From positions 62,001 to 126,000 of the forward strand of contig NZ_CP093341.1 of the NCBI RefSeq assembly GCF_022637455.1: DNA of 64,000 nt, read 5' to 3'. Numbering within the stretch: position 1 is the stretch's first letter; each line of letters starts with the position of its first letter. The stretch comes from Lysobacter sp. S4-A87 (GTDB taxonomy: Bacteria > Pseudomonadota > Gammaproteobacteria > Xanthomonadales > Xanthomonadaceae). Shown one piece after another: positions 1 to 64,000 of the stretch. The position numbers and the translations under genes are program-made. The notes beneath the pieces were generated by a model that worked only from the letters and a program-made list of their open reading frames with translations, was not told the DNA's origin and made no database searches.

Positions 1-449
1 AGCTCACCGACATCGTCGAGGAAGCCGTCTACAAGGAGTTCGAGGCGATCAGCGAGCGCGGCGGCGTGCTCGGCGCGATGGACACCATGTACCAGCGCGG
101 CAAGATCCAGGAAGAGAGTCTGTACTACGAGCACAAGAAGCACGACGGTTCACTGCCGCTGATCGGCGTGAACACCTTCCTGCCGAAGGACCACGGCGGC
201 GACATCGTCACCGAGATCGAGCTGATCCGCAGCACGGAAGGCGAGAAGGGGCAGCAGATCCAGAACGTGGCCGGGTACCAGGGCAACCGGAACGGCTATG
301 CGGCTGAGGGGCTCAAGTCGCTACAGGCAACGGCGCGGGAGCGGCGGAATGTGTTTGCCAGCCTGATGGAGGCGGTCAAGACGCATAGCTTGGGGCAGAT
401 TAGTCATGCGCTTTATGACGTGGGCGGGGAATATCGTCGCAACATGTGA
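1..449 (+). CDS. icmF: Fused isobutyryl-CoA/methylmalonyl-CoA mutase, C-terminal part (5' end outside window)
   Basis: The reading frame is open from base 3 and ends at TGA 447-449. About 148 C-terminal residues are present, with the start lying upstream of the window. The sequence LIGVNTFLPKDHGG followed by EIELIRSTEGEK and the ending HALYDVGGEYRRNM is typical of the C-terminus of IcmF, the adenosylcobalamin-dependent acyl-CoA mutase fused to its G-protein chaperone. IcmF interconverts isobutyryl-CoA and n-butyryl-CoA in the cytoplasm. Only part of the mutase large-domain end is visible, so cofactor and GTPase motifs cannot be checked. A plain methylmalonyl-CoA mutase large subunit is the alternative. 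A strong hairpin follows 5 bases after the stop. Confidence 0.85.
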   Translation, partial: LTDIVEEAVYKEFEAISERGGVLGAMDTMYQRGKIQEESLYYEHKKHDGSLPLIGVNTFLPKDHGGDIVTEIELIRSTEGEKGQQIQNVAGYQGNRNGYAAEGLKSLQATARERRNVFASLMEAVKTHSLGQISHALYDVGGEYRRNM

Positions 450-454
450 TTGAG

Positions 455-490
455 AGAAGGCCCGCGAAAGCGGGCCTTCTTCTCTTCTCC
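455..490 (+). terminator. Rho-independent terminator after icmF
   Basis: An 11-bp perfect stem (AGAAGGCCCGC at 455-465, GCGGGCCTTCT at 470-480) has a GAAA tetraloop and is followed by a pyrimidine tract TCTTCTC. It starts 5 bases after the icmF stop, which fits intrinsic termination of that transcript. Confidence 0.85.
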
Positions 491-546
491 GGAACATGAC
501 AGATAGACGGTCGCATGGTGGATATAACCGCGACCCGGGGACTGGA

Positions 547-1374
547 ATGAAAGGACTCAAGCCTGTAACTCGCCGCCATGACGACGCGCTTGCGCGCGTC
601 AGTTGGGATCAGTTCGAAGTCCTCGTTGCTGGCTACTATCGAAGTCAGGGGTACCAGGTCGAGCACGTGGGGACTGGAGGGACAGGACGGGATTCGGATG
701 GTGGAATCGACCTGAAGCTCAGGCGCGACGACGGCTGCATCCTCGTCCAATGCAAGCGCTGGACGGCGATGAAGGTTCCGCACAACGCGGTGCACGAGTT
801 GCTGGGGATCATGGTCAATCAGGGCGCGACCGGCGCCATTCTTATCACCAGTGGCGAGTTCACGAAGGCTGCGATCGAGGCAGCGTCGCGGCAGCGGAAC
901 TTCAAGCTGATCGACGGCCATGAGCTTCGCGTCATGCTCGGGCCGGTGCCGGACTCGGCGCTGGACTCATTGGCGCGGTTGCGCGGCCCTGCGACGAAAC
1001 TGGCAGGCAAGGCCATGTCGGATTTGGGGCTGGCCGTGGTTGCCAAACTGGTGTTGTTCGGACTGTTTCTGATTCTACTGATTCTGGTGGCTCAGCACAT
1101 GCAGAGCGTCATCCGTTCACTGTCGCCATCCGTGGCTCCTCGCCCGACGACGGAGACGCCAGTATCAGCGCAACCTTCTCCGGCAACTTCGCCTGCGGTG
1201 CCGGCCACCTTGGATACGTGTCACGAAGTGATCGACAAGCCCTCCGGCACGTATATCGATCATTGTGCCAGTGGCAAGCAGATCGTGCAGCCGACGCCTG
1301 AGCGGCTTCGTGAGCAGCGGCGCAGGGCGGATGAGGCAATCAAGGTCATCGCGGAGAGTACTCCGGAGCTTTGA
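547..1374 (+). CDS. Membrane-anchored Mrr-like restriction endonuclease family protein
   Basis: The 275-residue protein has an N-terminal Mrr_cat-type (PD-(D/E)xK) nuclease fold: SWDQFEVLVAGYYRSQGY at about residues 19-36, the catalytic Asp in GGIDL (D55) and QCK at 68-70, followed by the typical GAILITSGEFTKAA strand-helix. A single hydrophobic segment follows at about 161-183, then a Pro/Thr-rich linker and a charged C-terminus with two Cys residues. Mrr-family proteins cleave modified or foreign DNA; the tethered form here suggests a membrane-proximal nuclease, but substrate and role are unknown. ATG 547 is chosen because GGGGA lies 5 bases upstream; an in-frame ATG at 496 has a poorer site. 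It is flanked by the icmF terminator and a repeat, so it is probably monocistronic. Confidence 0.75.
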   Translation: MKGLKPVTRRHDDALARVSWDQFEVLVAGYYRSQGYQVEHVGTGGTGRDSDGGIDLKLRRDDGCILVQCKRWTAMKVPHNAVHELLGIMVNQGATGAILITSGEFTKAAIEAASRQRNFKLIDGHELRVMLGPVPDSALDSLARLRGPATKLAGKAMSDLGLAVVAKLVLFGLFLILLILVAQHMQSVIRSLSPSVAPRPTTETPVSAQPSPATSPAVPATLDTCHEVIDKPSGTYIDHCASGKQIVQPTPERLREQRRRADEAIKVIAESTPEL

Positions 1375-1390
1375 GGCCATTGCTCCGACG

Positions 1391-1417
1391 GCCCTCACCC
1401 CAACCCCTCTCCCGCTA
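1391..1417 (+). repeat. REP-like dispersed repeat, copy 1 (half element)
   Basis: The sequence CCCTCACCCCAACCCCTC followed by TCCCGC resembles the elements at 31624-31653 and 39619-39650. Only one arm is present, followed by the short palindrome CCGCTAGCGG. Such C-rich extragenic elements are common in Xanthomonadaceae genomes. Function unknown. Confidence 0.4.
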
Positions 1418-1609
1418 GCGGATTCTGAATTCACCAGGTGTCTGGTTGCTGTCCTTCTCTCTGGTGGCTCGCTGGATCACAAAGGTTGCAAGTCCGGCGA
1501 CCGTTGCGAGAGCCCATTTCCGCCATTCTGGCGCGACGAAGTTCTGGATGGGGAGCGAGGCGAGCAGGACGATGGCGCCGATCAACGTGGCTTGAACGAG
1601 TCGTTTCAT
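1415..1609 (-). CDS. Small two-helix membrane protein, unknown function
   Basis: The 64-residue reading frame begins MKRLVQATLIGAIVLLASLP and contains two hydrophobic stretches (about residues 4-25 and 31-46), separated by the APEWRKW turn and followed by a charged tail QRATREKDSNQ. This layout looks like a genuine small inner-membrane protein rather than a shadow frame. The ribosome-binding site is weak. It lies downstream of, and on the same strand as, the OmpA-family gene, beyond that gene's terminator, and its stop falls inside the REP-like repeat. No family recognised. Confidence 0.45.
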   Translation of the reverse strand: MKRLVQATLIGAIVLLASLPIQNFVAPEWRKWALATVAGLATFVIQRATREKDSNQTPGEFRIR

Positions 1610-1691
1610 CCGAACGGACGCTAGCGATGCGCGCAGCGCAGCTCCATAGGAAACGCCTCAGGGGATGCGGGAATCTCCAGTGACGCGCAAG

Positions 1692-1720
1692 AAAAAACCG
1701 CCCGCTTTTGGGCGGGCGGT
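1692..1720 (-). terminator. Rho-independent terminator of the OmpA-family gene
   Basis: Read on the minus strand, a 9-bp perfect stem (ACCGCCCGC and its complement, 1697-1705/1712-1720) is followed by six T residues. This is a textbook intrinsic terminator about 80 bases beyond the stop of the gene ending at 1801. Confidence 0.9.
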
Positions 1721-1800
1721 TCCTCGGGTCATGTAGTGCGGGTTTCAGATCGCCTGGATGGCGCTGATCCCGGGTGCGCGTTGCTTACCCGGGCTACGGG

Positions 1801-2595
1801 TTACTTCGCGCCTTCTTGTTGGCCTTTGTCGACCACGAGCTTCACTACTACCTTGCGGGCGTTGGCGTTGCTGCCTGAACCGGCGTCGGCGGCGACGCCC
1901 ATGCCGTCCGGGGCGCGGACGCGGCCCGGCATCAGGCCGGCCTGCTGTTGCAGGTAGTTCGACACGGCGGCGCCGCGCATCGTGCTCAGGCGCTGGTTGG
2001 CGGCGGCGTCGCCGGTGGAGTCGGTGAAGCCCTGCAGGACGACCTGGTAGTTCTTGGTCTCCTTGGCCTTGGCGGCCAGGGCGTCGAGGTCGGACTTGCC
2101 CTTCGCCGAGATCTGCGTGCTGCCGGAGGCAAACAGCACCTCGGTGGTGGCAAGGGCTTCGTACGTGCCGAAGTCATCCATGCGTGCGGCGTTCGCGGCG
2201 GCCACTGCGCTGGTCGGTGCCACCCCGGCCTGGACCTGCTGCGCGGTCTTGAAGTCTTCCGACTTGAACGAGATCTCGGTGGCGTTGAAGCCGCTGCCGG
2301 CGGCGACCACGTCGGCGCTGATCGGCAGGCCCGGGATAAGCGCGCCGGGTTCGACCTTGGAATGAATCACGCCGGTCAGGCCCTTGGTCTTCTTCAGCTT
2401 GGTGTCGGCCGAGACGTTGATGGTCTGCACGGCGTTGTTGCCGTCCTTGACGGTCAGCGTATTGCCGTCGACGCCGGTGATCAGGCCCTTGATCTTGCTC
2501 TTGTCGCCGTCGGCGGCGAACGCCGAGGTGGCGGCAAGGATGGTCACCAGGGCGGTGACGAGCATCAGCGGCTTGTGAGGCTTGTTGGTATTCAT
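1801..2595 (-). CDS. OmpA-family outer-membrane/periplasmic protein
   Basis: This 264-residue exported protein has an N-terminal signal peptide (LMLVTALVTILAATSAFAA) followed by a short beta-rich domain with the segment GLITGVDGNTLTVKDG (a DUF5666-like OB-type repeat). At about residues 145-262 lies an OmpA C-terminal peptidoglycan-binding domain: VLFASGSTQISAKGKSDLD, then LQGFTDSTGDAAANQRLS, RGAAVSNYL and a final KVVVKLVV strand. It probably links the envelope to peptidoglycan. The start at 2595 is preferred over ATG 2601 because AAAGGGA abuts the first ATG but sits 6 bases from the second. The 284-base gap to the divergent M14 gene shows no gene. Confidence 0.9.
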   Translation of the reverse strand: MNTNKPHKPLMLVTALVTILAATSAFAADGDKSKIKGLITGVDGNTLTVKDGNNAVQTINVSADTKLKKTKGLTGVIHSKVEPGALIPGLPISADVVAAGSGFNATEISFKSEDFKTAQQVQAGVAPTSAVAAANAARMDDFGTYEALATTEVLFASGSTQISAKGKSDLDALAAKAKETKNYQVVLQGFTDSTGDAAANQRLSTMRGAAVSNYLQQQAGLMPGRVRAPDGMGVAADAGSGSNANARKVVVKLVVDKGQQEGAK

Positions 2596-2885
2596 GGTCA
2601 TTCCCTTTGGGTTGGAAGTACGTCTGACGCCTAATCACCATCCTTGCCTTGCGTGGTGCCGCCGGTTCCTCAGGGTCAGCGTCCGTGACCCAAGCGGGCC
2701 GACTGCCTTGGGTGCGCGGACGCGGCAATCGGGGGCGGCGCGCCATTAACTCCCTTGCGGGATAAAGGGGGTGTGAGGCGTGAGGCGGGGAGGGGGATGG
2801 GGGAGGGGAGCGCGGTGATGCGTGGGCGCGTGTCGGAGCGGTGTTAAAGTTGCGGCCCCTTTTGGTGACCCCAGCGAGCCCGCGC

Positions 2886-3812
2886 ATGACTGTCCAGGCC
2901 TTCTATCCCATCGGCATTCCCGGGCAACCCTGGGGCGAGGCGGAGCAGGGTGAATGGCTGTCGCGACAGGTGCGCCATCGCAGCTTCGACGCTGAAGTGC
3001 GCGGCAAGATCGAGGGCCTGGGCTCGCGCTTCGACGTGGTGCAATACGGCGAGCTGAACTACGGCGCCGACAGCTACCCGCTGCTGGCCATCCGCAGCCG
3101 AGACTGGAACGAGGCGCTGCCGACGGCGCTGGTCACCGGTGGCGTCCACGGCTACGAGACCAGCGGCGTGCACGGTGCACTGGAGTTCGTCGATCTGCAT
3201 GCCGCCGGTTACGCGGGCAAGGTCAATCTGCTGGTCGCGCCGTGCATCAGCCCCTGGGCCTACGAGCGCATCCACCGCTGGAACGCCAACGCGATCGATC
3301 CGAACCGCTCGTTCCGCGACGACAGCCCGGCCCATGAATCGGCCGCGCTGATGCAGCTGGTGGCCCCGGTGCGCGACAGCGTGCTGGTGCATATCGACCT
3401 GCACGAAACCACCGACAGCGACGAGTCCGAATTCCGTCCGGCCCTGGCGGCGCGCGACGGCAAGCCGTTCGAGCCGGGCGAGATCCCGGATGGCTTCTAC
3501 CTGGTCGACGACAGCGAGGACCCGCAGCCGGGGTTCCAGCAGGCGGTGATCGCGGCGGTGGAGAAGGTCACGCATATCGCCCCGGCCGACGACAAGGGCG
3601 AGATCATCGGTTCCACCGTGGTCGCGCACGGCGTCATCGAGTACGCGCTGCGCAAGCTCGGCCTGTGCGCGGGCATCACCAACGCGCGCTACAAGACCAC
3701 CACCGAGGTCTACCCGGACAGCCCGCGTGCCACGCCCGAGCAGTGCAATGCCGCGCAGGCGGCCGCGGTGTGCGCGGCGATCGACTACGCACTGGCGCAT
3801 CCGGCGGGCTGA
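2886..3812 (+). CDS. M14 family metallocarboxypeptidase-like protein
   Basis: The 308-residue protein has the M14 zinc site: GGVHGYETSG carries His88 and Glu91 (HxxE), and HIDLHE at 169-174 supplies the third ligand. The WNANAIDPNRSF segment after the zinc strand fits the substrate carboxylate-binding Asn-Arg region. The C-terminal YKTTTEVYP segment may provide the general-base Glu. No signal peptide is evident, so it is probably cytoplasmic. Such enzymes remove C-terminal residues or hydrolyse amide-linked small molecules (the succinylglutamate desuccinylase/aspartoacylase branch is an alternative). ATG 2886 gives the best fit to the family length; a frame extension to 2841 lacks a ribosome-binding site. 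Confidence 0.8.
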   Translation: MTVQAFYPIGIPGQPWGEAEQGEWLSRQVRHRSFDAEVRGKIEGLGSRFDVVQYGELNYGADSYPLLAIRSRDWNEALPTALVTGGVHGYETSGVHGALEFVDLHAAGYAGKVNLLVAPCISPWAYERIHRWNANAIDPNRSFRDDSPAHESAALMQLVAPVRDSVLVHIDLHETTDSDESEFRPALAARDGKPFEPGEIPDGFYLVDDSEDPQPGFQQAVIAAVEKVTHIAPADDKGEIIGSTVVAHGVIEYALRKLGLCAGITNARYKTTTEVYPDSPRATPEQCNAAQAAAVCAAIDYALAHPAG

Positions 3813-3908
3813 GCGACCGACACGCCCCGGTGGAGGGGCGTCGAAACTGTGCACGGCCCGGCTGACATCCCCCGTCAGGTGCGCTAGCGTTGTCACCAGG
3901 GGGAACAC

Positions 3909-5429
3909 ATGACACGGATTCGTACTGCTTTCGCAGGGATCGCGCTTGGGAGCGCGGTCCTGGTTGCCACCGTCCCGGTTCACGCGGCCAATCCGGCGCC
4001 AACGAAGCCGCCGCCGGAACTGGCGCAATACATGGCTGACGCCCGCAAGGCCGACGCCATCGACAACGATGAAGCGCGCTGCAAGGCGTATCCGGACTTG
4101 CCAGGCAATCTGTGGCGGCCCGGCGCCGCGCAGGGGCGCTGCACGATCCTGCGTGCGCCGGCCTGGTCGCTCGACGAGATCGACAGCTTGCTTGCCACGC
4201 CCGAAGGCGTCGCGGAGCTGGAACGCGGCTTTGCGGCGTTGCTCGATGGCCATTACAACGACCAGTCGCAGCGCGAGCAGATCTTCATTTCGTTGAACGT
4301 GTTCGATGGCAGCGCCCGCGCCGGCGAGGTCTCGCAGCGCTGGTTGAAGCTGGCACCCAAGAGCGCCTTCGCCCTCACCGCCGCCGGCATACACCTGGGC
4401 ACCTCGGGCTGGAACGCGCGTGGCGGGGCCTACATCGGCAAGACGTCGAAGGACAAGGTCCAGCGCATGGGCGAGTTCTTCGCCCAGGCCGTGCCGCTGT
4501 ACGTGAAGGCGCTGGAGATCGAGCCGCGCTTGAGCGTGGCCTGCTACAAGCTCAACGGCATCGGCCGCAGCAGTTCCAGCCAGCTCGAGCAGTACGCACG
4601 CGCGCACTGCATGAAGGTCGATCCGGACTCCTATTACCTGGCCTGGGAATGGATCACCTCGGCCGAGCCGCGCTGGGGCGGTTCGGAAGACGCGCTGCGC
4701 AGTGCCGTGGCCTATGCGGCTGCACGTACCGACCGCAATCCCATCCTCGGCGCGCTGCTCGGCGAAGGTGCCGGTGATCGTCCCTCGATGGCCGACAATT
4801 ACGGCAGCGTGGTCGACGAGCTGGCCGCAGCCGCGCGCATGGGCCCCAGCGCAGGCCTGACCTCGATGGCCGGGGCCGGCTACTGGAACAAGGGCGATCC
4901 GTGGCAGGCGGTGGTCTTTTACTCGCAGGCCACGCGCTTCCAGCCGAGCGACGCGGACTACCGGTATGCACGCGCGGCCGTGCTTTACGACTACCTGCAC
5001 GATTACGCCTGGGCACGCGCGGACATGCTCGAAGCGGTCGCGCTGGAGCCGGACAATCCCAAGTTCAACTACCTGCTCGGACTGACGACCGAACGCGAGA
5101 TCGGACAGAAGGAAGCCAGGCCGTACTACAAGCGGGCGATGAGCGGGGACTGGCGCCAGCGTGCCTTGCTGCGCCATTGCCAGACCTATTTCGTTCCGCA
5201 GATCCAGCAAGAGGCGCAGAGCTGCTCGCTTGGATTGGTGGACGAATTCCCGCAGTCGGGCGACGCCTGGCAGGTTCGCGCGTGGGCACTCGTCATGGTC
5301 GACGACCCGGCGGCATCGGAGGCAATCAAGCGCTTCGAAGCGGTGGCCACCACGGACGACCACCGGCACGACCTGGCGGAACTGAAGTCGCGTTTGCGCC
5401 GCGACGGCGCGCCCAAGACGGGCAAGTAG
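3909..5429 (+). CDS. Secreted TPR-like repeat protein of unknown function
   Basis: This 506-residue protein has a clear signal peptide (FAGIALGSAVLVATVPVHA). The rest is alpha-helical with TPR-like units around residues 130-220 and 310-420 (for example WAVVFYSQATRFQPSD-type and AVALEPDNPKFNYLLGL segments). Cys residues are spread through the chain, as in periplasmic repeat proteins. The ribosome-binding site AGGGGGAA lies 4-5 bases before ATG. It is followed after 28 bases by another exported protein and then a secreted S9 peptidase, all co-directional, suggesting one envelope-related transcription unit. I do not recognise a characterised family. Confidence 0.75.
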   Translation: MTRIRTAFAGIALGSAVLVATVPVHAANPAPTKPPPELAQYMADARKADAIDNDEARCKAYPDLPGNLWRPGAAQGRCTILRAPAWSLDEIDSLLATPEGVAELERGFAALLDGHYNDQSQREQIFISLNVFDGSARAGEVSQRWLKLAPKSAFALTAAGIHLGTSGWNARGGAYIGKTSKDKVQRMGEFFAQAVPLYVKALEIEPRLSVACYKLNGIGRSSSSQLEQYARAHCMKVDPDSYYLAWEWITSAEPRWGGSEDALRSAVAYAAARTDRNPILGALLGEGAGDRPSMADNYGSVVDELAAAARMGPSAGLTSMAGAGYWNKGDPWQAVVFYSQATRFQPSDADYRYARAAVLYDYLHDYAWARADMLEAVALEPDNPKFNYLLGLTTEREIGQKEARPYYKRAMSGDWRQRALLRHCQTYFVPQIQQEAQSCSLGLVDEFPQSGDAWQVRAWALVMVDDPAASEAIKRFEAVATTDDHRHDLAELKSRLRRDGAPKTGK

Positions 5430-5457
5430 AGCGGCACCGGCACACAGGAACCACGGA

Positions 5458-6234
5458 ATGCATTTGATCGGAAGACGGCTGGCATGGATTGCGGGGCTGG
5501 CGTTCGCCACCGCCACTGTTGCGGCATCAATCGCGATGGCCAATGGCGACAGCGCGCCACGGCGGGGGGCATTGACCTCGGCCGACCAGCTGCTGCTGGC
5601 GCCTGACGGCAAGGTCGGCGACGAGACGTTCGGCCAGCTGACCGCGCGCTGGTGGCAATGGGCCGAGTACGTGCCGGTGGCCCCGTTCCTGGATCCAGAC
5701 GGTCGCTATTGCGAGATCGGGCAGGAAGGCCCGGTCTGGTTCCTGGCCGGCACCAATGGCAAGTTCAACGCGCACCGCGAATGCGTCGTGCCGGCCGGTC
5801 GCTACCTGCTGGTGCCGATCATCAACATGCGCCACAGCAGTTTCGATGAGGACCTGCCGTTGCCGTGCGTGGTGCTGCAGGGGGCCGCGGCGGTGAACAA
5901 CGAGCGCCTCGGCAGCGCCGTCGCGTTGATCGACGGCGTTCGCGTCACCGACGTCACGCACTACCGGGTGCGCAGCGACGGCTGCTTCCCGCTGCAACCG
6001 GGCAACGACAAGACGGGCCTGACCGCCGCCGATGGGTACTGGCTGTTGATCAAGCCGCTGCCGACCGGCCGCCACACGCTCACGATCGGCGCCAACTACG
6101 CCAGCGACGACGAAGGCTACGGAAAGATGGTGCAGAACTTCGAGTATGTGCTGCACGTCGGCGGCAGGGCGGATCTGGCGGTGCGCGGCGGTGCCGCGCC
6201 TGGCAGGGACGAGATGCCTGCAGGGGCACCGTGA
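5458..6234 (+). CDS. Secreted protein of unknown function
   Basis: The 258-residue protein carries a signal peptide (LAWIAGLAFATATVAASIAMA). The mature part contains a conserved-looking core: LTARWWQWAEYVPVAPFLD, DGRYCEIGQEGPVWFLAG, ECVVPAGRYLLVPIINM and a late tight LPTGRHTLTIGANY strand. The pattern (W-rich helix, Cys pairs, jelly-roll-like strands) fits a small extracellular beta-sandwich. AGGA lies 8 bases before ATG. It sits between the repeat protein and the S9 peptidase. No function can be assigned. Confidence 0.7.
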   Translation: MHLIGRRLAWIAGLAFATATVAASIAMANGDSAPRRGALTSADQLLLAPDGKVGDETFGQLTARWWQWAEYVPVAPFLDPDGRYCEIGQEGPVWFLAGTNGKFNAHRECVVPAGRYLLVPIINMRHSSFDEDLPLPCVVLQGAAAVNNERLGSAVALIDGVRVTDVTHYRVRSDGCFPLQPGNDKTGLTAADGYWLLIKPLPTGRHTLTIGANYASDDEGYGKMVQNFEYVLHVGGRADLAVRGGAAPGRDEMPAGAP

Positions 6235-6290
6235 GCGAGCAGGGGACGGGCCCCCGGGTCCGGAGCAATGACAACAACAGGGGATGTCGC

Positions 6291-8861
6291 ATGCAGCAGA
6301 GCATGTGCAGCGGGAACCGCGGCGGGCTGATGCGGAAATGGTGGGTGCTGCTCGCCCTTGCACTGTCGCTGCTGGCGCTGGACTGCGCCGCCGCCATGCG
6401 CAGGATCGATCCCGGCAAGGATCCCAAGCTGGCGCCGGACGAAGGCCTGGTGGTGCTGTCGGTTGACGCCAGCGTCGCGATCATCTCCGCCGTGCGCGTG
6501 GCCGATACCGACCGCACCGCGCAGGTGATCAACAACCTCAACGAGGGCCGCAACGTCGGCCTGTATGCGGCCAAGGCCGGCGAGTACCGCTGGTCGGAAG
6601 TCGACATGACCACCTTGCGGGGCCGCCTGCGCTACACGCTGACGTCCGAGGATTACCGCTTCAAGGTCACGGCCGGAAAGATCGTCTATCCCGGCGACCT
6701 GATCCTGCGCCCGACCAGCTGGACGTCGATGCGGTTCCATGCCGCCAACCGTTCGCTGCCGGTGATCGACTGGCTCGAGACCGCGCATCCGAAGGTGTAC
6801 CCGGCCGTGCCGTTCGAATACACCGGCCGGTACCCGGATCCTTTCCCGGCGTTCTATCGCAAGGCGCGTGCATCGAACACGACGCCGGCCGCCAGGCTCA
6901 ACGACGGTCGCGAGGCGCCAGAACCCATCGCGGTTCCGCTGCCAGCCAAGGTGATGTGGCGGCCCGACCGCATCGAGGCCGTGGCCATCAACGGCGCCGG
7001 CGACCTGATGGCCGAGACCGTGCTCGACAACAACGGCAACTGGGGCGTCGACCTGATCGACCTGGTCACAGGCGACGTCCAGCGCCTGGTGACGTCAGCC
7101 TATTCCGCCGACGAGCTGATGTGGAAGGACAGCCGCACACTCATCGCTGCAACCGGCGATGACGACAAGTCCTATACCTTGTTCCGCATCGGCGCTGCCA
7201 ACAACGGCAAGCGCAGCATCACGCGCCTGCCGATCTCCGGCACCGGCCGCATCGTCGACCTGCTGCCGGACGTGACCAACCATATCCTGTTCGAAGGCTT
7301 CGACAGCCGCGGTGACCTGGTCGTGCACCGGGTCGAGCTGGTGGGCAACCGGGAGATCTCGGGCTTCCAGACCGCAAAGAGCCGCGACCGCCTCAACGTC
7401 GGCGTCACCAAGGACGTGTCCTGGTATACCGACGGGCGCGGGCAGCTGCGCGCGGCGGTGGTGGTTCGCGACGAGGTTGCCGCGCTGGTGTACGGACGCG
7501 ATGGCGTCTACGAGGAAGTGCTTCGCTGGGAGGGCGAAGGCGGCTTCCGCCCGGTCGGCCTGTCCTACGATGGCAACACCATCTATGGCTATACCGATGA
7601 CGACCGTGGCCAGCGCGATCTGGTTGCGTTCGACCCGGTCAGCCGAAAGGTTTCGCGCACGGTGTTCAGCAAGCCCGGCGTTGACCTGTCGGGCGTGGTC
7701 TTCAACGAGCGTCGCGAGCCCGTGGCCGCGCGCTATTACCAGTCCGGCCGGCTGGTCACCGAGTACTTCGACGAAACCAACCGCAACCTCGACCGGACCC
7801 TGCAGGCTGCGTTTCCCGGGCGCATGGTCGCGGTGCTCGACCGCAGCCGCGACGACAAGCAGCTGATCCTGTGGGTGAGCGCCAGCGACCATCCGCCGGA
7901 GCTCTATCACCTGGACATGGTGCGCAAGCAGGCCGCGCTGCTGGAGGCCGTTGCGCCGTGGTTGTCCGACATGAAGTTCTCGCCGGCCTACGTGATGAAC
8001 GTCAAGAGCAGCGACGGCCTGTCGATCGAAGCGTTCCTGACGTTGCCGCCCGGTACCGACAAGCGCCCGCTGGTGGTGTTTCCGCACGGCGGCCCGATCG
8101 GCGTCAGCGACCGGCTCACCTTCGATCGCGACGTGCAGTTCCTTGCCGCGCAGGGCTATGCCGTGCTGCAGGTGAACTACCGTGGCTCGGACGGTTACGG
8201 CAAGGCCTTCCGCGAGGCCGGCCACCGCAACTACGGCCGTCTGATCGAAGACGACATCGATGCCGCGGTGCGGTCCGCGCTGGCCGCGTATCCGCTCGAC
8301 GAATCGCGAATGTGCACGCTGGGCGCCAGCTACGGCGGCTACTCGGCGCTGGTGTCGGCGGTGCGCTGGCCGGGCCGCTTCCGCTGCGCGGTGTCGCTGT
8401 CGGGCCTGAGCGATCGCACGCTGTTCTTCACCGCCAGCGACGCTGCGCGTTCGGCACAGGTGCGGCCGCTGATGGAGCGCGTCATGGGCGACCCGCGCAC
8501 GGACATGGCCGAGATGCAGGCCACCTCGCCGCTGTACCACGTCGACTCGCTGAAGCTGCCGGTGATGCTGGTGCACGGGCGCGAAGACGTCCGCGTCGAC
8601 TTCGAGCACACCCGGCGCCTGGTGCGCATGCTCAACCTGCAGGGCCAGCCGCCGGTGCTGCTCGCGCTGCCCGACATGGGGCACGGCTTCTCCGACGCGG
8701 CCGAAGCCGATCTTGGCTGGACGAGCATCGCCGGCTTCCTGCAGCAGCACCTGGGCACCACGCCTGCGATCACGGAAGCCGAGGCGAAAGCGAAGGCGGC
8801 AACGCCGGTGGTCGCAGCGCCGGCCGCTGCGGCGTGCGGGCAGGGCGGCGGCAAGAAGTAG
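6291..8861 (+). CDS. Secreted S9 family prolyl oligopeptidase-like serine peptidase
   Basis: The 856-residue protein has a hydrophobic export signal beginning at the internal Met14 (RKWWVLLALALSLLALDC), a beta-propeller-like middle (about 190-560) and a C-terminal alpha/beta-hydrolase domain. The catalytic triad is visible: Ser680 in GASYGGYSAL, Asp766 in HGREDVRVD and His798 in DMGHGFSD. FPHGGPIG and VNYRGSDGYGKAF form the oxyanion and family signature. S9 enzymes of this type cleave peptides from the N-terminal side in the periplasm. GGGGA 6-7 bases before ATG 6291 supports this start; the frame stays open back to 5865, but that part overlaps the upstream gene. The Ala-rich tail ends in GQGGGKK. 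Confidence 0.93.
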   Translation: MQQSMCSGNRGGLMRKWWVLLALALSLLALDCAAAMRRIDPGKDPKLAPDEGLVVLSVDASVAIISAVRVADTDRTAQVINNLNEGRNVGLYAAKAGEYRWSEVDMTTLRGRLRYTLTSEDYRFKVTAGKIVYPGDLILRPTSWTSMRFHAANRSLPVIDWLETAHPKVYPAVPFEYTGRYPDPFPAFYRKARASNTTPAARLNDGREAPEPIAVPLPAKVMWRPDRIEAVAINGAGDLMAETVLDNNGNWGVDLIDLVTGDVQRLVTSAYSADELMWKDSRTLIAATGDDDKSYTLFRIGAANNGKRSITRLPISGTGRIVDLLPDVTNHILFEGFDSRGDLVVHRVELVGNREISGFQTAKSRDRLNVGVTKDVSWYTDGRGQLRAAVVVRDEVAALVYGRDGVYEEVLRWEGEGGFRPVGLSYDGNTIYGYTDDDRGQRDLVAFDPVSRKVSRTVFSKPGVDLSGVVFNERREPVAARYYQSGRLVTEYFDETNRNLDRTLQAAFPGRMVAVLDRSRDDKQLILWVSASDHPPELYHLDMVRKQAALLEAVAPWLSDMKFSPAYVMNVKSSDGLSIEAFLTLPPGTDKRPLVVFPHGGPIGVSDRLTFDRDVQFLAAQGYAVLQVNYRGSDGYGKAFREAGHRNYGRLIEDDIDAAVRSALAAYPLDESRMCTLGASYGGYSALVSAVRWPGRFRCAVSLSGLSDRTLFFTASDAARSAQVRPLMERVMGDPRTDMAEMQATSPLYHVDSLKLPVMLVHGREDVRVDFEHTRRLVRMLNLQGQPPVLLALPDMGHGFSDAAEADLGWTSIAGFLQQHLGTTPAITEAEAKAKAATPVVAAPAAAACGQGGGKK

Positions 8862-8929
8862 CGGCCCCCTGTCCGCGCCGGCCCGTGCACCGCGTTGGCG
8901 AGGGTGTGCGGGCACCGGCCGGAGGCGAA

Positions 8930-9358
8930 ATGAGCGACACATACAGCGGCAGCTGCTTTTGCGGTGCCGTCGGCATCGAGGTGAGCGGGGCGCCGGAGGC
9001 GATGGGCTACTGCCATTGCGCGTCCTGCCGCAGCTGGTCGGCGGGCCCGGTCAACGCCTTCACCCTGTGGAAACCGGCCAACGTCAAAGTCACCCGCGGC
9101 GCCGAGCTGATCGGCCACTACGCCAAGACGCCGGCCAGCGACCGCCAGTTCTGCAGCCGTTGCGGCGGCCACCTGATGACCCACCACCCGCCGTTCGACC
9201 TGACCGACGTCTACGCCGCGACCCTCCCGTCCCTGGCCTTCGCACCGGCCGTGCACGTGAACTACGCCGAGACCGTGCTGCGGATGAAGGACGGGCTGCC
9301 GAAGCTGAAGGACTTCCCCGCCGACCTCGGCGGCTCCGGCGAGATGTTGCCGGAATAG
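8930..9358 (+). CDS. GFA-family zinc-binding protein
   Basis: The 142-residue protein follows the GFA (glutathione-dependent formaldehyde-activating enzyme/CENP-V) pattern: CFCG with Cys9 and Cys11, CHCASC with Cys28, Cys30 and Cys33, and a final CSRCG with Cys75 and Cys78. Together these form the two zinc sites. Family members bind zinc and some bind glutathione; the enzymatic activity of most is unproven. GGAGG lies 4 bases before ATG, after a 68-base gap from the S9 peptidase gene. An inverted repeat starts at the stop codon. Confidence 0.9.
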   Translation: MSDTYSGSCFCGAVGIEVSGAPEAMGYCHCASCRSWSAGPVNAFTLWKPANVKVTRGAELIGHYAKTPASDRQFCSRCGGHLMTHHPPFDLTDVYAATLPSLAFAPAVHVNYAETVLRMKDGLPKLKDFPADLGGSGEMLPE

Positions 9359-9555
9359 GACCCCGGGACGGGGTCCGGAGCCATTGCTGGCGCGGTACAG
9401 CCGCGGGCCGCGCGCCCGGGCGGTGCCCCGGGGCACCGGCATGAATGAACGCGCCAGGGCGCAGATGGCCCTGGAGCGGGTCCTGGGCGGCCGGCCATGC
9501 GAGAATGCCGCCCCATTCGCGCCGCCGCCCGCCTTGCGGCCACTTTCCGGATTCC
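9358..9555. other. Palindrome-rich intergenic stretch after the GFA gene
   Basis: No gene is seen here. Three inverted repeats follow one another: GGACCCCG/CGGGGTCC with a 3-base loop (9358-9376, candidate terminator of the GFA gene), the 18-bp perfect palindrome CGGTGCCCCGGGGCACCG (9421-9438), and CCAGGGC/GCCCTGG with a 7-base loop (about 9454-9473). None has a T tract. Confidence 0.5.
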
Positions 9556-10413
9556 ATGAAGACCCCTACCGCGCTGCAGGCGCTGATTGACGACGGCGTC
9601 ATCGACGAGGTTCTGCGTCCGCTCAAGAGCGGCAAGGAAGCGGCGGTGTTCGTGGTCCGCAGTGGCGACGACGTCCGCTGCGCGAAGGTCTACAAGGACA
9701 TGGCGCAGCGCAGCTTCCAGCAGCGCGTGCAGTACCAGGAAGGGCGCAAGGTCCGTGGCAGCCGCGAGGCGCGCGCGATCGGCAAGGCCAGCAAGTACGG
9801 CCGCAAGCAGCAGGAAACGGCCTGGAAGAACACCGAAGTCGACGCGCTGTACCAGCTGCGCGAGGCCGGCGTGCGCGTGCCCGAGCCGCACGGCTACTTC
9901 CATGGCGTGCTGGTGATGGAGCTGGTCACCGATGCCGAAGGCTTCTCGGCACCGCGCCTGGGCGAGGTCGAACTGGGCCCGGAGCAGGCGCGCGAATTCC
10001 ACGCGATCCTGGTACGCCAGGTCGTGTTGATGCTGTGCTGCGGCCTGATCCACGGCGATCTGTCGCCCTACAACGTCCTGGTCGGCCCGGACGGTCCGGT
10101 GGTGATCGACTTCCCGCAGGTGGTCAGCGCCGCGGGCAACAATGCCGCCCGGCAGATGCTGCTGCGCGACGTCAACAACCTCACCGCCTACCTGGGGCGC
10201 TGGGCGCCGGAACTGTTCGACACCTGGTACGGCGAGGAAATGTGGGCGCTGTTCGAGGCCGGTGACCTGCAGACCGACACCGAGCTCACTGGCAAGTTCA
10301 AGCATGACGAGCGCCGCGTCGACCTCGACAGCGTCCGCGACGCGATCAACGAGGCCCGTGACGAGGCGCTGATCCGCCAGCAGGGCCGCGAAGCAGCGGC
10401 GCTGGCCGACTGA
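9556..10413 (+). CDS. RIO1-family serine protein kinase
   Basis: The 285-residue protein has an N-terminal LKSGKEAAVFVV glycine-loop-like segment, a CAKVYK strand with the ATP-binding Lys, the catalytic loop IHGDLSPYNVL (H166-D168-N173) and the metal-binding DFPQ (D185). These are RIO-type atypical kinase motifs. RIO kinases phosphorylate Ser or, in archaea and eukaryotes, act in ribosome maturation; the bacterial role is poorly defined. ATG 9556 fits the family start; the frame remains open to 9445 with low-complexity residues. It is followed after 10 bases by a DUF1456 gene, so the two are likely co-transcribed. Confidence 0.9.
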   Translation: MKTPTALQALIDDGVIDEVLRPLKSGKEAAVFVVRSGDDVRCAKVYKDMAQRSFQQRVQYQEGRKVRGSREARAIGKASKYGRKQQETAWKNTEVDALYQLREAGVRVPEPHGYFHGVLVMELVTDAEGFSAPRLGEVELGPEQAREFHAILVRQVVLMLCCGLIHGDLSPYNVLVGPDGPVVIDFPQVVSAAGNNAARQMLLRDVNNLTAYLGRWAPELFDTWYGEEMWALFEAGDLQTDTELTGKFKHDERRVDLDSVRDAINEARDEALIRQQGREAAALAD

Positions 10414-10423
10414 GGGCACGAGA

Positions 10424-10894
10424 ATGATCAACAACGACGTACTGCGCAGCATCCGCTACATGCTCGACCTGAGCGACATCAAGGTCGTGGAGATCACCAA
10501 GCTGGCCGATCCGGATTTCCCGATCGAGAAGGCCGACGTGCTGGCGTTCCTGCGCCGCGAGGACGATCCGGAGTACGTGGAGTGCAGCAGCCGCGTGCTC
10601 GCCCATTTCCTCGATGGCCTGGTGATCCATCTGCGCGGTCGTGACGAGAGCTTGCCGCCGCGCCCGGTCGAGAAACGGGTGACCAACAACGTGGTGCTGA
10701 AGAAGCTTCGCGTGGCCTTCGAGATGAAGGACACCGACATGCACGAGACGTTCGCCGCGGCCGGATTCCCGGTGTCAAAGCCGGAGCTGACGGCGCTGTT
10801 CCGGCAGAGCTCGCACAAGAACTTCCGCCTGTGCGGCGACCAGATGCTGCGCAACTTCCTGAAGGGGTTGACGCTGCGCGTGCGCGGCGGCTGA
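10424..10894 (+). CDS. DUF1456 (YehS-like) family protein
   Basis: The 156-residue protein consists of two copies of the DUF1456 unit: NDVLRSIRYMLDLSDIKV at the N-terminus and NNVVLKKLRVAFEMKDTD from about residue 88, each ending with a LxGLxxxxRG-like helix (LDGLVIHLRG and LKGLTLRVRG). Function unknown; YehS-type proteins are small cytoplasmic helical proteins. GAGGG lies 7 bases before ATG, and the short gap from the RIO kinase implies one operon. Confidence 0.9.
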   Translation: MINNDVLRSIRYMLDLSDIKVVEITKLADPDFPIEKADVLAFLRREDDPEYVECSSRVLAHFLDGLVIHLRGRDESLPPRPVEKRVTNNVVLKKLRVAFEMKDTDMHETFAAAGFPVSKPELTALFRQSSHKNFRLCGDQMLRNFLKGLTLRVRGG

Positions 10895-10924
10895 GTCTAT
10901 TGGTGGGCGCCTAGGGCCCGGCGC

Positions 10925-11650
10925 CTAGAACCGCTCGCCCGCCGGCAGATAGCGCCACGTCCCCACCGGCATCTTCGCCAGCGGAATCTTGCCGATCCGC
11001 AGGCGGCGGATCGCCACGACGTCCAGCCCCACCTGCGCGCACATGTCCTGAAGTTGCCCGGGGCGCACGGCCTTGATGGCGAAGCGCAGGCGGATCTCGT
11101 TCTGCCAGCTCACCTTGCACGGCGCCAGCTCGCGGCCCTGGTAACGCAGGCCGCCGTTGTTGAGGCGATGCAGTCCGTACGGCGCCATCTCGCCGGAAAT
11201 CTCGACGACGTATTCGTGTTCGATCTGATCGGCGTCCTCGCTCAGGCGGCGCCAGACGCGGCCGTCCTGGGTCAGCACCATCAGTCCGCTGGCGTCGCGA
11301 TCGAGTTCCACCAGCGGCGTCAGCCGGACGAAGTGCCGCTGCAGCAGGCACACTCCGCTGGGATCGTCCGCCCAGCGGGTCTCGGGCCTGACCAGGCCTG
11401 CGGCCTCGGTGCGGCCGCTGATCGCGTCGATGCCAACCGGCTTGTGGAACAGGATCGTGGCCGGCTGCGGCGCCTCCAGCACGGCATCCGGGTCCAGCTC
11501 GACGCGTTCGTCCGACACCATGTGCTGCGGCGATTCGACCGCCACGCCGTTGACCAGGACCCAGCCGCCCTCGATGTAGCTCTCGGCGTCGGCGCGGGAG
11601 CAGCCGACCAGTTCTGCGACGCGGCGGGATAGACGGACGGGTTCGGACAC
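10925..11650 (-). CDS. Pseudouridine synthase of the RsuA/RluB/RluF group
   Basis: From GTG 11650 the protein has 241 residues. An S4 RNA-binding domain occupies about residues 4-50 (VRLSRRVAELVGCSRADAE). The catalytic domain follows, with ILFHKPVGI and the active-site Asp117 in VELDRDASGLMVLT. RsuA-group enzymes isomerise single uridines in rRNA (RluF also in tRNA-Tyr). The C-terminal RLRIGKIPLAKMPVGTWRYL is the family ending. The frame extends to an ATG at 11710, but the S4 domain begins right after the GTG, and the extra 20 residues look non-conserved. Convergent with the DUF1456 gene. Confidence 0.87.
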   Translation of the reverse strand: MSEPVRLSRRVAELVGCSRADAESYIEGGWVLVNGVAVESPQHMVSDERVELDPDAVLEAPQPATILFHKPVGIDAISGRTEAAGLVRPETRWADDPSGVCLLQRHFVRLTPLVELDRDASGLMVLTQDGRVWRRLSEDADQIEHEYVVEISGEMAPYGLHRLNNGGLRYQGRELAPCKVSWQNEIRLRFAIKAVRPGQLQDMCAQVGLDVVAIRRLRIGKIPLAKMPVGTWRYLPAGERF

Positions 11651-11800
11651 GGGACTGCCAGACGGGACGGGGTGCGTAGTGTAGGGACTAACCCGCCGGG
11701 CCGGGTTCACACCCGTCGCCGGGGACCGTTCATGCAGTGCACGCAGGGATCACGCCGGCCTTTCAAGACTGGGTGTTCACCCGGATTTGGGAGTGTGCCG

Positions 11801-12100
11801 ATGGAGCCCAGTGCCGTTGCCAATGCCGCCTACTCGGCCAATGCGTTCCTGTGGATGTGCGTGTTCATATTCGCCCTGATCCTGTCGGTGCTGTGGATCC
11901 TGGTGCCGTTCGCGGTGTTCGGCATCAAGGGGCTGCTGCGCCGCATCGCGCGCAGCCTGGAGGTGATCGAGCAGCAGAACGTCGACCTGCTCGCGCAGTA
12001 CAGGCAATTGCCGCGGGCGGAGGAAAGAGTGGTGTACCGCGATGTCGCGCCCGACGGCACCGTCGTCGTCAGGGAGGAACGCACGCTGCGGCCGGACTGA
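11801..12100 (+). CDS. Small single-span membrane protein
   Basis: The 99-residue protein has one long hydrophobic segment (FLWMCVFIFALILSVLWILV and onward, about residues 14-38), followed by a basic amphipathic helix RRIARSLEVIEQQNVDLLAQY that could form a coiled coil. A charged strand-like tail (VVYRDVAPDGTVVVREER) follows. GGGAG lies 8 bases before ATG. Its stop is 7 bases from the stop of the convergent membrane-protein gene. No family recognised. Confidence 0.65.
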   Translation: MEPSAVANAAYSANAFLWMCVFIFALILSVLWILVPFAVFGIKGLLRRIARSLEVIEQQNVDLLAQYRQLPRAEERVVYRDVAPDGTVVVREERTLRPD

Positions 12101-12107
12101 CCGGACT

Positions 12108-13022
12108 TCAGAAGAACTCGATGCCGGGCCGCAGCAACAGCTGGAAAGCAAGCAGCAGCGTGACCACGGCCAGCAACAGGTACCGCGATGAACCCGCGCC
12201 TGTTCCGCGGGCGTCGACATCGCGCAGTCGCCATGCGCCGGCCTGCATCCACGCCACGCACGCCCAGGCCACCAGCACCGGCAGCAGCACGACCTCGAGG
12301 GCTTCGCGCGGCACGCGGAACGGAATCACCAGCACCGTGCCCACGATCGCCGGCAGCGTCTCCACCTGCCACATGAAGCGCGTGCGTGCCCGCGGCGTGG
12401 CGATCCGCGCCGGGTCGTCGGCGATGGCGAGCATCGCCCGCGCGAGCGACGTCGCCGCCAGTGGCATCACGGCGAGTGCGGCGAGCGCGGCAACGGTCTT
12501 CGCCGTCGTGCCAAGTTGCAGATAGTCCATCGCCATGCCGACATCGCTGCCGGAACTGAGCGCACCGATGACGACCTGCGGCAACGCCATGAAAAGCCCG
12601 CAGCAGGCCATCCAGATCAGGAACAGGCGCACCTGCGTGCCACGCGCGCGACGCAGCAGGGCGATGCAGGCCAGCGCGGCGATCACCGTCGCCAGCGCAC
12701 CGGTGCCCTGGAACAGGCTGGCCAGCGCGTGCTCACCGTCCCACTTGTGGTTGTTGTGGAACAGCGTCGGGCGCAGGCCCGGTGTCAGCGCCTTGGGCAG
12801 CACCAGGAACAGTTCCTGGATGAAGAACGTCAGGTTGAAGGCCAGGGTGTAAAGCAGCGCCGAGCTGAGGGTCAGGGCCTTGTCCCAGGCAGGCAGGGTG
12901 GGCACGTTGGGCACGGGCACGGGCCCGGCCTGCGTGCCCTGCGACCGGACCAGGCCGGTGAGGGCGAGCAGGGCCGGTCCGGCCACGAGCACGATGGCGA
13001 CTGCAGTTGCGATGACGACCAT
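12108..13022 (-). CDS. Polytopic membrane protein, unknown function
   Basis: The 304-residue protein has about seven hydrophobic segments (residues 4-24, 54-75, 110-125, 133-153, 175-195, 228-250 and 280-298). A soluble loop with LFHNNHKWDGEHALA lies between spans 2 and 3; its His and Trp residues are conserved-looking. AGGGA lies 6 bases before ATG. It is not a recognisable transporter. The downstream gene is convergent. Confidence 0.7.
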   Translation of the reverse strand: MVVIATAVAIVLVAGPALLALTGLVRSQGTQAGPVPVPNVPTLPAWDKALTLSSALLYTLAFNLTFFIQELFLVLPKALTPGLRPTLFHNNHKWDGEHALASLFQGTGALATVIAALACIALLRRARGTQVRLFLIWMACCGLFMALPQVVIGALSSGSDVGMAMDYLQLGTTAKTVAALAALAVMPLAATSLARAMLAIADDPARIATPRARTRFMWQVETLPAIVGTVLVIPFRVPREALEVVLLPVLVAWACVAWMQAGAWRLRDVDARGTGAGSSRYLLLAVVTLLLAFQLLLRPGIEFF

Positions 13023-13109
13023 GCCTGTCCCTGGAGTTGGCGAATGTCGCGGATCATCGCAGCACGGTCCCGCAGTCGCCAGCGCGCGATCAGTCTCGAT
13101 CAGTAGCGG

Positions 13110-13769
13110 TCAGTCGCGGTCCGGCGCCCCCAGCGGAAAGAACGATCGATACGGACGCGCCTCGTCCACGGCGCGTGCGAAGGACGGGCGCGCGAGCAGT
13201 CGGCGACGGTATGCATGCACGGTGGCGAATTCTGCGCCGATCGCGTGGGTCCAGTCGGCATAGAAAAGGAACGGCGCCGCAGCGCAGTCGGCCAGGCTGA
13301 AATCGTCGCCTGCCGCCCATTGCCGGCCCTGCAGCTTCTTTTCCAGCCAGGCGTAGGAGGTTTCGAGCATGGCGCGTGCTTCTGCAACGCCATACGGATC
13401 GCGATCCTGCGGCGCGCGGATCGCGTCGAAAACCATCTTCTGCTGTGGCGTGGAGATGTAGTTGTCGAAGAAGCGGTCCATCAGGCGCACTTCGAGAGCG
13501 GCGCGGGGATCGTCGGGAACCAGCTGGACCGGGCCGGGGTGGTAGAGCGCCAGGTATTCGATGATGCAGCTGGCTTCGATGACGGCGCGGCCGTCGTCGA
13601 CCAGCACCGGGAAGCGGCGCATCGGCCACAGTTCGGTGAGTTCGCGCATCGCCGGGCCGTCGGGGTCGTCGAGCATGCGGAACTCGAACGGCGTTGCGTT
13701 TTCGTAGAGGGCCGTGAGGACCTTCTGGCAGTACGAAGAGAACGGATGGGCGAAAAGCTGGAGGGGCAT
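13110..13769 (-). CDS. Glutathione S-transferase family protein
   Basis: The 219-residue protein has a thioredoxin-like N-terminal domain (QLFAHPFSSYCQKVLTALYE, with the Ser-Ser-x-Cys active-site region at 11-14), RRFPVLVDDGRAVIEASCI as the gamma-glutamyl-binding cis-Pro/Glu-Ala/Ser motif, and an all-helical C-terminal domain ending with FSLADCAAAPFLFYADW. GSTs conjugate glutathione to electrophiles in the cytoplasm; the natural substrate is unknown. GGAG lies 8 bases before ATG. Confidence 0.92.
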   Translation of the reverse strand: MPLQLFAHPFSSYCQKVLTALYENATPFEFRMLDDPDGPAMRELTELWPMRRFPVLVDDGRAVIEASCIIEYLALYHPGPVQLVPDDPRAALEVRLMDRFFDNYISTPQQKMVFDAIRAPQDRDPYGVAEARAMLETSYAWLEKKLQGRQWAAGDDFSLADCAAAPFLFYADWTHAIGAEFATVHAYRRRLLARPSFARAVDEARPYRSFFPLGAPDRD

Positions 13770-13926
13770 CGGTCAGGCTCCATGGGCAGGGTCTGATTGT
13801 GCGACGAACGAGCGCGCCGGAAATCGACACTGTGCCGGGCATGGGCCGGGCGCGCTTTGCGCGCGCCATCTGTTCGCTGGGTCTGCCAGCCGGGTAGAGG
13901 GAAGCCGGGATCGCTGCCCCTGGCGA

Positions 13927-14757
13927 CTACGCTCGCTTGAAATAGAACCCGCAGTAGTGGTCGAGCGTGTACTTGGGTTCGAACGGCACCTTCAGGTGGC
14001 GCTCCTGCGACTGCCACTGGTCGGCGACCACATAGCCCAGCGCCGCCATCGCATCGACCAGCTCCGGCTTGGCCATCACCCGGTACGGCAGCACTGCCTT
14101 GCCGATGTTCTGCAGGGTGACGTAACCGTGCTTGGGATGGACCGGGGTCAGGTTCACCAGCACATGCGGCGGCGGGTCTTCCAGGCGGCCGAGCAGCTCG
14201 GGCAGGGTGTAGTCGAGGTACTGCAGGGCGCCGCTGCTGATCAGCACGTCGTGGCCGTTGGCGGCATCGGGCATGTCGGCGAAACGAAGCAGGCCGTCGG
14301 GGTCGTACTGTTCGGCCCAGGCGCGGCCGGCGTCGACGACGGCCGGCACGTCGTGCACGCACCACTGCAGCGTTTGCGGGTAGGTCAGGTAGCGGCGGAA
14401 GCCGTAGTAGCTGACACCGATATGGCCGCCGAGGTCGAAGACGCGGTGCCGCCCTTCGGACAGCAGGCGCGACAGCCAGTGCACCACCGGATAGTCGCTG
14501 ACGCGGATGCACTCGTGGCGGTCGAGGTACATGCTGCCGGCCGATGGCTGGTCGTAGGTCGTCGGCAGCGCCGGTGCCGCGGCCAGCGCCTGTGCGCGCG
14601 AGTCGAACACGCCGTAGTAGGCGTTGCCGTTGCGGTAGGGGCGGCTGAACATCCGCCGGTACAGGGGCTTGGCCAGGGCACGCAGGCCGGGCAGCTCAGC
14701 GCTTTCCATGGCGATGCGGCGCAGCTTGTTCGCCACCCAGGTCAGATCGTGCGCCAT
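13927..14757 (-). CDS. TIGR04325-type putative methyltransferase
   Basis: The 276-residue protein has a Rossmann methyltransferase core: VFDLGGHIGVSYYGF (SAM-binding motif I, about residue 106), WCVHDVPAVVDAG, HDVLISSGALQYLD (post-I/motif IV) and a Tyr-rich C-terminus DHYCGFYFKRA. This arrangement matches the LIC12133/TIGR04325 family, often found near polysaccharide or lipopolysaccharide genes; its substrate is unknown. A GGGGAAGG site lies just before ATG. It follows the TPR gene on the same strand with a 92-base gap. Confidence 0.85.
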   Translation of the reverse strand: MAHDLTWVANKLRRIAMESAELPGLRALAKPLYRRMFSRPYRNGNAYYGVFDSRAQALAAAPALPTTYDQPSAGSMYLDRHECIRVSDYPVVHWLSRLLSEGRHRVFDLGGHIGVSYYGFRRYLTYPQTLQWCVHDVPAVVDAGRAWAEQYDPDGLLRFADMPDAANGHDVLISSGALQYLDYTLPELLGRLEDPPPHVLVNLTPVHPKHGYVTLQNIGKAVLPYRVMAKPELVDAMAALGYVVADQWQSQERHLKVPFEPKYTLDHYCGFYFKRA

Positions 14758-14849
14758 TGCCTTCCCCAGTGAGCCCCGTTAGATCAGTCAAACGCATTCG
14801 CTGCGCAGAAGGGGACGCGCGATCGGGGCCACGTTCGGGGCCGCGATGG

Positions 14850-15905
14850 CTACGGCTGCAGGCTGTCGAGCTTGGCCCGGTAGGCGGCACGGGTGTCGCC
14901 GTCGCTCAGCGCCTGGGCACGGACCAGGGCCTTGGCGGCACGCTTGGTGTCGCCGGCCCCGAGGTAGGCGCGTGCCAGCGCCGAGTAGAAGCGGTGCTCG
15001 TCGCCGTACAGGCGGATCGCCTGCCGGTAATGGCGGATCGCCAGCGGATACTCGCCGGCCCGCTCGTGGTTCACGGCCAGCAGGAAGTGGTGGAACGGGT
15101 CTTTCTGCTGCAGGCGCGCCAGGCGGCGGCGATAGTCGGCCTCACGCTGGGCGTCGCCATGGCGGTGCGCCAGGCCGGCCATGTTGAACAAGGCGTTGGT
15201 GTTGTCCGGATCCAGCGTCAGCGCCTGGTCGTAGGCGCGCTCGGCGGCCTGTGAATTGCCACTGCGCACGGCGATGACGCCGGCGTTGCTCCAGTGGTTG
15301 GCGTAGCCGGGATCGAGCTCGGTCGCCAGGGCGAGGTCGCGCTGCGCCTGCACCAGGTCCAACCGCTCCAGTGCCGCGATGCCCAGGTTGTTGTAGAAGT
15401 GCGCGATCAGTCGTGCCTGCGTGATCGGCTGCGGCGGATGGCGGGCGATGACGGCATCGCGGGCCACGTCGACGCTGTACATGCGTCCGCCGATGCGCAC
15501 GCTGGCATTGATGTGGTTGCTGCGATAGAGCGTGCCTTCCTCCTGGTGCCAGGCCAGGGTCTGCTCGATCTCCTGCGGCGTCGCATCGAGGCCGGCCTCG
15601 CGCGCCAGTGCCAGGAACAGCAGGGTGAAGGTCAGGCAGTTGGCTTCGCGCGTGGCATAGGCCTGGGAGACGGTCGCGGTCGCGTCTTCCTTGTAGGTCA
15701 TGCCCAGGCCTTGCTCGCCGAACATGAAATCGACGGTGCGTTCCAGTCGCGCGTGCTGGGAGGGATGGCCGTTCAGGACCTCGTCCTGGTAGCGCGATTG
15801 CAGTTCCGCGGGCAGCGCCATGATCTGTGCCGGCGGCGTTGCGTCGGCAGCGGTGGGGGCTGGCGTGGCAAGGGCCAGCGTCGCGGCAATGACCCAGGTG
15901 AACAT
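14850..15905 (-). CDS. Exported TPR protein with transglutaminase-like N-terminal region
   Basis: The 351-residue protein has a signal peptide (FTWVIAATLALATPAPTAA). The first half contains REANCLTFTLLFLALARE and later HINASVRIGGRMYSVDVA, a Cys-His-Asp arrangement like bacterial transglutaminase-like cysteine peptidases. Residues about 175-340 are TPR repeats (NNLGIAALERLDLVQAQRDL, WSNAGVIAVRSGNSQAAERA, NMAGLAHRHGDAQREADYRR, ALARAYLGAGDTKRAAKALV). It is probably a periplasmic scaffold or amidase-like protein; catalysis is unproven. AAGGG lies 7 bases before ATG. Confidence 0.8.
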   Translation of the reverse strand: MFTWVIAATLALATPAPTAADATPPAQIMALPAELQSRYQDEVLNGHPSQHARLERTVDFMFGEQGLGMTYKEDATATVSQAYATREANCLTFTLLFLALAREAGLDATPQEIEQTLAWHQEEGTLYRSNHINASVRIGGRMYSVDVARDAVIARHPPQPITQARLIAHFYNNLGIAALERLDLVQAQRDLALATELDPGYANHWSNAGVIAVRSGNSQAAERAYDQALTLDPDNTNALFNMAGLAHRHGDAQREADYRRRLARLQQKDPFHHFLLAVNHERAGEYPLAIRHYRQAIRLYGDEHRFYSALARAYLGAGDTKRAAKALVRAQALSDGDTRAAYRAKLDSLQP

Positions 15906-16026
15906 GGCCGGACCCTTCGCGCCGGTTGGCGCCAGATGGGCTGGGGCCAGTTTAGTCCTGCCGTGGCGGGTTGGCGTGAGTGCACAACGTCATGCTCGAT
16001 TGGGCACATTGGCGGGGGGCGGAACA

Positions 16027-16080
16027 CTCACCGCAGCCGGCGCCCTCACCGCAGCCGGCGCCCTCACCGCAGCCGGCGCC
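16027..16080. repeat. Three tandem copies of an 18-bp repeat
   Basis: The unit CTCACCGCAGCCGGCGCC is repeated three times without change (16027-16044, 16045-16062, 16063-16080). Read on the minus strand, the first copy encodes the last residues and TGA stop of the SET protein; the other two copies lie just beyond. The unit length is a multiple of three, so copy-number change would not shift the frame; each unit carries the same stop. Confidence 0.9.
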
Positions 16081-16498
16081 CCTCGTCACTGTCGCGGTAC
16101 CCCGCCGGCACCGGCTGTGCCAGGTAGTCCATGGTGAACTCGCCCCCGGCCGCCACCGCCTCGCAGGTACGCATCGTTCGCCCGTCGGCGTCGATGGCGA
16201 CATTGGGCGTGGCGCTATGGTTGATGTAGCCATAGCTGGTGCGGATGCCGCGCACCAACAGCCGGGACGGACCGAGTGCATTCCATTCCAGTGCATCGAC
16301 GATGCCGGGGAATGCCGCCACGTCCACGACCTGGCCGTCGAGCACGCACAGCACTTCGCCGGCGCCACGCGTGCGGGTTGAGTACAGGCCGCGACCGTGG
16401 ATCGCGCTGTCGCGGACCACCGCGTCGGTTACCGTCGGCAGGCAGGGCGCGCCGCCGAGCAGCCGCGTGGACAGCAGGTCGATATCGTCGATCGTCAT
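16064..16498 (-). CDS. SET domain protein-lysine methyltransferase-like protein
   Basis: The 144-residue protein is a minimal SET domain. SAIHGRGLYSTRTRGAGEVL is the N-terminal SET motif (GxG), YGYINHSATPNV is the NHS motif that binds S-adenosylmethionine, and GEFTMDYLA is the catalytic-Tyr motif. Bacterial stand-alone SET proteins are presumed lysine methyltransferases; the target is unknown. A post-SET zinc motif is lacking. A GGAGA site lies just before ATG. The C-terminus (GRRLR) and stop are formed by the 18-bp tandem repeat. Confidence 0.88.
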   Translation of the reverse strand: MTIDDIDLLSTRLLGGAPCLPTVTDAVVRDSAIHGRGLYSTRTRGAGEVLCVLDGQVVDVAAFPGIVDALEWNALGPSRLLVRGIRTSYGYINHSATPNVAIDADGRTMRTCEAVAAGGEFTMDYLAQPVPAGYRDSDEGRRLR

Positions 16499-16590
16499 GG
16501 GCTCTCCGCAGCGGGGCCTCCGCGGCCGTTTCCAAAAATTCAGGCCGCCGGCGCTATGCTCCCCTCCCTCGATCCACAGGAGACGATCCC

Positions 16591-16857
16591 ATGGCCACTG
16601 GTTGGGCAGGCGACGGAGCCGTTCAGGACCAGATCGACGCGACCATCAAGGACGCGATCCAGCGTGCGCGCAGCCAGCTTCCGCAGGGACCGGGCCTGAC
16701 GCACTGCGAGGAGTGCGGGAAGGAGATACCGGAGGCGCGGCGCAAGGCCGTCCCGGGCGTGCGCCTGTGCGTCGACTGCCAGCAAGCGCACGACGAGGAA
16801 CAGTCCGCTCACAGTGGCTACAACCGCCGCGGCAGCAAGGACAGCCAGCTGCGCTGA
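16591..16857 (+). CDS. DksA/TraR C4-type zinc-finger protein (YbiI-like)
   Basis: The 88-residue protein has four zinc-binding Cys in CEEC (39, 42) and CVDC (60, 63) within the typical GKEIPEARRKAVPG spacer. This matches the short YbiI branch of the DksA/TraR family. The long coiled coil that carries DksA's catalytic acidic tip is missing, so it is unlikely to be a full RNA polymerase regulator. AGGAGA lies 8 bases before ATG. Convergent with the VOC gene. Confidence 0.92.
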   Translation: MATGWAGDGAVQDQIDATIKDAIQRARSQLPQGPGLTHCEECGKEIPEARRKAVPGVRLCVDCQQAHDEEQSAHSGYNRRGSKDSQLR

Positions 16858-16870
16858 GGTCGCCCGTCGG

Positions 16871-16909
16871 CGCCTCGCTTCTCCGCCTCGCTTCTCCGCC
16901 TCACTTCAT
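16871..16909. repeat. Short tandem repeat, 13-bp unit, three copies
   Basis: The unit CGCCTCGCTTCTC occurs at 16871-16883 and 16884-16896, with a third, partly diverged copy at 16897-16909 that runs into the 3' end of the VOC gene. It lies between convergent stops. Confidence 0.7.
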
Positions 16910-17269
16910 CGAGTGCAGGCCGAACATGTTGCCGTCGGTGTCGAAGGCCAGGGCGATGAAGCCGTACTCGCCGATCGAGAACTTCTCCTTGAAGATCTTG
17001 CCGCCGGCAGCGACCACGCGCGCGGCTTCGACCGCGCAGTCTTCACTGATGAAGTACACCAGCGTGCTGTTGCCGCCGGACGGAACGCCTTCCATGCGCA
17101 CCAGTGATCCGCCCGCGCCCGGCTGGTCGGGTTCCATGGTGAATGCCCACATTTCGATGCCGGGGCTTTCCAGCCGTTCCAGTTTTCTCGCCAGTACCGC
17201 CTCGTAGAACGCGCGTGCGCGGGGCATGTCCTGCACGTAGATCTCGAACCAGCCAACCGGGTTGTTCAT
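16901..17269 (-). CDS. VOC (glyoxalase/bleomycin-resistance fold) family protein
   Basis: The 122-residue protein starts with GWFEIYVQDMPRARAFYEAV, the paired beta-alpha-beta-beta-beta VOC opening, and ends with GFIALAFDTDGNMFGLHS, the second metal-site strand. The metal ligands would be Glu9 and His120-region residues. Substrate unknown. GGAG lies 8 bases before ATG. Confidence 0.88.
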   Translation of the reverse strand: MNNPVGWFEIYVQDMPRARAFYEAVLARKLERLESPGIEMWAFTMEPDQPGAGGSLVRMEGVPSGGNSTLVYFISEDCAVEAARVVAAGGKIFKEKFSIGEYGFIALAFDTDGNMFGLHSMK

Positions 17270-17350
17270 GGTGGTGTCTCCGCAAGGGTGCGGCGATTGT
17301 GGCGGGCAATTCGTAGGGTGGCGTGAACCCGCGACAGCGCGACAGGTGGG

Positions 17351-17512
17351 TCAGCGGACCGGCAGCGACAGCGGCCCGCACCAGATGACGGTGTTGCAGG
17401 CAATGAGCTGGTTGAGCAGGAATCCGGCGAGGGTGAACCCCAGGGCCGCCGCAAATCCGCCAGAAGCAGGGGGCCTGCGGCGCGCGAACCATGCCCGCGT
17501 ATACGAGGTCAT
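17351..17512 (-). CDS. Small single-span membrane protein (53 residues), unknown
   Basis: The frame from ATG 17512 to TGA 17351 encodes MTSYTRAWFARRRPPASGGF followed by AAALGFTLAGFLLNQLIACN and TVIWCGPLSLPVR. This layout is a basic N-terminus, one hydrophobic span and a short tail with two Cys, as expected for a small inner-membrane protein. AAGG directly abuts the ATG, so the translation signal is poor. It sits in the gap between the VOC gene and a region with no confident gene. No homologue recognised. Confidence 0.4.
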   Translation of the reverse strand: MTSYTRAWFARRRPPASGGFAAALGFTLAGFLLNQLIACNTVIWCGPLSLPVR

Positions 17513-17790
17513 CCTTGCGTGTCATCGCCATCAATGAGCGTCCCTGCAGTGGTGGGTGGTGATCGTCAGGCGCCGCCAAGATCGAGCGAGTAGAAGCGCG
17601 TGCCGGGAATGTGCGTGGTGTCGCCACGGCATATTCGCGGAACAGCAGGCGGGCCGTGGCCACCAGTTCGGCATCGTGTGCCTGGGTCAGCAGGAGATCC
17701 ACCGGCGTGCTGTCTGGTTCGTCGCGTGGTTGCCCACCTTCGGACACGACGCTAACACCGGCGCCAGAACTGCGACAAGAACCTGGCGAA
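17513..17790 (-). other. No confident gene; possible acyltransferase-like remnant
   Basis: On the minus strand an open stretch from GTG 17747 reads LLLTQAHDAELVATARLLF then REYAV, which resembles the first helix of a GNAT acetyltransferase. The similarity stops after about 45 residues and the frame continues into unrelated sequence. No terminator, RNA gene or repeat is evident. Confidence 0.3.
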
Positions 17791-19458
17791 TCAACCCAGC
17801 AGCGGCGCGGCCTGCTCCAGGCGGACTCGCAACTGTTCGGCCAGGCGCAGGCTCAGCGCGATGATGGTGAAGGTCGGGAACGCCCAGCTGCCTGTCGGGA
17901 ACACCGAGCTGCCGGCGATATGCAGGTTGCCGATGCCGTGCACCTGGCAGTTGCGGTCGACCACGCCCAGTTCGGGCGCATCGGCCATGCGCGTGGTGCC
18001 CATGTGGTGCGAGGTGCCGAACACCTGCGGCACGCCGTGTTCTTCATCCAGCCACGGTTCGGGGCGGAACTCGCCGTTGCTCACCCGCGCAAGTTCATCG
18101 CCGAACAGGCGGGCGGCCGTGCGATAGGTATGGCGATCGAGTTCGGTCAGGCGCCAGTCGACGCTGACCTTGCGCAGTCCGAGGGCATCGCGCTCTTCAC
18201 CCAGGGTGATCCGGCTGTCGCGGTTGGGCACCTGCTCGAAGTAACCGACCAGGTCGACGCGCTCGGTCTTCACCGTCGGCTTGCGCGTGAGCTTGCGGCC
18301 GAAGGCCTTGGCGATGTCGGCCGCGCCCAGTCCCGCGCGCAGCGTCAACGAGGCGATGTCGTCGTCGGACGGACGCGACTTGGCGATGTAATCGGGTTCG
18401 CCGTTCTTGCGGCCGCACACGCGCGCCTTGATCGCCCAGTTTTCGTGGCGGCGGCGCGCACGCATGATCGCGCGCAGATCGCGCAGCGCCTGCAGGCCCT
18501 CTGGCACCGGTTCCTCGAAGGCATACGGACGGACCCGGCCGCTGAGGATGCGGTGCTCGCGCTGGGCTTCGTCGGACAGGCAGATCTCGGGATGGGCCTG
18601 CGGTTTGCCCTTGGGGACGTTGCGGTCGTAGGGGCGGATCACCGCCTCCGGATCGCGGGTGTAGAGCGCGCCGAGCTTGCCGCTGGGGTGGTCCATGAAA
18701 TAGCGGCCGACCAGATCGTGGTCATTGCCCAGGCCGGCGGGCATCACCGAATTGGACGACAGCAGCAGGCGCGCGTTCTCGATGCCGCCGCAGGCCAGCA
18801 CGAAGTGGCGGGCGCGGACCACGCCGCGGTGGCCGTCGAGCGTGCCGATACGCGCCTGACGGACCGCTGCGCCCGACGGCAATGCTTCGAGTTCGAGCAG
18901 GTTGGCGTGGAGCAGCACGGTGATGTTCTGGGCGCGTTCGAATTCTGCGCGATAGGCCTCGCCGAAGATCATCGGGCTGCTGGCGAAGGTCTTGTGCACC
19001 AGGGCATCGGCATCGAAGGCCAGCGTCTGCCGCGACGACGGCGTCAGGAAGCTGTCCTCGGTGAAGTCGTGCGACTCCAGGCCACAGAACGTGCGGGCCT
19101 TGAGGTAGTGCGGCTCCAGATCGGCAAAGCCGATCGGCCAGCCGCTGTGCGGGACCCAGTCGCGCGCTTCCAGGTTTGCCAGCGGTATGCAGCCGCGACC
19201 CCACAGGTTGCAGGTGCCGCCGAAGGCGCGCAGGCGCGAGGCGCCGGGGTCGAACTCGGGTACGCCAACGGACGAGCCTTCGAACAGCGCCTGGTTGCGC
19301 TCATCGGCATCCAGCCCGCCACCTTCGACCACGCACACGGTGACGCGCGTGCCCAGGAATGCCCAGGCAATGGCGAGACCGGCAGCACCGGCGCCAACGA
19401 TGCAGATATCCGCCTCCACGTCGGCGGGCGACGAAGCCTTCCGGTAATCGAAGATCAA
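17791..19458 (-). CDS. GMC-family FAD-dependent oxidoreductase
   Basis: From TTG 19458 the protein has 555 residues. The FAD dinucleotide motif IVGAGAAGLAIAW is at residues 20-32, and FGGTCNLWGRGCIPL and ACGGIENARLLLSS follow. The C-terminal SHHMGTTRM with HIAGSSVFPTGSWAFPTFTI carries the catalytic His region of GMC_oxred_C. Such enzymes oxidise alcohols or sugars; the substrate is unknown and no signal peptide is seen. The frame runs up to ATG 19614, but AAGGGG lies 7 bases before TTG 19458 and the FAD domain starts right after it, so TTG is the likely start. Confidence 0.88.
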   Translation of the reverse strand: MIFDYRKASSPADVEADICIVGAGAAGLAIAWAFLGTRVTVCVVEGGGLDADERNQALFEGSSVGVPEFDPGASRLRAFGGTCNLWGRGCIPLANLEARDWVPHSGWPIGFADLEPHYLKARTFCGLESHDFTEDSFLTPSSRQTLAFDADALVHKTFASSPMIFGEAYRAEFERAQNITVLLHANLLELEALPSGAAVRQARIGTLDGHRGVVRARHFVLACGGIENARLLLSSNSVMPAGLGNDHDLVGRYFMDHPSGKLGALYTRDPEAVIRPYDRNVPKGKPQAHPEICLSDEAQREHRILSGRVRPYAFEEPVPEGLQALRDLRAIMRARRRHENWAIKARVCGRKNGEPDYIAKSRPSDDDIASLTLRAGLGAADIAKAFGRKLTRKPTVKTERVDLVGYFEQVPNRDSRITLGEERDALGLRKVSVDWRLTELDRHTYRTAARLFGDELARVSNGEFRPEPWLDEEHGVPQVFGTSHHMGTTRMADAPELGVVDRNCQVHGIGNLHIAGSSVFPTGSWAFPTFTIIALSLRLAEQLRVRLEQAAPLLG

Positions 19459-19624
19459 TTTGAAGCCCCTTGTGCGAAGTGGCGCGGGCACAAGACGACT
19501 TGCTTGCACCCGGCCTGCTATGGCTAACCAACGCAGGCAGGGGCGGGGAGGGGACAGTGCGGGGCGGCTGCAGCGGCTGTTTTGCTCATGCCGTTGCGTT
19601 ATGTCCCGCGTCATTACGGGCCAG

Positions 19625-19649
19625 GGCCGGGCATCGTCGATGCCCGGCC
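19625..19649 (-). terminator. Hairpin downstream of the M56 gene
   Basis: An 11-bp stem (GGCCGGGCATC and its complement) with a 3-base loop lies 14 bases beyond the M56 stop on the minus strand. There is no T tract, so this is a candidate terminator or REP-type element. Confidence 0.45.
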
Positions 19650-19662
19650 GGGGCGGGTGCGG

Positions 19663-21531
19663 TTACTGCGCGCTGTACGCGGGCGCCGGCAGGGCCAGGC
19701 CCTTGGCGATAGCGTCACTGATGAGCTTGCGAGTTTCGGCTTCGGCCTTGGCAGCGACCTTTTCGTGCTGGGCGCCGAGCACTTCCATCTGTGCACTCAA
19801 CGCTTCCATCGGCTTGCTGGCTTCTTCCATCTGGCGGCTCAGGGCTTCCATCGGTCCGGCATTGGCGTCCAGGCGCCGGGACTCGGCATCCATCACCTTC
19901 GACTGGTCTTCCATCTGCTGCGCCAATGCATCCTGCTGGTCCGATAGGGCGTCCATCTTGATCGACAGCTTTTCCATGTCCGCTTCGCTGGCATTGACCA
20001 TGTCGGCGGCGAGCTTGGCCTGGCGGGTGCCGAGCTCGGTCTGCTGCTGGGCAAGGACCTCCATCTTCCGCGTCGCCGCATCCATCGCCGGAGTCGGGCT
20101 GCTGCGCTCGCTCAGCTTCTCCATCTGGTCGCCGAGCGCGCTCATCTTGTCGCCATGCACGCCCATCTGGTCGCCCAGCACTTCCATCTGCTTGCCCAGT
20201 CGGGCGCTGTCGCGCCAGGCCTCGTTCGCCTTGGCAACGGTCGCCGCATCGACGATGACGAAGGACTTGCCGCCGCGACGGAACCAGACGAAGTCGCCCT
20301 GCAGGCTGTGCCTGGCCGCCTCGATCTGCGGAAGGTCGTCGGTCGACCCGGACATGGTCACGCCGTCGCGATCCTGGCTGATCAGGGCGTAGGCGTCGCG
20401 GGTGCTGCCACTGCGCAGGCGCAGCGTCTGGCCGGTACTGGAGGAAGCTTGCGCGGACTTTGATGCCGGGGCGGTCGCCGCTGCGGGTTGCGAAGCGGTG
20501 GCCTTGGCCGGAGCATCACCGTTCTTGATCTGGGCGTGGGCGTAGAAGGCCAGGCACGCGGCGGCGAGGCCGATCAGGGGGAAGGCGACGCGGCCGCTGG
20601 CGGCGCGACGGCCGGGACGGACGAGCTGTTCGATGCGGGACATCAGGTGGCCTCCATGGGCGGCTTGGGCAAGGTGCGGATGTGCGCAGGGCGCACGGTC
20701 GAGATGGGAGAGTTCGGACAGCTCGGACAGGGCGAGGGCAAGGCGACGCGGCGCGCCGGTCACCTCCGCGGCGAGCTGGTCGGCGATGTGCTCGCGCTCG
20801 ATGCGGATGCGGCGCGACAGCCACCAGGTGACCGGGTGGTAGAACAGCAGTGCTTCGATCACGCCCTGTAGCAGGTTGACGAGGTAGTCGTGGCGGCGGA
20901 TGTGCGCCAGTTCGTGTGCCAGCAGTGCTTCGATCAGGTCGACCGGCATGCGCGTCAGCAAGGCCGACGGCAGCAGCACGACCGGACGCAGCCAGCCGGC
21001 CGAAGCGGGCGAGTCGAGCGAGTCGACCAGGCGCAACGCAACCGGCGTGCGAAGACCGAAATGCACGGCGAGGCTGTCCAGTCGCGCCTGCCAGGTGGCA
21101 TGTGCGCCGCTTTGCGGCAGGCTGCGCAGGCGCTGGATCCACAGCAGGCCGGTGGCCATGCGCAGCGACAGGGTGCAGGCACCGGCCGACCAGACCAGCA
21201 CGATCCACGGCATCGCAGCGTCGATGCGCCCCGGCCATGCCGACAGTCCGGCCGGACCGGTTGCATCGGCCGCGGCCAGGTGCATCGATGCGCCGATGGC
21301 GGCCACCGGCGCGGTGGCTTCCACCGCGGCGAGCATCATCGCCAGATGGATCGCAGGCACCAGCGCGCAGGCCAGCAAGGCCACGCAGGCCACCGCATAG
21401 CGTGCCTGCGGCCGCGCGGCATGCATCCACTGCAGCGCCAGTGCTGCGACGAGGCCGATCAATGCGCCTTCCCAGACGAAGTGCAGCAGTGCGCGCCCGA
21501 GCAGCGGCACCAGGACGGTCGGATCAGGCAT
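19663..21531 (-). CDS. M56 (BlaR1-type) membrane metallopeptidase with C-terminal heptad repeats
   Basis: The 622-residue protein has N-terminal membrane spans (about 10-35, 44-68, 108-130), then a cytoplasmic zinc peptidase with HELAH (H206, E207, H210), a third ligand Glu247 in EREHIADQL, and a fourth span near 310-328. In BlaR1/MecR1 a C-terminal penicillin-binding sensor follows. Here that part is replaced by a short domain with FVWFRRGGKSFVIVDA and then about 170 residues of Met/Gln-rich heptads (MEVLGDQMGVHGDKMSALGDQ-type), a long predicted coiled coil outside the membrane. It would cleave the BlaI-type repressor encoded just upstream on signal detection. Its start overlaps the repressor gene by 8 bases. 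Confidence 0.88.
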   Translation of the reverse strand: MPDPTVLVPLLGRALLHFVWEGALIGLVAALALQWMHAARPQARYAVACVALLACALVPAIHLAMMLAAVEATAPVAAIGASMHLAAADATGPAGLSAWPGRIDAAMPWIVLVWSAGACTLSLRMATGLLWIQRLRSLPQSGAHATWQARLDSLAVHFGLRTPVALRLVDSLDSPASAGWLRPVVLLPSALLTRMPVDLIEALLAHELAHIRRHDYLVNLLQGVIEALLFYHPVTWWLSRRIRIEREHIADQLAAEVTGAPRRLALALSELSELSHLDRAPCAHPHLAQAAHGGHLMSRIEQLVRPGRRAASGRVAFPLIGLAAACLAFYAHAQIKNGDAPAKATASQPAAATAPASKSAQASSSTGQTLRLRSGSTRDAYALISQDRDGVTMSGSTDDLPQIEAARHSLQGDFVWFRRGGKSFVIVDAATVAKANEAWRDSARLGKQMEVLGDQMGVHGDKMSALGDQMEKLSERSSPTPAMDAATRKMEVLAQQQTELGTRQAKLAADMVNASEADMEKLSIKMDALSDQQDALAQQMEDQSKVMDAESRRLDANAGPMEALSRQMEEASKPMEALSAQMEVLGAQHEKVAAKAEAETRKLISDAIAKGLALPAPAYSAQ

Positions 21532-21913
21532 CGGGATTCTCCTTGAGGAAGCGCTTGATCTCCTCGCGTTCCTTGTCGCTGACGTGGTCGCTCAGCGCGG
21601 CCAGTACCAGGTCCTTGCCGGAGCCGGCGAAGGCTTTCTGGATCAGGTCCTTGAGCAGGTTGGTCTGCAGCGCGTCGCGGGCATGGGCGGCGGCATAGAC
21701 GTGGGAGCGCTGGCTCTCGTCGCGGGTGAGCAGGCCCTTGCCATGCATGATCTGCATCAGCCGCAGCACGGTGGCGTAGGTGAGGTCGGGGCGTTCGGCC
21801 AGGCGCTCGTGGTGGATGTCCTTCACCGTGGACGGGCCCAGGCGCCAGATCGACCGCAGCAGATCGAGTTCGGCGGCGGTGGGCTTGGGTGGCTTGGCGG
21901 GCTTGCGGGTCAT
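21524..21913 (-). CDS. BlaI/MecI/CopY-family transcriptional repressor
   Basis: The 129-residue protein has a winged-helix N-terminus (ELDLLRSIWRLGPSTVKDIH and DLTYATVLRLMQIMHGKGLL) and a C-terminal dimerisation tail LAALSDHVSDKEREEIKRFL. This family represses its own operon until the cognate M56 protease inactivates it. ATG 21913 begins the family-conserved part; the frame extends to 21964 with non-conserved residues that overlap the operator side. The stop overlaps the M56 start, indicating translational coupling. A 16-bp palindrome lies about 70 bases upstream. Confidence 0.9.
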   Translation of the reverse strand: MTRKPAKPPKPTAAELDLLRSIWRLGPSTVKDIHHERLAERPDLTYATVLRLMQIMHGKGLLTRDESQRSHVYAAAHARDALQTNLLKDLIQKAFAGSGKDLVLAALSDHVSDKEREEIKRFLKENPDA

Positions 21914-21975
21914 TGGCAGGTGGGCGGCTTGGCGGAGAGGTGGCTCGGAAGGAACGTAGACCAACTAGACCGGTT

Positions 21976-21995
21976 TGTATAGACAGTTTTGTCTA
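21976..21995 (-). promoter_or_regulatory. Putative BlaI-family operator and -10 box
   Basis: TAGACAGTTTTGTCTA at 21980-21995 is a perfect inverted repeat with 5-bp arms. A further TAGAC half-site lies at 21966-21970. On the minus strand the palindrome abuts TATACA (21976-21981), a -10-like hexamer. The site lies upstream of the BlaI/M56 pair, as expected for autorepression. Confidence 0.6.
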
Positions 21996-22110
21996 GGTCA
22001 TAAGTCATGGTGCCGGACGGCGGGGAGCGGTGATGGCGCGCCGGTTTGGCCCTACGATTCGGTGCCTGCGACCGGCCGGCCCCGAACCCTTCACGCACCG
22101 GAGTTCCACG

Positions 22111-22590
22111 ATGTCCTTGCATGTGCAACGCCCCATCGAATGGCTGCAGGTAGTGATCGGTGGCCTGATCGTCGCCATCGGCGACATCTGCTTCGCCACC
22201 ACCGTCTGGTTCTCATGGGATGCAGCCGGGATCGAAAAGGTTTTCCAGACCATCGCAGTCGGCGTACTTGGCAAGGCCAGCTATGACGGCGGCATGCAGT
22301 CGGCCCTGCTGGGGGCGGCCTTGCACGTGCTGATGGCCACCTCCTTCGTGGTGATCTACACGCTGGTGGCGCGGCGCGTGCCGGCGCTGCTGCGCAGCCC
22401 GGTGGCGCTGGGCGCGGCGTACGGCGTGGTGCTGTACGTGGTGATGAATTTCGTGGTGATGCCGCTGTCGCGGGTCGGGCGGTCGCCGTCGTTCGAACAC
22501 CTGGACTGGATCATCGCCAGCGTGATCGCGCACATGGTGTTTGGCGTGGTGTGCGTGCTGTTCGCGCGGCGGGCGCTGGCGCGCGGCTAG
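22111..22590 (+). CDS. Four-span membrane protein, unknown function
   Basis: The 159-residue protein has four hydrophobic segments (about 14-36, 60-84, 92-112 and 128-150). It is divergent from the BlaI gene, with the operator in the 197-base gap, and could share regulation. GGAG lies 8 bases before ATG 22111; the frame opens at 22030 but the added residues are not membrane-like. No named family recognised. Confidence 0.75.
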   Translation: MSLHVQRPIEWLQVVIGGLIVAIGDICFATTVWFSWDAAGIEKVFQTIAVGVLGKASYDGGMQSALLGAALHVLMATSFVVIYTLVARRVPALLRSPVALGAAYGVVLYVVMNFVVMPLSRVGRSPSFEHLDWIIASVIAHMVFGVVCVLFARRALARG

Positions 22591-22666
22591 CCTGCAACCG
22601 CCGGCCTGTTGCGCGTCTCCCTGTCGGGGATGGGTGAAGACGCCCGCCCCGCCAAAGGATTCCGCC

Positions 22667-23785
22667 ATGAGGATGTCGCTGTGTGTGCTGCTGTCCGCCC
22701 TGTTCCTGTCGCCGATGGCCGCAGCGCAGGCGCCGGCCACGACCACGGCCACGGTGCAGGCCCCGGAAGCGTTCATTGCCGACTACGCCGGCAAGCACCG
22801 GTTCAATGGCACCGTGCTGGTGGAACAGCGTGGGGAAGTGGTCTATTCGCACAGCTTCGGCGAAGCCAACATGGCGTTCGCCGTGCCCAACACCCGGCAG
22901 ACCCGCTACCGGATCGCGTCCATCACCAAGCTCTTCACCGCCACGCTGGTGATGCAGTTGTACGAGGAAGGGCGGCTGGATCCCGACCGCACCATCGCCA
23001 CCTACCTGCCGGACTACGCCGGGCCGGCCGCGCAGCGGGTGACCGTGCACCAGCTGCTCAACCACACCTCCGGCATCGACAACATGGACAAGGTGACGAG
23101 CGCCGAGCAGGCCATTTCCGAGGGCATCCCGGCCTACCAGCACCCCTGGAGCAGCGACCAGCTGCTGGCGCGCTTCGCCAGCGGACCCCTGGTGCACGAG
23201 CCGGGCAAGGTGTTCGACTACAACAACGCCGACTACGTGATCCTGGGCAAGATCGTCGAGCGCCTGCGCGGCAAGCGCTTCGACGAGGTGCTCGACGAGC
23301 GCATCCTCAAACCGCTCGGCATGGCCGACAGCGGCATGCTGCGCCAGTACGACATCGTCAAAGGCCTGGCCAACACCTACTTCATGCGCGATGACCTCGG
23401 CCGTCTGGTCAACGACCTGCCCGTGTATCCGGAGAACTGGTACGCGGCCGGTGCGATGTATTCCACCGCCGACGACGTGCTCACGTTCTCCGACGCGCTG
23501 TTCGCAGGTCGCCTGCTCAAGCCGGCGACGCTGGCGAAGATGTTCACCCCCGGCCTGGACGACTACGGCTACGGCCTGTGGTCGTTCACGACCAAGGTGG
23601 ACGGCAAGCCCTATCGCGTGGTCAAGCGGCCCGGACAGATCATGGGCGCGCAATCCCAGCTGTACCGCTTCCTCGATGCGGACCTGACGGTGGTGATCCT
23701 CAGCAACACCGGCACGACCGATCTCGACGAGTTCGTCGCCGCGATCGGCAAGCGCTTCGTGGCGGCGCCGGCGGCGCGGCGCTAG
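22667..23785 (+). CDS. Exported serine hydrolase of the class C beta-lactamase family
   Basis: The 372-residue protein has a signal peptide (LCVLLSALFLSPMAAAQA). Catalytic motifs are Ser85-x-x-Lys88 (SITK) and Tyr185-x-Asn187 (YNN); the third motif is VKRPGQIMG, where KRPG replaces the usual HxG/KTG. Family members include beta-lactamases, esterases and D-aminopeptidases; with the altered third motif, an esterase/peptidase role is more likely than antibiotic resistance. AAAGGA lies 7 bases before ATG. The stop overlaps the convergent VOC gene by 4 bases. Confidence 0.9.
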   Translation: MRMSLCVLLSALFLSPMAAAQAPATTTATVQAPEAFIADYAGKHRFNGTVLVEQRGEVVYSHSFGEANMAFAVPNTRQTRYRIASITKLFTATLVMQLYEEGRLDPDRTIATYLPDYAGPAAQRVTVHQLLNHTSGIDNMDKVTSAEQAISEGIPAYQHPWSSDQLLARFASGPLVHEPGKVFDYNNADYVILGKIVERLRGKRFDEVLDERILKPLGMADSGMLRQYDIVKGLANTYFMRDDLGRLVNDLPVYPENWYAAGAMYSTADDVLTFSDALFAGRLLKPATLAKMFTPGLDDYGYGLWSFTTKVDGKPYRVVKRPGQIMGAQSQLYRFLDADLTVVILSNTGTTDLDEFVAAIGKRFVAAPAARR

Positions 23786-24282
23786 GCGTCCATCGCCTTG
23801 CGCATCGAGTTCACGTCCAGCTTCTTCATCTGCATCATCGCCTTCATCGCCTTGCCGGCGCGCACCGGGTCGGGGTCGGCGATCAGGTCGAGCATCTCCA
23901 CGGGCACGACCTGCCAGGACACGCCGTACTTGTCCTTCAGCCATCCGCACTGCTGCGCGGCCGGATCGCCGCCTTCGGTCAGGTGCTTCCAGAAATGCTC
24001 GACCTCGTCCTGGGACTTGCAGTTGACGACCAGCGAGACGGCCTCGTTGAACTTGAAATGCGGCCCGCCGTTGAGGGCGACCATGTCGCAGCCATCGAGT
24101 TTGAAATCCATGGTCAGCACCGACCCGACCGGCTGGCCGGAGCCCTGCGAGGAGGCTTCGTCGTAGCGCAGGATCTTGCCTACGGATGAATCGGGGAAGA
24201 TCGACGCGTAATACCTGGCGGCCTCTTCGGCCTGCGAGGCGAACCAGAGGAACGGGGTGATTCGCTGGAAACGCTGGGTCAT
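23782..24282 (-). CDS. VOC family protein (PhnB/3-demethylubiquinone methyltransferase-like)
   Basis: The 166-residue protein starts RITPFLWFASQAEEAARYYA and contains ALNGGPHFKFNEAVSLVVNC, CGWLKDKYGVSWQVVP and a Met-rich C-terminus. This is the PhnB-like VOC branch, whose members lack a known activity. It was formerly misnamed a 3-demethylubiquinone 3-methyltransferase. A GGAG site lies before ATG. Divergent from the second VOC gene. Confidence 0.88.
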   Translation of the reverse strand: MTQRFQRITPFLWFASQAEEAARYYASIFPDSSVGKILRYDEASSQGSGQPVGSVLTMDFKLDGCDMVALNGGPHFKFNEAVSLVVNCKSQDEVEHFWKHLTEGGDPAAQQCGWLKDKYGVSWQVVPVEMLDLIADPDPVRAGKAMKAMMQMKKLDVNSMRKAMDA

Positions 24283-24468
24283 GGTCGGGCTCCTGTCGGG
24301 GCGGTGGGCGGGCGGGCGCGGTGAGCGCCAGTCTCCTGTGTCGACGATTGGGCGACCGTGAAATCGACATCACGAAGTCATGTCGCTTCACGTCATTGAC
24401 TCCGGGCAGGACCGGGCGTATGACCGGGCTTTCGTGTGCAGTCCCCACCGCAGAACGGAGAGCCGGTC

Positions 24469-24837
24469 ATGCTCAGGAAGGTCGCCTACACGATGTATCC
24501 CGTCGCCGATGTGGCGCGTGCCCGCGAGTTCTACGAGAACGCGCTCGGACTGACCGCCGGATCGGTGGGCAACCAGGGCGACAAGTACTGGGTCGAGTAC
24601 GACCTGCCCGGTGGTGGCTGCTTCGCATTGACCAATTTCATCGCCGACCAGCCCAGCGAATCGGCGGGCGGGACGATCGCCTTCGAAGTCGAGGACCTCG
24701 ACAAGCTCGTGGCCGACCTCAAGGGGCGTGGCGTGACCTTTCGTGGCGACATGATCCACAGCCCGGTGTGCCGCATGGCGGTGTGCCTGGACAGCGAAGG
24801 CAACTCCATCCTGCTGCACCAGCTCAAGGCCGCCTGA
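24469..24837 (+). CDS. VOC family (glyoxalase-like) protein
   Basis: The 122-residue protein begins KVAYTMYPVADVARAREFYE and ends VCLDSEGNSILLHQ, the two halves of a VOC domain. KYWVEYDLPGGGCFALTNF forms the central sheet. Substrate unknown. GGAGA lies about 9 bases before ATG. It is followed after 14 bases by the AlkD-like gene, suggesting co-transcription. Confidence 0.88.
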   Translation: MLRKVAYTMYPVADVARAREFYENALGLTAGSVGNQGDKYWVEYDLPGGGCFALTNFIADQPSESAGGTIAFEVEDLDKLVADLKGRGVTFRGDMIHSPVCRMAVCLDSEGNSILLHQLKAA

Positions 24838-24851
24838 CGGAGATCGGGTCG

Positions 24852-25625
24852 ATGCGACCGTCCGTCGAGCCCACCACTGCACGTCCGCGCAAACCGGTTG
24901 CAGCCGGGGCCGCGCGGGAGGCGACGCTCGACCAGCGCCTGGAACAGGCCCTGCAGGCGCTGCATCGCCGCGCCAGCAAGGCCACGCTGGATGGCATGGC
25001 CCGCTACGCCATTCCGTCCGACCACGCGATCGGCGTGGCGATGAAGGACATCCAGGCCGTGGCCAAGGCGATCGGCCACGACCACGAACTGGCGCAGGCG
25101 CTGTGGGGGACCGGGATGTACGAGGCGCGCACGCTGGCGGCCTACGTCGACGACCCGGCGCAGGTGACCGCGGCGCAGATGGATCGCTGGTGCCGCGAAT
25201 GCGACAACTGGGCGATCGTCGACACCGTCTGCTTCGTCCTGTTCGACCGCACGCCGCACGCCTGGCGCAAGGTCGTGCAATGGTCGGGTCGGCGGGGCGA
25301 GCTGGAGAAGCGTGCCGCGTTTGCCCTGATGGCGAGCATGGCCCTGCACGGCAGGCTGGCCGACGAGGCGACCTGCGTCGAGGGCCTGGCACTGATCGAG
25401 CGCGCCGCCGGCGATGAGCGGAATTTTGTGATCAAGGGCGCAAGCTGGGCATTGCGTTCGATCGGTCGCCGAAATGCCCGGCTGCATGCGCAGGCCATCA
25501 CGCTGGCCACGCGCCTGGCCGGATCCGACGTGGCCTGCGAGCGCTGGCTGGGCAAGGACGCTCTGCGTGATCTGCGCAAACCGGCGGTGGTGCAGCAGTT
25601 GGCCAAGGGCGGTCGAAAGAAGTAG
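24852..25625 (+). CDS. DNA alkylation repair (AlkD-like) HEAT-repeat protein
   Basis: The 257-residue all-helical protein matches the AlkC/AlkD glycosylase superfamily: GVAMKDIQAVAKAIGHDHEL, LWGTGMYEARTLAAYVDDPA, the WCRECDNWAIVDTVC helix with the DNA-binding Asp/Trp region, KRAAFALMASMALHG and FVIKGASWALRSIGR. The family excises positively charged alkylated bases, though many members are untested. The long basic N-terminus (RPRKPVAAGAARE) is extra. ATG 24852 lies 14 bases after the VOC stop. Confidence 0.88.
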   Translation: MRPSVEPTTARPRKPVAAGAAREATLDQRLEQALQALHRRASKATLDGMARYAIPSDHAIGVAMKDIQAVAKAIGHDHELAQALWGTGMYEARTLAAYVDDPAQVTAAQMDRWCRECDNWAIVDTVCFVLFDRTPHAWRKVVQWSGRRGELEKRAAFALMASMALHGRLADEATCVEGLALIERAAGDERNFVIKGASWALRSIGRRNARLHAQAITLATRLAGSDVACERWLGKDALRDLRKPAVVQQLAKGGRKK

Positions 25626-25706
25626 CTGGAAGTGTGCCTCCTGGCCTTTGCTGCCGTAGCTGCGGGGCGTCTACACTCGGCCGATCCGACCGCCGAGACC
25701 CGCCCG

Positions 25707-27113
25707 ATGAAGCTACGCGCCGCAGCCACCCTGATCCTGCTTTCCGGCCTGTATGGCCAAGCCATGCCGGCAGACGCGGCGGCGCCGGCAGTCGATGCGA
25801 AGACCCACGACAAGGCGGTCGAACTGCTCGGCAAGGGCGTGGGCTTCCGCACGGTGATGGGGCAGGGTCAGGTGCCGGCCTATGCCCAATACCTGGCGGC
25901 GCAACTGAAGGCCGGTGGCTTCGCCGCCGAGGACGTGCAGGTGCAGATGCACGGCGATACCGCGGCGCTGGTCGCGCGCTACCGCGGTACCGGCGGCAAG
26001 CGCCCGATGCTGCTGTCGGCGCACATGGACGTGGTCGAAGCCAAGCCGGCGGACTGGACGCGCGATCCGTTCAAGCTGGTCACCGAAGGCGGCTACTTCT
26101 ACGGCCGCGGCGTGCTCGACAACAAGTTCGATGTCTCGGTGATCGTCGCCACGCTGCTGCGCCTGAAGGCCGAAGGCTTCAAGCCATCGCGCGACATCAT
26201 CCTGGCGCTCTCCGGCGACGAGGAAACCGCCATGGTGACCACGCGCGCGCTGAGCAAGCAGTTCCCGGAGGCAGAGTTGCTGCTCAACGGCGACGCCGGT
26301 GGCGGCACCCTGGCCGCGAACGACAAGCCGGTGGCCTACAACCTGCAGGCCGCGGAAAAGACCTACGCCACCGTCGTCATCGAAGTGACCAATCCCGGCG
26401 GCCACAGCAGCCGTCCGCACGCCGACAACGCCATCTACGACCTTTCCACGGCGCTGCAGAAGCTGGCGGCGTACCAGTTCCCGGCCCAGGCCGATGAGCT
26501 GACGCGTGCGTTCTTCCGTGCCACCGGCAAGCAGACGGCCGGCGCGCTCGGCCAGGCGATGCTGCGTTTCGCAGAGGATCCCAAGGATGCCGAGGCGATC
26601 AAGGTGATCGCCGCCGATCCCGAGTACGTCGGCATGATCCGCACGACCTGCGTGGCGACGATGCTGTCGGGCGGTCATGCCGAGAACGCGCTGCCGCAAC
26701 GGGCGACGGCGACGGTCAACTGCCGCATCTTCCCGGGCGTCGCGGTCGAGGACGTGCGTCGCCAGATCGCCGACGTCGTGATCGATCCGGCGGCCAAGCA
26801 TCCGGCGAAGGTCGAGATCATCGGCGAGCCGACGCAGAGCCCGGCCTCGCCGCTGCGCGAGGACGTGATGCAGGCCGTGCGCAAGGCGGTCGACCGTCGC
26901 CAGCCTGGCCTGCCGATCGTGCCGCAGATGTCCCCGGGCGCGACCGACAGCCTGCATTTCCGGGCCGAGGGCATTCCGTCCTATGGCGTGTCCGGCCTGT
27001 ACATGCGACCGACCGACGACTTCGCGCATGGTCTCAATGAGCGCGTTCCGGTGACGGCGCTCGACGGCGATCTCGATCACTGGCATACGCTGCTGACCGA
27101 ACTCGGTCGCTGA
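25707..27113 (+). CDS. Exported M20-family zinc peptidase
   Basis: The 468-residue protein has a signal peptide (ATLILLSGLYGQAMPADA). Zinc and catalytic motifs are LLSAHMDVVEA (His ligand, Asp), GRGVLDNKFD (bridging Asp) and LSGDEETAM (catalytic Glu pair). GGHSSRPHADNA lies in the dimerisation domain. The C-terminal part carries DSLHFRAEGIPSYGVSG with a late FAHGLNERV (His ligand). Peptidases of this type hydrolyse di- or tripeptides or acylated amino acids in the periplasm. A terminator-like hairpin follows. Confidence 0.92.
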   Translation: MKLRAAATLILLSGLYGQAMPADAAAPAVDAKTHDKAVELLGKGVGFRTVMGQGQVPAYAQYLAAQLKAGGFAAEDVQVQMHGDTAALVARYRGTGGKRPMLLSAHMDVVEAKPADWTRDPFKLVTEGGYFYGRGVLDNKFDVSVIVATLLRLKAEGFKPSRDIILALSGDEETAMVTTRALSKQFPEAELLLNGDAGGGTLAANDKPVAYNLQAAEKTYATVVIEVTNPGGHSSRPHADNAIYDLSTALQKLAAYQFPAQADELTRAFFRATGKQTAGALGQAMLRFAEDPKDAEAIKVIAADPEYVGMIRTTCVATMLSGGHAENALPQRATATVNCRIFPGVAVEDVRRQIADVVIDPAAKHPAKVEIIGEPTQSPASPLREDVMQAVRKAVDRRQPGLPIVPQMSPGATDSLHFRAEGIPSYGVSGLYMRPTDDFAHGLNERVPVTALDGDLDHWHTLLTELGR

Positions 27114-27130
27114 TAGCCGGCAGCCACGCG

Positions 27131-27160
27131 GTGCCCACCCGCGCGTGACGCGGTGGGCAC
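27131..27160 (+). terminator. Hairpin after the M20 peptidase gene
   Basis: GTGCCCACCCGCG and CGCGGTGGGCAC form a near-perfect stem with one bulge and a 5-base loop, 17 bases after the stop. No T tract, so a candidate terminator only. Confidence 0.5.
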
Positions 27161-27295
27161 CCGGATAGCGCTCGGCTATCGAATTCATCCGATCAAACGA
27201 TTTCTCCTCTGGTTGAGCGAGGTCTAGCCTCGCGCCGGGATGCCGTGTCCGGCGTCCTGGCAGCAGCGTCATCAACCAGTCAAGGGAGAATGACC

Positions 27296-28696
27296 ATGAG
27301 GCAAACACCATTACCGCGGCTGTGGCCGCTGTGGTTGATCAGCATCAGCGTGCTCGGGATCTCGTGCATGGCGCTGGCAGACGATCCGCCCGCCAGCAGC
27401 TATGCGCCCGTGACGCCGAGCGACACCTTCGCCAACGTCAAGAAGCGAATGGAAGGCGACAAGGGCGGCGTGATGAAGCGCCAGAGCAGCCTGCTCGAGC
27501 AGCGCTACGACCTGTCCAACAAACCCGCGCAGGGCGTGACGATGTCGGGCGGCAAGGCGGTGCAGTCCGGCGTGCGCGCAAAGCTGCCGTCGGGCATCAG
27601 CTGGGACCAGCTCAGTGGCATGAGTGCCGAGCAGATCAAGGAGCGCGACGCGTTCCCGATCGGCTTCCTGCCGCTGCCGCATCCCAACCATCCCGAAGGC
27701 GGCATGCTGTTCCCTCAGTTCCACATCGACGCGATCAAGAAAGCCGAACAGCGTGACCTGACCCGCTTCGACCTCGACTACGACCTGCCGGCGCATTTCC
27801 TCCCGGATTTCCCCGCGCCGATCTTCCTGACCACGCGGCCCGACCTGGGCGATGTGTCGAAGGGGCAGCTGGTCACCATCAACAACTACTACGAGTTGTT
27901 CAACGGCCTGCTCAATCCCAAGCAGCTCGAAGGGCTGCGCCTGCTGGTCACGCCGTTCCCGCAGCAGCAGTTCAACCAGACCGAGGACCGCCGTTCGGCG
28001 CTGCCCAGCCGCGGCGTTGCCTGCCTGGACTGCCATGCCAACGGCCACACCAACGCCGCCACGCACCTGGTCGGCGACATCCGACCGCAGCAGTTCCGCC
28101 ACCGCATCGACACGCCGCCGTTGCGCGGCGTGAACGTCCAGCGGCTGTTCGGTTCGCAGCGCGCCCTGAAGACGGTGGAAGACTTCACCGAGTTCGAGCA
28201 GCGCGCGGCGTACTTCGATGGCGATCCGGTGATTGCCACCAAGAAGGGCATCAACATCCTCGACCGCGGCCACCAGGTGCATGCAATGGGCGAGTTCCAG
28301 GCGATCCTGGACTTCCCGCCGGCGCCGAAGCTCGACGTGTTCGGGCGCCTGGATCCGGCCAAGGCCACCGATCCGGAGAAGCGCGGCGAGGCGCTGTTCT
28401 TCGGCAAGGCCAAGTGCTCGGGTTGCCACACACCGCCGTACTACACCGACAACTCGATGCACAACCTGCAGGTCGAGCGCTTCTTCAAGCCGCAGATGAT
28501 CAATGGCCGTTTCGCCAGCGCCGATGGACCGATCAAGACCTTCCCGTTGCGCGGCATCAAGGACTCGCCGCCGTACCTGCACGACGGCCGCCTGCTGACG
28601 CTGGAGGACAGCGTGGAGTTCTTCAACATCGTGCTGCAGACGCGCCTGCAGCAGCAGGAAAAGGATGACCTGGTGGCGTTCCTGCGCCAGCTGTGA
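27296..28696 (+). CDS. Periplasmic di-heme cytochrome c / cytochrome-c peroxidase-like protein
   Basis: The 466-residue protein has a signal peptide (LWPLWLISISVLGISCMALA). Two c-type heme sites are seen: CLDCH at 243-247 and CSGCH at 374-378. Segments ERFFKPQMINGRFA and KTFPLRGIKDSPPYLHDGRL near the C-terminus match the MauG/CCP-like domain. It probably transfers electrons or reduces peroxide in the periplasm. The N-terminal 230 residues have no heme and are unassigned. AGGGAG lies 7 bases before ATG 27296; ATG 27290 is too close to it. Confidence 0.85.
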   Translation: MRQTPLPRLWPLWLISISVLGISCMALADDPPASSYAPVTPSDTFANVKKRMEGDKGGVMKRQSSLLEQRYDLSNKPAQGVTMSGGKAVQSGVRAKLPSGISWDQLSGMSAEQIKERDAFPIGFLPLPHPNHPEGGMLFPQFHIDAIKKAEQRDLTRFDLDYDLPAHFLPDFPAPIFLTTRPDLGDVSKGQLVTINNYYELFNGLLNPKQLEGLRLLVTPFPQQQFNQTEDRRSALPSRGVACLDCHANGHTNAATHLVGDIRPQQFRHRIDTPPLRGVNVQRLFGSQRALKTVEDFTEFEQRAAYFDGDPVIATKKGINILDRGHQVHAMGEFQAILDFPPAPKLDVFGRLDPAKATDPEKRGEALFFGKAKCSGCHTPPYYTDNSMHNLQVERFFKPQMINGRFASADGPIKTFPLRGIKDSPPYLHDGRLLTLEDSVEFFNIVLQTRLQQQEKDDLVAFLRQL

Positions 28697-28702
28697 GTCG
28701 CC

Positions 28703-28732
28703 ACGTGCGCCGCGGTGGTCCGCGGCGCACGT
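28703..28732 (+). terminator. Strong hairpin after the cytochrome gene
   Basis: A 13-bp perfect stem (ACGTGCGCCGCGG and its complement) with a TGGT loop starts 6 bases after the stop. No T tract; probably a terminator or mRNA 3' stabiliser. Confidence 0.55.
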
Positions 28733-28964
28733 TGCACGTTCCACGTTCCATTGCATCGCAACACCCAGCCGCCAGATCGGGTCAAGTAACGCCGACGCCG
28801 CAATCCCGTCACGGGTCATTCACTTGGCTGACACGACCATCGACCGCGTTGCTTGACCGTGGACGTGCCCCATTCAACTTGCGCCGCATGTGCCGGTGCG
28901 CGTCCCGGTTTGCCTGTTCCGCGTGATCGCGGGGCAGTCCTCTTGTCGCTGCGCCGGGAGTGCG

Positions 28965-29375
28965 ATGGACGGGGTCTGGAACGACGTGGTGCGTTTCTAT
29001 ACCGACATGATCGGCCGCACGCAGGGGCCGATGACGTTCCGCCTGTACCTCCAGCCCGCCATGGCGGTGCTGCTGGCGTTCCGCGACGGATTCAAGGATG
29101 CGCGGATCGGCCGGCATCCGTACTTCTGGACGATCGTCCACGACCCGATGCGCCGGCAGGCCTCGCTGCACGAAGGCTTCAAGGCGACCGCCAGGATCCT
29201 GGTGCTCGGCGTGGTGATGGACACGATCTACCAGTACAAGGTGTTCGGCACGTTCCATGTCCTGGAAGCGCTGAACGTCGCCCTGATTCTCGGCTTCATT
29301 CCCTATTTTCTGGTCCGCGGCCCGGTCGACCGGATCGCGCACTGGTGGTTGAAGCGCAAGGCCGGAGCCCCCTGA
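28965..29375 (+). CDS. Membrane protein, first gene of the sulfatase block
   Basis: The 136-residue protein has hydrophobic segments at about 26-40, 75-98 and 103-122, with charged loops (RDGFKDARIGRHPYFWTIV, DPMRRQASLHEGF). GGGAG lies 4 bases before ATG 28965; the frame opens at 28890, but the additional residues are non-conserved-looking. The next gene (DUF202) begins 3 bases after its stop, so the two are one operon and probably lead into the sulfatase gene. No family recognised with certainty. Confidence 0.65.
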   Translation: MDGVWNDVVRFYTDMIGRTQGPMTFRLYLQPAMAVLLAFRDGFKDARIGRHPYFWTIVHDPMRRQASLHEGFKATARILVLGVVMDTIYQYKVFGTFHVLEALNVALILGFIPYFLVRGPVDRIAHWWLKRKAGAP

Positions 29376-29378
29376 GCC

Positions 29379-29891
29379 ATGACACCGATCCTGCCCGAAG
29401 AACGCGATCCCGAACTGCCGCTGTCGGCCAACCTGCCCACGCCGCCGTACAAAACGACCGACGAAAAATCGGTCGAGTTGTCCTCGCGCCGCACCGGGAT
29501 GTCGTTCCAGCGAACGCGCATGAGTGCCGACCGCACGCTGATGTCGGTCATCCGCACCGCGCTGTCGCTGATCAGCTTCGGCTTCACCATCTTCCAGGTG
29601 TTCAAGAAGATGCAGGAGTCGAACCTTCTTGAAGGCACCGGCCGCGAGCCGCGCAACTTCGGCATCGCACTGGTCGCGCTCGGCGTGGTGATGCTGACGC
29701 TGGGCATCGTCTACCACATCAACTACATGCTGGGCCTGCGCGGCGAACGCGTGCGCATGATCCAGCAGGGCCTGGTGCATGGCGAAAGCAAGTATCCGCT
29801 GTCGCTGACGCTGATCACCGCCGGCCTGCTTTGGCTGCTCGGCCTGCTGGCCGCGGTCAGCATGGTTTTCAACGTCCCCCTGCTGGGCTGA
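29379..29891 (+). CDS. DUF202 (YidH-like) membrane protein
   Basis: The 170-residue protein has the DUF202 signature TRMSADRTLMSVIRTALSLI followed by GFTIFQVF, two further spans (GIALVALGVVMLTLGIVYHI and LTLITAGLLWLLGLLAAVSM) and a charged N-terminus of about 40 residues. Function unknown; the family is widespread in inner membranes. It is 3 bases downstream of the preceding membrane protein and 99 bases upstream of the sulfatase. Confidence 0.85.
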   Translation: MTPILPEERDPELPLSANLPTPPYKTTDEKSVELSSRRTGMSFQRTRMSADRTLMSVIRTALSLISFGFTIFQVFKKMQESNLLEGTGREPRNFGIALVALGVVMLTLGIVYHINYMLGLRGERVRMIQQGLVHGESKYPLSLTLITAGLLWLLGLLAAVSMVFNVPLLG

Positions 29892-29990
29892 AACGCGTGC
29901 GGACGCCACGTCCGTCGGCCCGGTTGCCCAAAGATCCAGCCACTGGCAGTGCAAGTGACGGATGTCCCCCCGTTTAGCGGAGAACGAGCA

Positions 29991-31607
29991 ATGGCAACAG
30001 CAAAGAAGGCCGTCAGCAAGACGGCGAAGAAGACCGCAGCCAAGGCGGTATCCAAGACGTCAACACGGGCTACGAGCGGCAAGAAGCCACCGAACATCCT
30101 CGTGATCTGGGGCGACGACATCGGCATCGCCAACCTGAGCTGCTACACCCGCGGCCTGATGGGCTACCAGACGCCCAACATCGACCGTATCGCCAACGAA
30201 GGCATGTTGTTCACCGATTCCTACGGCGAGCAGTCCTGCACGGCAGGCCGCTCGTCCTTCATCACCGGCCAGAGCGTGTACCGGACCGGCCTGTCCAAGG
30301 TCGGCATTCCGGCGGCGCCGCAGGGCCTGCAGCCGGAAACGGTGACCACCGCCGACCTGCTCAAGGACCGCGGCTACGCCACCGGCCAGTTCGGCAAGAA
30401 CCACCTGGGCGACCTCAACAAGTTCCTGCCCACCGTGCACGGCTTCGACGAGTTCTTCGGCAACCTCTACCACCTCAACGCCGAAGAAGAGCCGGAGATG
30501 GCCAACTACCCGAAGGACCCGCGCTTCCGCGAGCGCTTCGGCCCGCGCGGCGTGCTGCATTGCTGGGCCACGGACAAGGACGACGCCACGGTGCAGGATC
30601 GCTGGGGCAAGGTCGGCAAGCAGAAGATCAAGGACACCGGCCCGCTCACCAAGAAGCGCATGGAAACCTGCGACGACGAGTTCGTCGAGGCCGCCAGCGA
30701 CTTCATCAAGCGCCAGCACATGGCCGACAAGCCGTTCTTCGTGTGGCTCAACACCACCCACATGCACCTGTTCACCCACACCAAGAAGGAAAGCCTGGGA
30801 CAGGCCGGTCGCTGGCAGTCGCCGTACCACGACACCATGATCGACCACGACAGGAACGTGGGCCAGATGCTCGACCTGCTCGACGAGCTCGGCATCGCCG
30901 ACGACACGATCGTGATGTATTCCTCCGACAACGGCCCGCACATGAACAGTTGGCCGGACGGCGGCATGACGCCGTTCCGCAGCGAGAAGAACACCAACTG
31001 GGAAGGTGCCTTCCGCGTGCCGCTGCTGGTGCGTTGGCCGGGCCAGATCAAGGCCGGGTCGGTGTCCAACGAGATCGTCCAGCACCACGACTGGCTGCCG
31101 ACGTTCCTGGAGGCCGCGGGTGACACGACCGCGGCCGATCGCCTCAAGAAGGGCACGACCGTCAACGGCAAGAAGTTCAAGAACCATATCGACGGCTCAA
31201 GCTTCCTTCCGTACCTGACCGGGGCGAGCAAGGAAGGGCCGCGCAAGTTCTTCTTCTACTTCAGCGACGATGGCGATGTGCTGGGCATACGCTACGACAA
31301 CTGGAAGCTGGTGTTCATCGAGCAGCGCTGCAAAGGCACGATGGAGATATGGGCCGAGCCGTTCACCAAGCTGCGGCTGCCGAAGATCTTCAACTTGCGG
31401 ATGGATCCGTACGAGCGGGCGGACGTCACGTCGAACACGTACTACGACTGGTGCCTGAACAACATGTACTTCCTGTACGCGGCGCAGACGGCTGCGGCGA
31501 TGTTCGCAGCGACGTTCAAGGACTTCCCGCCGGCGCAGCTGCCGGGCAGCTTCACGATCGACGACGCACTCAAGAAGATGTCCGAGACCCCGGCCGGCGC
31601 TAGCTGA
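29991..31607 (+). CDS. Sulfatase (type I, Cys-type) with Lys/Ala-rich N-terminal tail
   Basis: The 538-residue protein is a sulfatase: WGDDIG supplies the metal-binding Asp42/Asp43, and SCTAGRSSFITGQ holds the maturation motif C-x-A-x-R with Cys83, the residue converted to formylglycine. VMYSSDNGPH is the second metal site and FRVPLLVRWPG a family segment. There is no signal peptide; residues 3-32 are instead a basic Lys/Ala/Thr/Ser repeat (AKKAVSKTAKKTAAKAVSK). The enzyme would hydrolyse a sulfate ester, substrate unknown. GGAG lies 8 bases before ATG. The formylglycine-generating enzyme is encoded two genes downstream, directly supporting the maturation reading. Confidence 0.93.
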   Translation: MATAKKAVSKTAKKTAAKAVSKTSTRATSGKKPPNILVIWGDDIGIANLSCYTRGLMGYQTPNIDRIANEGMLFTDSYGEQSCTAGRSSFITGQSVYRTGLSKVGIPAAPQGLQPETVTTADLLKDRGYATGQFGKNHLGDLNKFLPTVHGFDEFFGNLYHLNAEEEPEMANYPKDPRFRERFGPRGVLHCWATDKDDATVQDRWGKVGKQKIKDTGPLTKKRMETCDDEFVEAASDFIKRQHMADKPFFVWLNTTHMHLFTHTKKESLGQAGRWQSPYHDTMIDHDRNVGQMLDLLDELGIADDTIVMYSSDNGPHMNSWPDGGMTPFRSEKNTNWEGAFRVPLLVRWPGQIKAGSVSNEIVQHHDWLPTFLEAAGDTTAADRLKKGTTVNGKKFKNHIDGSSFLPYLTGASKEGPRKFFFYFSDDGDVLGIRYDNWKLVFIEQRCKGTMEIWAEPFTKLRLPKIFNLRMDPYERADVTSNTYYDWCLNNMYFLYAAQTAAAMFAATFKDFPPAQLPGSFTIDDALKKMSETPAGAS

Positions 31608-31623
31608 CACGCAACACGCTCGA

Positions 31624-31653
31624 AGCCCCTCTCCCGGATGCGGGAGAGGGGCT
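31624..31653. repeat. Hairpin of the REP-like C-rich family, copy 2
   Basis: AGCCCCTCTCCCG and CGGGAGAGGGGCT form a 13-bp perfect stem with a GATG loop, 16 bases after the sulfatase stop and before the HAD gene. It has the same CCCCTCTCCC core as the elements at 1391 and 39619. Without a T tract it may attenuate or process the operon mRNA rather than end it. Confidence 0.6.
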
Positions 31654-31682
31654 GCCGTCATGGAACAACGAAGAGGATCCAC

Positions 31683-32600
31683 ATGAAAGACCCATTGCCG
31701 TCCTGGAACGAAGGGGCGAACAAAGCCGCGATCAAGTCCTTCGTGGAGCGCGTGACGACCGGGGGCGGGCCGGACTTCGTCCCGGTCAGCGACCGCATCG
31801 CCGTGTTCGACAACGACGGCACGCTGTGGTGCGAGTATCCGCTGCAGGTGCAGGTGTTCTTCGCCCTCGACCAGATCAAGCTGCTGGCCAGGCAGGACCC
31901 GAAGCTGCTGGAGAAGCCGGCGTTCAAGGCGATGCTCAATTGCGACCTGCATGCCCTGGCGGCACTGCCAAAGAAGGAGGCATTCGAGCCGGCCTTCGCC
32001 ACCCATGCCGGCATGACGGTCGACGAGTTCCGCGACAACGCCGCGCAATGGCTGGCCGAGGCAAAGCATCCGACCCTGATGCACCGGTTCACGCAGGGCA
32101 ACTACGTGCCGCAGCGCGAACTGCTCGACTACCTGCGCGACAACGGCTTCAAGACCTACATCGTCACCGGTGGCGGCGTCGAGTTCGTTCGCGTCGTGGC
32201 CGAGACGCTGTACGGGATACCGCCCGAGCAGGTGATAGGCTCGAGCACCCGGATGAAGGTCGAGACCGTCGAAGGCCAGCCGGTGCTGCGCAAGCTCGCC
32301 GAACTGGGCAGCTTCGACGATCGCGAAGAGAAGGTGGTCAACATCGGCCTGCACCTCGGGCGGCGACCGCTGTTCGCATTCGGCAACTCCGACGGCGACC
32401 TGGCGATGATCCGCTACACGCTGGCCGGCGATGGTCCGCGCATGGCCTGGTACCTGCACCACGACGATGCCGAGCGCGAATTCGCCTACGACCACGACTT
32501 CAAGCTGAGTCCATTCAAGGACGGGCTGGAGCACGCCAAGGACTATGGCATCGGTCTGGTCAGCATGAAGAACGACTGGAACCGGGTCTTCGCATCATGA
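31683..32600 (+). CDS. HAD-superfamily hydrolase (phosphoserine phosphatase-like)
   Basis: The 305-residue protein has motif I VFDNDGTLW (nucleophile Asp43, Asp45), motif II IVTGGGVEF and motif IV FGNSDGDLAM. A helical cap of about 90 residues lies between I and II. The HAD family hydrolyses phosphate esters. Its place between the sulfatase and the formylglycine-generating enzyme suggests it acts on the same substrate class or on a phosphorylated product. AGAGGA lies about 6 bases before ATG. Its TGA overlaps the next start (ATGA). Confidence 0.9.
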   Translation: MKDPLPSWNEGANKAAIKSFVERVTTGGGPDFVPVSDRIAVFDNDGTLWCEYPLQVQVFFALDQIKLLARQDPKLLEKPAFKAMLNCDLHALAALPKKEAFEPAFATHAGMTVDEFRDNAAQWLAEAKHPTLMHRFTQGNYVPQRELLDYLRDNGFKTYIVTGGGVEFVRVVAETLYGIPPEQVIGSSTRMKVETVEGQPVLRKLAELGSFDDREEKVVNIGLHLGRRPLFAFGNSDGDLAMIRYTLAGDGPRMAWYLHHDDAEREFAYDHDFKLSPFKDGLEHAKDYGIGLVSMKNDWNRVFAS

Positions 32601-33586
32601 ACATTCACGCTAAGCTCGGCCCGGGATTGGCGACCGACGAGGAAGGCATGACCTTGGAAGGCGGGAAATTCGACGACATGGTGCGCATCCCCGGTGGCAC
32701 CTTCCTGATGGGGTCCGATCACCACTACCCCGAGGAAGCGCCGGCACACAAGGTGTCGGTGCCGGCATTCCGGATCGACCGCACCGCGGTCACCAACGAC
32801 CAGTTTGCGCGCTTCGTCGAAGCGACCGGCTACGTCACCATGGCCGAGCGGCCGGCCGATCCGGCCGACTATCCGGGCGCTGACCCGGCGCTGCTGGTGC
32901 CTTCGTCGGTGGTGTTCGTGCCCGCGCAGGGGCCGGTGGATCTTCGCGATCACTACAACTGGTGGGCCTATATCGCCGGTGCGGACTGGCGACATCCGCG
33001 CGGACCGGAGTCGTCGATCGAGGGCCTGGGCGACCATCCGGTCGTGCACGTCGCATTCGAGGATGCACAGGCCTACGCCGAATGGGCCGGCAAGTCGCTG
33101 CCGACCGAAGCCGAATGGGAGTTCGCTGCACGTGGCGGCCTCGATGCCGCCGAGTTCACCTGGGGCACTGAATTCACCCCGGACGGCAAGTACATGGCCA
33201 ACACCTGGCAGGGCGAGTTCCCCTGGCAGAACCTGCAGCAGGATGGTCACCTGTGGACCGCGCCCGTCGCTTCCTATCCGGCCAACGGCTACGGCCTGCA
33301 CGACATGGCGGGCAATGTCTGGGAGTGGACCACCGACTGGTACCAGGACCACAACCGCATCCAGCAGCACTCGTGCTGCACGCTGGAGAACCCGCGTGGC
33401 GGCGAGCGCGATGCCAGCTTCGATCCGCGCCAGCCGCAGGTGCGGATTCCGCGCCGGGTGATGAAGGGCGGCTCGCACCTGTGCGCGCCGAACTACTGCC
33501 GACGCTACCGGCCGGCGGCGCGGATGGCCCAGCCGATCGACACGTCGACCTGCCATCTGGGCTTCCGCTGCGTCGTGCGCGAGTAA
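32597..33586 (+). CDS. Formylglycine-generating enzyme (SUMF1/FGE family)
   Basis: The 329-residue protein has the FGE-sulfatase fold: VRIPGGTFLMGSDHHYPEEA, HPVVHVAFEDAQAYAEWAG, LPTEAEWEFAARGG, GLHDMAGNVWEWTTDWY, and the C-terminal CAPNYCRRYRPAAR, which places Cys296 and Cys301 as the copper-binding/redox pair of true FGE. FGE oxidises the sulfatase Cys to formylglycine before folding. The Cys pair separates it from the many FGE-fold proteins of other function. The ATG overlaps the stop of the HAD gene by 4 bases, so expression is coupled. The target is most likely the sulfatase two genes upstream. Confidence 0.95.
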   Translation: MNIHAKLGPGLATDEEGMTLEGGKFDDMVRIPGGTFLMGSDHHYPEEAPAHKVSVPAFRIDRTAVTNDQFARFVEATGYVTMAERPADPADYPGADPALLVPSSVVFVPAQGPVDLRDHYNWWAYIAGADWRHPRGPESSIEGLGDHPVVHVAFEDAQAYAEWAGKSLPTEAEWEFAARGGLDAAEFTWGTEFTPDGKYMANTWQGEFPWQNLQQDGHLWTAPVASYPANGYGLHDMAGNVWEWTTDWYQDHNRIQQHSCCTLENPRGGERDASFDPRQPQVRIPRRVMKGGSHLCAPNYCRRYRPAARMAQPIDTSTCHLGFRCVVRE

Positions 33587-33613
33587 CCGGTCCACCGTGT
33601 GGAGGAGGGCGCC

Positions 33614-33982
33614 ATGAAGGAGTGGCTGATCACGATCACCGAGCCGGTCGTGGTGATGATCGACATCATCGCGTTGCTGGTGGTGCTCGCAGGCACGCTG
33701 CAGGCCGTGCTCGGCGTGATCCGGATGCTCTGGCGCCACGACCACGACAATCACCTGCGTCGCCAGATATGGATGGACTTCTCGCGCTGGCTGGTGGCCG
33801 CGCTCACCTTCCAGCTGGCGGCCGATATCCTGGAATCGTCGACGACGCCGGACTGGGACGGAATCGGTCGTCTGGCGGCGGTGGCGGTGATCCGCACCTT
33901 CCTCAACTACTTCCTGGAGCGCGACGTCGAGGAGATGCGGGAACGCGAAGCCGAGTCCCGCGAGCGGGCTGGCGTAAAATGA
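33614..33982 (+). CDS. DUF1622 membrane protein
   Basis: The 122-residue protein has three hydrophobic segments: VVVMIDIIALLVVLAGTLQAV, LVAALTFQLAADILES and LAAVAVIRTFLNYFL. The RWLVAALTFQLAADILE and AVIRTFLNYFLERDVEE segments match DUF1622. Function unknown. GGAGG lies 8 bases before ATG, 27 bases after the FGE stop, so it is the last gene of the sulfatase block. Confidence 0.87.
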   Translation: MKEWLITITEPVVVMIDIIALLVVLAGTLQAVLGVIRMLWRHDHDNHLRRQIWMDFSRWLVAALTFQLAADILESSTTPDWDGIGRLAAVAVIRTFLNYFLERDVEEMREREAESRERAGVK

Positions 33983-34009
33983 CCGGCCCCACGTCCGATA
34001 CCCAGCCCG

Positions 34010-34351
34010 ATGCCCAACGCTCCCGCCTGTCCGCAATGCACCCTTGAGAACACCTACGTCGATGGCGGCAATTTCGTCTGCGCCGATTGCGGTTTCGAAT
34101 GGTCCGCCTCCGGCGATGCCGGCACCGATACCGGCGCGGTCGTCCGCGACAGCAACGGCAACACGCTGGCCAATGGCGACACCGTGGTGGTGATCAAGGA
34201 TCTGAAGGTGAAAGGCTCCTCGATCCCGCTCAAGCAGGGCACGGTGATCAAGAACATCCGCCTGGTCGAAGACGACGCAGAACATATCGAAGGCAACTCG
34301 GACAAGATCAAGGGCCTGGTGCTGAAGACCATCTTCCTGCGCAAGGCCTGA
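34010..34351 (+). CDS. yjdM: Zinc-ribbon protein YjdM (PhnA family)
   Basis: The 113-residue protein has Cys7/Cys10 and Cys24/Cys27 (CPQC and CADC) as a zinc ribbon, followed by the PhnA core VVRDSNGNTLANGDTVVVIK, GSSIPLKQGTVIKNIRLV and IKGLVLKTIFLRK. Despite the name, PhnA/YjdM is not needed for phosphonate use; its role is unclear. It sits 27 bases after the DUF1622 gene. Confidence 0.92.
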   Translation: MPNAPACPQCTLENTYVDGGNFVCADCGFEWSASGDAGTDTGAVVRDSNGNTLANGDTVVVIKDLKVKGSSIPLKQGTVIKNIRLVEDDAEHIEGNSDKIKGLVLKTIFLRKA

Positions 34352-34429
34352 TCGAAACGGCACCGTCACGGGCTGGTCACGTCGCCGCTCCAAAAGTAGG
34401 CGACTGACAACGCACCGTGGAGCCCCGTG

Positions 34430-34978
34430 ATGAGCCACTACCGCATCGCCGTGTTGATCGGCAGCCTGCGCCGCGAGTCGATCAACCGCCAGCTCGCCCA
34501 TGGGCTGTTCAAACTGGGGCCCGCGGACTTCGAGTTCCACGAGTGCCGCATCGACGACCTGCCGCTGTACAACCAGGACGACGACAGCCACCAGGCAGCC
34601 CCGGTGAAGCGGCTCAAGCAGGAGATTTCGGGCGCGAAGGGCGTGATGTTCGTGACGCCCGAGTACAACCGCTCGGTGCCCGGCGTGCTGAAGAATGCGA
34701 TCGACCATGCCTCGCGCCCCTACGGGCAAAGCGCCTTCGCCGGGAAACCGGCCGGCGTGATCGGTGCCTCGATCGGCTCGATCGGCAGCGCACTGGCGCA
34801 GCAGCACCTGCGCAACACGCTGGCCTACCTCGACATGCCGACCATGGGCCAGCCGGAGGTGTTCATCCACGCCAAGGAAGGGCTGTTCGACGACGACGGC
34901 CAGATCGGCGCGGGCAGCCGCAAGTTCCTGCAGGAATGGATGGACCGTTACGTCGATTGGGTGAAGTCGCACTCGTAG
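34430..34978 (+). CDS. NADPH-dependent FMN reductase
   Basis: The 182-residue flavodoxin-like protein has GSLRRESINRQLAHGL (FMN phosphate loop), FVTPEYNRSVPGVLKNAIDH (the conserved TPEYN isoalloxazine contact) and GVIGASIGSIGSALAQQHLR. It reduces FMN or quinones with NAD(P)H in the cytoplasm. GTG 34427 directly precedes ATG 34430; ATG is preferred, with GGAG 8 bases upstream. Confidence 0.92.
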   Translation: MSHYRIAVLIGSLRRESINRQLAHGLFKLGPADFEFHECRIDDLPLYNQDDDSHQAAPVKRLKQEISGAKGVMFVTPEYNRSVPGVLKNAIDHASRPYGQSAFAGKPAGVIGASIGSIGSALAQQHLRNTLAYLDMPTMGQPEVFIHAKEGLFDDDGQIGAGSRKFLQEWMDRYVDWVKSHS

Positions 34979-35103
34979 GTCGCAGGGTTGATGGGGCCGT
35001 ACGCCTCAAGGTCGCCGCTGGCACGAAGGTGCGTTGCGCCGGCGTCGCGGCCGGGTGGCGCAGGCGTGCCTAGAATCGTCGGCAACGAGCCTGGAGTTGC
35101 CGC

Positions 35104-35910
35104 ATGAACCTGGATGCCTACCTGCGCCGCGTCGGCTACGACGGTCCGTTGCAAGCGAGCGTCGATGTGCTCGATGCGCTGGCTTTCCGGCACGCCACGA
35201 CCATTGCCTTCGAGAACCTCGACCCCTTTGCCGGGCACCCGGTCGAACTTGCGCCGCCAGCGCTGGAGCGAAAGCTGGTCGGGGAGGAGCGCGGCGGCTA
35301 CTGCTTCGAGCACAACCTGCTGCTCGCGCAAGTCCTGCAGGCCATCGGCTTCCAAGTGAGCGGGCTGGCCGCACGGGTCCTGTGGACCCAGCCCGACGAA
35401 GCGATCACCCCGCGCAGCCACATGCTGCTGCGGGTCGAGATGGAGCAGGGCACGCGCCTGGTCGATGTCGGCTTCGGCGGCCTCACCCTGACCACCAGCC
35501 TGGCCCTTCGCGATGGCGAGGACCAGGCAACGCCGCACGAAACCTTCCGCCTGCAACTGCGCGATGGCGACTGGTGGATGCAGGCCCGGCTGCCCGATCG
35601 CTGGGCCACCCTTTACCGCTTCGACCTGCAGCGCCAGTACCCTGTCGACTACGAGGCGAGCAATTACTACCTGTCGACCAATCCCGGCTCGCACTTCGTC
35701 ACCGGCCTGCGCGTGGCCCGGCCCGTCGCCGGCGGGCGCCACGCGCTGCGCGACCGCGAGCTGAGCTTCCATGGCCTCGATGGCGCCAGTGAACGGCGCA
35801 CGCTGGCGGACATCGCCGAACTGCGCGCCACGCTGGAAGGCACCTTCGGCATCAGGCTGCCGCAGTCGCCGCTCTTGCAGGCGCGCATGGCCGGATTGTT
35901 CGCCGCCTGA
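35104..35910 (+). CDS. Arylamine N-acetyltransferase
   Basis: The 268-residue protein has the NAT catalytic triad: Cys67 in RGGYCFEHN, His106 in RSHMLLRV and Asp121 in LVDVGFGG. ATTIAFENLDPFAG is the family N-terminal motif. NATs transfer acetyl from acetyl-CoA to arylamines, hydrazines or related compounds. GGAG lies 7 bases before ATG. It neighbours a flavin reductase and an HD-type protein. Confidence 0.95.
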   Translation: MNLDAYLRRVGYDGPLQASVDVLDALAFRHATTIAFENLDPFAGHPVELAPPALERKLVGEERGGYCFEHNLLLAQVLQAIGFQVSGLAARVLWTQPDEAITPRSHMLLRVEMEQGTRLVDVGFGGLTLTTSLALRDGEDQATPHETFRLQLRDGDWWMQARLPDRWATLYRFDLQRQYPVDYEASNYYLSTNPGSHFVTGLRVARPVAGGRHALRDRELSFHGLDGASERRTLADIAELRATLEGTFGIRLPQSPLLQARMAGLFAA

Positions 35911-35950
35911 GTCACAATGGCGTGGCCACCGCGAACGAAGACCCGTGCCG

Positions 35951-36562
35951 ATGACCGCCGCGCTTCCCCTGGACCTGCCGCAGGAGCAACTCGACGCGCT
36001 CCAGGCCGCCTATGCCTCGCCGCCGCGTGCGTACCACAACTTCCAGCACGTGCAGGAGGTGTTGCGGCACTACCACGACGTCGCTGCGGGCCCGGGCTGG
36101 CGGCAGCCCGCTGAAGTCGGACTGGCGGTGCTGTACCACGATGCCATCTACGAAGCAGGGCGACGCGACAACGAGACCCGCTCGGCCGAACTGGCGGTGA
36201 CCCACATCGCGCGGTGGTGGCCTACGGCCGGCATCGACGCGCGGCGCGTGATGGACCTGATCGAACTGACCGCTCGCCATGGCAGCCTGCAGCCGGCCGA
36301 TGTCGACGACGAAGCGGCGTTGTTCCTGGATTGCGACATGGCCATCCTCGGCGCCGAACCGGCGCTGTTCGACGCCTACGACCGCGGCATCACCGCCGAA
36401 TACCGCGGGCAGGTGCCGGCGTGGCTGTTCAAGCTCAATCGGCGGCGCTTCCTGAAGGCGCTGCTGGCGCGCCCGCGCATCTACCTCAGCGACTTCTTCC
36501 ACCAGCGCTATGACACGCAGGCGCGACGCAATCTGCGTCGCGCGGTTACGGAGAAGCGCTGA
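35951..36562 (+). CDS. HD-domain-like predicted metal-dependent hydrolase
   Basis: The 203-residue protein has YHNFQHVQEVLRH, VLYHDAIYEAGRRDNE (HD pair) and FLDCDMAILG (late Asp), the metal-ligand pattern of HD phosphohydrolase-like proteins. The substrate is unknown. Its 3' end overlaps the convergent MFS gene by 17 bases. Confidence 0.85.
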   Translation: MTAALPLDLPQEQLDALQAAYASPPRAYHNFQHVQEVLRHYHDVAAGPGWRQPAEVGLAVLYHDAIYEAGRRDNETRSAELAVTHIARWWPTAGIDARRVMDLIELTARHGSLQPADVDDEAALFLDCDMAILGAEPALFDAYDRGITAEYRGQVPAWLFKLNRRRFLKALLARPRIYLSDFFHQRYDTQARRNLRRAVTEKR

Positions 36563-38003
36563 CGCTGTTGCCACCGTCGACCTGGCGGGTCCCGATGCGT
36601 GTCGCCAGCAATGCTCCGAGCAACGCCAGCAGCGCCGAGATCGCGAACCCCGACAGGTAGGCCAGCGACGGTGCGCGCACCAGCAGGGCGGCGAAGATCG
36701 AACCGCCCACGGCCAGCACGGTGGCGGTGAACAGCGAGTCGCACAGTTGCAATGCCGATGCGTTGAGGCCCTGCTGCGTCGGCGGCGACAGCTGCAGCGT
36801 CAGCACCGACAAGGTCGGAAACAGCGCCCCCATGCCGAAGCCGGCGACAATCCAGCCGACGACGCCGACCGCGACCGGCACCGATGGCGCGATCGACATC
36901 GCCACGCCGCTGACGCCGAACAGGATCAGGCACATGCCGATGCGCAACAGCTGCGGTGGCGTGAACGGCTGCGACGGCCCGCTGCGCCACCACGAACCCA
37001 GCGACCAGCCGATCGCGCCGGCCGTGAGGACGGCGCCGGCGGCGGTCGGCGACAGCCCGCGCTCGCGCGACAGGAGCAAGGGCACGAACACTTCGGTGCC
37101 GAAGAACGCGGACGAGGCGATGCCGCGCATCGCGATCACCGTCGGCAGGCCGCGTGCGGCGCGCAGCGTGCCGCGCGGCAGCAACTGCCAGGCGCAGGCG
37201 ATGACGCCGGCGACCGCCAGCACGAGCAGCGGCAAGGCGCCGGCATGGTGCTGCTGACCGGCGTAGTGCAGCACCAGCGCACTGGCGGCCGCGCCGACGG
37301 CCCAGGCGATGCGATGTGGCTGTTCGGCCGCGGCGTCGTGATCGCCGCCTGCTGGCGCACCCAGCCCACGCAGGGCCGGCAACACGCACCACGCCGCGCC
37401 CAGTGCGATCAGCGGCACCGAAAGGAACACCCAGCGCCAGCCCAGGTGCTCGACCAGCAATCCGCTGACCGCGGGGCCGATCACCGCCGGCAACACCCAG
37501 GCCGCGGCGAACGAGGCGAAGATGCGCGAGTGCATGTGAGGCGGGTAAACGCGTCCGACCGCTACGTACAGCGCCACTGACATCAACCCGCCGCCGAAGC
37601 CCTGCACGATGCGCCCAATCAACAGCACCCACATCGACGGTGCCAGGCCGGCGATCAGCAGGCCCAGGCTGAACCACGCGATTCCCTGGCGCAGTGGCGG
37701 TGCCGGCCCGCGCCAGTCGCCCCAGCGCCCGGCGACGACCATGCCGACGACCGAGGCGGCGAGGGTGCCGCCAAAGGCGAGTGCATACAGCGGCAGGCCG
37801 TCGAGCGCCTGCGCCACCGTCGGCATGGCGGTGGCGACGGCCAGGGCCTCGAATGCATACAGCGCCACCAGCGCGACCGCGCCGAGCGTGACGCTGCGAT
37901 AGCGGCGATCGAGCAGGCCACCCTCGGCCGCGCCGGCCGATTCGTCGATGGCCACCTCAGGCAGATCCGGGCCTGGCAACAGGCGGTCGGAAGCCTCACT
38001 CAC
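36546..38003 (-). CDS. MFS transporter (drug-efflux type), second gene of the SoxR-controlled pair
   Basis: The 485-residue protein has at least 12 hydrophobic segments. GRWGDWRGPAPPLRQG is the motif A loop, and GRIVQGFGGGLMSVALYVAV resembles motifs B/C of DHA-type exporters. It probably expels redox-active compounds by proton antiport. GTG 38003 is chosen because GTGA overlaps the TGA of the quinone-reductase gene (38000-38003), indicating coupled translation. Longer frames would run through that gene. Confidence 0.88.
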   Translation of the reverse strand: MSEASDRLLPGPDLPEVAIDESAGAAEGGLLDRRYRSVTLGAVALVALYAFEALAVATAMPTVAQALDGLPLYALAFGGTLAASVVGMVVAGRWGDWRGPAPPLRQGIAWFSLGLLIAGLAPSMWVLLIGRIVQGFGGGLMSVALYVAVGRVYPPHMHSRIFASFAAAWVLPAVIGPAVSGLLVEHLGWRWVFLSVPLIALGAAWCVLPALRGLGAPAGGDHDAAAEQPHRIAWAVGAAASALVLHYAGQQHHAGALPLLVLAVAGVIACAWQLLPRGTLRAARGLPTVIAMRGIASSAFFGTEVFVPLLLSRERGLSPTAAGAVLTAGAIGWSLGSWWRSGPSQPFTPPQLLRIGMCLILFGVSGVAMSIAPSVPVAVGVVGWIVAGFGMGALFPTLSVLTLQLSPPTQQGLNASALQLCDSLFTATVLAVGGSIFAALLVRAPSLAYLSGFAISALLALLGALLATRIGTRQVDGGNSVSASP

Positions 38004-38995
38004 AGGGCATGCCCGAACGTGCTGTAGACCATCAGCACGACCTTGCCGCGCCCGTGCCCGTTCTCGACGTCGCGATGCGCGACCACGGCATGCGACAACG
38101 GATAGATGTCGCGCACGTGCACGCGCAGGCGACCGCTGTCGTGCAGGTCGACCAGTTCCTGCAGGCGCGCCCGGTTGCGATCGCTGCGGACACCTCGAAC
38201 GCCCAGGCGCTGGACGTCCTCGAACGCCACCAGGGTGGCAATTCTCGAGGGTTCGATGCCGAGCGCGATGGATGCATCGAGCGCACCGCGGCCGGACGCG
38301 TCCAGTGCTGCCTGCACGCCGCCGGGGGCAAGTTCGCGCACGCGTTCGGCCAGGCCCGGGCCGTACAGCACCGGCTCGGCACCCAGCGTGCGCAGGTAGT
38401 CGTGGTTCTCGCGGCTGGCGGTGCCGATCACGCGTGCGCCGCGCAGGCGTGCCAGTTGCACGGCAATCGTGCCGACGCCGCCGGCCGCGCCGTGCACCAG
38501 CACGGTATCGCCACGCACGATGTCGAGCGCCTGTACGGCGGTGTGTGCGGTCTGCCCGGATGCCGACAGCGATCCGGCGACCGCCCACGTCATCATGATG
38601 GGCTTGGCGACGAGCTGGTCTGGCGGCACCACCACGGCCTCGGCGTAGGCACTGGCCGTCGTCCAGCCGAGCACTTCGTCACCGGCGACGATGCCGTCGA
38701 CGTCGTCGCCAACGTGCTCGACCACGCCGGCGAATTCGTTGCCCAGCTGGCGCGGGAACGGCGCCTGGCCGATGCCCCGTTGCGCGAACCAGCCGCTTCG
38801 CGTCGAACAGTCGGCCGGTTGCACGCCGGCGGCGCGCACGCGCACGCGGACTTCGCCCCGGGCGGGGTGCGGCAGCGGCAGTTCGGCCACGCGCAGGACA
38901 TCGGGCGGGCCGTAGGTATCGAACACCACCGCCTGCATCGTGGCGGCCGGAACGGGTCGTGCGACATAGCCGTCGCGCTCGTTGCGGGTATCCAT
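38000..38995 (-). CDS. NADPH:quinone reductase (zinc-less MDR family), SoxR-controlled
   Basis: The 331-residue protein has an N-terminal GroES-like domain and a Rossmann domain with VLVHGAAGGVGTIAVQLARL and GARVIGTASRENHDYLRTLG. Zinc ligands are absent, typical of quinone oxidoreductases, which reduce quinones with NADPH. The start is uncertain: ATG 38995 leaves a short leader from the predicted transcription start near 39017. ATG 39016 would be almost leaderless, and ATG 38938 (MQAVVFD) fits the family too. It leads the MFS gene in one operon. Confidence 0.88.
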   Translation of the reverse strand: MDTRNERDGYVARPVPAATMQAVVFDTYGPPDVLRVAELPLPHPARGEVRVRVRAAGVQPADCSTRSGWFAQRGIGQAPFPRQLGNEFAGVVEHVGDDVDGIVAGDEVLGWTTASAYAEAVVVPPDQLVAKPIMMTWAVAGSLSASGQTAHTAVQALDIVRGDTVLVHGAAGGVGTIAVQLARLRGARVIGTASRENHDYLRTLGAEPVLYGPGLAERVRELAPGGVQAALDASGRGALDASIALGIEPSRIATLVAFEDVQRLGVRGVRSDRNRARLQELVDLHDSGRLRVHVRDIYPLSHAVVAHRDVENGHGRGKVVLMVYSTFGHAL

Positions 38996-39023
38996 GACTT
39001 GACCGGAATCGAACATGGCGAGC

Positions 39024-39054
39024 AGGATAGAACCTCAAGTTAACTTGAGGTCAA
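39024..39054 (-). promoter_or_regulatory. SoxR-controlled promoter with perfect 18-bp SoxR box
   Basis: On the minus strand, TTGACC (39049-39054) and TATCCT (39024-39029) are separated by 19 bases, the overlong spacer typical of MerR-family activated promoters. The spacer and part of the -35 hold the palindrome CCTCAAGTTAACTTGAGG (39033-39050), identical to the established SoxR-box core. The predicted start lies near 39017. The site lies next to soxR and faces the quinone-reductase/MFS pair. Confidence 0.93.
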
Positions 39055-39059
39055 GCGCA

Positions 39060-39512
39060 ATGGCGTCCCATGACGAGCTCACCGTCGGCGAGGTGGCGCA
39101 GCGCAGTGGCACGACCGTCTCCGCGCTGCACTTCTATGAGGCCAAGGGTCTGATCCACAGCCAGCGCACCGCGGGCAACCAGCGCCGCTACTCGCGCGAC
39201 ATGCTGCGCCGTATCGCGATCATCCGTGCCGCCCAGCGCGTGGGCATGCCACTGGCGAGCATCCGCGACGCACTGGCGAGCCTGCCGGAGGCGCGCACGC
39301 CGACGCGGCGCGACTGGACCCGGTTGTCGGCAATGTGGCGCGAGGAACTCGATGCGCGAATCCAGCAGCTGATCCAGATGCGCGACACGCTGGACGACTG
39401 CATCGGCTGCGGCTGCCTGTCACTGGAGCGCTGCCGGCTGGCCAATCCCGGTGACGTGCTGGGTGAGCATGGCGCTGGACCACAGCGATGGACTGATGCG
39501 CAGGAGGAGTAG
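39060..39512 (+). CDS. soxR: Redox-sensitive transcriptional activator SoxR
   Basis: The 150-residue MerR-family protein has an N-terminal winged helix ([40 protein letters not shown]), a coiled-coil dimerisation helix and the [2Fe-2S] site with Cys114, Cys117, Cys119 and Cys125 ([12 protein letters not shown]). SoxR activates target promoters when its cluster is oxidised by redox-cycling compounds. ATG 39060 is preceded by GAGG about 9 bases upstream; the SoxR box ends 9 bases before it, so soxR itself may be affected by box occupancy. No SoxS is present here, fitting direct regulation of target genes, as in other non-enteric bacteria. Confidence 0.97.
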
Positions 39513-39618
39513 CGCGCCACCTGTAGCTACTTGGGGGCTTCAGGATTCCGACCGCGGAGGGGCGTCGTCCGCCGCACCGGGGATTGCTCCGCCCATTCAT
39601 TGCATGGCCGTTGGTGGG

Positions 39619-39650
39619 CTCACTCCAACCCCCTCCCCAGGGAGAGGCCC
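39619..39650 (+). repeat. REP-like dispersed repeat, copy 3
   Basis: CTCACTCCAACCCCCTCCCC followed by AGGGAGAGGCCC shares the CTCACNCCAACCCC core of the 1391 copy and can fold on itself (CCTCCC with GGGAGG-like). It lies in the 230-base gap between soxR and the glycosyltransferase. No gene is seen in that gap. Confidence 0.45.
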
Positions 39651-39742
39651 GGACCTGCAATCAACCGGGACTTTGTGACAAAACGGTAACGTTCAGCCTG
39701 TGGAATCGACCTGGCGCGGGCACGGGCCCAGGCGAGACCGGC

Positions 39743-40936
39743 ATGAACATCCTGATGTTGTCCGACGTGTACTTCCCGCGCATCAACGGCGTCTCCACCT
39801 CGATCCGCACCTTCGCCCAGGCCCTCGCGCGAATGGGGCACACCATCACCCTGGTGGCGCCGGACTACGGCACCGACCACCAGGCCCGCGACGACGGCAA
39901 CGAAGGCTTCGAAATACTGCGCCTGCCATCGCGCAAGATCTTCTTCGACCCCGAAGACCGCCTGATCAAAGGCCACGACCTGGCCAAGGCCGAAGCCGCA
40001 CTGTGCGAGCGCGAGTGGGACGTCATCCACATCCACACCCCGTTCCGCGCCCACACGCTCGGCGTACGCCTCGCGCGCCACGGCGGCTGGCCGACGGTGG
40101 AGACCTACCACACCTATTTCGAAGAGTACGTCGGCCACTACCTGCCATGGCTGCCGTCCCCGCTGACCCGGCTGCTGGCGCGGCGCGCCTCGCGGCACCT
40201 GTGCCACGGCGTCGACGAACTGATCGTGCCCAGCGCACAGATGCTCGAGGTGCTCGACCGCTACGGTGTGACCACGCCGTCGACGGTGATCCCCACCGGC
40301 ATCGACCTCGACCAGTTCAGCAACGGCGACGGCGCGCGTTTCCGCGCCGCCCACGGCATCTCCCCGGAGCGACCGACGCTGGTGACGGTCAGTCGCCTGT
40401 CACTGGAGAAGAACATCGGCTTCCTGCTGCAGGTCGTGCGCAGGCTGGTCGCGGCCTTCTCGGACCTGCTGTTCCTGATCGCCGGCGAAGGCCCGGACGA
40501 GCCGCGCCTGCGCCGACTCGTTCAGGAACTGGGCCTGCAGGGCCACGTGCGCTTCTTTGGCAACCTTGACCGCCGCACCACGCTCCTTGATGCCTACCGC
40601 GCCGGCGACGCGTTTGTGTTCGCTTCGCCCACCGAGACGCAGGGTCTGGTGCTCATCGAGGCGATGGCGCTGGGCGTGCCCATTGTGTCCACGGCGGTCA
40701 TGGGCACGGCGACCGTCCTGCGCGACGCCGCCAGCGCGGTGGTCGCGCAAGAGGACGTCGACGATTTTGCACGACAGGTCGCGCGGGTCCTGCGCTCGCC
40801 GGAGATGCGCGCACAGCTGTCCTCGGCGGGACCGGCCGATGCCCGCGCCTGGGGTGCCGACGGCATGGCACGCAGGGTCGAGACCCTCTATGTCCGGCTC
40901 GCGCAGCAGGCACATCTGGTACCGCTAACTTCATAG
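39743..40936 (+). CDS. GT4-family glycosyltransferase
   Basis: The 397-residue protein begins ILMLSDVYFPRINGVSTSIR, the N-terminal acceptor domain of GT4 retaining transferases. RLSLEKNIGFLLQV and PTETQGLVLIEAMALGVPIV (E-x7-E nucleotide-sugar motif region) form the C-terminal donor domain. It resembles enzymes that add mannose or related sugars to lipids; the exact acceptor is unknown. It is cytoplasmic or membrane-associated. ATG 39743 matches the family start; the frame runs back to 39584. A hairpin lies about 90 bases after the stop. Confidence 0.9.
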   Translation: MNILMLSDVYFPRINGVSTSIRTFAQALARMGHTITLVAPDYGTDHQARDDGNEGFEILRLPSRKIFFDPEDRLIKGHDLAKAEAALCEREWDVIHIHTPFRAHTLGVRLARHGGWPTVETYHTYFEEYVGHYLPWLPSPLTRLLARRASRHLCHGVDELIVPSAQMLEVLDRYGVTTPSTVIPTGIDLDQFSNGDGARFRAAHGISPERPTLVTVSRLSLEKNIGFLLQVVRRLVAAFSDLLFLIAGEGPDEPRLRRLVQELGLQGHVRFFGNLDRRTTLLDAYRAGDAFVFASPTETQGLVLIEAMALGVPIVSTAVMGTATVLRDAASAVVAQEDVDDFARQVARVLRSPEMRAQLSSAGPADARAWGADGMARRVETLYVRLAQQAHLVPLTS

Positions 40937-41029
40937 CGTCGACGCCCTTCGATGTCGCCGAAAGCGATGTCACCGGCAGCCGCACACGTTCAGCATTGTG
41001 ATCGGCAAGGTTCGTGCCGGAACAATCGC

Positions 41030-41053
41030 AAAGCCCTGATTCTCAGGGCTTTT
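41030..41053 (+). terminator. Rho-independent-like terminator between the glycosyltransferase and the adhesin
   Basis: AAAGCCCTGA and TCAGGGCTTT form a 10-bp perfect stem with a TTC loop, ending in four T residues. It would stop the glycosyltransferase transcript before the adhesin gene. Confidence 0.75.
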
Positions 41054-41082
41054 GCGCGCATGAAGGTGTTCACTCCATCTGC

Positions 41083-41096
41083 ACGTTGTGCAACGT
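41083..41096. promoter_or_regulatory. 14-bp inverted repeat upstream of the adhesin
   Basis: ACGTTG-TG-CAACGT is a perfect inverted repeat about 68 bases before the adhesin start, just after the terminator. It may be an operator; no regulator can be named. Confidence 0.35.
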
Positions 41097-41163
41097 AACC
41101 CTTGGCCTCGTTGGGCTGCGACGCATCGCCGGCCCCAACGCCTTCATGCCTCGGGAGTCGGTC

Positions 41164-44100
41164 ATGAGCACTCATGCACACCATCACCACGCAGCCGCTG
41201 GTTCGCGTGCTTCCAGCAGCGTGCGCCTGCGCAACCTCGCCGTGGTGATCGGCTTGCTTCTCGCCACGCCGCACGCCATGGGCGCCAACACCGCGATCAA
41301 CGGCGGCTTCAACCAGAGCACGACCGGCACCGGCAGCGGATACGCATTCGGCAGCCACGGCAGCGTCGTGTTGAATGGCGACGAGGACTTCTGCGGCGCG
41401 GACAATGTCATCGGTCGAAGTAACCAGACCACCGGCATCACCGCTGACCAGGAGTACCTGCGTTTCGAGAGCAACCAGGCGTTCGGCGTGTTCCATCCCT
41501 ATGGCACGTCCACCACCCAGGTGCTCTGGACCGGCGACGGCCAGACCACGAACAACATCGGCTACATGGGCGCCACCACCAGCGGCGCGAGCAACCGGTT
41601 GTCGCAGGCCTTCGGTGTGTATTCGTTTGCTACCGGATGCGGTGCTTATGCAACAGGCAACTACTCGGTTGCATTCGGCAACAACGCCACGGCCACGGCA
41701 GGCGGCGCGCAGGCGTTCGGCAACTCCGCGCTGGCGTCAGGAATCGGCAGCGTCGCGGTGGGCATCAGTTCGGCATCGACTGGCGTATCGAGCGTGGCAA
41801 TGGGCTCGCGCGCCACAGCCTCCGGCGATCACGCGCTCGCGCTGGGCTACCGCTCCACGGCGGTCGCCGCCGACTCCGTCGCGATCGGCCCGTCCGCGAC
41901 CGCCAACACCGCCAGCTCCATGGCCGTCGGCAGTCTGGCAACGGCGACAGGCACCAACACGATTGCATTGGGTGCTTCGGCGCTGGGCAGCGCCAATGCT
42001 GCCACCGCGGTCGGCAGCAATGCCCAGGCCGCCTTGAATTCGGTCTCGGTGGGTCAGGCAGCGCTTTCCAACGGTGGTTCCTCGGTCGCCGTTGGGCAGG
42101 GCAGTCAGTCCGCGGGATTGGAAGCCACTGCAGTGGGACAGCTGAGTATCGCCTCGGCACAGAACAGTTCCGCGCTCGGCCAGAACAGCCAGGCCACCGG
42201 TGTGCAGGGCACTGCGCTGGGTGAAAGCACCGTCGCCAGCGGCCCGCAATCGAGTGCGCTGGGACAGGCCGCCCGGGCAACCGTGGCCAACACCACGGCT
42301 GTCGGTCAGAACGCCGCGGCCACTGGCGTGCGCGCGATGGCGGTCGGGCAGGGTTCTGCAGCCAACAGCCAGGATGCGATGGCGGTGGGTCAGGCGGCGC
42401 AGGCGCTCGCCATCAACACCAGCGCCGTCGGCCAGGCGGCCAATGCTTCGGCCATCGGCGCCACCGCACTGGGCTTCCAGAGCGGCGCCAGCGGTCTGCG
42501 CGCCACGGCGCTGGGCAACAACTCACGCGCGACACAGACCGCCAGCACGGCGGTCGGCGGCTGGATCGATCGCAATGGCAACGGTCTGGTCGAGGCCGGC
42601 GAATTCACCAGCGCAACGGCCACCGATGCGACCGCACTGGGAACCGCGTCCACTGCCAGCGCGGCCGACGCGACGGCGCTGGGCTTCTCCGCGACAGCCT
42701 CGGCCATCAACTCAGTGGCGCTCGGCACCGGCTCCATTGCTGACCAGGCCAATACCGTCTCCGTTGGCACCGCCGCGGCGCAGCGCAAGATCGTCAATCT
42801 CGCTCCCGGCACCGCCGCGACCGATGGCGTCAACGTCAGCCAGCTCGACGCCGTGATCCAGACCACCGACGGCATCCGCTACTTCCAGGCCGATGGCCTG
42901 GGCGACGGCACCGACGATGCACAGGTGACGGCAGGCACCAATGGCGTGGCGGTGGGCAGTTCTGCAACGGCGACGGGTGCCGGCGCGGTCGCAGTGGGTG
43001 CCTCCGCGTTCGCGGCGGGCCCGGGCGACCTGGCCGTTGGCAGCAATGCCAGCGTCCTCGCCGACCAGAGCACGGCGGTCGGTTCCGACAGCGTGATCGC
43101 CGTTGGCGCGACGCAGGCCTCGGCGTTCGGTGCCACCAGCAATGTCAGCGGCGCGCAGGGAACGGCGCTGGGCTTCGGCGCCAGCGTCACCGCCGACGGT
43201 GCGATCGCCGTCGGCAGCCAGTCGGCTGCCTCGGGCAGCAATGCGGTTGCGCTGGGCCTGGGTACGCAGGCCATCGGTAGCGGCAGCACCGCACTCGGCG
43301 GCGGCGCGATCGTGCAGAGCGATGGCAGCGTCGCGGTGGGCAACGGCGCCGGCGTCATCGGCGGTGCCACGCAGGCCACGGCGATCGGCACCGGCGCCTT
43401 CGTCGCGGACACCGGTTCGAACGCGGTGGCACTCGGCGCGAACTCCGTCGCAGACCAGGCCAGTACCGTTTCCGTGGGCAGCGCCGGCAGCGAGCGCCGC
43501 ATCGTCAACGTCGCCGCGGGCACCGCGCCGACCGATGCGGTCAACGTCAGCCAGCTCGGCGCCGTGACCGGCGATACGCGCTACTTTCAGGCCGAAGGCC
43601 TGAACGACGGAAGCGACGACGCGCAGGCGATCGGTTCGCGCTCGATCGCCAGCGGCCCGAACTCGGTGGCCAGCGGCCAGAGCTCCATGGCGATCGGCTA
43701 CCGCAGCAACGCCAGCAGCACGCTCGGCGTCGCCATCGGCAGCTGGAACGACACCAACGCCAACGGCATCGTCGATGCCGGCGAGGTCACGCAGGCGACG
43801 GGCGCCGGCGGCGTTGCCGTGGGCAGCGCCGCGCAGTCCAACGGCTTCGGTTCGGTGGCGATAGGGTCCAGCAGCCGCGGGCTGGTCGATGCCAGCACGG
43901 CAGTTGGTACCGATTCGGAGGCGTCCGGCCTTGGCGGTGCCGCATTCGGGTACCAGTCACGGGCGACCACCACCGCCAGCACGGCATTGGGTGCAGGTGC
44001 GGCTGCCACGGGCATCCGCAGCACAGCCGTGGGCACGCTGTCCGTGGCCAGCGGCGACAACACCATCGGCATCGGCTTCCAGTCCAGCTCGGTGGGCGCC

Positions 44101-47100
44101 AACGGCATCGCGATCGGCAACACCAGCCAGGTCAACTCGGTCGACGGTCTCGCGCTGGGCACCAACGCGGTAGTGGCCGCGAACGACCCCAGCGGCACTC
44201 CGATGAGCCGCGGCATCGCGATCGGCAACAACAGTCGCGCCAACAATTCCGATGCGACGGCGGTCGGCGCCAACGCGATCGCCAATGGCCAGAACAGCGT
44301 CGCCTTCGGTACCGCATCGAACGCGCAGGGGCCGCAGGCCAGCGCGATCGGGCAGAACGCCCGAGCCATCGGCAGCAATTCGGTGGCACTGGGCACGTCG
44401 GCGCTGGCGCAGGGCAATGTCAGCACGGCACTCGGCCAGAACGCGACCGCGACCGGTTCATTGAGCGTCGCACTCGGACAATCGGCTGACGCCACCGCCA
44501 GCGAGTCGCTGGCCGTGGGCAACAACGCCCAGGCGACCGGATCCAACTCGACGTCGCTCGGGCGGTCGGCCAACGCCTCGCAGGCGGGCTCGCTGGCGTT
44601 GGGCGCCGACACCGTCGCTTCGGCGGTCGACGCGTTCGCCGGCGGTCGCGGCAGCGCCGCGGTCGGAATCGGCAGCACCGCATTGGGTGCCGCCAGCCGC
44701 GCGGCAGGTCCGGACGACACGGCGGTGGGCAGCGGTGCCCAGGTGCTGGCCGATCAGAGCACGGCAGTCGGTGCAGACAGCACGATCGCTGTCGGTGCAG
44801 TCCAGTCATCGGCGTTTGGAGCGACCAGCAATGTCGCCGCTGCGCAAGGTACGGCGCTCGGCTTCGGTACCAGCGTCACCGGCGTTGGCGGCGTGGCGCT
44901 TGGCACCGGCTCGGTGGCCAATCGCGGCAATGCAGTCTCGGTCGGGACCGCGGCGTCGCAGCGGCAGATCATCAACGTCGCCGCGGGCACCGCGCCGACC
45001 GATGCGGTCAATGTCAGCCAGCTCTCGACGGCTACCAGCGGGCTGCGCTATTTCAAGGCCGCCGGGCTCAACAATGGCAGCGACGACGCGCAGGCCACCG
45101 GCTTGGTATCGGTCGCGGCCGGCGCCAGCGCGATCGCCAACCAGGAGAGCACCACGGCAATCGGCAGCGACGCACAAGCCACTGCCGCGTTCGCCACGGC
45201 GCTGGGCCGCTCGGCCCATGCCTTCGGCACCGCATCGACGTCGCTGGGCCAGTTCAGCCAGACCGACGGAATCAACTCGGTGGCCGTCGGCGCGGATTCG
45301 TGGGCGCAAGCCGACAGCGCCATCGCGGTCGGGCAGGCGAGCATCGCCCGCGGCGTGGGCAGCATTGCCATCGGCCGCACCAGCATTGCCGCCGGACCGG
45401 ACGACACGACGGTCGGCAATAACGCCAGGGTCGAGGCCGACCAGGGCACGTCCATCGGCGCCGGTGCGGTCATCGCCAGCGGCGCCAGCCAGGCCTCGGC
45501 ACTGGGTGCGACCAGCAGCGTGACCGCAGCGCAGGGCACGGCACTGGGCTTCGGCAGCAGTGTTACGGCGATCAATGCCGTGGCGCTCGGCGCAGGCTCG
45601 GTTGCCGACCAGGCCGGAACGGTTTCGGTCGGCACGGTCGGCGGCGAACGCCGGATCGTGAATGTCGCCGTCGGCATTGCGCCGACGGATGCAGTAAACG
45701 TCAGCCAGCTCAACACTGCCGTGGCCGGAAATCGCCACTTCAAGGCGCAGAGCACGGTGTTGGGTGATGACGCCATCGCCAGCGGCCTGGGCTCGATGGC
45801 GGCGGGCGCACTGGCCGAAGCCAGCGGCTTGCGTTCGGTCGCGGTCGGCAGCGACAGCACCGCCAGTGGCGACCTGTCGATGGCCGTCGGCGGTGATTCA
45901 CTCGCCAGCGGCACCGGATCGATGGCCCTCGGGCGGCTCGCGCAGGCCACCGGTGACGGCAGTGTGGCGCTAGGCATCGGTTCGGTTGCCGATCGCGGCA
46001 GCGCTCTGTCGCTCGGCACGGCCGGCAACGAACGGCAGATCATCCACGTCGCCGCGGGCACGGCGCCGACGGATGCGGTCAACGTCAGCCAGCTGGCCGA
46101 TGCAACCACCGACAACCGGTATTTCCAGGCAGACGGCCTCAACGATGGCAGTGACGATGCGCAGGTCGCGGTCGGCACGCGCGCGGTTGCGATGGGCGCC
46201 TTGTCCAATGCCAGTGGTGCCAACAGCGTGGCCATCGGCATGCAGGCGACGGCCTCGGCCAGTGGCGCGTTCGCGGCCGGGTTCGCGGCCAACGCCTCCA
46301 CCGAAGGCGCGGTCGCCATCGGCCGCAATGCCGCGGCCGGAGGCGGGGCATCGGTGTCCATCGGCGATGGCAACACCGCCAGCGGCAATGGCGCGGTGGC
46401 CATCGGCGATCCCAATGTCGCCACCGGTGATGGCGCCGTTGCGCAGGGCCTGGACAACACCGCCACCGGCAACGGTGCGCTGGCCGTGGGCCACACCAAC
46501 AGCGCCATCGGCCAAGGGGCGGTTGCGCTGGGCTTCCAGTCGCAGGCGCAGCAGGCCGGTGCACTGGCCATTGGCGACACGGCGGTGTCGTCGGTGACCG
46601 GCGCGGTCGCGCTGGGTTCCGGATCGGTCTCCGATCGCGCACTCGCGCCGACCACCGGATCGATCCCGACCGGGTCGACCGCCATACCCATCGACACCAC
46701 CGATGCGACGCTGCTTGGCGCGGTCTCGGTCGGTTCGGGGACGTCGTATCGCCAGATCACCCACGTCGCCGACGGCACGCAAGCCCAGGACGCGGTGACG
46801 ATCCGGCAGTTGCAGGGTGCGTTGAACGCGGTCACCACGACCAGTTCGACCTACTTCCACGCCAACTCCGTTCTCGGCGATTCGCTCGCGGTCGGAACCG
46901 ATTCGATCGCCGTCGGCCCGACCACCGTGGTCAACAGCGACAACGGCATCGGCATCGGCAATGGCGCCGTGATCGACGCGGCCGCACCGGGTGCGATAGC
47001 AATCGGCCGCGACACGCAGGTGTTGCTTGCCTCCGGCGTCGCCGTTGGTAGCCAGGCGCAGGTCACCGCCGAGCAGGGCGTGGCGCTGGGTGCCGGTTCA

Positions 47101-48096
47101 ACCGCGAATCACGCCCTGAGCGTGGCGCTGGGTTCGGCGTCGCAGACCACGGTCGGTGCGCAGAGCGGCTATACCGCCTATGCGCTGGCCGCACCGCAGA
47201 ACTCGTTCGGCGAGGTCTCGGTGGGCAGTGCGGGGGCGGAGCGCAAGGTCACCAATGTCGCAGCGGGCAGCGCCGCCACGGATGCGGTCAACGTCGGCCA
47301 GCTGTCGACGATGAGCCAGAACGTGGTGGCGATGTTCGGCGGTGGTGCGGCGGTTGGCCCGGGTGGAGCCATCACGCCGCCCAGCTACACCATCGGCGGC
47401 AACGTGTTCAACGATGTCGGCAACGCCTTGGCCAACCTGGACGGTCGCGTGACCAGTATCGAGGTCAACGGCAGCGGTGGTGGCCCTGGCCGGGATCCGC
47501 GGTTTGCCGCCAACGGCGACCGCGCCACGGCTTCGGCGACCGGCAGCAACAGCGTGGCCGCCGGCGATGGTGCCAGTGCGACCGCGGCCAACAGCGTTGC
47601 CGTCGGCGCGAACTCGGTCGCTGACCGTGCCAACACGGTCTCGGTCGGCTCCACCGGCAATGCGCGCCAGGTGGTCAATGTGGCGCAGGGAACCGCGGCG
47701 ACCGATGCGGTCAACGTGCAGCAGATGTCCAACCAGGCAGCGGTGACGCTCAACCAGGCCAACGCCTACACCGACCAGCAGATCAACCAGATCGTCACCC
47801 TGCCGATGCAGGCGATCGAGGACCTGCGCGGCGAGGTCAACGACGAGTTCCGCGCGACCGACCAGCGCATCAACCGCCAGGGCGCGATGACCGCGGCGAT
47901 GGTGCACATGGCCAGCAGCGCGGCCAACATCCAGACCCTCAACCGTGTTTCGGTCGGTGCCGGTTATGCGGAAGGAGAGGAAGCACTGGCGGTGGGCTAC
48001 CAGCGGCTGGTCAAGCGCAACGTCTCGCTGTCGGTGGGCGCGGCGTTCAGTGGCAGCGAGCAGTCGGCCGGCGTCGGTATCGGCATCGGCTGGTGA
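41164..48096 (+). CDS. Giant trimeric autotransporter adhesin (YadA family, type Vc secretion)
   Basis: The 2310-residue protein has an extended signal region (His-rich STHAHHHHAAAG, then VRLRNLAVVIGLLLATPHAMG). A very long head follows, built from 14-residue Hep_Hag repeats of the SVAVGxxAxAxGxxAxALG type. Eight neck motifs of the form IVNVAxGTAPTDAVNVSQL lie near 42.79, 43.50, 44.96, 45.65, 46.03, 46.75, 47.24 and 47.67 kb. Six are followed by a RYFQAxGLNDGSDDAQ-like insert. A short coiled coil (QANAYTDQQINQ) and the C-terminal membrane-anchor barrel (SVGAGYAEGEEALAVGYQRL to GIGIGW) end it. Trimers export their own passenger and bind hosts or surfaces. GGGAG 7 bases before ATG 41164 sets the start. 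Three large head modules are near-duplicates (about 43.0, 44.7, 45.4 kb). Confidence 0.97.
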   Translation: MSTHAHHHHAAAGSRASSSVRLRNLAVVIGLLLATPHAMGANTAINGGFNQSTTGTGSGYAFGSHGSVVLNGDEDFCGADNVIGRSNQTTGITADQEYLRFESNQAFGVFHPYGTSTTQVLWTGDGQTTNNIGYMGATTSGASNRLSQAFGVYSFATGCGAYATGNYSVAFGNNATATAGGAQAFGNSALASGIGSVAVGISSASTGVSSVAMGSRATASGDHALALGYRSTAVAADSVAIGPSATANTASSMAVGSLATATGTNTIALGASALGSANAATAVGSNAQAALNSVSVGQAALSNGGSSVAVGQGSQSAGLEATAVGQLSIASAQNSSALGQNSQATGVQGTALGESTVASGPQSSALGQAARATVANTTAVGQNAAATGVRAMAVGQGSAANSQDAMAVGQAAQALAINTSAVGQAANASAIGATALGFQSGASGLRATALGNNSRATQTASTAVGGWIDRNGNGLVEAGEFTSATATDATALGTASTASAADATALGFSATASAINSVALGTGSIADQANTVSVGTAAAQRKIVNLAPGTAATDGVNVSQLDAVIQTTDGIRYFQADGLGDGTDDAQVTAGTNGVAVGSSATATGAGAVAVGASAFAAGPGDLAVGSNASVLADQSTAVGSDSVIAVGATQASAFGATSNVSGAQGTALGFGASVTADGAIAVGSQSAASGSNAVALGLGTQAIGSGSTALGGGAIVQSDGSVAVGNGAGVIGGATQATAIGTGAFVADTGSNAVALGANSVADQASTVSVGSAGSERRIVNVAAGTAPTDAVNVSQLGAVTGDTRYFQAEGLNDGSDDAQAIGSRSIASGPNSVASGQSSMAIGYRSNASSTLGVAIGSWNDTNANGIVDAGEVTQATGAGGVAVGSAAQSNGFGSVAIGSSSRGLVDASTAVGTDSEASGLGGAAFGYQSRATTTASTALGAGAAATGIRSTAVGTLSVASGDNTIGIGFQSSSVGANGIAIGNTSQVNSVDGLALGTNAVVAANDPSGTPMSRGIAIGNNSRANNSDATAVGANAIANGQNSVAFGTASNAQGPQASAIGQNARAIGSNSVALGTSALAQGNVSTALGQNATATGSLSVALGQSADATASESLAVGNNAQATGSNSTSLGRSANASQAGSLALGADTVASAVDAFAGGRGSAAVGIGSTALGAASRAAGPDDTAVGSGAQVLADQSTAVGADSTIAVGAVQSSAFGATSNVAAAQGTALGFGTSVTGVGGVALGTGSVANRGNAVSVGTAASQRQIINVAAGTAPTDAVNVSQLSTATSGLRYFKAAGLNNGSDDAQATGLVSVAAGASAIANQESTTAIGSDAQATAAFATALGRSAHAFGTASTSLGQFSQTDGINSVAVGADSWAQADSAIAVGQASIARGVGSIAIGRTSIAAGPDDTTVGNNARVEADQGTSIGAGAVIASGASQASALGATSSVTAAQGTALGFGSSVTAINAVALGAGSVADQAGTVSVGTVGGERRIVNVAVGIAPTDAVNVSQLNTAVAGNRHFKAQSTVLGDDAIASGLGSMAAGALAEASGLRSVAVGSDSTASGDLSMAVGGDSLASGTGSMALGRLAQATGDGSVALGIGSVADRGSALSLGTAGNERQIIHVAAGTAPTDAVNVSQLADATTDNRYFQADGLNDGSDDAQVAVGTRAVAMGALSNASGANSVAIGMQATASASGAFAAGFAANASTEGAVAIGRNAAAGGGASVSIGDGNTASGNGAVAIGDPNVATGDGAVAQGLDNTATGNGALAVGHTNSAIGQGAVALGFQSQAQQAGALAIGDTAVSSVTGAVALGSGSVSDRALAPTTGSIPTGSTAIPIDTTDATLLGAVSVGSGTSYRQITHVADGTQAQDAVTIRQLQGALNAVTTTSSTYFHANSVLGDSLAVGTDSIAVGPTTVVNSDNGIGIGNGAVIDAAAPGAIAIGRDTQVLLASGVAVGSQAQVTAEQGVALGAGSTANHALSVALGSASQTTVGAQSGYTAYALAAPQNSFGEVSVGSAGAERKVTNVAAGSAATDAVNVGQLSTMSQNVVAMFGGGAAVGPGGAITPPSYTIGGNVFNDVGNALANLDGRVTSIEVNGSGGGPGRDPRFAANGDRATASATGSNSVAAGDGASATAANSVAVGANSVADRANTVSVGSTGNARQVVNVAQGTAATDAVNVQQMSNQAAVTLNQANAYTDQQINQIVTLPMQAIEDLRGEVNDEFRATDQRINRQGAMTAAMVHMASSAANIQTLNRVSVGAGYAEGEEALAVGYQRLVKRNVSLSVGAAFSGSEQSAGVGIGIGW
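42568..42603 (+). other. EF-hand calcium-binding loop 1 inside the adhesin head
   Basis: Residues 469-480 read DRNGNGLVEAGE: Asp-x-Asn-x-Asn-Gly with hydrophobic position 8 and Glu at position 12, a canonical EF-hand loop. It interrupts the regular Hep_Hag repeat (GGWI before, FTSATATDATALG after). Confidence 0.75.
43750..43785 (+). other. EF-hand calcium-binding loop 2 inside the adhesin head
   Basis: Residues 863-874 read DTNANGIVDAGE with the same ligand pattern as loop 1. It is again placed after a SW-N insertion in the head repeat and before VTQATGAGGVAVG. Confidence 0.75.
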
Positions 48097-48103
48097 TCGC
48101 GCA

Positions 48104-48132
48104 AGCGTCCCGGTCTCCGCGACCGGGACGCT
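48104..48132 (+). terminator. Terminator-like hairpin after the adhesin
   Basis: AGCGTCCCGGTC and its complement form a 12-bp perfect stem with a TCCGC loop, 7 bases after the stop. There is no strong T run. Confidence 0.6.
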
Positions 48133-48212
48133 ATGTTGCACACCGCGGCGGCGAGGCCGACGCCGTCGCCATGTACCATGCCCGGCTACGTCAACCCAAT
48201 TCGAGGCAAGGC

Positions 48213-48722
48213 ATGTCCATTTCGATGTACGACGCGTCGGTTCCGGTGTTCAGGCAGATGCTCGGCGCCATGGCCGGCCTGCTGGAAAAGGCCGAGGCCT
48301 ACGCCGGCGAGAAGAAGATCGACGGCGGCGTGCTGCTGCAGGCGCGGCTGTTCCCGGACATGTTCCCGCTGGTGCGCCAGGTGCAGATCGCCTGCGATTT
48401 CGCCAAGAGCGTCCCGGCGCGCCTGGCCGACGTCGAGGTTCCGGCCTACGACGACACCGAGCAGGACTTCGCCCAGCTGCATGCGCGCATTGCGCGCACG
48501 CTGGCCTTCATGGACGGCCTCGACCCGCTGCTGTTCGAAGGCAGCCAGGAGCGCGAGATTGTGCTGCGTCCGGGCACGCCGAAGGAGCGTCGCTTCACCG
48601 GCCAGGCCTACCTGCTGCACTATGGCCTGCCGCAGTTCTACTTCCACGTTACAACCGCATATGCCCTGCTGCGCCACAACGGCGTTGCGGTGGGCAAGCT
48701 GGATTTCATGGGCGTGCGCTGA
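48213..48722 (+). CDS. DUF1993 family protein
   Basis: The 169-residue protein begins SMYDASVPVFRQMLGAMAGL and includes LLQARLFPDMFPLVRQVQIA and LPQFYFHVTTAYALLRHNGV, the DUF1993 pattern (a DinB-like four-helix bundle with a His-containing ending). Function unknown. ATG 48213 fits the family start; the frame opens earlier with Arg-rich residues. Confidence 0.9.
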   Translation: MSISMYDASVPVFRQMLGAMAGLLEKAEAYAGEKKIDGGVLLQARLFPDMFPLVRQVQIACDFAKSVPARLADVEVPAYDDTEQDFAQLHARIARTLAFMDGLDPLLFEGSQEREIVLRPGTPKERRFTGQAYLLHYGLPQFYFHVTTAYALLRHNGVAVGKLDFMGVR

Positions 48723-48746
48723 TCTGAAGTCCCGGGAGTCGAGGCG

Positions 48747-49400
48747 ATGTCCGGCGTCGATCTGACCGTTGGCATGGAGCACAGGGAGCGGGCGCTGGTC
48801 CGCAACCTGGGGACTGTCGCGCTGGTGGCCATTGCCTGGTTCCTTGCCACCGTCGTCGCGCTGCAGGTGCTGCGCGACGATCTCGACTGGATCCGGGTGC
48901 CGCTGAGCTTCTATCTCGTCGGGCCGTACGGGCCCTGGCTGCAGTTCGCCTACATCGCCCTGGCCAGCGCGATCGCGATGCTGGCCATTGGCTACTACCG
49001 CGTCATCCGCACGCCCGGCGGCAAGGCGGTGCTGTCTCTGTTCATGCTCGGTGCCGTGGCGCTGGCCATCACCGCCCAGGCCGAAACCGATCTTGGCGGC
49101 GGGCGCGAACTGACCCTGGGCGCCTACATCCACGCCATCTCCGCGCCCCTGGCATTCCTCGGCACGACCCTGGGGATGCTGTGGCAGTCCTGGCGCTTCC
49201 GCGCGGACCCGCGCTGGCGGCGCTGCTTTGCCATCGCCTTCGGTCTGGCGGTGGTCTGCTTCGGCGCGCTGTGGGCGCATGCGCTGTTGCGCGATCTGCC
49301 CCGCGGCCTGAGCCAGAAGGCCGTGGTCCTGGCGATCCTCGCCTGGCTGGCCCTGGCGGCCAGATGGCTGCGCCAGGCGCCGCTGATGAATCGAGATTAA
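48747..49400 (+). CDS. DUF998 membrane protein
   Basis: The 217-residue protein has six hydrophobic segments. SFYLVGPYGPWLQFAYIALA and HAISAPLAFLGTTLGML are typical of DUF998. Function unknown. It begins 24 bases after the DUF1993 stop. Confidence 0.87.
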   Translation: MSGVDLTVGMEHRERALVRNLGTVALVAIAWFLATVVALQVLRDDLDWIRVPLSFYLVGPYGPWLQFAYIALASAIAMLAIGYYRVIRTPGGKAVLSLFMLGAVALAITAQAETDLGGGRELTLGAYIHAISAPLAFLGTTLGMLWQSWRFRADPRWRRCFAIAFGLAVVCFGALWAHALLRDLPRGLSQKAVVLAILAWLALAARWLRQAPLMNRD

Positions 49401-49447
49401 TCAATCACTTGGGCGGTGGGTCGGGTCGCTCCCCGACGGCGCTTACA

Positions 49448-50197
49448 ATGCGCACCATGCTGCTCAATATCGCCGCCTACCACTTCACCCCCATCCAGCA
49501 CCCCCAGGACCTTGCCGCACAGCTGCAAGCGCGTGCGCAGGACCTGGGCCTGCGCGGCTCCATGCTGGTGGCCGGTGAGGGCATCAACCTGTTCCTGGCC
49601 GGAACCGACGCCGCCATCCACGGTTTCCTCGACGCCTTGCGTGTGCAGGACGGCTTTGCCGATCTCATCGTCAAGTTCAGCCGCAGCCGGCGCCAGCCGT
49701 TCGCGCGGCTGAAGGTGAAGGTCAAGCCGGAGATCATCAGCTTCCGCCGCGACAATGCTTCACCGCTGACGGGACGGGCACCAGCAGTGCTGCCCGAAAC
49801 GCTGGCGCGCTGGCTGGACCAGGGCCACGACGATGCCGGCAAGCGCGTGGTGATGCTCGACACGCGCAACCGCGAGGAGTTCGGCTACGGCACGTTCAAC
49901 GAAGCGCTGACCCTGCCGATCGACAACTTCACCGACCTGCCGCAGGCGCTGGAACCGCATCGCGAAGCACTGAGCGACGCCACGGTGGTGAGCTTCTGCA
50001 CCGGCGGCATCCGTTGCGAGAAGGCCGCGCTGTGGATGCAGGCGGAGGGAATGAGCAACGTATTGCAGCTCGATGGCGGCATTCTGGGGTACTTTGAACG
50101 CGTTGGCGGTCGCCATTACGACGGTCGCTGCTTCGTGTTCGACGAGCGCGTGGCGCTCGACCCGGGACTGCAACCCCTGATCGATGACGCTGCCTGA
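49448..50197 (+). CDS. trhO: tRNA uridine(34) hydroxylase TrhO (rhodanese-like)
   Basis: The 249-residue protein has an N-terminal acylphosphatase-like domain (LVAGEGINLFLAGT), RLKVKVKPEII and a rhodanese domain with LDTRNREEFGYGTFNEALTL and the Cys loop SFCTGGIRCEKAA. TrhO hydroxylates U34 of certain tRNAs with O2. This member is shorter than E. coli YceA because it lacks the C-terminal Cys-rich extension. ATG 49448 is used; ATG 49457 is possible. Confidence 0.92.
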   Translation: MRTMLLNIAAYHFTPIQHPQDLAAQLQARAQDLGLRGSMLVAGEGINLFLAGTDAAIHGFLDALRVQDGFADLIVKFSRSRRQPFARLKVKVKPEIISFRRDNASPLTGRAPAVLPETLARWLDQGHDDAGKRVVMLDTRNREEFGYGTFNEALTLPIDNFTDLPQALEPHREALSDATVVSFCTGGIRCEKAALWMQAEGMSNVLQLDGGILGYFERVGGRHYDGRCFVFDERVALDPGLQPLIDDAA

Positions 50198-50282
50198 GGG
50201 CAGTCGAGCGCGGTCCGGTGGTTGCCGCCGGACGTTTGCCGACGGCGCCTGCGCCGCGGAACCCTGACAAGTGAGGACACTG

Positions 50283-50957
50283 ATGGCACCAGCACGAGTG
50301 ATCGAAACTGCGGCCGATAGTCGGCGCGTCAGCAGGCACGCAAGCAGGCACATCGCCTTGTCCATGGTGGCAGCCGCCACGCTGCTGCTGGCCGCGTGCG
50401 AGAAGCAGGCGCCGGTCAACAGTGCCCCGCCGGAGGAAATCACCGCACCCGCACCGGCCGCCAACCCGCAGCCGGACGTCAACGCCGAGCCGGTCGAGCG
50501 CGCTGCACCGCCGATGGTCAAGGCCGTGGCGATGGGCGAGTTCGAGCCGGGCAATCCGGTGGCGACGGCGGTGACGGGCAAGCTCACGATCGAAGACAAC
50601 ATGATGCGTGGCGACAACGGCGCCAGCTTCACCACCGAGCGCGTGGCGATCGTCAATGGCGCCGACCAGTACTCGCCAGGCAGCACCTATGCCCAGGCGA
50701 TGATGGTGGCGGCCGACCAGGAAATCGAACTGCGCCGCGTGCTCGAGGAAACACCGCCGACGCAGATGCCGTCGAATGCCATGTGCGGCGGCAGCCAGAC
50801 CGGCTTCATCGCATTGGCCAAGGTGAAGGAGGCCGGCGGCGACATGGTCAAGGTGATCGGCCTGAAGGGCAGCGACATGCCGGCGGCGAGCGCCAAGGGT
50901 ATCGAGCTGTGCGCGTGCACGATGTACCTCGCGGCCGTCGCGCCGCCGAAGGCCTGA
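50283..50957 (+). CDS. Lipoprotein of unknown function
   Basis: The 224-residue protein has an unusually long basic n-region followed by SMVAAATLLLAAC, a lipobox with Cys39 as the modified residue. The mature part starts with a Pro/Ala linker; its folded part has SPGSTYAQAMMVAADQEIEL, CGGSQTGFIALAKVK and an ending with CAC. GAGG lies 6 bases before ATG 50283. It is probably anchored to the outer membrane. No homologue recognised. Confidence 0.7.
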   Translation: MAPARVIETAADSRRVSRHASRHIALSMVAAATLLLAACEKQAPVNSAPPEEITAPAPAANPQPDVNAEPVERAAPPMVKAVAMGEFEPGNPVATAVTGKLTIEDNMMRGDNGASFTTERVAIVNGADQYSPGSTYAQAMMVAADQEIELRRVLEETPPTQMPSNAMCGGSQTGFIALAKVKEAGGDMVKVIGLKGSDMPAASAKGIELCACTMYLAAVAPPKA

Positions 50958-50976
50958 GCGTTACCGCGGGGGCGCG

Positions 50977-52218
50977 CTAGCGCAGCCAGTCAACCGCGCC
51001 GCGTCCGGCGCGCAGGCCGCTGGCGAAGCAGGCGGTCAGCAGATAGCCACCTGTCGGCGCTTCCCAGTCGAGCATCTCGCCCGCGCAGAACAAGCCCGGC
51101 ATTGAGCGGATCATCAGCGCGTCATCGAGCGCTTCCAGGCGCACGCCGCCGGCGCTGCTGATCGCTTCGGCGATCGGACGCGGACGCAGCAACCGGAGTG
51201 GCAGTCGCTTGATCGTGCGTGCCAGCACCGCATCATCGTGCAGCGCCTGCTGGTCCAGCACCTCATGCAGCAACCCGGCCTTCACGCCCGCGATGCCGGC
51301 GTGGCGCCGCAGGTGCTCGCTCAGGCTGCGGCCGCCGCGCGGGCGGGCCAGATCGTGTTGCAGGCGCGGCAGGTCGCGGCCCGGTGCCAGGTCCAGTTCG
51401 ATGCGGGCCTCGCCGTGGGCGGCGATCGCATCGCGCAACGTCGCCGACAGGGCATAGACCAGGCTGCCTTCGATACCGGTCGCGGTGACGACGCATTCGC
51501 CCTGGAGTTCGTGGTGCACACCGGAGGCATCGCGCCAGTGGGCGACGACCGGTTTCAGCGGCGCGCCGGCATGGCGGGTGGCGAAGTGCTCGCTCCAGCC
51601 GATGTCGAATCCGCAGTTGGACGGTTGCAGCGGGGCGACGTCGACGCCGCGCGCCAGCAGCAGCTCCTGCCAGGCACCGTCCGAGCCGAGCTCGGGCCAA
51701 CTGCCACCGCCGAGCGCCAGGACGGTGGCGTCGCAGCGCAGGACGACTTCGCCATCGGGCGTGCCGAAACGCAGGGCGCCGTCATCCGTCCAGCCCAGCC
51801 AGCGGTGCTGCACGTGGAAGCTCACACCCGATTCGCGCAGCCGCCGCACCCAGCCGCGCAGCAGCGGCGCTGCCTTGCGGTCCATCGGGAACACCCTGCC
51901 TGACGTGCCGACATAGGTTTCGATGGCGAACCCGCTGCGCGCCCATTCGCGCAAGGCATCGGCATCGAAATCGTCGAGCCAGGCGGCGACTTCGCTGCGG
52001 CGCGAACCGTAGCGCAGGTCGAACCCGGGCCGCGGCTCGCCGTGGGTGAGGTTGAGGCCGCCCTTGCCGGCGATCAGGAATTTGCGGCCGACCGAGCCCT
52101 TGCCTTCGAACAGGTCCACCTGCAGTCCCGACGCGCGGGCGACTTCAGCCGCCATCAGGCCGGCGGGGCCACCGCCGATGATGGCCAGGCGAGCAGGGGG
52201 GCGGGTCTGGGAGGGCAT
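50977..52218 (-). CDS. FAD-dependent oxidoreductase of the BaiN/HI0933 group (TIGR03862-like)
   Basis: The 413-residue protein starts with LAIIGGGPAGLMAAEVARAS (FAD motif) and GRKFLIAGKGGLNLTH; the C-terminus has PGLFCAGEMLDWEAPTGGYL. TIGR03862 members are flavoproteins of unknown reaction. A second, more distant member of the same superfamily is encoded at 60835-62025. Its stop lies close to the convergent lipoprotein gene. Confidence 0.9.
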   Translation of the reverse strand: MPSQTRPPARLAIIGGGPAGLMAAEVARASGLQVDLFEGKGSVGRKFLIAGKGGLNLTHGEPRPGFDLRYGSRRSEVAAWLDDFDADALREWARSGFAIETYVGTSGRVFPMDRKAAPLLRGWVRRLRESGVSFHVQHRWLGWTDDGALRFGTPDGEVVLRCDATVLALGGGSWPELGSDGAWQELLLARGVDVAPLQPSNCGFDIGWSEHFATRHAGAPLKPVVAHWRDASGVHHELQGECVVTATGIEGSLVYALSATLRDAIAAHGEARIELDLAPGRDLPRLQHDLARPRGGRSLSEHLRRHAGIAGVKAGLLHEVLDQQALHDDAVLARTIKRLPLRLLRPRPIAEAISSAGGVRLEALDDALMIRSMPGLFCAGEMLDWEAPTGGYLLTACFASGLRAGRGAVDWLR

Positions 52219-52361
52219 CGGCGGGAAGGCTGCGGGGGAGGGGAATTATGCCTGCTTGGCCAGGTTGCCTTGGCATGCCCCCTTGTGCGGCAAAGGACGG
52301 GGCTTGGGGCGTGGGCGCACTTTGGCTAAGGTGGCCTCATCCCTGGGGAGCAGATCAACGC

Positions 52362-54002
52362 ATGTCTTTGCGATTCATTCCGGCGCAATGCGCCGTACTC
52401 GGCCTGGCGCTGGTGGTGCATGGCGCCGTTTCTGCACAGCAGGTCGCGCCCGCGTCCACCTTGCCGCCGCAACTGCAGGACTTCGACGCCTACGTCGAAG
52501 GCGTCCGCAAGCAGTTCGATGTGCCGGGGATCGCCGTCGCCATCGTCAAGGACGGCCAGATCGTGCTCGAACGCGGCTTCGGCGCGCGCGAGACGGCGGG
52601 CAACGGCAAGCCGGTCGACGCCAGCACCCTGTTCGCGATCGCCTCCAACACCAAGGCCTTCACCGCTGCGGCCCTGTCGATCCTGGCCGACGAAGGCAAG
52701 CTCAGTCTCGACGACCGCGTCACCGACCACCTGCCGTGGTTCCGCATGTCCGACCCGTACGTCACCCGCGAGATGCGCGTGCGCGACCTGCTGGCGCATC
52801 GCAGCGGCCTCGGCCTGGGGGCCGGCGACCTGCTGTACTGGCCCGGCACCGACTACAGCACCGAAGAGGTCGCGCGACGCCTCAAGGACGTCCCACTGAC
52901 CGGCAGCTTCCGTGGCCAGTACGCCTACGACAACATCCTCTACGGCGTCGCCCAGCTGGTGATCGAAAAGGCCAGCGGACAGTCCTATGCGCAGTTCCTG
53001 CAGCAGCGCATCTTCACCCCGCTGGGCATGCGCGACACGCGCTTCAACAGCGATGCGCTGCGCCCGCGCGACAACGTCGCCACCGGCTATGCGAAGGCCG
53101 ACTTCAAGGACCTGCAACCGGCGCCGCGGATGTCGTGGGGCAATGTCTCCGGTGCCGGCGGCATCTACTCCAGCGTGCACGACATGAGCCAATGGATGCG
53201 CATGCAACTGGCCGGCGGCACCTACCGCGACGCGCATGGCAACGAGCAGCGCTTGTTCAGCGAGGAGCGCCAGCAGGGCATGTGGTCGGTGCTCACGCCC
53301 ATCCCGGTCGCCAAGCCTTCCGTGCCGGAACTTGAAGCGGCCAGGCCCAATTTCCTCGGCTACGGTGAAGGCTGGCAACTGTCGGACTACCGCGGACGCA
53401 AGCTGGTCTGGCACACCGGCGGCTGGCCGGGAATGGTGTCGCGCCTGACCCTGGTGCCGCAGCACAAGCTGGGCGTGATCGTGCTGACCAATGCCGAGGT
53501 CGGCGGCGCATTCAATGCCGTGACCATGCGCGTGCTCGATGCCTACCTCGACGCGCCGAAGACGGACTGGACCGCCGCCTACGCAGCCGCCTTGGCCAAG
53601 TCGCAGGGCAAGGCCGACGAGGACTGGCAGAAGCACCTCGCCGCGCGCGCAGCCGCCGCTCCGCCGTCGCTGCCGCTGGCACGCTACGCCCGCACCTACC
53701 GCGACCCCTGGTACGGCGACGTCATCGTCGAGCGGCGCGGCGACAAGCTGGTCATGCGCTTCGGCCACACGCCGGAACTGGTGGGTGAACTCACCCCGTG
53801 GCAGAACGACACCTTCGTCGTCCGCTGGAACGAGCGCTGGCTCAACGCCGATGCATTCGTCAGCTTTGCCCTCGATGCCGATGGCGGGATCCGGGAAGCG
53901 CGGATGGAGGCGATCTCGCCGCTGACCGACTTCAGTTTCGACTTCCACGACCTGCGCCTGGAACCGGTGGCCGACGACAAGGCCGGCAAGGTATCCGGCT
54001 GA
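52362..54002 (+). CDS. Exported serine hydrolase (beta-lactamase family) with C-terminal DUF3471-like domain
   Basis: The 546-residue protein has a signal peptide (CAVLGLALVVHGAVSA). Catalytic motifs are Ser95-x-x-Lys98 (SNTK), Tyr189-x-Asn191 (YDN) and a HTGGWPG third motif. After about residue 430 a beta-barrel DUF3471-like domain follows (LARYARTYRDPWYGDVIVER). These enzymes act as periplasmic esterases or D-stereospecific peptidases; beta-lactamase activity is not implied. Start 52362 is the family start. Confidence 0.9.
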   Translation: MSLRFIPAQCAVLGLALVVHGAVSAQQVAPASTLPPQLQDFDAYVEGVRKQFDVPGIAVAIVKDGQIVLERGFGARETAGNGKPVDASTLFAIASNTKAFTAAALSILADEGKLSLDDRVTDHLPWFRMSDPYVTREMRVRDLLAHRSGLGLGAGDLLYWPGTDYSTEEVARRLKDVPLTGSFRGQYAYDNILYGVAQLVIEKASGQSYAQFLQQRIFTPLGMRDTRFNSDALRPRDNVATGYAKADFKDLQPAPRMSWGNVSGAGGIYSSVHDMSQWMRMQLAGGTYRDAHGNEQRLFSEERQQGMWSVLTPIPVAKPSVPELEAARPNFLGYGEGWQLSDYRGRKLVWHTGGWPGMVSRLTLVPQHKLGVIVLTNAEVGGAFNAVTMRVLDAYLDAPKTDWTAAYAAALAKSQGKADEDWQKHLAARAAAAPPSLPLARYARTYRDPWYGDVIVERRGDKLVMRFGHTPELVGELTPWQNDTFVVRWNERWLNADAFVSFALDADGGIREARMEAISPLTDFSFDFHDLRLEPVADDKAGKVSG

Positions 54003-54050
54003 GGTTCGCTTCTCACAGTCGCCTCACGGCGCAGGCAGGAGGCTGGTTCG

Positions 54051-54506
54051 ATGAACGATGACGAGCGCTGGTGGCCCGACACCCAGGACATCCCGCGCCT
54101 GGTGCGGGCGATCTACGAGTGCATCTCCGGTCCGGCCGGGGCACCGCGCGACTGGGCCCGCTTCCGCTACCTGCAGCATCCGCAGGCGCGCAGCCTGCGC
54201 ACGGTGGTCGATGCCGACGGCGGTACGCGCGCGATGGTGTTCGACGTCGACAGCTACATCGACGACGTCGCGCCGTTCTTCGCCGCCAATGCCTTCCATG
54301 AAGTCGAGATCGAACAGCGCGTGGAGCGCTTCGGCCAGGTCGCGCATGTCTGGAGCCGCTATGAAGCGCGACCGGCGCCGGACTCGCCGGTGCTGCTCAA
54401 GCGCGGCGCCAACAGCATCCAGCTGTGCCATGAGCATGGGCGCTGGTGGGTGTTCAGCACCATCTGGGACAACGAGCGCGAAGGTGTAGTGTTCGACTTG
54501 TGGTGA
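54051..54506 (+). CDS. SnoaL/NTF2-like small protein
   Basis: The 151-residue protein resembles an NTF2-like fold: [14 protein letters not shown] helix, [11 protein letters not shown], then [20 protein letters not shown] and [12 protein letters not shown] strands. Function unknown. AGGAGG lies 8 bases before ATG, an excellent site. It follows the serine hydrolase gene by 48 bases. Confidence 0.75.
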
Positions 54507-54619
54507 TCCCCATGCTGGCGCATCGATGCAATGCTGCGCGTGCACGGTTGGAACACTGACGCTCTGGGATCGCGGGCCATTCGCCCCCAGATCGTCGCCA
54601 TGCGCCAAGGAGTGCCGCC

Positions 54620-55612
54620 ATGATTCCGTTTTCCGTTCTCGACCTCGCCCCGATCACCGAAGGCAGCGACGCCGCGCAGGCGTTTGCCAACAGCCTCGAC
54701 CTGGCCCAGCACGCCGAGCGCCAGGGCTATCACCGTTACTGGCTGGCCGAGCACCACAACATGCCGGGCATCGCCAGCGCCGCCACCGCAGTACTGATCG
54801 GCCATGTCGCCTGTGGCACGCAGACGATCCGCGTTGGTGCCGGCGGGGTGATGCTGCCCAACCACGCGCCGCTGCAGGTGGCCGAGCAGTTCGGCACGCT
54901 GGAGGCGCTGTATCCCGGGCGCATCGACCTGGGCCTGGGGCGTGCTCCCGGCACCGACCACGCCACCGCACATGCCCTGCGTCGGTACTTCGAGGCCGCC
55001 GACATGTTTGCCCAGGACGTGGTGGAGCTGCTGCATTATTTCGAGCCGGTGCACGCCGGTCAGGCGGTACGTGCCGTGCCCGGCGCCGGCCTGGACGTGC
55101 CGGTATGGCTGCTTGGCTCGAGCCTGTTCTCGGCGCGGCTCGCCGCGCAGCTGGGCCTGCCGTTCGCCTTCGCCTCGCATTTCGCGCCCGATGCGATGGA
55201 CATGGCGCTGGCCTCTTACCGGCGCGAGTTCCAGCCCTCCAAGCGCCTGCAGCAGCCGTACGCGATGCTGGCCCTCAACGTGGTCGGTGCCGCGACCGAT
55301 GCGCAGGCCAAACGGCTGTTCACCACGCAGCAGCAGGCGTTCGTCAATCTGCGTCGCGGCAAGCCCGGTCTGATCCCGCCGCCGATCGACGACATCGAGG
55401 CGTTCTGGACGCCGCTGGAGAAGAGCGGCGTCGAGCAGGCGCTGGCCTGTGCGGTGGTCGGCGACGAGAGCACCGTCCGCGACGGCATCGCCGCCTTCAT
55501 CGAGCGCCATCGCCCGGACGAATTGATGATCACCGCCAATGTGTTTGACCACGCTGCTCGGCTGCGGTCGTTCGAGATCGCCGCCGGCGCGCGCGAAGCG
55601 CCCGCTGCGTAG
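54620..55612 (+). CDS. LLM-class flavin-dependent oxidoreductase
   Basis: The 330-residue protein has the luciferase-like monooxygenase TIM-barrel pattern: [54 protein letters not shown] and [20 protein letters not shown]. It belongs to the 'alkanal monooxygenase-like' group and probably uses FMN/FMNH2. AAGGAG lies 8 bases before ATG. Confidence 0.93.
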
Positions 55613-55636
55613 CCGCATGCCATCAAAAGCAGGGGC

Positions 55637-56131
55637 TCATTCGACCCGGCGCCACACCGAGACGGGAATGCTGCCATCGGCGCGGGGCGGCACCCGGTAG
55701 CTGAGCTCGTCGCCGTGCAGCGTGTACTGGCGCCGCTGCACCGTGCCTTCCCAGTTGGGGAAGGACGAGCCCTCGATCGAGAACACCAGCTGGTTGTCCT
55801 TGCGATCCATGGTGACGGTCCCGTAGTGCGTGCTGCTGCCCATCACCGCGGACTTGAACTCGTCCGCACTGCCGTCGGCCTTGTTGTCGGCGGCGAAGCG
55901 AAGCCGTTCGGACTTGAAGATCTGCAGCGAATAGTGGCCCTCGGCGTCGACGACGAGTCGGCCCTTGGGCTGCTCGCCATAGTCGCGTGCCACTGCGCCG
56001 CCAGGCAGGATCTTGTCCGCGGCAACCAGCGTCCACGTCCCGCGCAACGGCGATGGCAGCTCGAATGAAGGCGCATCGCGTGCCGCCAGTCCCGCCAGCA
56101 CCGCGAAGGTCATTCCGATCAAGCGATTCAT
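55637..56131 (-). CDS. Exported lipocalin-like protein
   Basis: The 164-residue protein has a signal peptide (LIGMTFAVLAGLAARDA) and a lipocalin-like barrel: LRGTWTLVAADKILPGG, GRLVVDAEGHYSLQIF, YGTVTMDRKDNQLVFSIEGS and QYTLHGDELSYRVP. It resembles the Lipocalin_5 family. Ligand unknown. AGGAG lies 7 bases before ATG 56131. Divergent from the LysR regulator, which may control it. Confidence 0.82.
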   Translation of the reverse strand: MNRLIGMTFAVLAGLAARDAPSFELPSPLRGTWTLVAADKILPGGAVARDYGEQPKGRLVVDAEGHYSLQIFKSERLRFAADNKADGSADEFKSAVMGSSTHYGTVTMDRKDNQLVFSIEGSSFPNWEGTVQRRQYTLHGDELSYRVPPRADGSIPVSVWRRVE

Positions 56132-56230
56132 GGGTGACTCCTGCGTTTGAACGATCTTGTGGCCACAAACTAGCCCGCTTGAGCGATAATGAAAACGCAT
56201 CAAGGCTTGTATCTGTCATTTCAATAACGA

Positions 56231-57082
56231 ATGATCGCCAGTATGGAAACGCTGGACATCGGCGCGGTAAAGGCCTTCGTGCTCGCGGCGGAGCTGCAGA
56301 GCTTCACGCGTGCGGCCGATGCGCTTGGCATTACTCAGTCCGCCGTCAGCCTCAAGCTGCGCCGGCTCGAGGAACAGCTCGGGCGCCGTCTGCTGGAGCG
56401 AACGCCACGGCAGGTGCGCTTGTCTGCCGAAGGCCTGGCGTTCATCGGCGCAGCGCGCGACCTCGTTTCGACGCACGACCTTGCCGTTTCGGCGTTTGAA
56501 ACAGAACCGCGCCGACTGGTGGTCGGGATCAGTCATCAGCTGATAGGCGGCGAGTTGCCCTCGCTGCTGGGCAATCTGCGAGACCATGACCCGGGCTTGC
56601 GGATCGAAATGCGCATTGGCGGCACCCGCGAGCTGATGCAGGCCTACGACCAGGGCCAGCTCGATGCGGCCCTGGTGTTGCGACCGGAGGACAGGCGCAA
56701 GCAGGGCAGGGCAGCGTTCACCGAAGCGTTCTCATGGTTCGCCGCCACCGGATGGAAGGCACCCGCGGGCAAGCCGTTGCCGTTGGCGACGCAGGGAGAA
56801 TCATGCGGCATCCGCGGCGCTGCGGTGCGGGCGCTGGATCAGGCTGGAATCGCCTGGGACGAAGTCTTCGTCGGGAAGGGCGCTGCCCTGCTCGGCGCCG
56901 CCGCCGCGGGCGGACTGGCGGTGGCCGTGCTGGCGAAACGCGCGGCACCGCAGGGAACGATGGACGTCGGTGGCGTGCTCTCGCTGCCACCGATCCCTTC
57001 GCAGGAGGTCATGCTGTACAGCGCCCTCACGGACCGGCGTTCGCGCGAGGCACTGCGGGTGCTCACGCTGGCATTCCGTTGA
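56231..57082 (+). CDS. LysR-family transcriptional regulator
   Basis: The 283-residue protein has the LysR winged helix at the N-terminus (VKAFVLAAELQSFTRAADAL, TQSAVSLKLRRLEEQLGRRL) and a periplasmic-binding-like effector domain. Its target is probably the divergent lipocalin-like gene (99-base gap), as is common for LysR proteins. The start is uncertain between 56231 and 56243. Confidence 0.92.
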   Translation: MIASMETLDIGAVKAFVLAAELQSFTRAADALGITQSAVSLKLRRLEEQLGRRLLERTPRQVRLSAEGLAFIGAARDLVSTHDLAVSAFETEPRRLVVGISHQLIGGELPSLLGNLRDHDPGLRIEMRIGGTRELMQAYDQGQLDAALVLRPEDRRKQGRAAFTEAFSWFAATGWKAPAGKPLPLATQGESCGIRGAAVRALDQAGIAWDEVFVGKGAALLGAAAAGGLAVAVLAKRAAPQGTMDVGGVLSLPPIPSQEVMLYSALTDRRSREALRVLTLAFR

Positions 57083-57095
57083 ACACCGGTTACGC

Positions 57096-57557
57096 CTAAG
57101 GCCGTGCCGACGGGCTGCCGTGTTCGCGCACGCCGAGCAGTTCGACTTCGAACACCAGTGACCCGTTCGGCGGAATGACGCCGCCTGCGCCGGCGCTGCC
57201 GTATCCGTAAGCGGGCGGGATCATCAGCACGCGGCGACCGCCGACGCGCATGCCGGCCACGCCTTCGTCCCAGCCGCGGATCACGCGGCCGGCGCCGAGC
57301 AGGAAGGTAAAGGGCTCGTTGCGGTCACGCGAACTGTCGAACTTGCTGCCGCGTCCGTCGGCGGCCTTCTGCTCGTAGTTCCAGCCGGTGTAATGGACGG
57401 TGACATCCTGGCCGGAGGTGGCAACCGCTCCGGTACCGACCTGCTGGTCGATTGCCTCGAACCGGGCGATCGTGCCGCCCGGCGGTGGACCAGGATCGGA
57501 GCAGGCGGCGAGGGCGGCGAGGGCGATGACAGCGATGAGGCGCGATGCGGTTTTCAT
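57096..57557 (-). CDS. FKBP-type peptidyl-prolyl isomerase, lipoprotein
   Basis: The 153-residue protein has a lipobox (IALAALAAC, Cys19) and an FKBP domain: [48 protein letters not shown] and [16 protein letters not shown]. It would isomerise prolyl bonds at the periplasmic face. It is the last gene of the ArsR/AHSA1 operon; 4 bases separate it from the gene upstream. Confidence 0.95.
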
Positions 57558-57561
57558 CGCA

Positions 57562-58110
57562 CTAGCGTATCCGTTTCTCGTACTCGGCTTCCACGCGCGT
57601 ATGCGTCGCCCAGAATCCGGGCGGGGTACGGCCGGCGAGCCGGTCGGCGAGGATGCCCAGGTGCGTATGCCAGCCGGCGGCCACGCTGGTCATCTCCTCG
57701 CGCGTCGCCAGGCGACTGTGCGTGACGACCAGTTGCACGTCGTTGCCGCGCGCAGTGAGCTCGAACCGCACCTGCGAATCGGCATCCGTTTCGCCCCAGG
57801 AATATTCGAGCAGGCGCGGCGGGTCGCAGGCGATGATGCGGCCGTGCATCTGGCTGGGGCCTGCGTATTGCGCGTACTTCTCCGGAGGTGCGGCGTCATT
57901 TTCGGTCAGCTCCGAGTTGCGGAACTCCAGGTCGACGCGGCCACCGGCGTGCAGTTGCATGTCGCCGGAGGCGAGCCAGGTGCCGCGCTTTTCCGACTCG
58001 GTCAGGTAGGCCCAGACGCGCTCGATCGGCCCCGGAAGCGTGCGTTCAATGCGGACGGTGCCGGCGGCGATGACGACACCGAATTCATCGGCGGAGGGTG
58101 AAAGGTTCAT
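57562..58110 (-). CDS. SRPBCC (AHSA1-like) family protein
   Basis: The 182-residue protein has the AHSA1 pattern: [60 protein letters not shown] and a final helix [17 protein letters not shown]. It is a START-like ligand-binding barrel, ligand unknown. AGGAG lies 6 bases before ATG. Second of two AHSA1 genes after the ArsR gene. Confidence 0.9.
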
Positions 58111-58135
58111 CTGCAACTCCTGGGGTGTTGAGGCG

Positions 58136-58564
58136 TCAGGCGAGATGGCGCGCGAGTGCGGCCAGCACCATCGTCCAGCCCGATTCGGCCGGCTTGGCAT
58201 ATTCGGCGTGCTCGGCTGCCATTTCGTGGGTGAGGGTGAGCAGGCTGCCGCTGCCGTCGGCCGTGATCTCGACGGTGATGCGGTCGCCCTGGTCGGCGTC
58301 CTCCTCCATCGCCAGGGCGAAGACCAGCCGGTGCGGCCGGTCGATCTCCAGGTAACGCCCGAAGTGCTCGGCATCGCCGTTGGGGCGCCGTTCGACGATG
58401 GCATAACGACCACCGACGCGCGCCTCGATCTGGACCCGCTGCATCTGCCCGTCGGCGGTCGCGAACAGCCAGCGGCCAGCCGTCGCCGGGTCGAGCCAGG
58501 CATCGAAGACACGCTCGGGCGAGGCGTCGAACCGACGCGATACACGGACCACCACTGGATTCAT
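58136..58564 (-). CDS. SRPBCC (AHSA1-like) family protein
   Basis: The 142-residue protein shows VRVSRRFDASPERVFDAWLD, the AHSA1 start, and TLTHEMAAEHAEYAKPAESG near the end. Its ATG overlaps the stop of the ArsR gene (ATGA), so the two are translationally coupled. AGGAG precedes the ATG. Shorter than its downstream paralogue. Confidence 0.9.
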   Translation of the reverse strand: MNPVVVRVSRRFDASPERVFDAWLDPATAGRWLFATADGQMQRVQIEARVGGRYAIVERRPNGDAEHFGRYLEIDRPHRLVFALAMEEDADQGDRITVEITADGSGSLLTLTHEMAAEHAEYAKPAESGWTMVLAALARHLA

Positions 58565-58977
58565 CGTTTGCTCCTGGGGGATTTTGCGGACGCTGGTTTG
58601 CCGGACTTGCGGCTGGAGGGGCGAGCGGTAGCGCTGGCGCGGTCGTCGGCGACGCTGTCCTCTGCCTTCAACAGCGCATCGAGCGCATCGAGTCGCGCAT
58701 TCCAGAACTGCTCGTAATGGCGCATCCACTCCAGTCCCGCATGCATCGGGCCGGCGTCGAGGCGGCAGGTGTGGATGCGGCCCTGCACCTGGCGCCGTAC
58801 CAGGCCGGCGCGTTCGAGCACCTTGATGTGCTTGGACGCTGCGGCCAGGGAGATCTCGAACGGCGCCGCCAGTTCGCCGACGCTGCGCTCCTGCCGTGAC
58901 AGGTTGCGCAGCATTGCCCGCCGGGTCGGGTCGGACAGGGCGTGGAAGATGGCATCGAGGGTTTGTTCTTCAACCAT
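58561..58977 (-). CDS. ArsR-family transcriptional regulator, autoregulatory
   Basis: The 138-residue protein has the ArsR winged helix: LDAIFHALSDPTRRAMLRNL, SVGELAAPFEISLAAASKHI and KVLERAGLVRRQVQGRIHTC, then a Ser/Lys/Arg-rich tail. ArsR/AHSA1 pairs are common, and the repressor often responds to a small ligand. ATG 58977 is preferred over 59001: the predicted -35/-10 place the transcript start at about 58978, so the message may be leaderless, and neither ATG has a ribosome-binding site. Operators lie at both ends of this promoter. Confidence 0.9.
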   Translation of the reverse strand: MVEEQTLDAIFHALSDPTRRAMLRNLSRQERSVGELAAPFEISLAAASKHIKVLERAGLVRRQVQGRIHTCRLDAGPMHAGLEWMRHYEQFWNARLDALDALLKAEDSVADDRASATARPSSRKSGKPASAKSPRSKR

Positions 58978-59026
58978 GTGGTTGAGGATCGCCGCAGTCA
59001 TGACTGATTGTCAACCATCTGGTTGA
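58970..59026 (-). promoter_or_regulatory. ArsR promoter with two identical-type operators
   Basis: Two 16-bp inverted repeats TCAACCA-N2-TGGTTGA lie at 58970-58985 (over the ATG) and 59011-59026, with centres 41 bp apart, about four helix turns. Between them on the minus strand is a perfect -35, TTGACA (59009-59014), with a GATCCT -10 candidate 18 bases further. The layout fits cooperative autorepression by the ArsR protein encoded here. Confidence 0.82.
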
Positions 59027-59105
59027 GCATCGCGACGGACGGTCTGCCTCGAGCGGGCTGGCCTGCGGGCAGGGCTGTTCACGTTGATGTCCACGGGGGA
59101 TCCGC

Positions 59106-59669
59106 ATGTCCATACATCACGCGGTCCAGGAATCCAGTCGCATGCCGCACCAGACAAAGTCCGACCCCCTCCGCCACTACGGCAAGTTCCGTGGCGTGGT
59201 GGTCGACAACATCGATCCGCTGCAACTCGGCCGCGTGCTGGTGCAGGTGCCGAAGGTCTTCGACGCCGGCGGCTCGCGCTGGGCCATGCCGTGCGTGCCG
59301 GTGGCGGGCCACCAGAGCGGGCTGTTCCTGTTGCCGGCGATCGGCGCCCCGGTCTGGGTGGAGTTCGAGCAGGGCGATGCCGAATTGCCCATCTGGGTTG
59401 GCGGCTACTGGGTCGACGCCGGCGAGTTGCCGGTGATGGCGCCGTCCGGCCAGGGGGTGTCGGCGATGCTGCTGCAGACGCCCGGCCAGAATTCGGTGCT
59501 GGTGTCGGACCTGCCCGGGCCCGATGGCGGCGTGCTGCTGCGCGCGCAGAACGGCGCGACGATTGCGGTCAACGAAGCGGGCATCACCATCAGCAACGGC
59601 CGCGGTGCCAGCATCGTCCTGGCAGGCACGATGGTGACCATCAACGACGGCGCGCTGACGGTGGTATAG
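59106..59669 (+). CDS. Phage baseplate assembly protein V-like (contractile tail spike hub)
   Basis: The 187-residue protein has the gpV/Gp5 OB-fold start (HYGKFRGVVVDNIDPLQLGR, VLVQVPKVFD), PAIGAPVWVEFEQGDAELPI and a beta-helical tail typical of spike proteins (VNEAGITISNGRGASIVLAG). Such proteins form the spike base of contractile phage tails and extracellular injection systems. GGGGGA lies about 6 bases before ATG 59106. Its stop is 2 bases from the PAAR-like gene. No sheath, tube or ATPase gene is nearby. Confidence 0.85.
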   Translation: MSIHHAVQESSRMPHQTKSDPLRHYGKFRGVVVDNIDPLQLGRVLVQVPKVFDAGGSRWAMPCVPVAGHQSGLFLLPAIGAPVWVEFEQGDAELPIWVGGYWVDAGELPVMAPSGQGVSAMLLQTPGQNSVLVSDLPGPDGGVLLRAQNGATIAVNEAGITISNGRGASIVLAGTMVTINDGALTVV

Positions 59670-59671
59670 CC

Positions 59672-59992
59672 ATGGGCGGAGCGGTCCTGCATCTCGGCGC
59701 GAGCGTGGCCTGCGCGCACGGCGGTCCGGCCACGCCGACGGCACCCTATTCGCGCGTCACCGTGTCCGGGCGGCCGGTGGTGACCGTCGCCGCGCCTTAC
59801 ACCATCGCCCACTGCAACCTGCCATGGCCGGCCGAGGCGCTGCGCTGCACGGGCGGGCAATGGCTGCAGGGCAGCACCCGCGTCTTCGCCGGCGGTCGCG
59901 CCCTGGTGCTCGATACCAGTCCGTCGATGTGCGTGCCCAACGGCGCCGCAATGGTGGTGATGGAATGCCAGATGCGGGTTACGGCGTTGTAG
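59672..59992 (+). CDS. PAAR-like spike-tip protein
   Basis: The 106-residue protein has the Cys/His pattern CAHGG (Cys14), AHCNLPW (Cys48), LRCTGG (Cys59) and later Cys residues near 87 and 99, with VTVSGRPVVTVAAPY strands. It resembles DUF4280/PAAR-like tip proteins that cap the spike. It directly follows the gpV-like gene and is therefore its likely partner. It overlaps the convergent XRE gene by 14 bases. Confidence 0.75.
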   Translation: MGGAVLHLGASVACAHGGPATPTAPYSRVTVSGRPVVTVAAPYTIAHCNLPWPAEALRCTGGQWLQGSTRVFAGGRALVLDTSPSMCVPNGAAMVVMECQMRVTAL

Positions 59993-60770
59993 CAGCCAGC
60001 ATCTGCAGCGCCTGGGCCGTGGCGGCGTCGGCGGGGAAGAACGATTCGATTGCCAGTTCCGCCAATGTGACATCCATCGGCGTGCCGAACACCGTGGTGG
60101 TGCTGATGAAGGACAGCTCGCCCATCGCCGTGCGCAGGCGCAGCGGCACGATGACCGCGGGTGCGCCGGAGGTCGAGGGCTCATCGTCCGCTGCCGGGTA
60201 CGCGGCGAGCTCGTCGTACAGCGCAGCGAGGATCGCATCGCCGGTCGCATCGGCCTGGTGACGCAGCCGATGCAGGACGTGCGCCCGCCACTGACCGAGG
60301 TTGGCGATGCGCGGCGCCACGCCGTCCGGATGCAGGCTCAGCCGCAGCACGTTGCACGGTGCGTGCAGCAGCGCCGGTGCAGCGCCCTGCAGGAGGGGTG
60401 CGAGCGCGCGATTGGCCGCGACCAGGTTCCAGTGTCGGTCCACGGCGAGCGCGGGGTAGGGCTCATGGCCGGCGAGCACCAGGTCGATCGCGGCCTGCGC
60501 CTGCGCCATGGCCGGATCGTCGAGGCGGCGCTCGCTGTACATCGGCGCCAGCCCGGCCGCGGTCATCAGCACGTTGCGTTCGCGCAGCGGCACGTCGAGA
60601 CGATCGGCCAGGCGCATCAGCATCGCCCGGCTCGGCAGCGAGCGCCCGGTTTCGATGAAGCTGATGTGGCGCGTGGACGTGTCCGCCAGGCCGGCGAGGT
60701 CGAGCTGGGTCAGGTGGCGGCGCTGTCGCCAGTCGCGGATCAGCTCGCCGAGTGGTCGGATCATGTTCAT
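59979..60770 (-). CDS. XRE-family regulator with MmyB-like ligand-binding domain
   Basis: The 263-residue protein has an N-terminal helix-turn-helix (GELIRDWRQRRHLTQLDLAG, STRHISFIETGRSLPSR) followed by an MmyB-like PAS-type domain (YPALAVDRHWNLVAANRALA, NVLRLSLHPDGVAPRIANLG, AVIVPLRLRTAMGELSFIST). Such regulators often control nearby dehydrogenases in response to a small molecule. AAGG lies 7 bases before ATG. Confidence 0.92.
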   Translation of the reverse strand: MNMIRPLGELIRDWRQRRHLTQLDLAGLADTSTRHISFIETGRSLPSRAMLMRLADRLDVPLRERNVLMTAAGLAPMYSERRLDDPAMAQAQAAIDLVLAGHEPYPALAVDRHWNLVAANRALAPLLQGAAPALLHAPCNVLRLSLHPDGVAPRIANLGQWRAHVLHRLRHQADATGDAILAALYDELAAYPAADDEPSTSGAPAVIVPLRLRTAMGELSFISTTTVFGTPMDVTLAELAIESFFPADAATAQALQMLAATTP

Positions 60771-60834
60771 GGCCGAACCTTAGCCGGGGCGGGCGCTGAA
60801 GTGCATTACCCGGCAGGTAATGTCATCGCCGCGG

Positions 60835-62025
60835 TCACACCGCCAAGCCTGCCGCATGCCCGGACGCCCAGGCCCACTGGAAGTTGTAGCCGCCCAGCCA
60901 GCCGGTCACATCCACCACTTCGCCGATGAAATACAGCCCGGGCACGCGCCGGGACTGCATCGTGCTCGACGACAGCTCGTCGGTGTCGACGCCGCCGAGC
61001 GTGACTTCGGCGGTGCGGTAGCCCTCGCTGCCACTGGCGACCAGCGGCCAGTTCGACAGTACGTCGGCGATCTCGCGCAGCTGCGGTGCGTTGAACTGCT
61101 TGATCGGCCGGTTCGGCAACCAGACCTCGCACAGGCGCTGGGCGAAGCGCTTGGGCATCACTTCGCCGAGTACGGTCTTGAGTTCGGCAGCGGGGCGCTC
61201 GTGCTGCCACTGCTGCAGTGCTTCCAGCGCGTCACGTCCCGGCAGCAGGTCCAGGCGAAGATCGTCGCCGGGTTGCCAGTACGAAGAGATCTGCAGGATC
61301 GACGGGCCGCTGATGCCGCGATGGGTGACCAGCATGAAATTGCTGAAGGACTGGCCGTTGCAGTTGGCCGTGACCGGCAGCGCGACGCCGCTGAGGTCGG
61401 CCAGGCGCTCCTGGTGCTTGCCGCTGAGCGTGAGCGGCACCAGCCCGGCGCGGGTGGGCAGCACGGCATGGCCGAACTGGCGCGCGAGCTCGTAGCCGAA
61501 GCCGCTGGCGCCCATCGACGGAATCGACAGTCCGCCGCTGGCCACCACCAGCGCCGGCGCGGCGAACGCGCCGTGGCTGGTGTGCAGGCGGAACGTGGCA
61601 CCTTCGCCTTCGCCATGGCTGACCCGCTCGATGCTGCAACTGGTCTCGATGCGCACGCCGGCGGCATGGCACTCGTCGACCAGCATCTTCACGATCAGCT
61701 TGGAGGAGATGTCGCAGAACAGCTGCCCGAGCTCCTTCTCGTGGTAGGCGATGCGGTGGCGCTCGACCATCTCGATGAAGTGCCACGGCGTGTAGCGCGC
61801 CAGCGCCGACTTGCAGAAGTGCGGATTGGCCGAGAGGAAATTGGCCGGGGTGGTGCCGGTGTTGGTGAAATTGCAGCGACCGCCGCCGGACATCAGGATC
61901 TTCTTGCCGACGCGGTTGGCGTGATCGACCACCAGCACGCGCTTGCCGCGCTGGCCGGCGGTCAGCGCGCACATCAGTCCGGCTGCGCCGCCGCCAATAA
62001 TCGCGACGTCGTAGTGCCCGGTCAT
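60835..62025 (-). CDS. BaiN-type FAD-dependent oxidoreductase (HI0933 family)
   Basis: The 396-residue protein starts VAIIGGGAAGLMCALTAGQR (FAD motif) with KKILMSGGGRCNFTN, the HI0933 signature, and ends with GLYFIGEVVDVTGWLGGYNF followed by QWAWASGHAAG. The reaction of this group is not settled (some reduce bile-acid enoyl intermediates; others are poorly known). Its ATG overlaps the yaeQ stop (ATGA), so it is translated after yaeQ. Confidence 0.93.
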   Translation of the reverse strand: MTGHYDVAIIGGGAAGLMCALTAGQRGKRVLVVDHANRVGKKILMSGGGRCNFTNTGTTPANFLSANPHFCKSALARYTPWHFIEMVERHRIAYHEKELGQLFCDISSKLIVKMLVDECHAAGVRIETSCSIERVSHGEGEGATFRLHTSHGAFAAPALVVASGGLSIPSMGASGFGYELARQFGHAVLPTRAGLVPLTLSGKHQERLADLSGVALPVTANCNGQSFSNFMLVTHRGISGPSILQISSYWQPGDDLRLDLLPGRDALEALQQWQHERPAAELKTVLGEVMPKRFAQRLCEVWLPNRPIKQFNAPQLREIADVLSNWPLVASGSEGYRTAEVTLGGVDTDELSSSTMQSRRVPGLYFIGEVVDVTGWLGGYNFQWAWASGHAAGLAV

Positions 62026-62585
62026 GCCCGCGCGGCTTCCTCGTCGGAGGCCATGCGGGTCACGGTACGGAAGGTGAAGGAGTGACCTTCGCCCAGCCAC
62101 TGCACTTCGCCGTCCTGGATCAGAACGTTCACGCGCATGGCGCGCTGGTGCACGCCGGCCAGTGCCTCGACCGTGTCGGCGCCGATGTCGATGACGGTGA
62201 GATTGCGCAGCCGCTTGAGGGCGTAGCTGTTCTTGTCCCACCACAGGTCGGCGGAACGGCCGGAGTAGTTCACCACCACGACCTGGCGCGCGCGGCCGCA
62301 GGCCTTGCGGATCCGCGATTCATCGGGCTGGCCCAGGTCGATCCACTGTTCGATCTCGCCGGTGTAGTCGCGCCGCCACAGGTCCGGATCGTCCTCGCTG
62401 CTGAGGCCGCGGCCGAACTCCAGGCGGTCCTCGGCGAACATCGCGAACGCGAGCAGCCGCACCATCAGCCGCTGTTCGGTCTCGGACGGATGCTGGGCGA
62501 CGGTGAGGTTGTAGGTAGCGTAGTGATGGCGGTCGAGGTCGCTGACTTGCAGCTCGGCCTTTACCACGGTGGCCTTGAGCGCCAT
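62022..62585 (-). CDS. yaeQ: YaeQ family protein
   Basis: The 187-residue protein begins MALKATVVKAELQVSDLDRH and contains YATYNLTVAQHPSETEQRLM, LSSEDDPDLWRRDYTGEIEQ and GRARQVVVVNYSGRSADLWW, the YaeQ pattern with a nuclease-like core. Its exact role is unknown; it has been linked to transcription antitermination complementation. ATG 62585 fits the family start. First gene of a two-gene operon. Confidence 0.95.
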   Translation of the reverse strand: MALKATVVKAELQVSDLDRHHYATYNLTVAQHPSETEQRLMVRLLAFAMFAEDRLEFGRGLSSEDDPDLWRRDYTGEIEQWIDLGQPDESRIRKACGRARQVVVVNYSGRSADLWWDKNSYALKRLRNLTVIDIGADTVEALAGVHQRAMRVNVLIQDGEVQWLGEGHSFTFRTVTRMASDEEAARA

Positions 62586-62700
62586 GGGGTACATCCGGTA
62601 GGGGCAGGAAAGCAGGGCGCATTCTAGGCGCTGGCGGGGTGCCGTGCCGTTCTCACCGTCATTACGACGGCAAGGCCGCCGTTGGGGGGACAATGCCGGC

Positions 62701-63597
62701 GTGAAAGCGCTCCCTCAACCGCTCCCTTCCCATCGCAATGGCGTGGCCGCCAGCCGCCTGCAACTGCCGCCTGGTCCCTGGACGACGGTGCTGGAGGGCC
62801 TGTGCGCGCGGTTCCCGGCGATCGGGCGCGAGCGCTGGCTGGACCGGTTTGAGCGCGGCCTGGTCCGCGACGCCGAGGGCCAAGCGTTGGCGGCAGATGC
62901 TGCATACCGGGTCGGGGCGGAGCTGACCTACTACCGCGAGGTCGAGAGTGAAGCGGAGATTCCGTTCGACGAGGCCGTGCTGCATCTCGACGAGCACCTG
63001 GTCGTCGTCGACAAGCCGCATTTCCTGCCGGTGACGCCGTCGGGCAAGCACGTGGAGCACACGCTGCTGGCGAGGCTGGTGCGGCGGCTGGGCAATCCGG
63101 ACCTGGTGCCGCTGCACCGCATCGATCGCGGCACGGCGGGGCTGGTGCTGTTCTCGGCACGGGCGGAGTCGCGTGCGCTGTACCAGGCGCTGTTTCCGCA
63201 GCGCCGGATCGGCAAACGTTACGAAGCGCTCGCGCCGGCGCTGCCGGAGGCTGCGTTTCCGTTGGTGCGCCGGTCGCATCTGGAGCGTGGTGAGCCGTTC
63301 TTCCGGATGCGCGAGGGCGGGGGTGTGGCGAACAGTGAAACGCGAGTCGATGTGATCTCGCGTGGAGACGGCGTCTGGCGCTACGGGCTGGAGCCGGTGA
63401 CGGGTCGCAAGCATCAGTTGCGGGTGCATATGGCGGCGCTGGGGGCGCCGATCCTGAACGATCCGCTGTATCCGGTTTGCTGCGATCCGGTGGTTGACGA
63501 TTACGGGAGGCCGTTGAAGTTGTTGGCGCGGTCGTTGTGGTTCGTTGATCCGATTGATGGGCAGGAGCGGCGCTTCGAGAGTCGGCTCGAGCTGTAG
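62701..63597 (+). CDS. RluA-family pseudouridine synthase
   Basis: The 298-residue protein has LVVVDKPHFLPVTPSGKHVE, the catalytic Asp142 in LHRIDRGTAGLVLFSA, RIGKRYEALAP and GRKHQLRVHMAALGAPILND, all RluA-type motifs. It would modify uridine in rRNA or tRNA. The N-terminus lacks a clear S4 domain. The start is probably GTG 62701, with the GGGGG site about 11 bases upstream; the frame opens at 62644. Confidence 0.92.
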   Translation: MKALPQPLPSHRNGVAASRLQLPPGPWTTVLEGLCARFPAIGRERWLDRFERGLVRDAEGQALAADAAYRVGAELTYYREVESEAEIPFDEAVLHLDEHLVVVDKPHFLPVTPSGKHVEHTLLARLVRRLGNPDLVPLHRIDRGTAGLVLFSARAESRALYQALFPQRRIGKRYEALAPALPEAAFPLVRRSHLERGEPFFRMREGGGVANSETRVDVISRGDGVWRYGLEPVTGRKHQLRVHMAALGAPILNDPLYPVCCDPVVDDYGRPLKLLARSLWFVDPIDGQERRFESRLEL

Positions 63598-63616
63598 AGC
63601 AGAGCAACAGCAGACC

Positions 63617-64000
63617 TCAAGTCCACTCGCGCGAAGGCAACGTATGCCGCCGCTGCGGCGTCCCGATCAGGTCGAGAAAACGGTTGAACACAGTGTCGGC
63701 CTGGGACTGCATCGTCGCGATGTGCTCGCGCGTCCGCTGTCGGATCGACTCCTCGCTCGCCTGCGCCGGATCGAGACCCGCCAGCTCCGCAAGCTCATCG
63801 CGATACGCCGGATTGGCCAGCCAGCGCTCGATCAGCCGCCTCGTCCATCTCCAGATGGAACTGGAACCCATACGCGTTGTCGCCATAACGGAACGCCTGC
63901 TGCTCGCAACCCTCCGTACGCGCCAGATGCTCCGCATCGCGCGGCACCTCGAAGCTGTAGCGATGCCACTGGAACACCGGTGCCGACTCGCCCAAAGGCG
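63617..64000 (-). pseudogene. Class I glutamine amidotransferase, frameshifted and truncated by the window edge
   Basis: The first visible part (64000 to about 63840) reads QWHRYSFEVPRDAEHLARTE and YGFQFHLEMDE, the C-terminal His/Glu region of a class I GATase. The continuation LIERWLANPAYRDELAELAG lies in another frame (63617 to about 63850). Removing one G around 63838-63842 joins them as MDERLIERWLAN. The nucleophile Cys and the start lie outside the window. Either a genuine inactivating frameshift or a sequencing error. Confidence 0.75.

Follow-up and report, generated by a model that had tools for sequence, protein, structure and literature searches.

Do the six genes at positions 28965-33982 of the window (the whole 64,000-nucleotide stretch of Lysobacter sp. 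S4-A87 DNA analysed here) form one system, and which of them belong with the sulfatase that they surround? The sequence-only reading had proposed six co-directional genes with short gaps and one ATGA overlap, and this arrangement was borne out by the open reading frame (ORF) coordinates and a spacing check. The block and the two genes that follow it are:

28965..29375, + strand, memA: small putative membrane protein, 136 aa
29379..29891, + strand, DUF202 membrane protein: 170 aa; PF02656, E 2.7e-12
29991..31607 (ATG), + strand, S1 formylglycine sulfatase: 538 aa; PF00884, E 1.5e-50
31683..32600, + strand, HAD phosphatase-like hydrolase: 305 aa; PF12710, E 6.6e-13; alternative start 31638
32597..33586, + strand, formylglycine-generating enzyme (FGE): 329 aa; PF03781, E 6e-86
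33599..33982, + strand, DUF1622 membrane protein: GTG start, internal ATG 33614; PF07784, E 6e-21
34010..34351, + strand, YjdM/PhnA zinc-ribbon protein: TIGR00686 above cut-off
34427..34978, + strand, NADPH-dependent FMN reductase: PF03358

The gap between memA and the DUF202 gene is 3 nt. The sulfatase follows after 99 nt when counted from ATG 29991, or 57 nt from an upstream GTG at 29949, and the HAD gene after another 75 nt (start 31683) or 30 nt (first in-frame ATG, 31638). HAD and FGE share the 4-nt ATGA overlap, and 12 nt separate FGE from DUF1622. The DUF202, Sulfatase, HAD, FGE-sulfatase and DUF1622 models all exceeded their Pfam cut-offs, while memA had no Pfam or NCBIfam match at E 0.001. 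A scan for promoters and terminators gave no promoter-like sites and seven terminator-like sites (4.6 expected).

The three enzymes of the block

The sulfatase scored 172.7 bits against PF00884 (cut-off 25), and its best PDB match was 7aj0 (E 7e-49), aligned along its length. Its CTAGR motif starts at Cys83 in the ATG form. DD42-43, CTAGR83-87, KNH136-138, and DN313-314 were invariant in 15 aligned family members; we take DD, K-x-H, and DN to be metal-site or catalytic residues and the pattern to be of the arylsulfatase type. CTAGR was present in 126 of the 135 sulfatase ORFs scored across loci, and the other nine were seven long paralogues with C-S-P-S/T-R and two sequences (L091 and L141) with Ser in place of Cys. 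The score against the choline-sulfatase NCBIfam equivalog (83.7 bits) fell below its cut-off of 433.45. The sulfatase had been described as signal-less, and this holds under a hydropathy rule in which signal-less means no 19-residue segment with a mean hydropathy of at least 1.5; HAD and FGE of the window have no such segment either.

Oxidation of a sulfatase Cys to formylglycine by FGE is the established chemistry of both families. The closest solved relatives of the window FGE were the true FGEs 6s07, 5nxl, 6muj, and 2q17 (E 3e-72 to 5e-72, whole domain). Cys296 and Cys301, cited earlier as the mark of a true FGE, indeed align with the Cys pair of 6s07 (E 3e-72). EgtB, PvdO, and SenA were rejected as identities of this protein, the sulfoxide synthase EgtB (4x8b) matching only at E 1e-16. 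Judging from their sequences, the pairing of sulfatase and FGE is expected to be ordinary maturation, and FGE very likely matures the window sulfatase. The claim that the system is self-contained is doubtful, since the genome encodes three more sulfatases of the same family elsewhere while a close search gave a single FGE like that of the block; the broader FGE family model matches four proteins.

Type I (S1, formylglycine) sulfatases with an FGE resemble the window pair in the CTAGR motif, the family model, and the adjoining FGE with its Cys pair. The window sulfatase differs from them in being signal-less, in its Lys/Ala-rich N-terminal tail, in its HAD partner, and in that its PDB relatives are not close. 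Some family members adjoin a radical SAM/SPASM/SEC-C gene, presumably an anaerobic sulfatase-maturing enzyme (anSME). Unlike anSME systems, the window block has no radical SAM gene, and two relatives that stand beside such a gene, L141 and L091, are Ser-type sulfatases.

The HAD protein is of the same subfamily as 4ovy, a HAD hydrolase from Planctomyces limnophilus whose deposition names no function (E 5e-89 by sequence; TM 0.95 and 47% identity in a fold search). The second fold match was the phosphorylcholine phosphatase 4as2 (TM 0.60, 16% identity), with a sequence match of E 5e-5 over 80 query residues. This enzyme, PchP of Pseudomonas aeruginosa, is likewise a phosphatase-type HAD but of another family by sequence, and membership of the window HAD in the PchP family was rejected because there was no full-length family-level similarity. 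Motif I (D-x-D-G) was present in all 57 HAD ORFs above 240 bits, and motif IV (GNSxGD) in 56 of them. K217 (the motif III Lys), N235, and D239 were invariant in an alignment of 39 sequences, in which motif I is partly there by selection because the non-window rows came from ORFs chosen for DNDG. The protein is probably, and with good confidence, a phosphatase.

Conservation of the block and the link between sulfatase and HAD

The sulfatase was found in 11 congener genomes, and ten loci were compared, with the wide stretch of G011 left out. The order memA-DUF202-sulfatase-HAD-FGE was kept at all ten, DUF1622 was present at nine and absent from one, and two had a second sulfatase in tandem. On the 3' side, YjdM/PhnA was found in nine of the ten congeners and the FMN reductase in seven, and neither had a match in 80 other loci (up to 10 kb either side). 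YjdM, the FMN reductase, NAT, and a MauG-like gene were rejected as members because they are lost among congeners, and absence from the 80 loci also rules out the first two. The FMN reductase is probably outside the module. YjdM accompanies the block inside the genus only.

Among the loci examined, the complete six-gene order was confined to the genus. It had been argued that the grouping would be accidental if homologous sulfatases usually stood without these neighbors, and the comparison went halfway in that direction: 31 of 79 sulfatase relatives lacked all five partners at distances up to 5 kb, and a single one (L098, Synechococcus WH 5701) had HAD, FGE, DUF202, and DUF1622 together. A Neorhizobium plasmid carries the arrangement memA-DUF202-sulfatase-sulfatase-DUF1622. 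In a near/far control on 80 loci (580 kb near, 486 kb far), 29 loci had HAD within 4 kb of the sulfatase, and one had it 6-10 kb away. The corresponding numbers were 35 and one for FGE, 12 and one for DUF202, and seven and none for DUF1622.

The strongest link of the block was that between sulfatase and HAD. Among 299 genomes of the phylum (related, as in all our draws, with the total sulfatase number uncontrolled), the sulfatase was present in at least 31, a lower bound since up to five candidates were scored per genome, HAD in 24, and both in 22 against 2.5 expected (Fisher p 4e-24). Counted by genus, 15 of 17 HAD genera had the sulfatase (p 8e-15), and with the window genome left out it was present in 21 of 23 HAD genomes. 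A Synechococcus-centered draw of 107 Cyanobacteria genomes (center excluded) gave five with the sulfatase, four with HAD, and three with both (p 2e-4); a draw of 109 genomes from the phylum of Mycolicibacterium (center excluded) gave three, two, and one (p 0.055). HAD was absent from nine of the 31 or more sulfatase genomes. Two of the 24 HAD genomes had no sulfatase at the cut-off, and in one of them (G222) a more distant sulfatase (359 bits) adjoins HAD. In five genomes (G243, G196, G341, G238, and G307) the two genes are hundreds of kilobases apart, with no family sulfatase in the stretch around HAD. In a mirror-tree comparison (n=41), sulfatase and HAD distances correlated weakly, with r 0.23 against a maximum of 0.28 in 2000 shuffles, so that the two genes have not been passed on as a strict unit.

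Export signals agreed in 33 of the 37 callable adjacent sulfatase-HAD pairs (39 in total, including the window and two congeners), with 16 pairs having a signal on both proteins and 17 on neither. At three Synechococcus loci and at L066, the sulfatase is signal-less and its HAD partner exported. DUF202, DUF1622, or memA was near 16 of 50 signal-less sulfatases and none of 26 exported ones. Two changes of compartment suffice on the sulfatase tree and one on the HAD tree, so that roughly a single evolutionary contrast lies behind both the signal agreement and the association of membrane genes with cytosolic forms. When pairs were chosen with regard to phylogeny, two were independent for compartment against membrane genes and one for compartment against compartment, too few for a test. 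The earlier suggestion that HAD belongs to the sulfatase pathway now has good support, from the phylogenetic profile, from adjacency, and from the agreement of export signals, and there is good reason to place the two in one pathway.

A possible pathway and its alternatives

For many bacterial sulfatases we know of no substrate. A HAD protein found almost solely in genomes that have one sulfatase family narrows the search, since the substrate should suit both enzymes in one compartment. It also gives a testable context for DUF1622, DUF202, and the 4ovy-type HAD. In the open-licence literature, so far as its text was available, we found no paper on a sulfatase-HAD link, and the accessible parts of the sulfatase review PMC3920027 and of PMC11450739 held nothing on it. 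Searches of the same literature for a sulfatase with DUF1622, FGE with DUF202, arylsulfatase with a HAD family hydrolase and FGE, MoxR with arylsulfatase and von Willebrand, and 4OVY found no paper. DUF1622 appeared, within the text available, in the proteomics paper PMC8980031 alone. Matches for arylsulfatase with DUF202 in the retrieved portions of PMC10434189 and PMC5819568 were spurious, the hits being to longer identifiers (DUF2023 and DUF2029, for example).

From the observed genes, motifs, co-occurrence, and compartment matching, we infer the following activities and order of steps. FGE would oxidize Cys83 of the sulfatase to formylglycine, and the matured sulfatase would take sulfate off a small organosulfate. 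HAD, sharing the compartment, would dephosphorylate this molecule or a phosphorylated form of it. DUF202, DUF1622, and memA might serve the membrane passage of the substrate or the released sulfate. The whole reading, in which a cytosolic sulfatase matured by FGE and a HAD phosphatase act on one small organic ester and the membrane proteins take part in transport, has a little less than an even chance. We are equally tentative about the two enzymes sharing one substrate or acting in direct sequence. Transport by the membrane proteins is possible but more doubtful. Rather unlikely is a widespread undescribed two-enzyme pathway in which these S1 sulfatase and HAD phosphatase subfamilies act in sequence on a single small ester that bears or gains both sulfate and phosphate, in exported and cytosolic forms, the latter served by a dedicated DUF1622 clade, DUF202, and memA.

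The main alternative, which we consider a serious contender though not the probable one, is that only sulfatase, FGE, and HAD are linked, with DUF202, DUF1622, memA, and YjdM either travelling as passengers or making up a separate, perhaps stress-related, set often found beside them. The block had been said to contain three small membrane proteins. This suits DUF202 (47.4 bits, Pfam cut-off 23.4; three hydrophobic segments) and DUF1622 (74.6 bits, cut-off 24; two segments), and is less sure for memA because it has a single hydrophobic segment (19 residues, mean hydropathy at least 1.5). An AlphaFold2 model of memA, whose alignment comprises 16 sequences, had a mean pLDDT of 65 and was not usable. 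Two of the 299 phylum genomes had memA, namely G147 and the one that contains the window, and each of them also carries the sulfatase. The membrane proteins had also been placed, as an inference, in the same pathway, for which the support is weaker than for HAD. Against this, one of these genes was within 5 kb of just 16 of the 79 sulfatase relatives and together with HAD in four; 11 of 17 DUF1622 genomes lack the sulfatase and six have it; YjdM and the FMN reductase are unmatched in the 80 loci; and genes for mechanosensitive channels, response-regulator-like proteins, and DUF1254 proteins turn up repeatedly in the vicinity. In its favor, DUF202 and DUF1622 are enriched beside the sulfatase in Pseudomonadota, in Cyanobacteriota, and on plasmids, and another DUF202 lies two genes upstream of a second sulfatase in the genome itself. 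Moreover, among PF07784 proteins the window DUF1622 sits in a clade that accompanies sulfatase/FGE loci (two changes on the tree; shuffled mean 7.6, 0/500).

Sulfatase and HAD might instead be independent broad-range ester hydrolases that free sulfate and phosphate in parallel, with no common substrate. The weak congruence of their distances would fit this, as would several genomes with more than one family sulfatase but one HAD, and the sulfate-permease (SulP), sodium-bile-acid-type, and porin-like transporters that recur nearby, the first two families having been picked after map inspection. We nevertheless regard it as unlikely, since 22 of the 24 genomes with HAD also have the sulfatase, a near-confinement beyond what a phosphate-scavenging role of its own would lead one to expect, and the signal-less window pair is oddly located for bulk ester scavenging.

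Formylglycine enzymes of the sulfatase superfamily can also cleave phosphodiesters, and 4as2 as the second structural match of HAD recalls choline-type phosphodiester use; the sulfatase-fold enzyme would then mainly cut a phosphodiester and HAD would dephosphorylate the product. This route is improbable given the invariant active-site pattern, which we take to be that of arylsulfatases, the alignment with the arylsulfatase 7aj0, and the low score against the NCBIfam model of the phosphoric/sulfuric ester hydrolase PehA (55.4 bits, cut-off 900). A chance or Lysobacter-specific grouping without functional meaning, which the genus-bound six-gene order and the 31 partnerless relatives might suggest, is very improbable in view of the Neorhizobium plasmid and of the co-occurrence and near/far controls across phyla, which largely refute it for HAD and FGE, a verdict that leaves memA and YjdM aside.

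The sulfatase block and its conservation in the genus

The sulfatase of the block starts at ATG 29991 and carries Cys83 within CTAGR. Its N-terminus is rich in Lys and Ala (8 of each in 31 residues) and no signal-like segment was found there, in agreement with the signal-less, Cys-type enzyme of the sequence-only reading. An alignment of 15 family members, with 47-78% identity to the window sulfatase, shows no variation at DD42-43, CTAGR83-87, K136, H138, or DN313-314. The formylglycine-generating enzyme (FGE) is matched far better by true FGEs than by ergothioneine-type relatives (6s07, E 3e-72). The phosphatase-like hydrolase (HAD) matches 4ovy, a HAD hydrolase structure from Planctomyces limnophilus (E 5e-89). 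Its AlphaFold2 model (pLDDT 93.8) resembles 4ovy most closely in a fold search (TM 0.95), whereas phosphorylcholine phosphatase came second at TM 0.60 and phosphoserine-phosphatase-type folds scored lower. Among the HAD ORFs of the loci, motif I (D-x-D-G) is present in 57/57 and motif IV in 56/57.

The window's host genome is 3.9 Mb in one contig. All six genes of the block are on the plus strand, with intergenic gaps of 3, 99, 75, -4, and 12 nt at the preferred starts. The co-directional arrangement with short gaps and one overlap was thus as first read, and it makes a single transcript plausible; a promoter scan of the block found none. Family models confirmed DUF202, the sulfatase, HAD, FGE, and DUF1622, and assigned no family to the small putative membrane protein memA. 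Eleven congener genomes have the sulfatase, and 10 loci from them were examined. The order memA-DUF202-sulfatase-HAD-FGE is kept in 10/10, while DUF1622 and YjdM are each present in 9/10, FMN reductase in 7/10, a MauG-like gene in 3/10, NAT in 2/10, and a peptidase in 1/10. Two of these loci (L030 and L031) have a tandem second sulfatase. From these presence counts, the conserved unit in the genus is memA through YjdM. The MauG-like gene of the window lies outside it:

27245-28696, gene for a MauG-like di-heme cytochrome, upstream of the block (no Pfam match at 1e-3; the NCBIfam MauG model matches at E 4e-12 but scores far under its cut-off)

Three more family sulfatases are encoded in the same genome (65, 59, and 51% identity to the window sulfatase). 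They lie outside any copy of the block, and one locus has another DUF202. The genome has one FGE at E < 1e-50 to the block FGE and one HAD at E < 1e-20, and the wider FGE family model matches four of its proteins. The paralogue locus with DUF202 and the second strong FGE-model match are as follows:

L027 7725-12816 (about 1263724-1268815 on C1 of the own genome), locus of the fourth sulfatase paralogue
G000:C1:1067003-1067824 (L002), second FGE-model match, 224.6 bits

At L027, DUF202 is two genes upstream of the sulfatase, which is also preceded by a MarC-family gene. Downstream are ABC transporter genes for a solute-binding protein, a permease, and an ATPase; our guess from the sequence is that the transporter may be of the molybdate type.

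Association of the sulfatase with HAD and FGE

To go beyond the genus, genome contigs were scanned with the sulfatase family alignment, and the best 80 of at least 589 confirmed relatives were used. Clustering of neighbour ORFs, without the window as reference, recovered FGE in 33 of the 80 loci, HAD in 26, DUF202 in 15, a sodium-bile-acid-type transporter in 10, DUF1622 in 8, SulP in 7, and radical SAM (anSME-like) in 5. Profile search gave FGE in 36, HAD in 30, DUF202 in 16, DUF1622 in 8, and memA in 3, with YjdM and FMN reductase in 0/80 each. The partners are close to the sulfatase: HAD was within 4 kb in 29 loci vs 1 at 6-10 kb, FGE in 35 vs 1, DUF202 in 12 vs 1, and DUF1622 in 7 vs 0, while the common, unrelated SDR control family was near in 3 and far in 9.

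The block had been read as a self-contained system. Its gene order is kept in the genus, but of the 79 loci whose central sulfatase was scored, 31 have none of the five partners within 5 kb, although some absences are not real because some contigs are short. Within the same distance, 45 loci have HAD or FGE, 19 have both, and 16 have a membrane gene. HAD, FGE, DUF202, and DUF1622 occur together only in Synechococcus WH 5701 (L098). An AraC-type regulator family recurs next to the sulfatase at L082, L098, L102, L106, and L108 (Bradyrhizobium, Synechococcus, Planktothrix). Two family members have Ser (SSTAGR) in place of the active-site Cys, and each adjoins a radical SAM (anSME-like) gene, not FGE:

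L141 9705-11309, Ser-type sulfatase family member
L091 16796-18364, Ser-type sulfatase family member

Co-occurrence was counted in an evenly sampled draw of 299 genomes of the phylum (E <=1e-120 for sulfatase, <=1e-20 for HAD, <=1e-50 for FGE). The sulfatase is in at least 31 genomes, a lower bound as at most five candidates were scored per genome. HAD is in 24, and 22 have both vs 2.5 expected (p 4e-24); at genus level, 15/17 HAD genera have the sulfatase (p 8e-15). The two genes are far apart in five genomes (G243, G196, G341, G238, and G307), and in G164 they are on different contigs, with a lower-scoring sulfatase (474 bits) near HAD. FGE is in 34 genomes (12 shared with the sulfatase, p 2e-5), DUF1622 in 17 (6 shared, p 0.004), and memA in 2, both with the sulfatase. 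These p-values are optimistic because the genomes are related, and the total number of sulfatases is also uncontrolled. Two HAD genomes lack a family sulfatase at the cut-off. One (G222) has a 359-bit sulfatase adjoining HAD; in the other (G335), no sulfatase was found in the stretch around HAD. Two further draws were centred on genomes chosen for holding both genes, with the centre omitted and HAD called by profile at 1e-50. The phylum of the L098 Synechococcus (107 genomes) had sulfatase in 5, HAD in 4, and both in 3 (p 2e-4), and that of the L057 Mycolicibacterium (109 genomes) had 3, 2, and 1 (p 0.055); the same cautions apply to these p-values.

It is firm that the sulfatase and HAD subfamilies of the window go together, and most likely they serve one function. 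The proposal that HAD belongs to the sulfatase pathway is well supported by both co-occurrence and proximity. Against a tight unit are the weak distance correlation of the two proteins, the 9 sulfatase genomes without HAD in the phylum draw, and the fact that the full set is rare among the 79 loci. We infer a common substrate for the sulfatase and HAD as well as the order of the enzymatic steps, and the small membrane proteins may carry out transport. The sulfatase-FGE part is already known; no paper on a sulfatase-HAD or sulfatase-DUF1622 link was found in the accessible part of the open-licence literature.

Compartment and the membrane proteins

Export signals were called by a simple hydropathy rule. 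Among 39 adjacent same-strand sulfatase-HAD pairs, including the window and congeners L028 and L093, both proteins have a signal in 16, neither in 17, four are discordant (L066, L098, L106, and L123), and two are not callable. DUF202, DUF1622, or memA is within 5 kb of 16/50 signal-less vs 0/26 exported sulfatases (3/79 not callable), and of 13/37 vs 0/18 at genus level (p 0.005). A MoxR-type ATPase gene is near 6/26 exported and 0/50 signal-less sulfatases. Since the trees need only two compartment changes for the sulfatase and one for HAD, these contrasts amount to about one event and their p-values do not count as independent support. The result that still holds is that partners matched in compartment have kept together from a deep split onward; the main exception is Synechococcus. 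In the phylum set, a complete or nearly complete MoxR-DUF58-DUF4381-VWA-BatD-type operon adjoins exported sulfatase/HAD loci (L127, L133-L138, L141, and L142), and it might help to mature or insert the sulfatase.

The membrane proteins had been proposed as pathway members. Proximity supports this for DUF202 and DUF1622, more weakly than for HAD, but a membrane gene accompanies 16 of the 79 loci; such genes are co-located with FGE in 11/79 and with HAD in 4/79. The phylum draw has 18 DUF1622 places in 17 genomes, and 9 of the 13 whose surroundings were examined have no sulfatase, FGE, HAD, or DUF202 of the block families in the stretch. In a DUF1622 tree of 25 rows, rows were called linked if their stretch also has a sulfatase or an FGE. 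A fully supported branch sets apart 14/16 linked rows together with one unlinked row (L158); the remaining linked rows, L042 and one of L143, group with the other unlinked rows. The linked state changes twice vs 7.6 times in shuffles, in a sample that is biased because the sulfatase served in part to find the linked rows. One linked-type DUF1622 is paired with FGE alone:

L164 (G021) 8829-9206, FGE and linked-type DUF1622, 7 bp apart

No sulfatase was found in the surrounding stretch, nor a family sulfatase elsewhere in this genome at 1e-120, and the pair is perhaps a remnant or serves a second FGE client.

Plasmid-borne combinations

The sulfatase is in 204 plasmid records (E 1e-100) and HAD in 215 (E 1e-30). 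A Rhodobacteraceae plasmid with memA has neither a sulfatase nor a DUF202 annotated within 8 kb, and its sister plasmid has an arylsulfatase with the partners absent within 7 kb. A Neorhizobium plasmid is annotated as hypothetical-DUF202-arylsulfatase-arylsulfatase-DUF1622-transporter, and our own search identified the hypothetical protein as memA. The order is arylsulfatase-HAD on plasmid pRL11 of Rhizobium johnstonii and FGE-arylsulfatase-HAD on pMNOD02 of Methylobacterium nodulans, and a Leptolyngbya plasmid has an arylsulfatase, DUF1622, four DUF202, and FGE. Since plasmids carry such varied subsets and combinations, the components of the block move and recombine.
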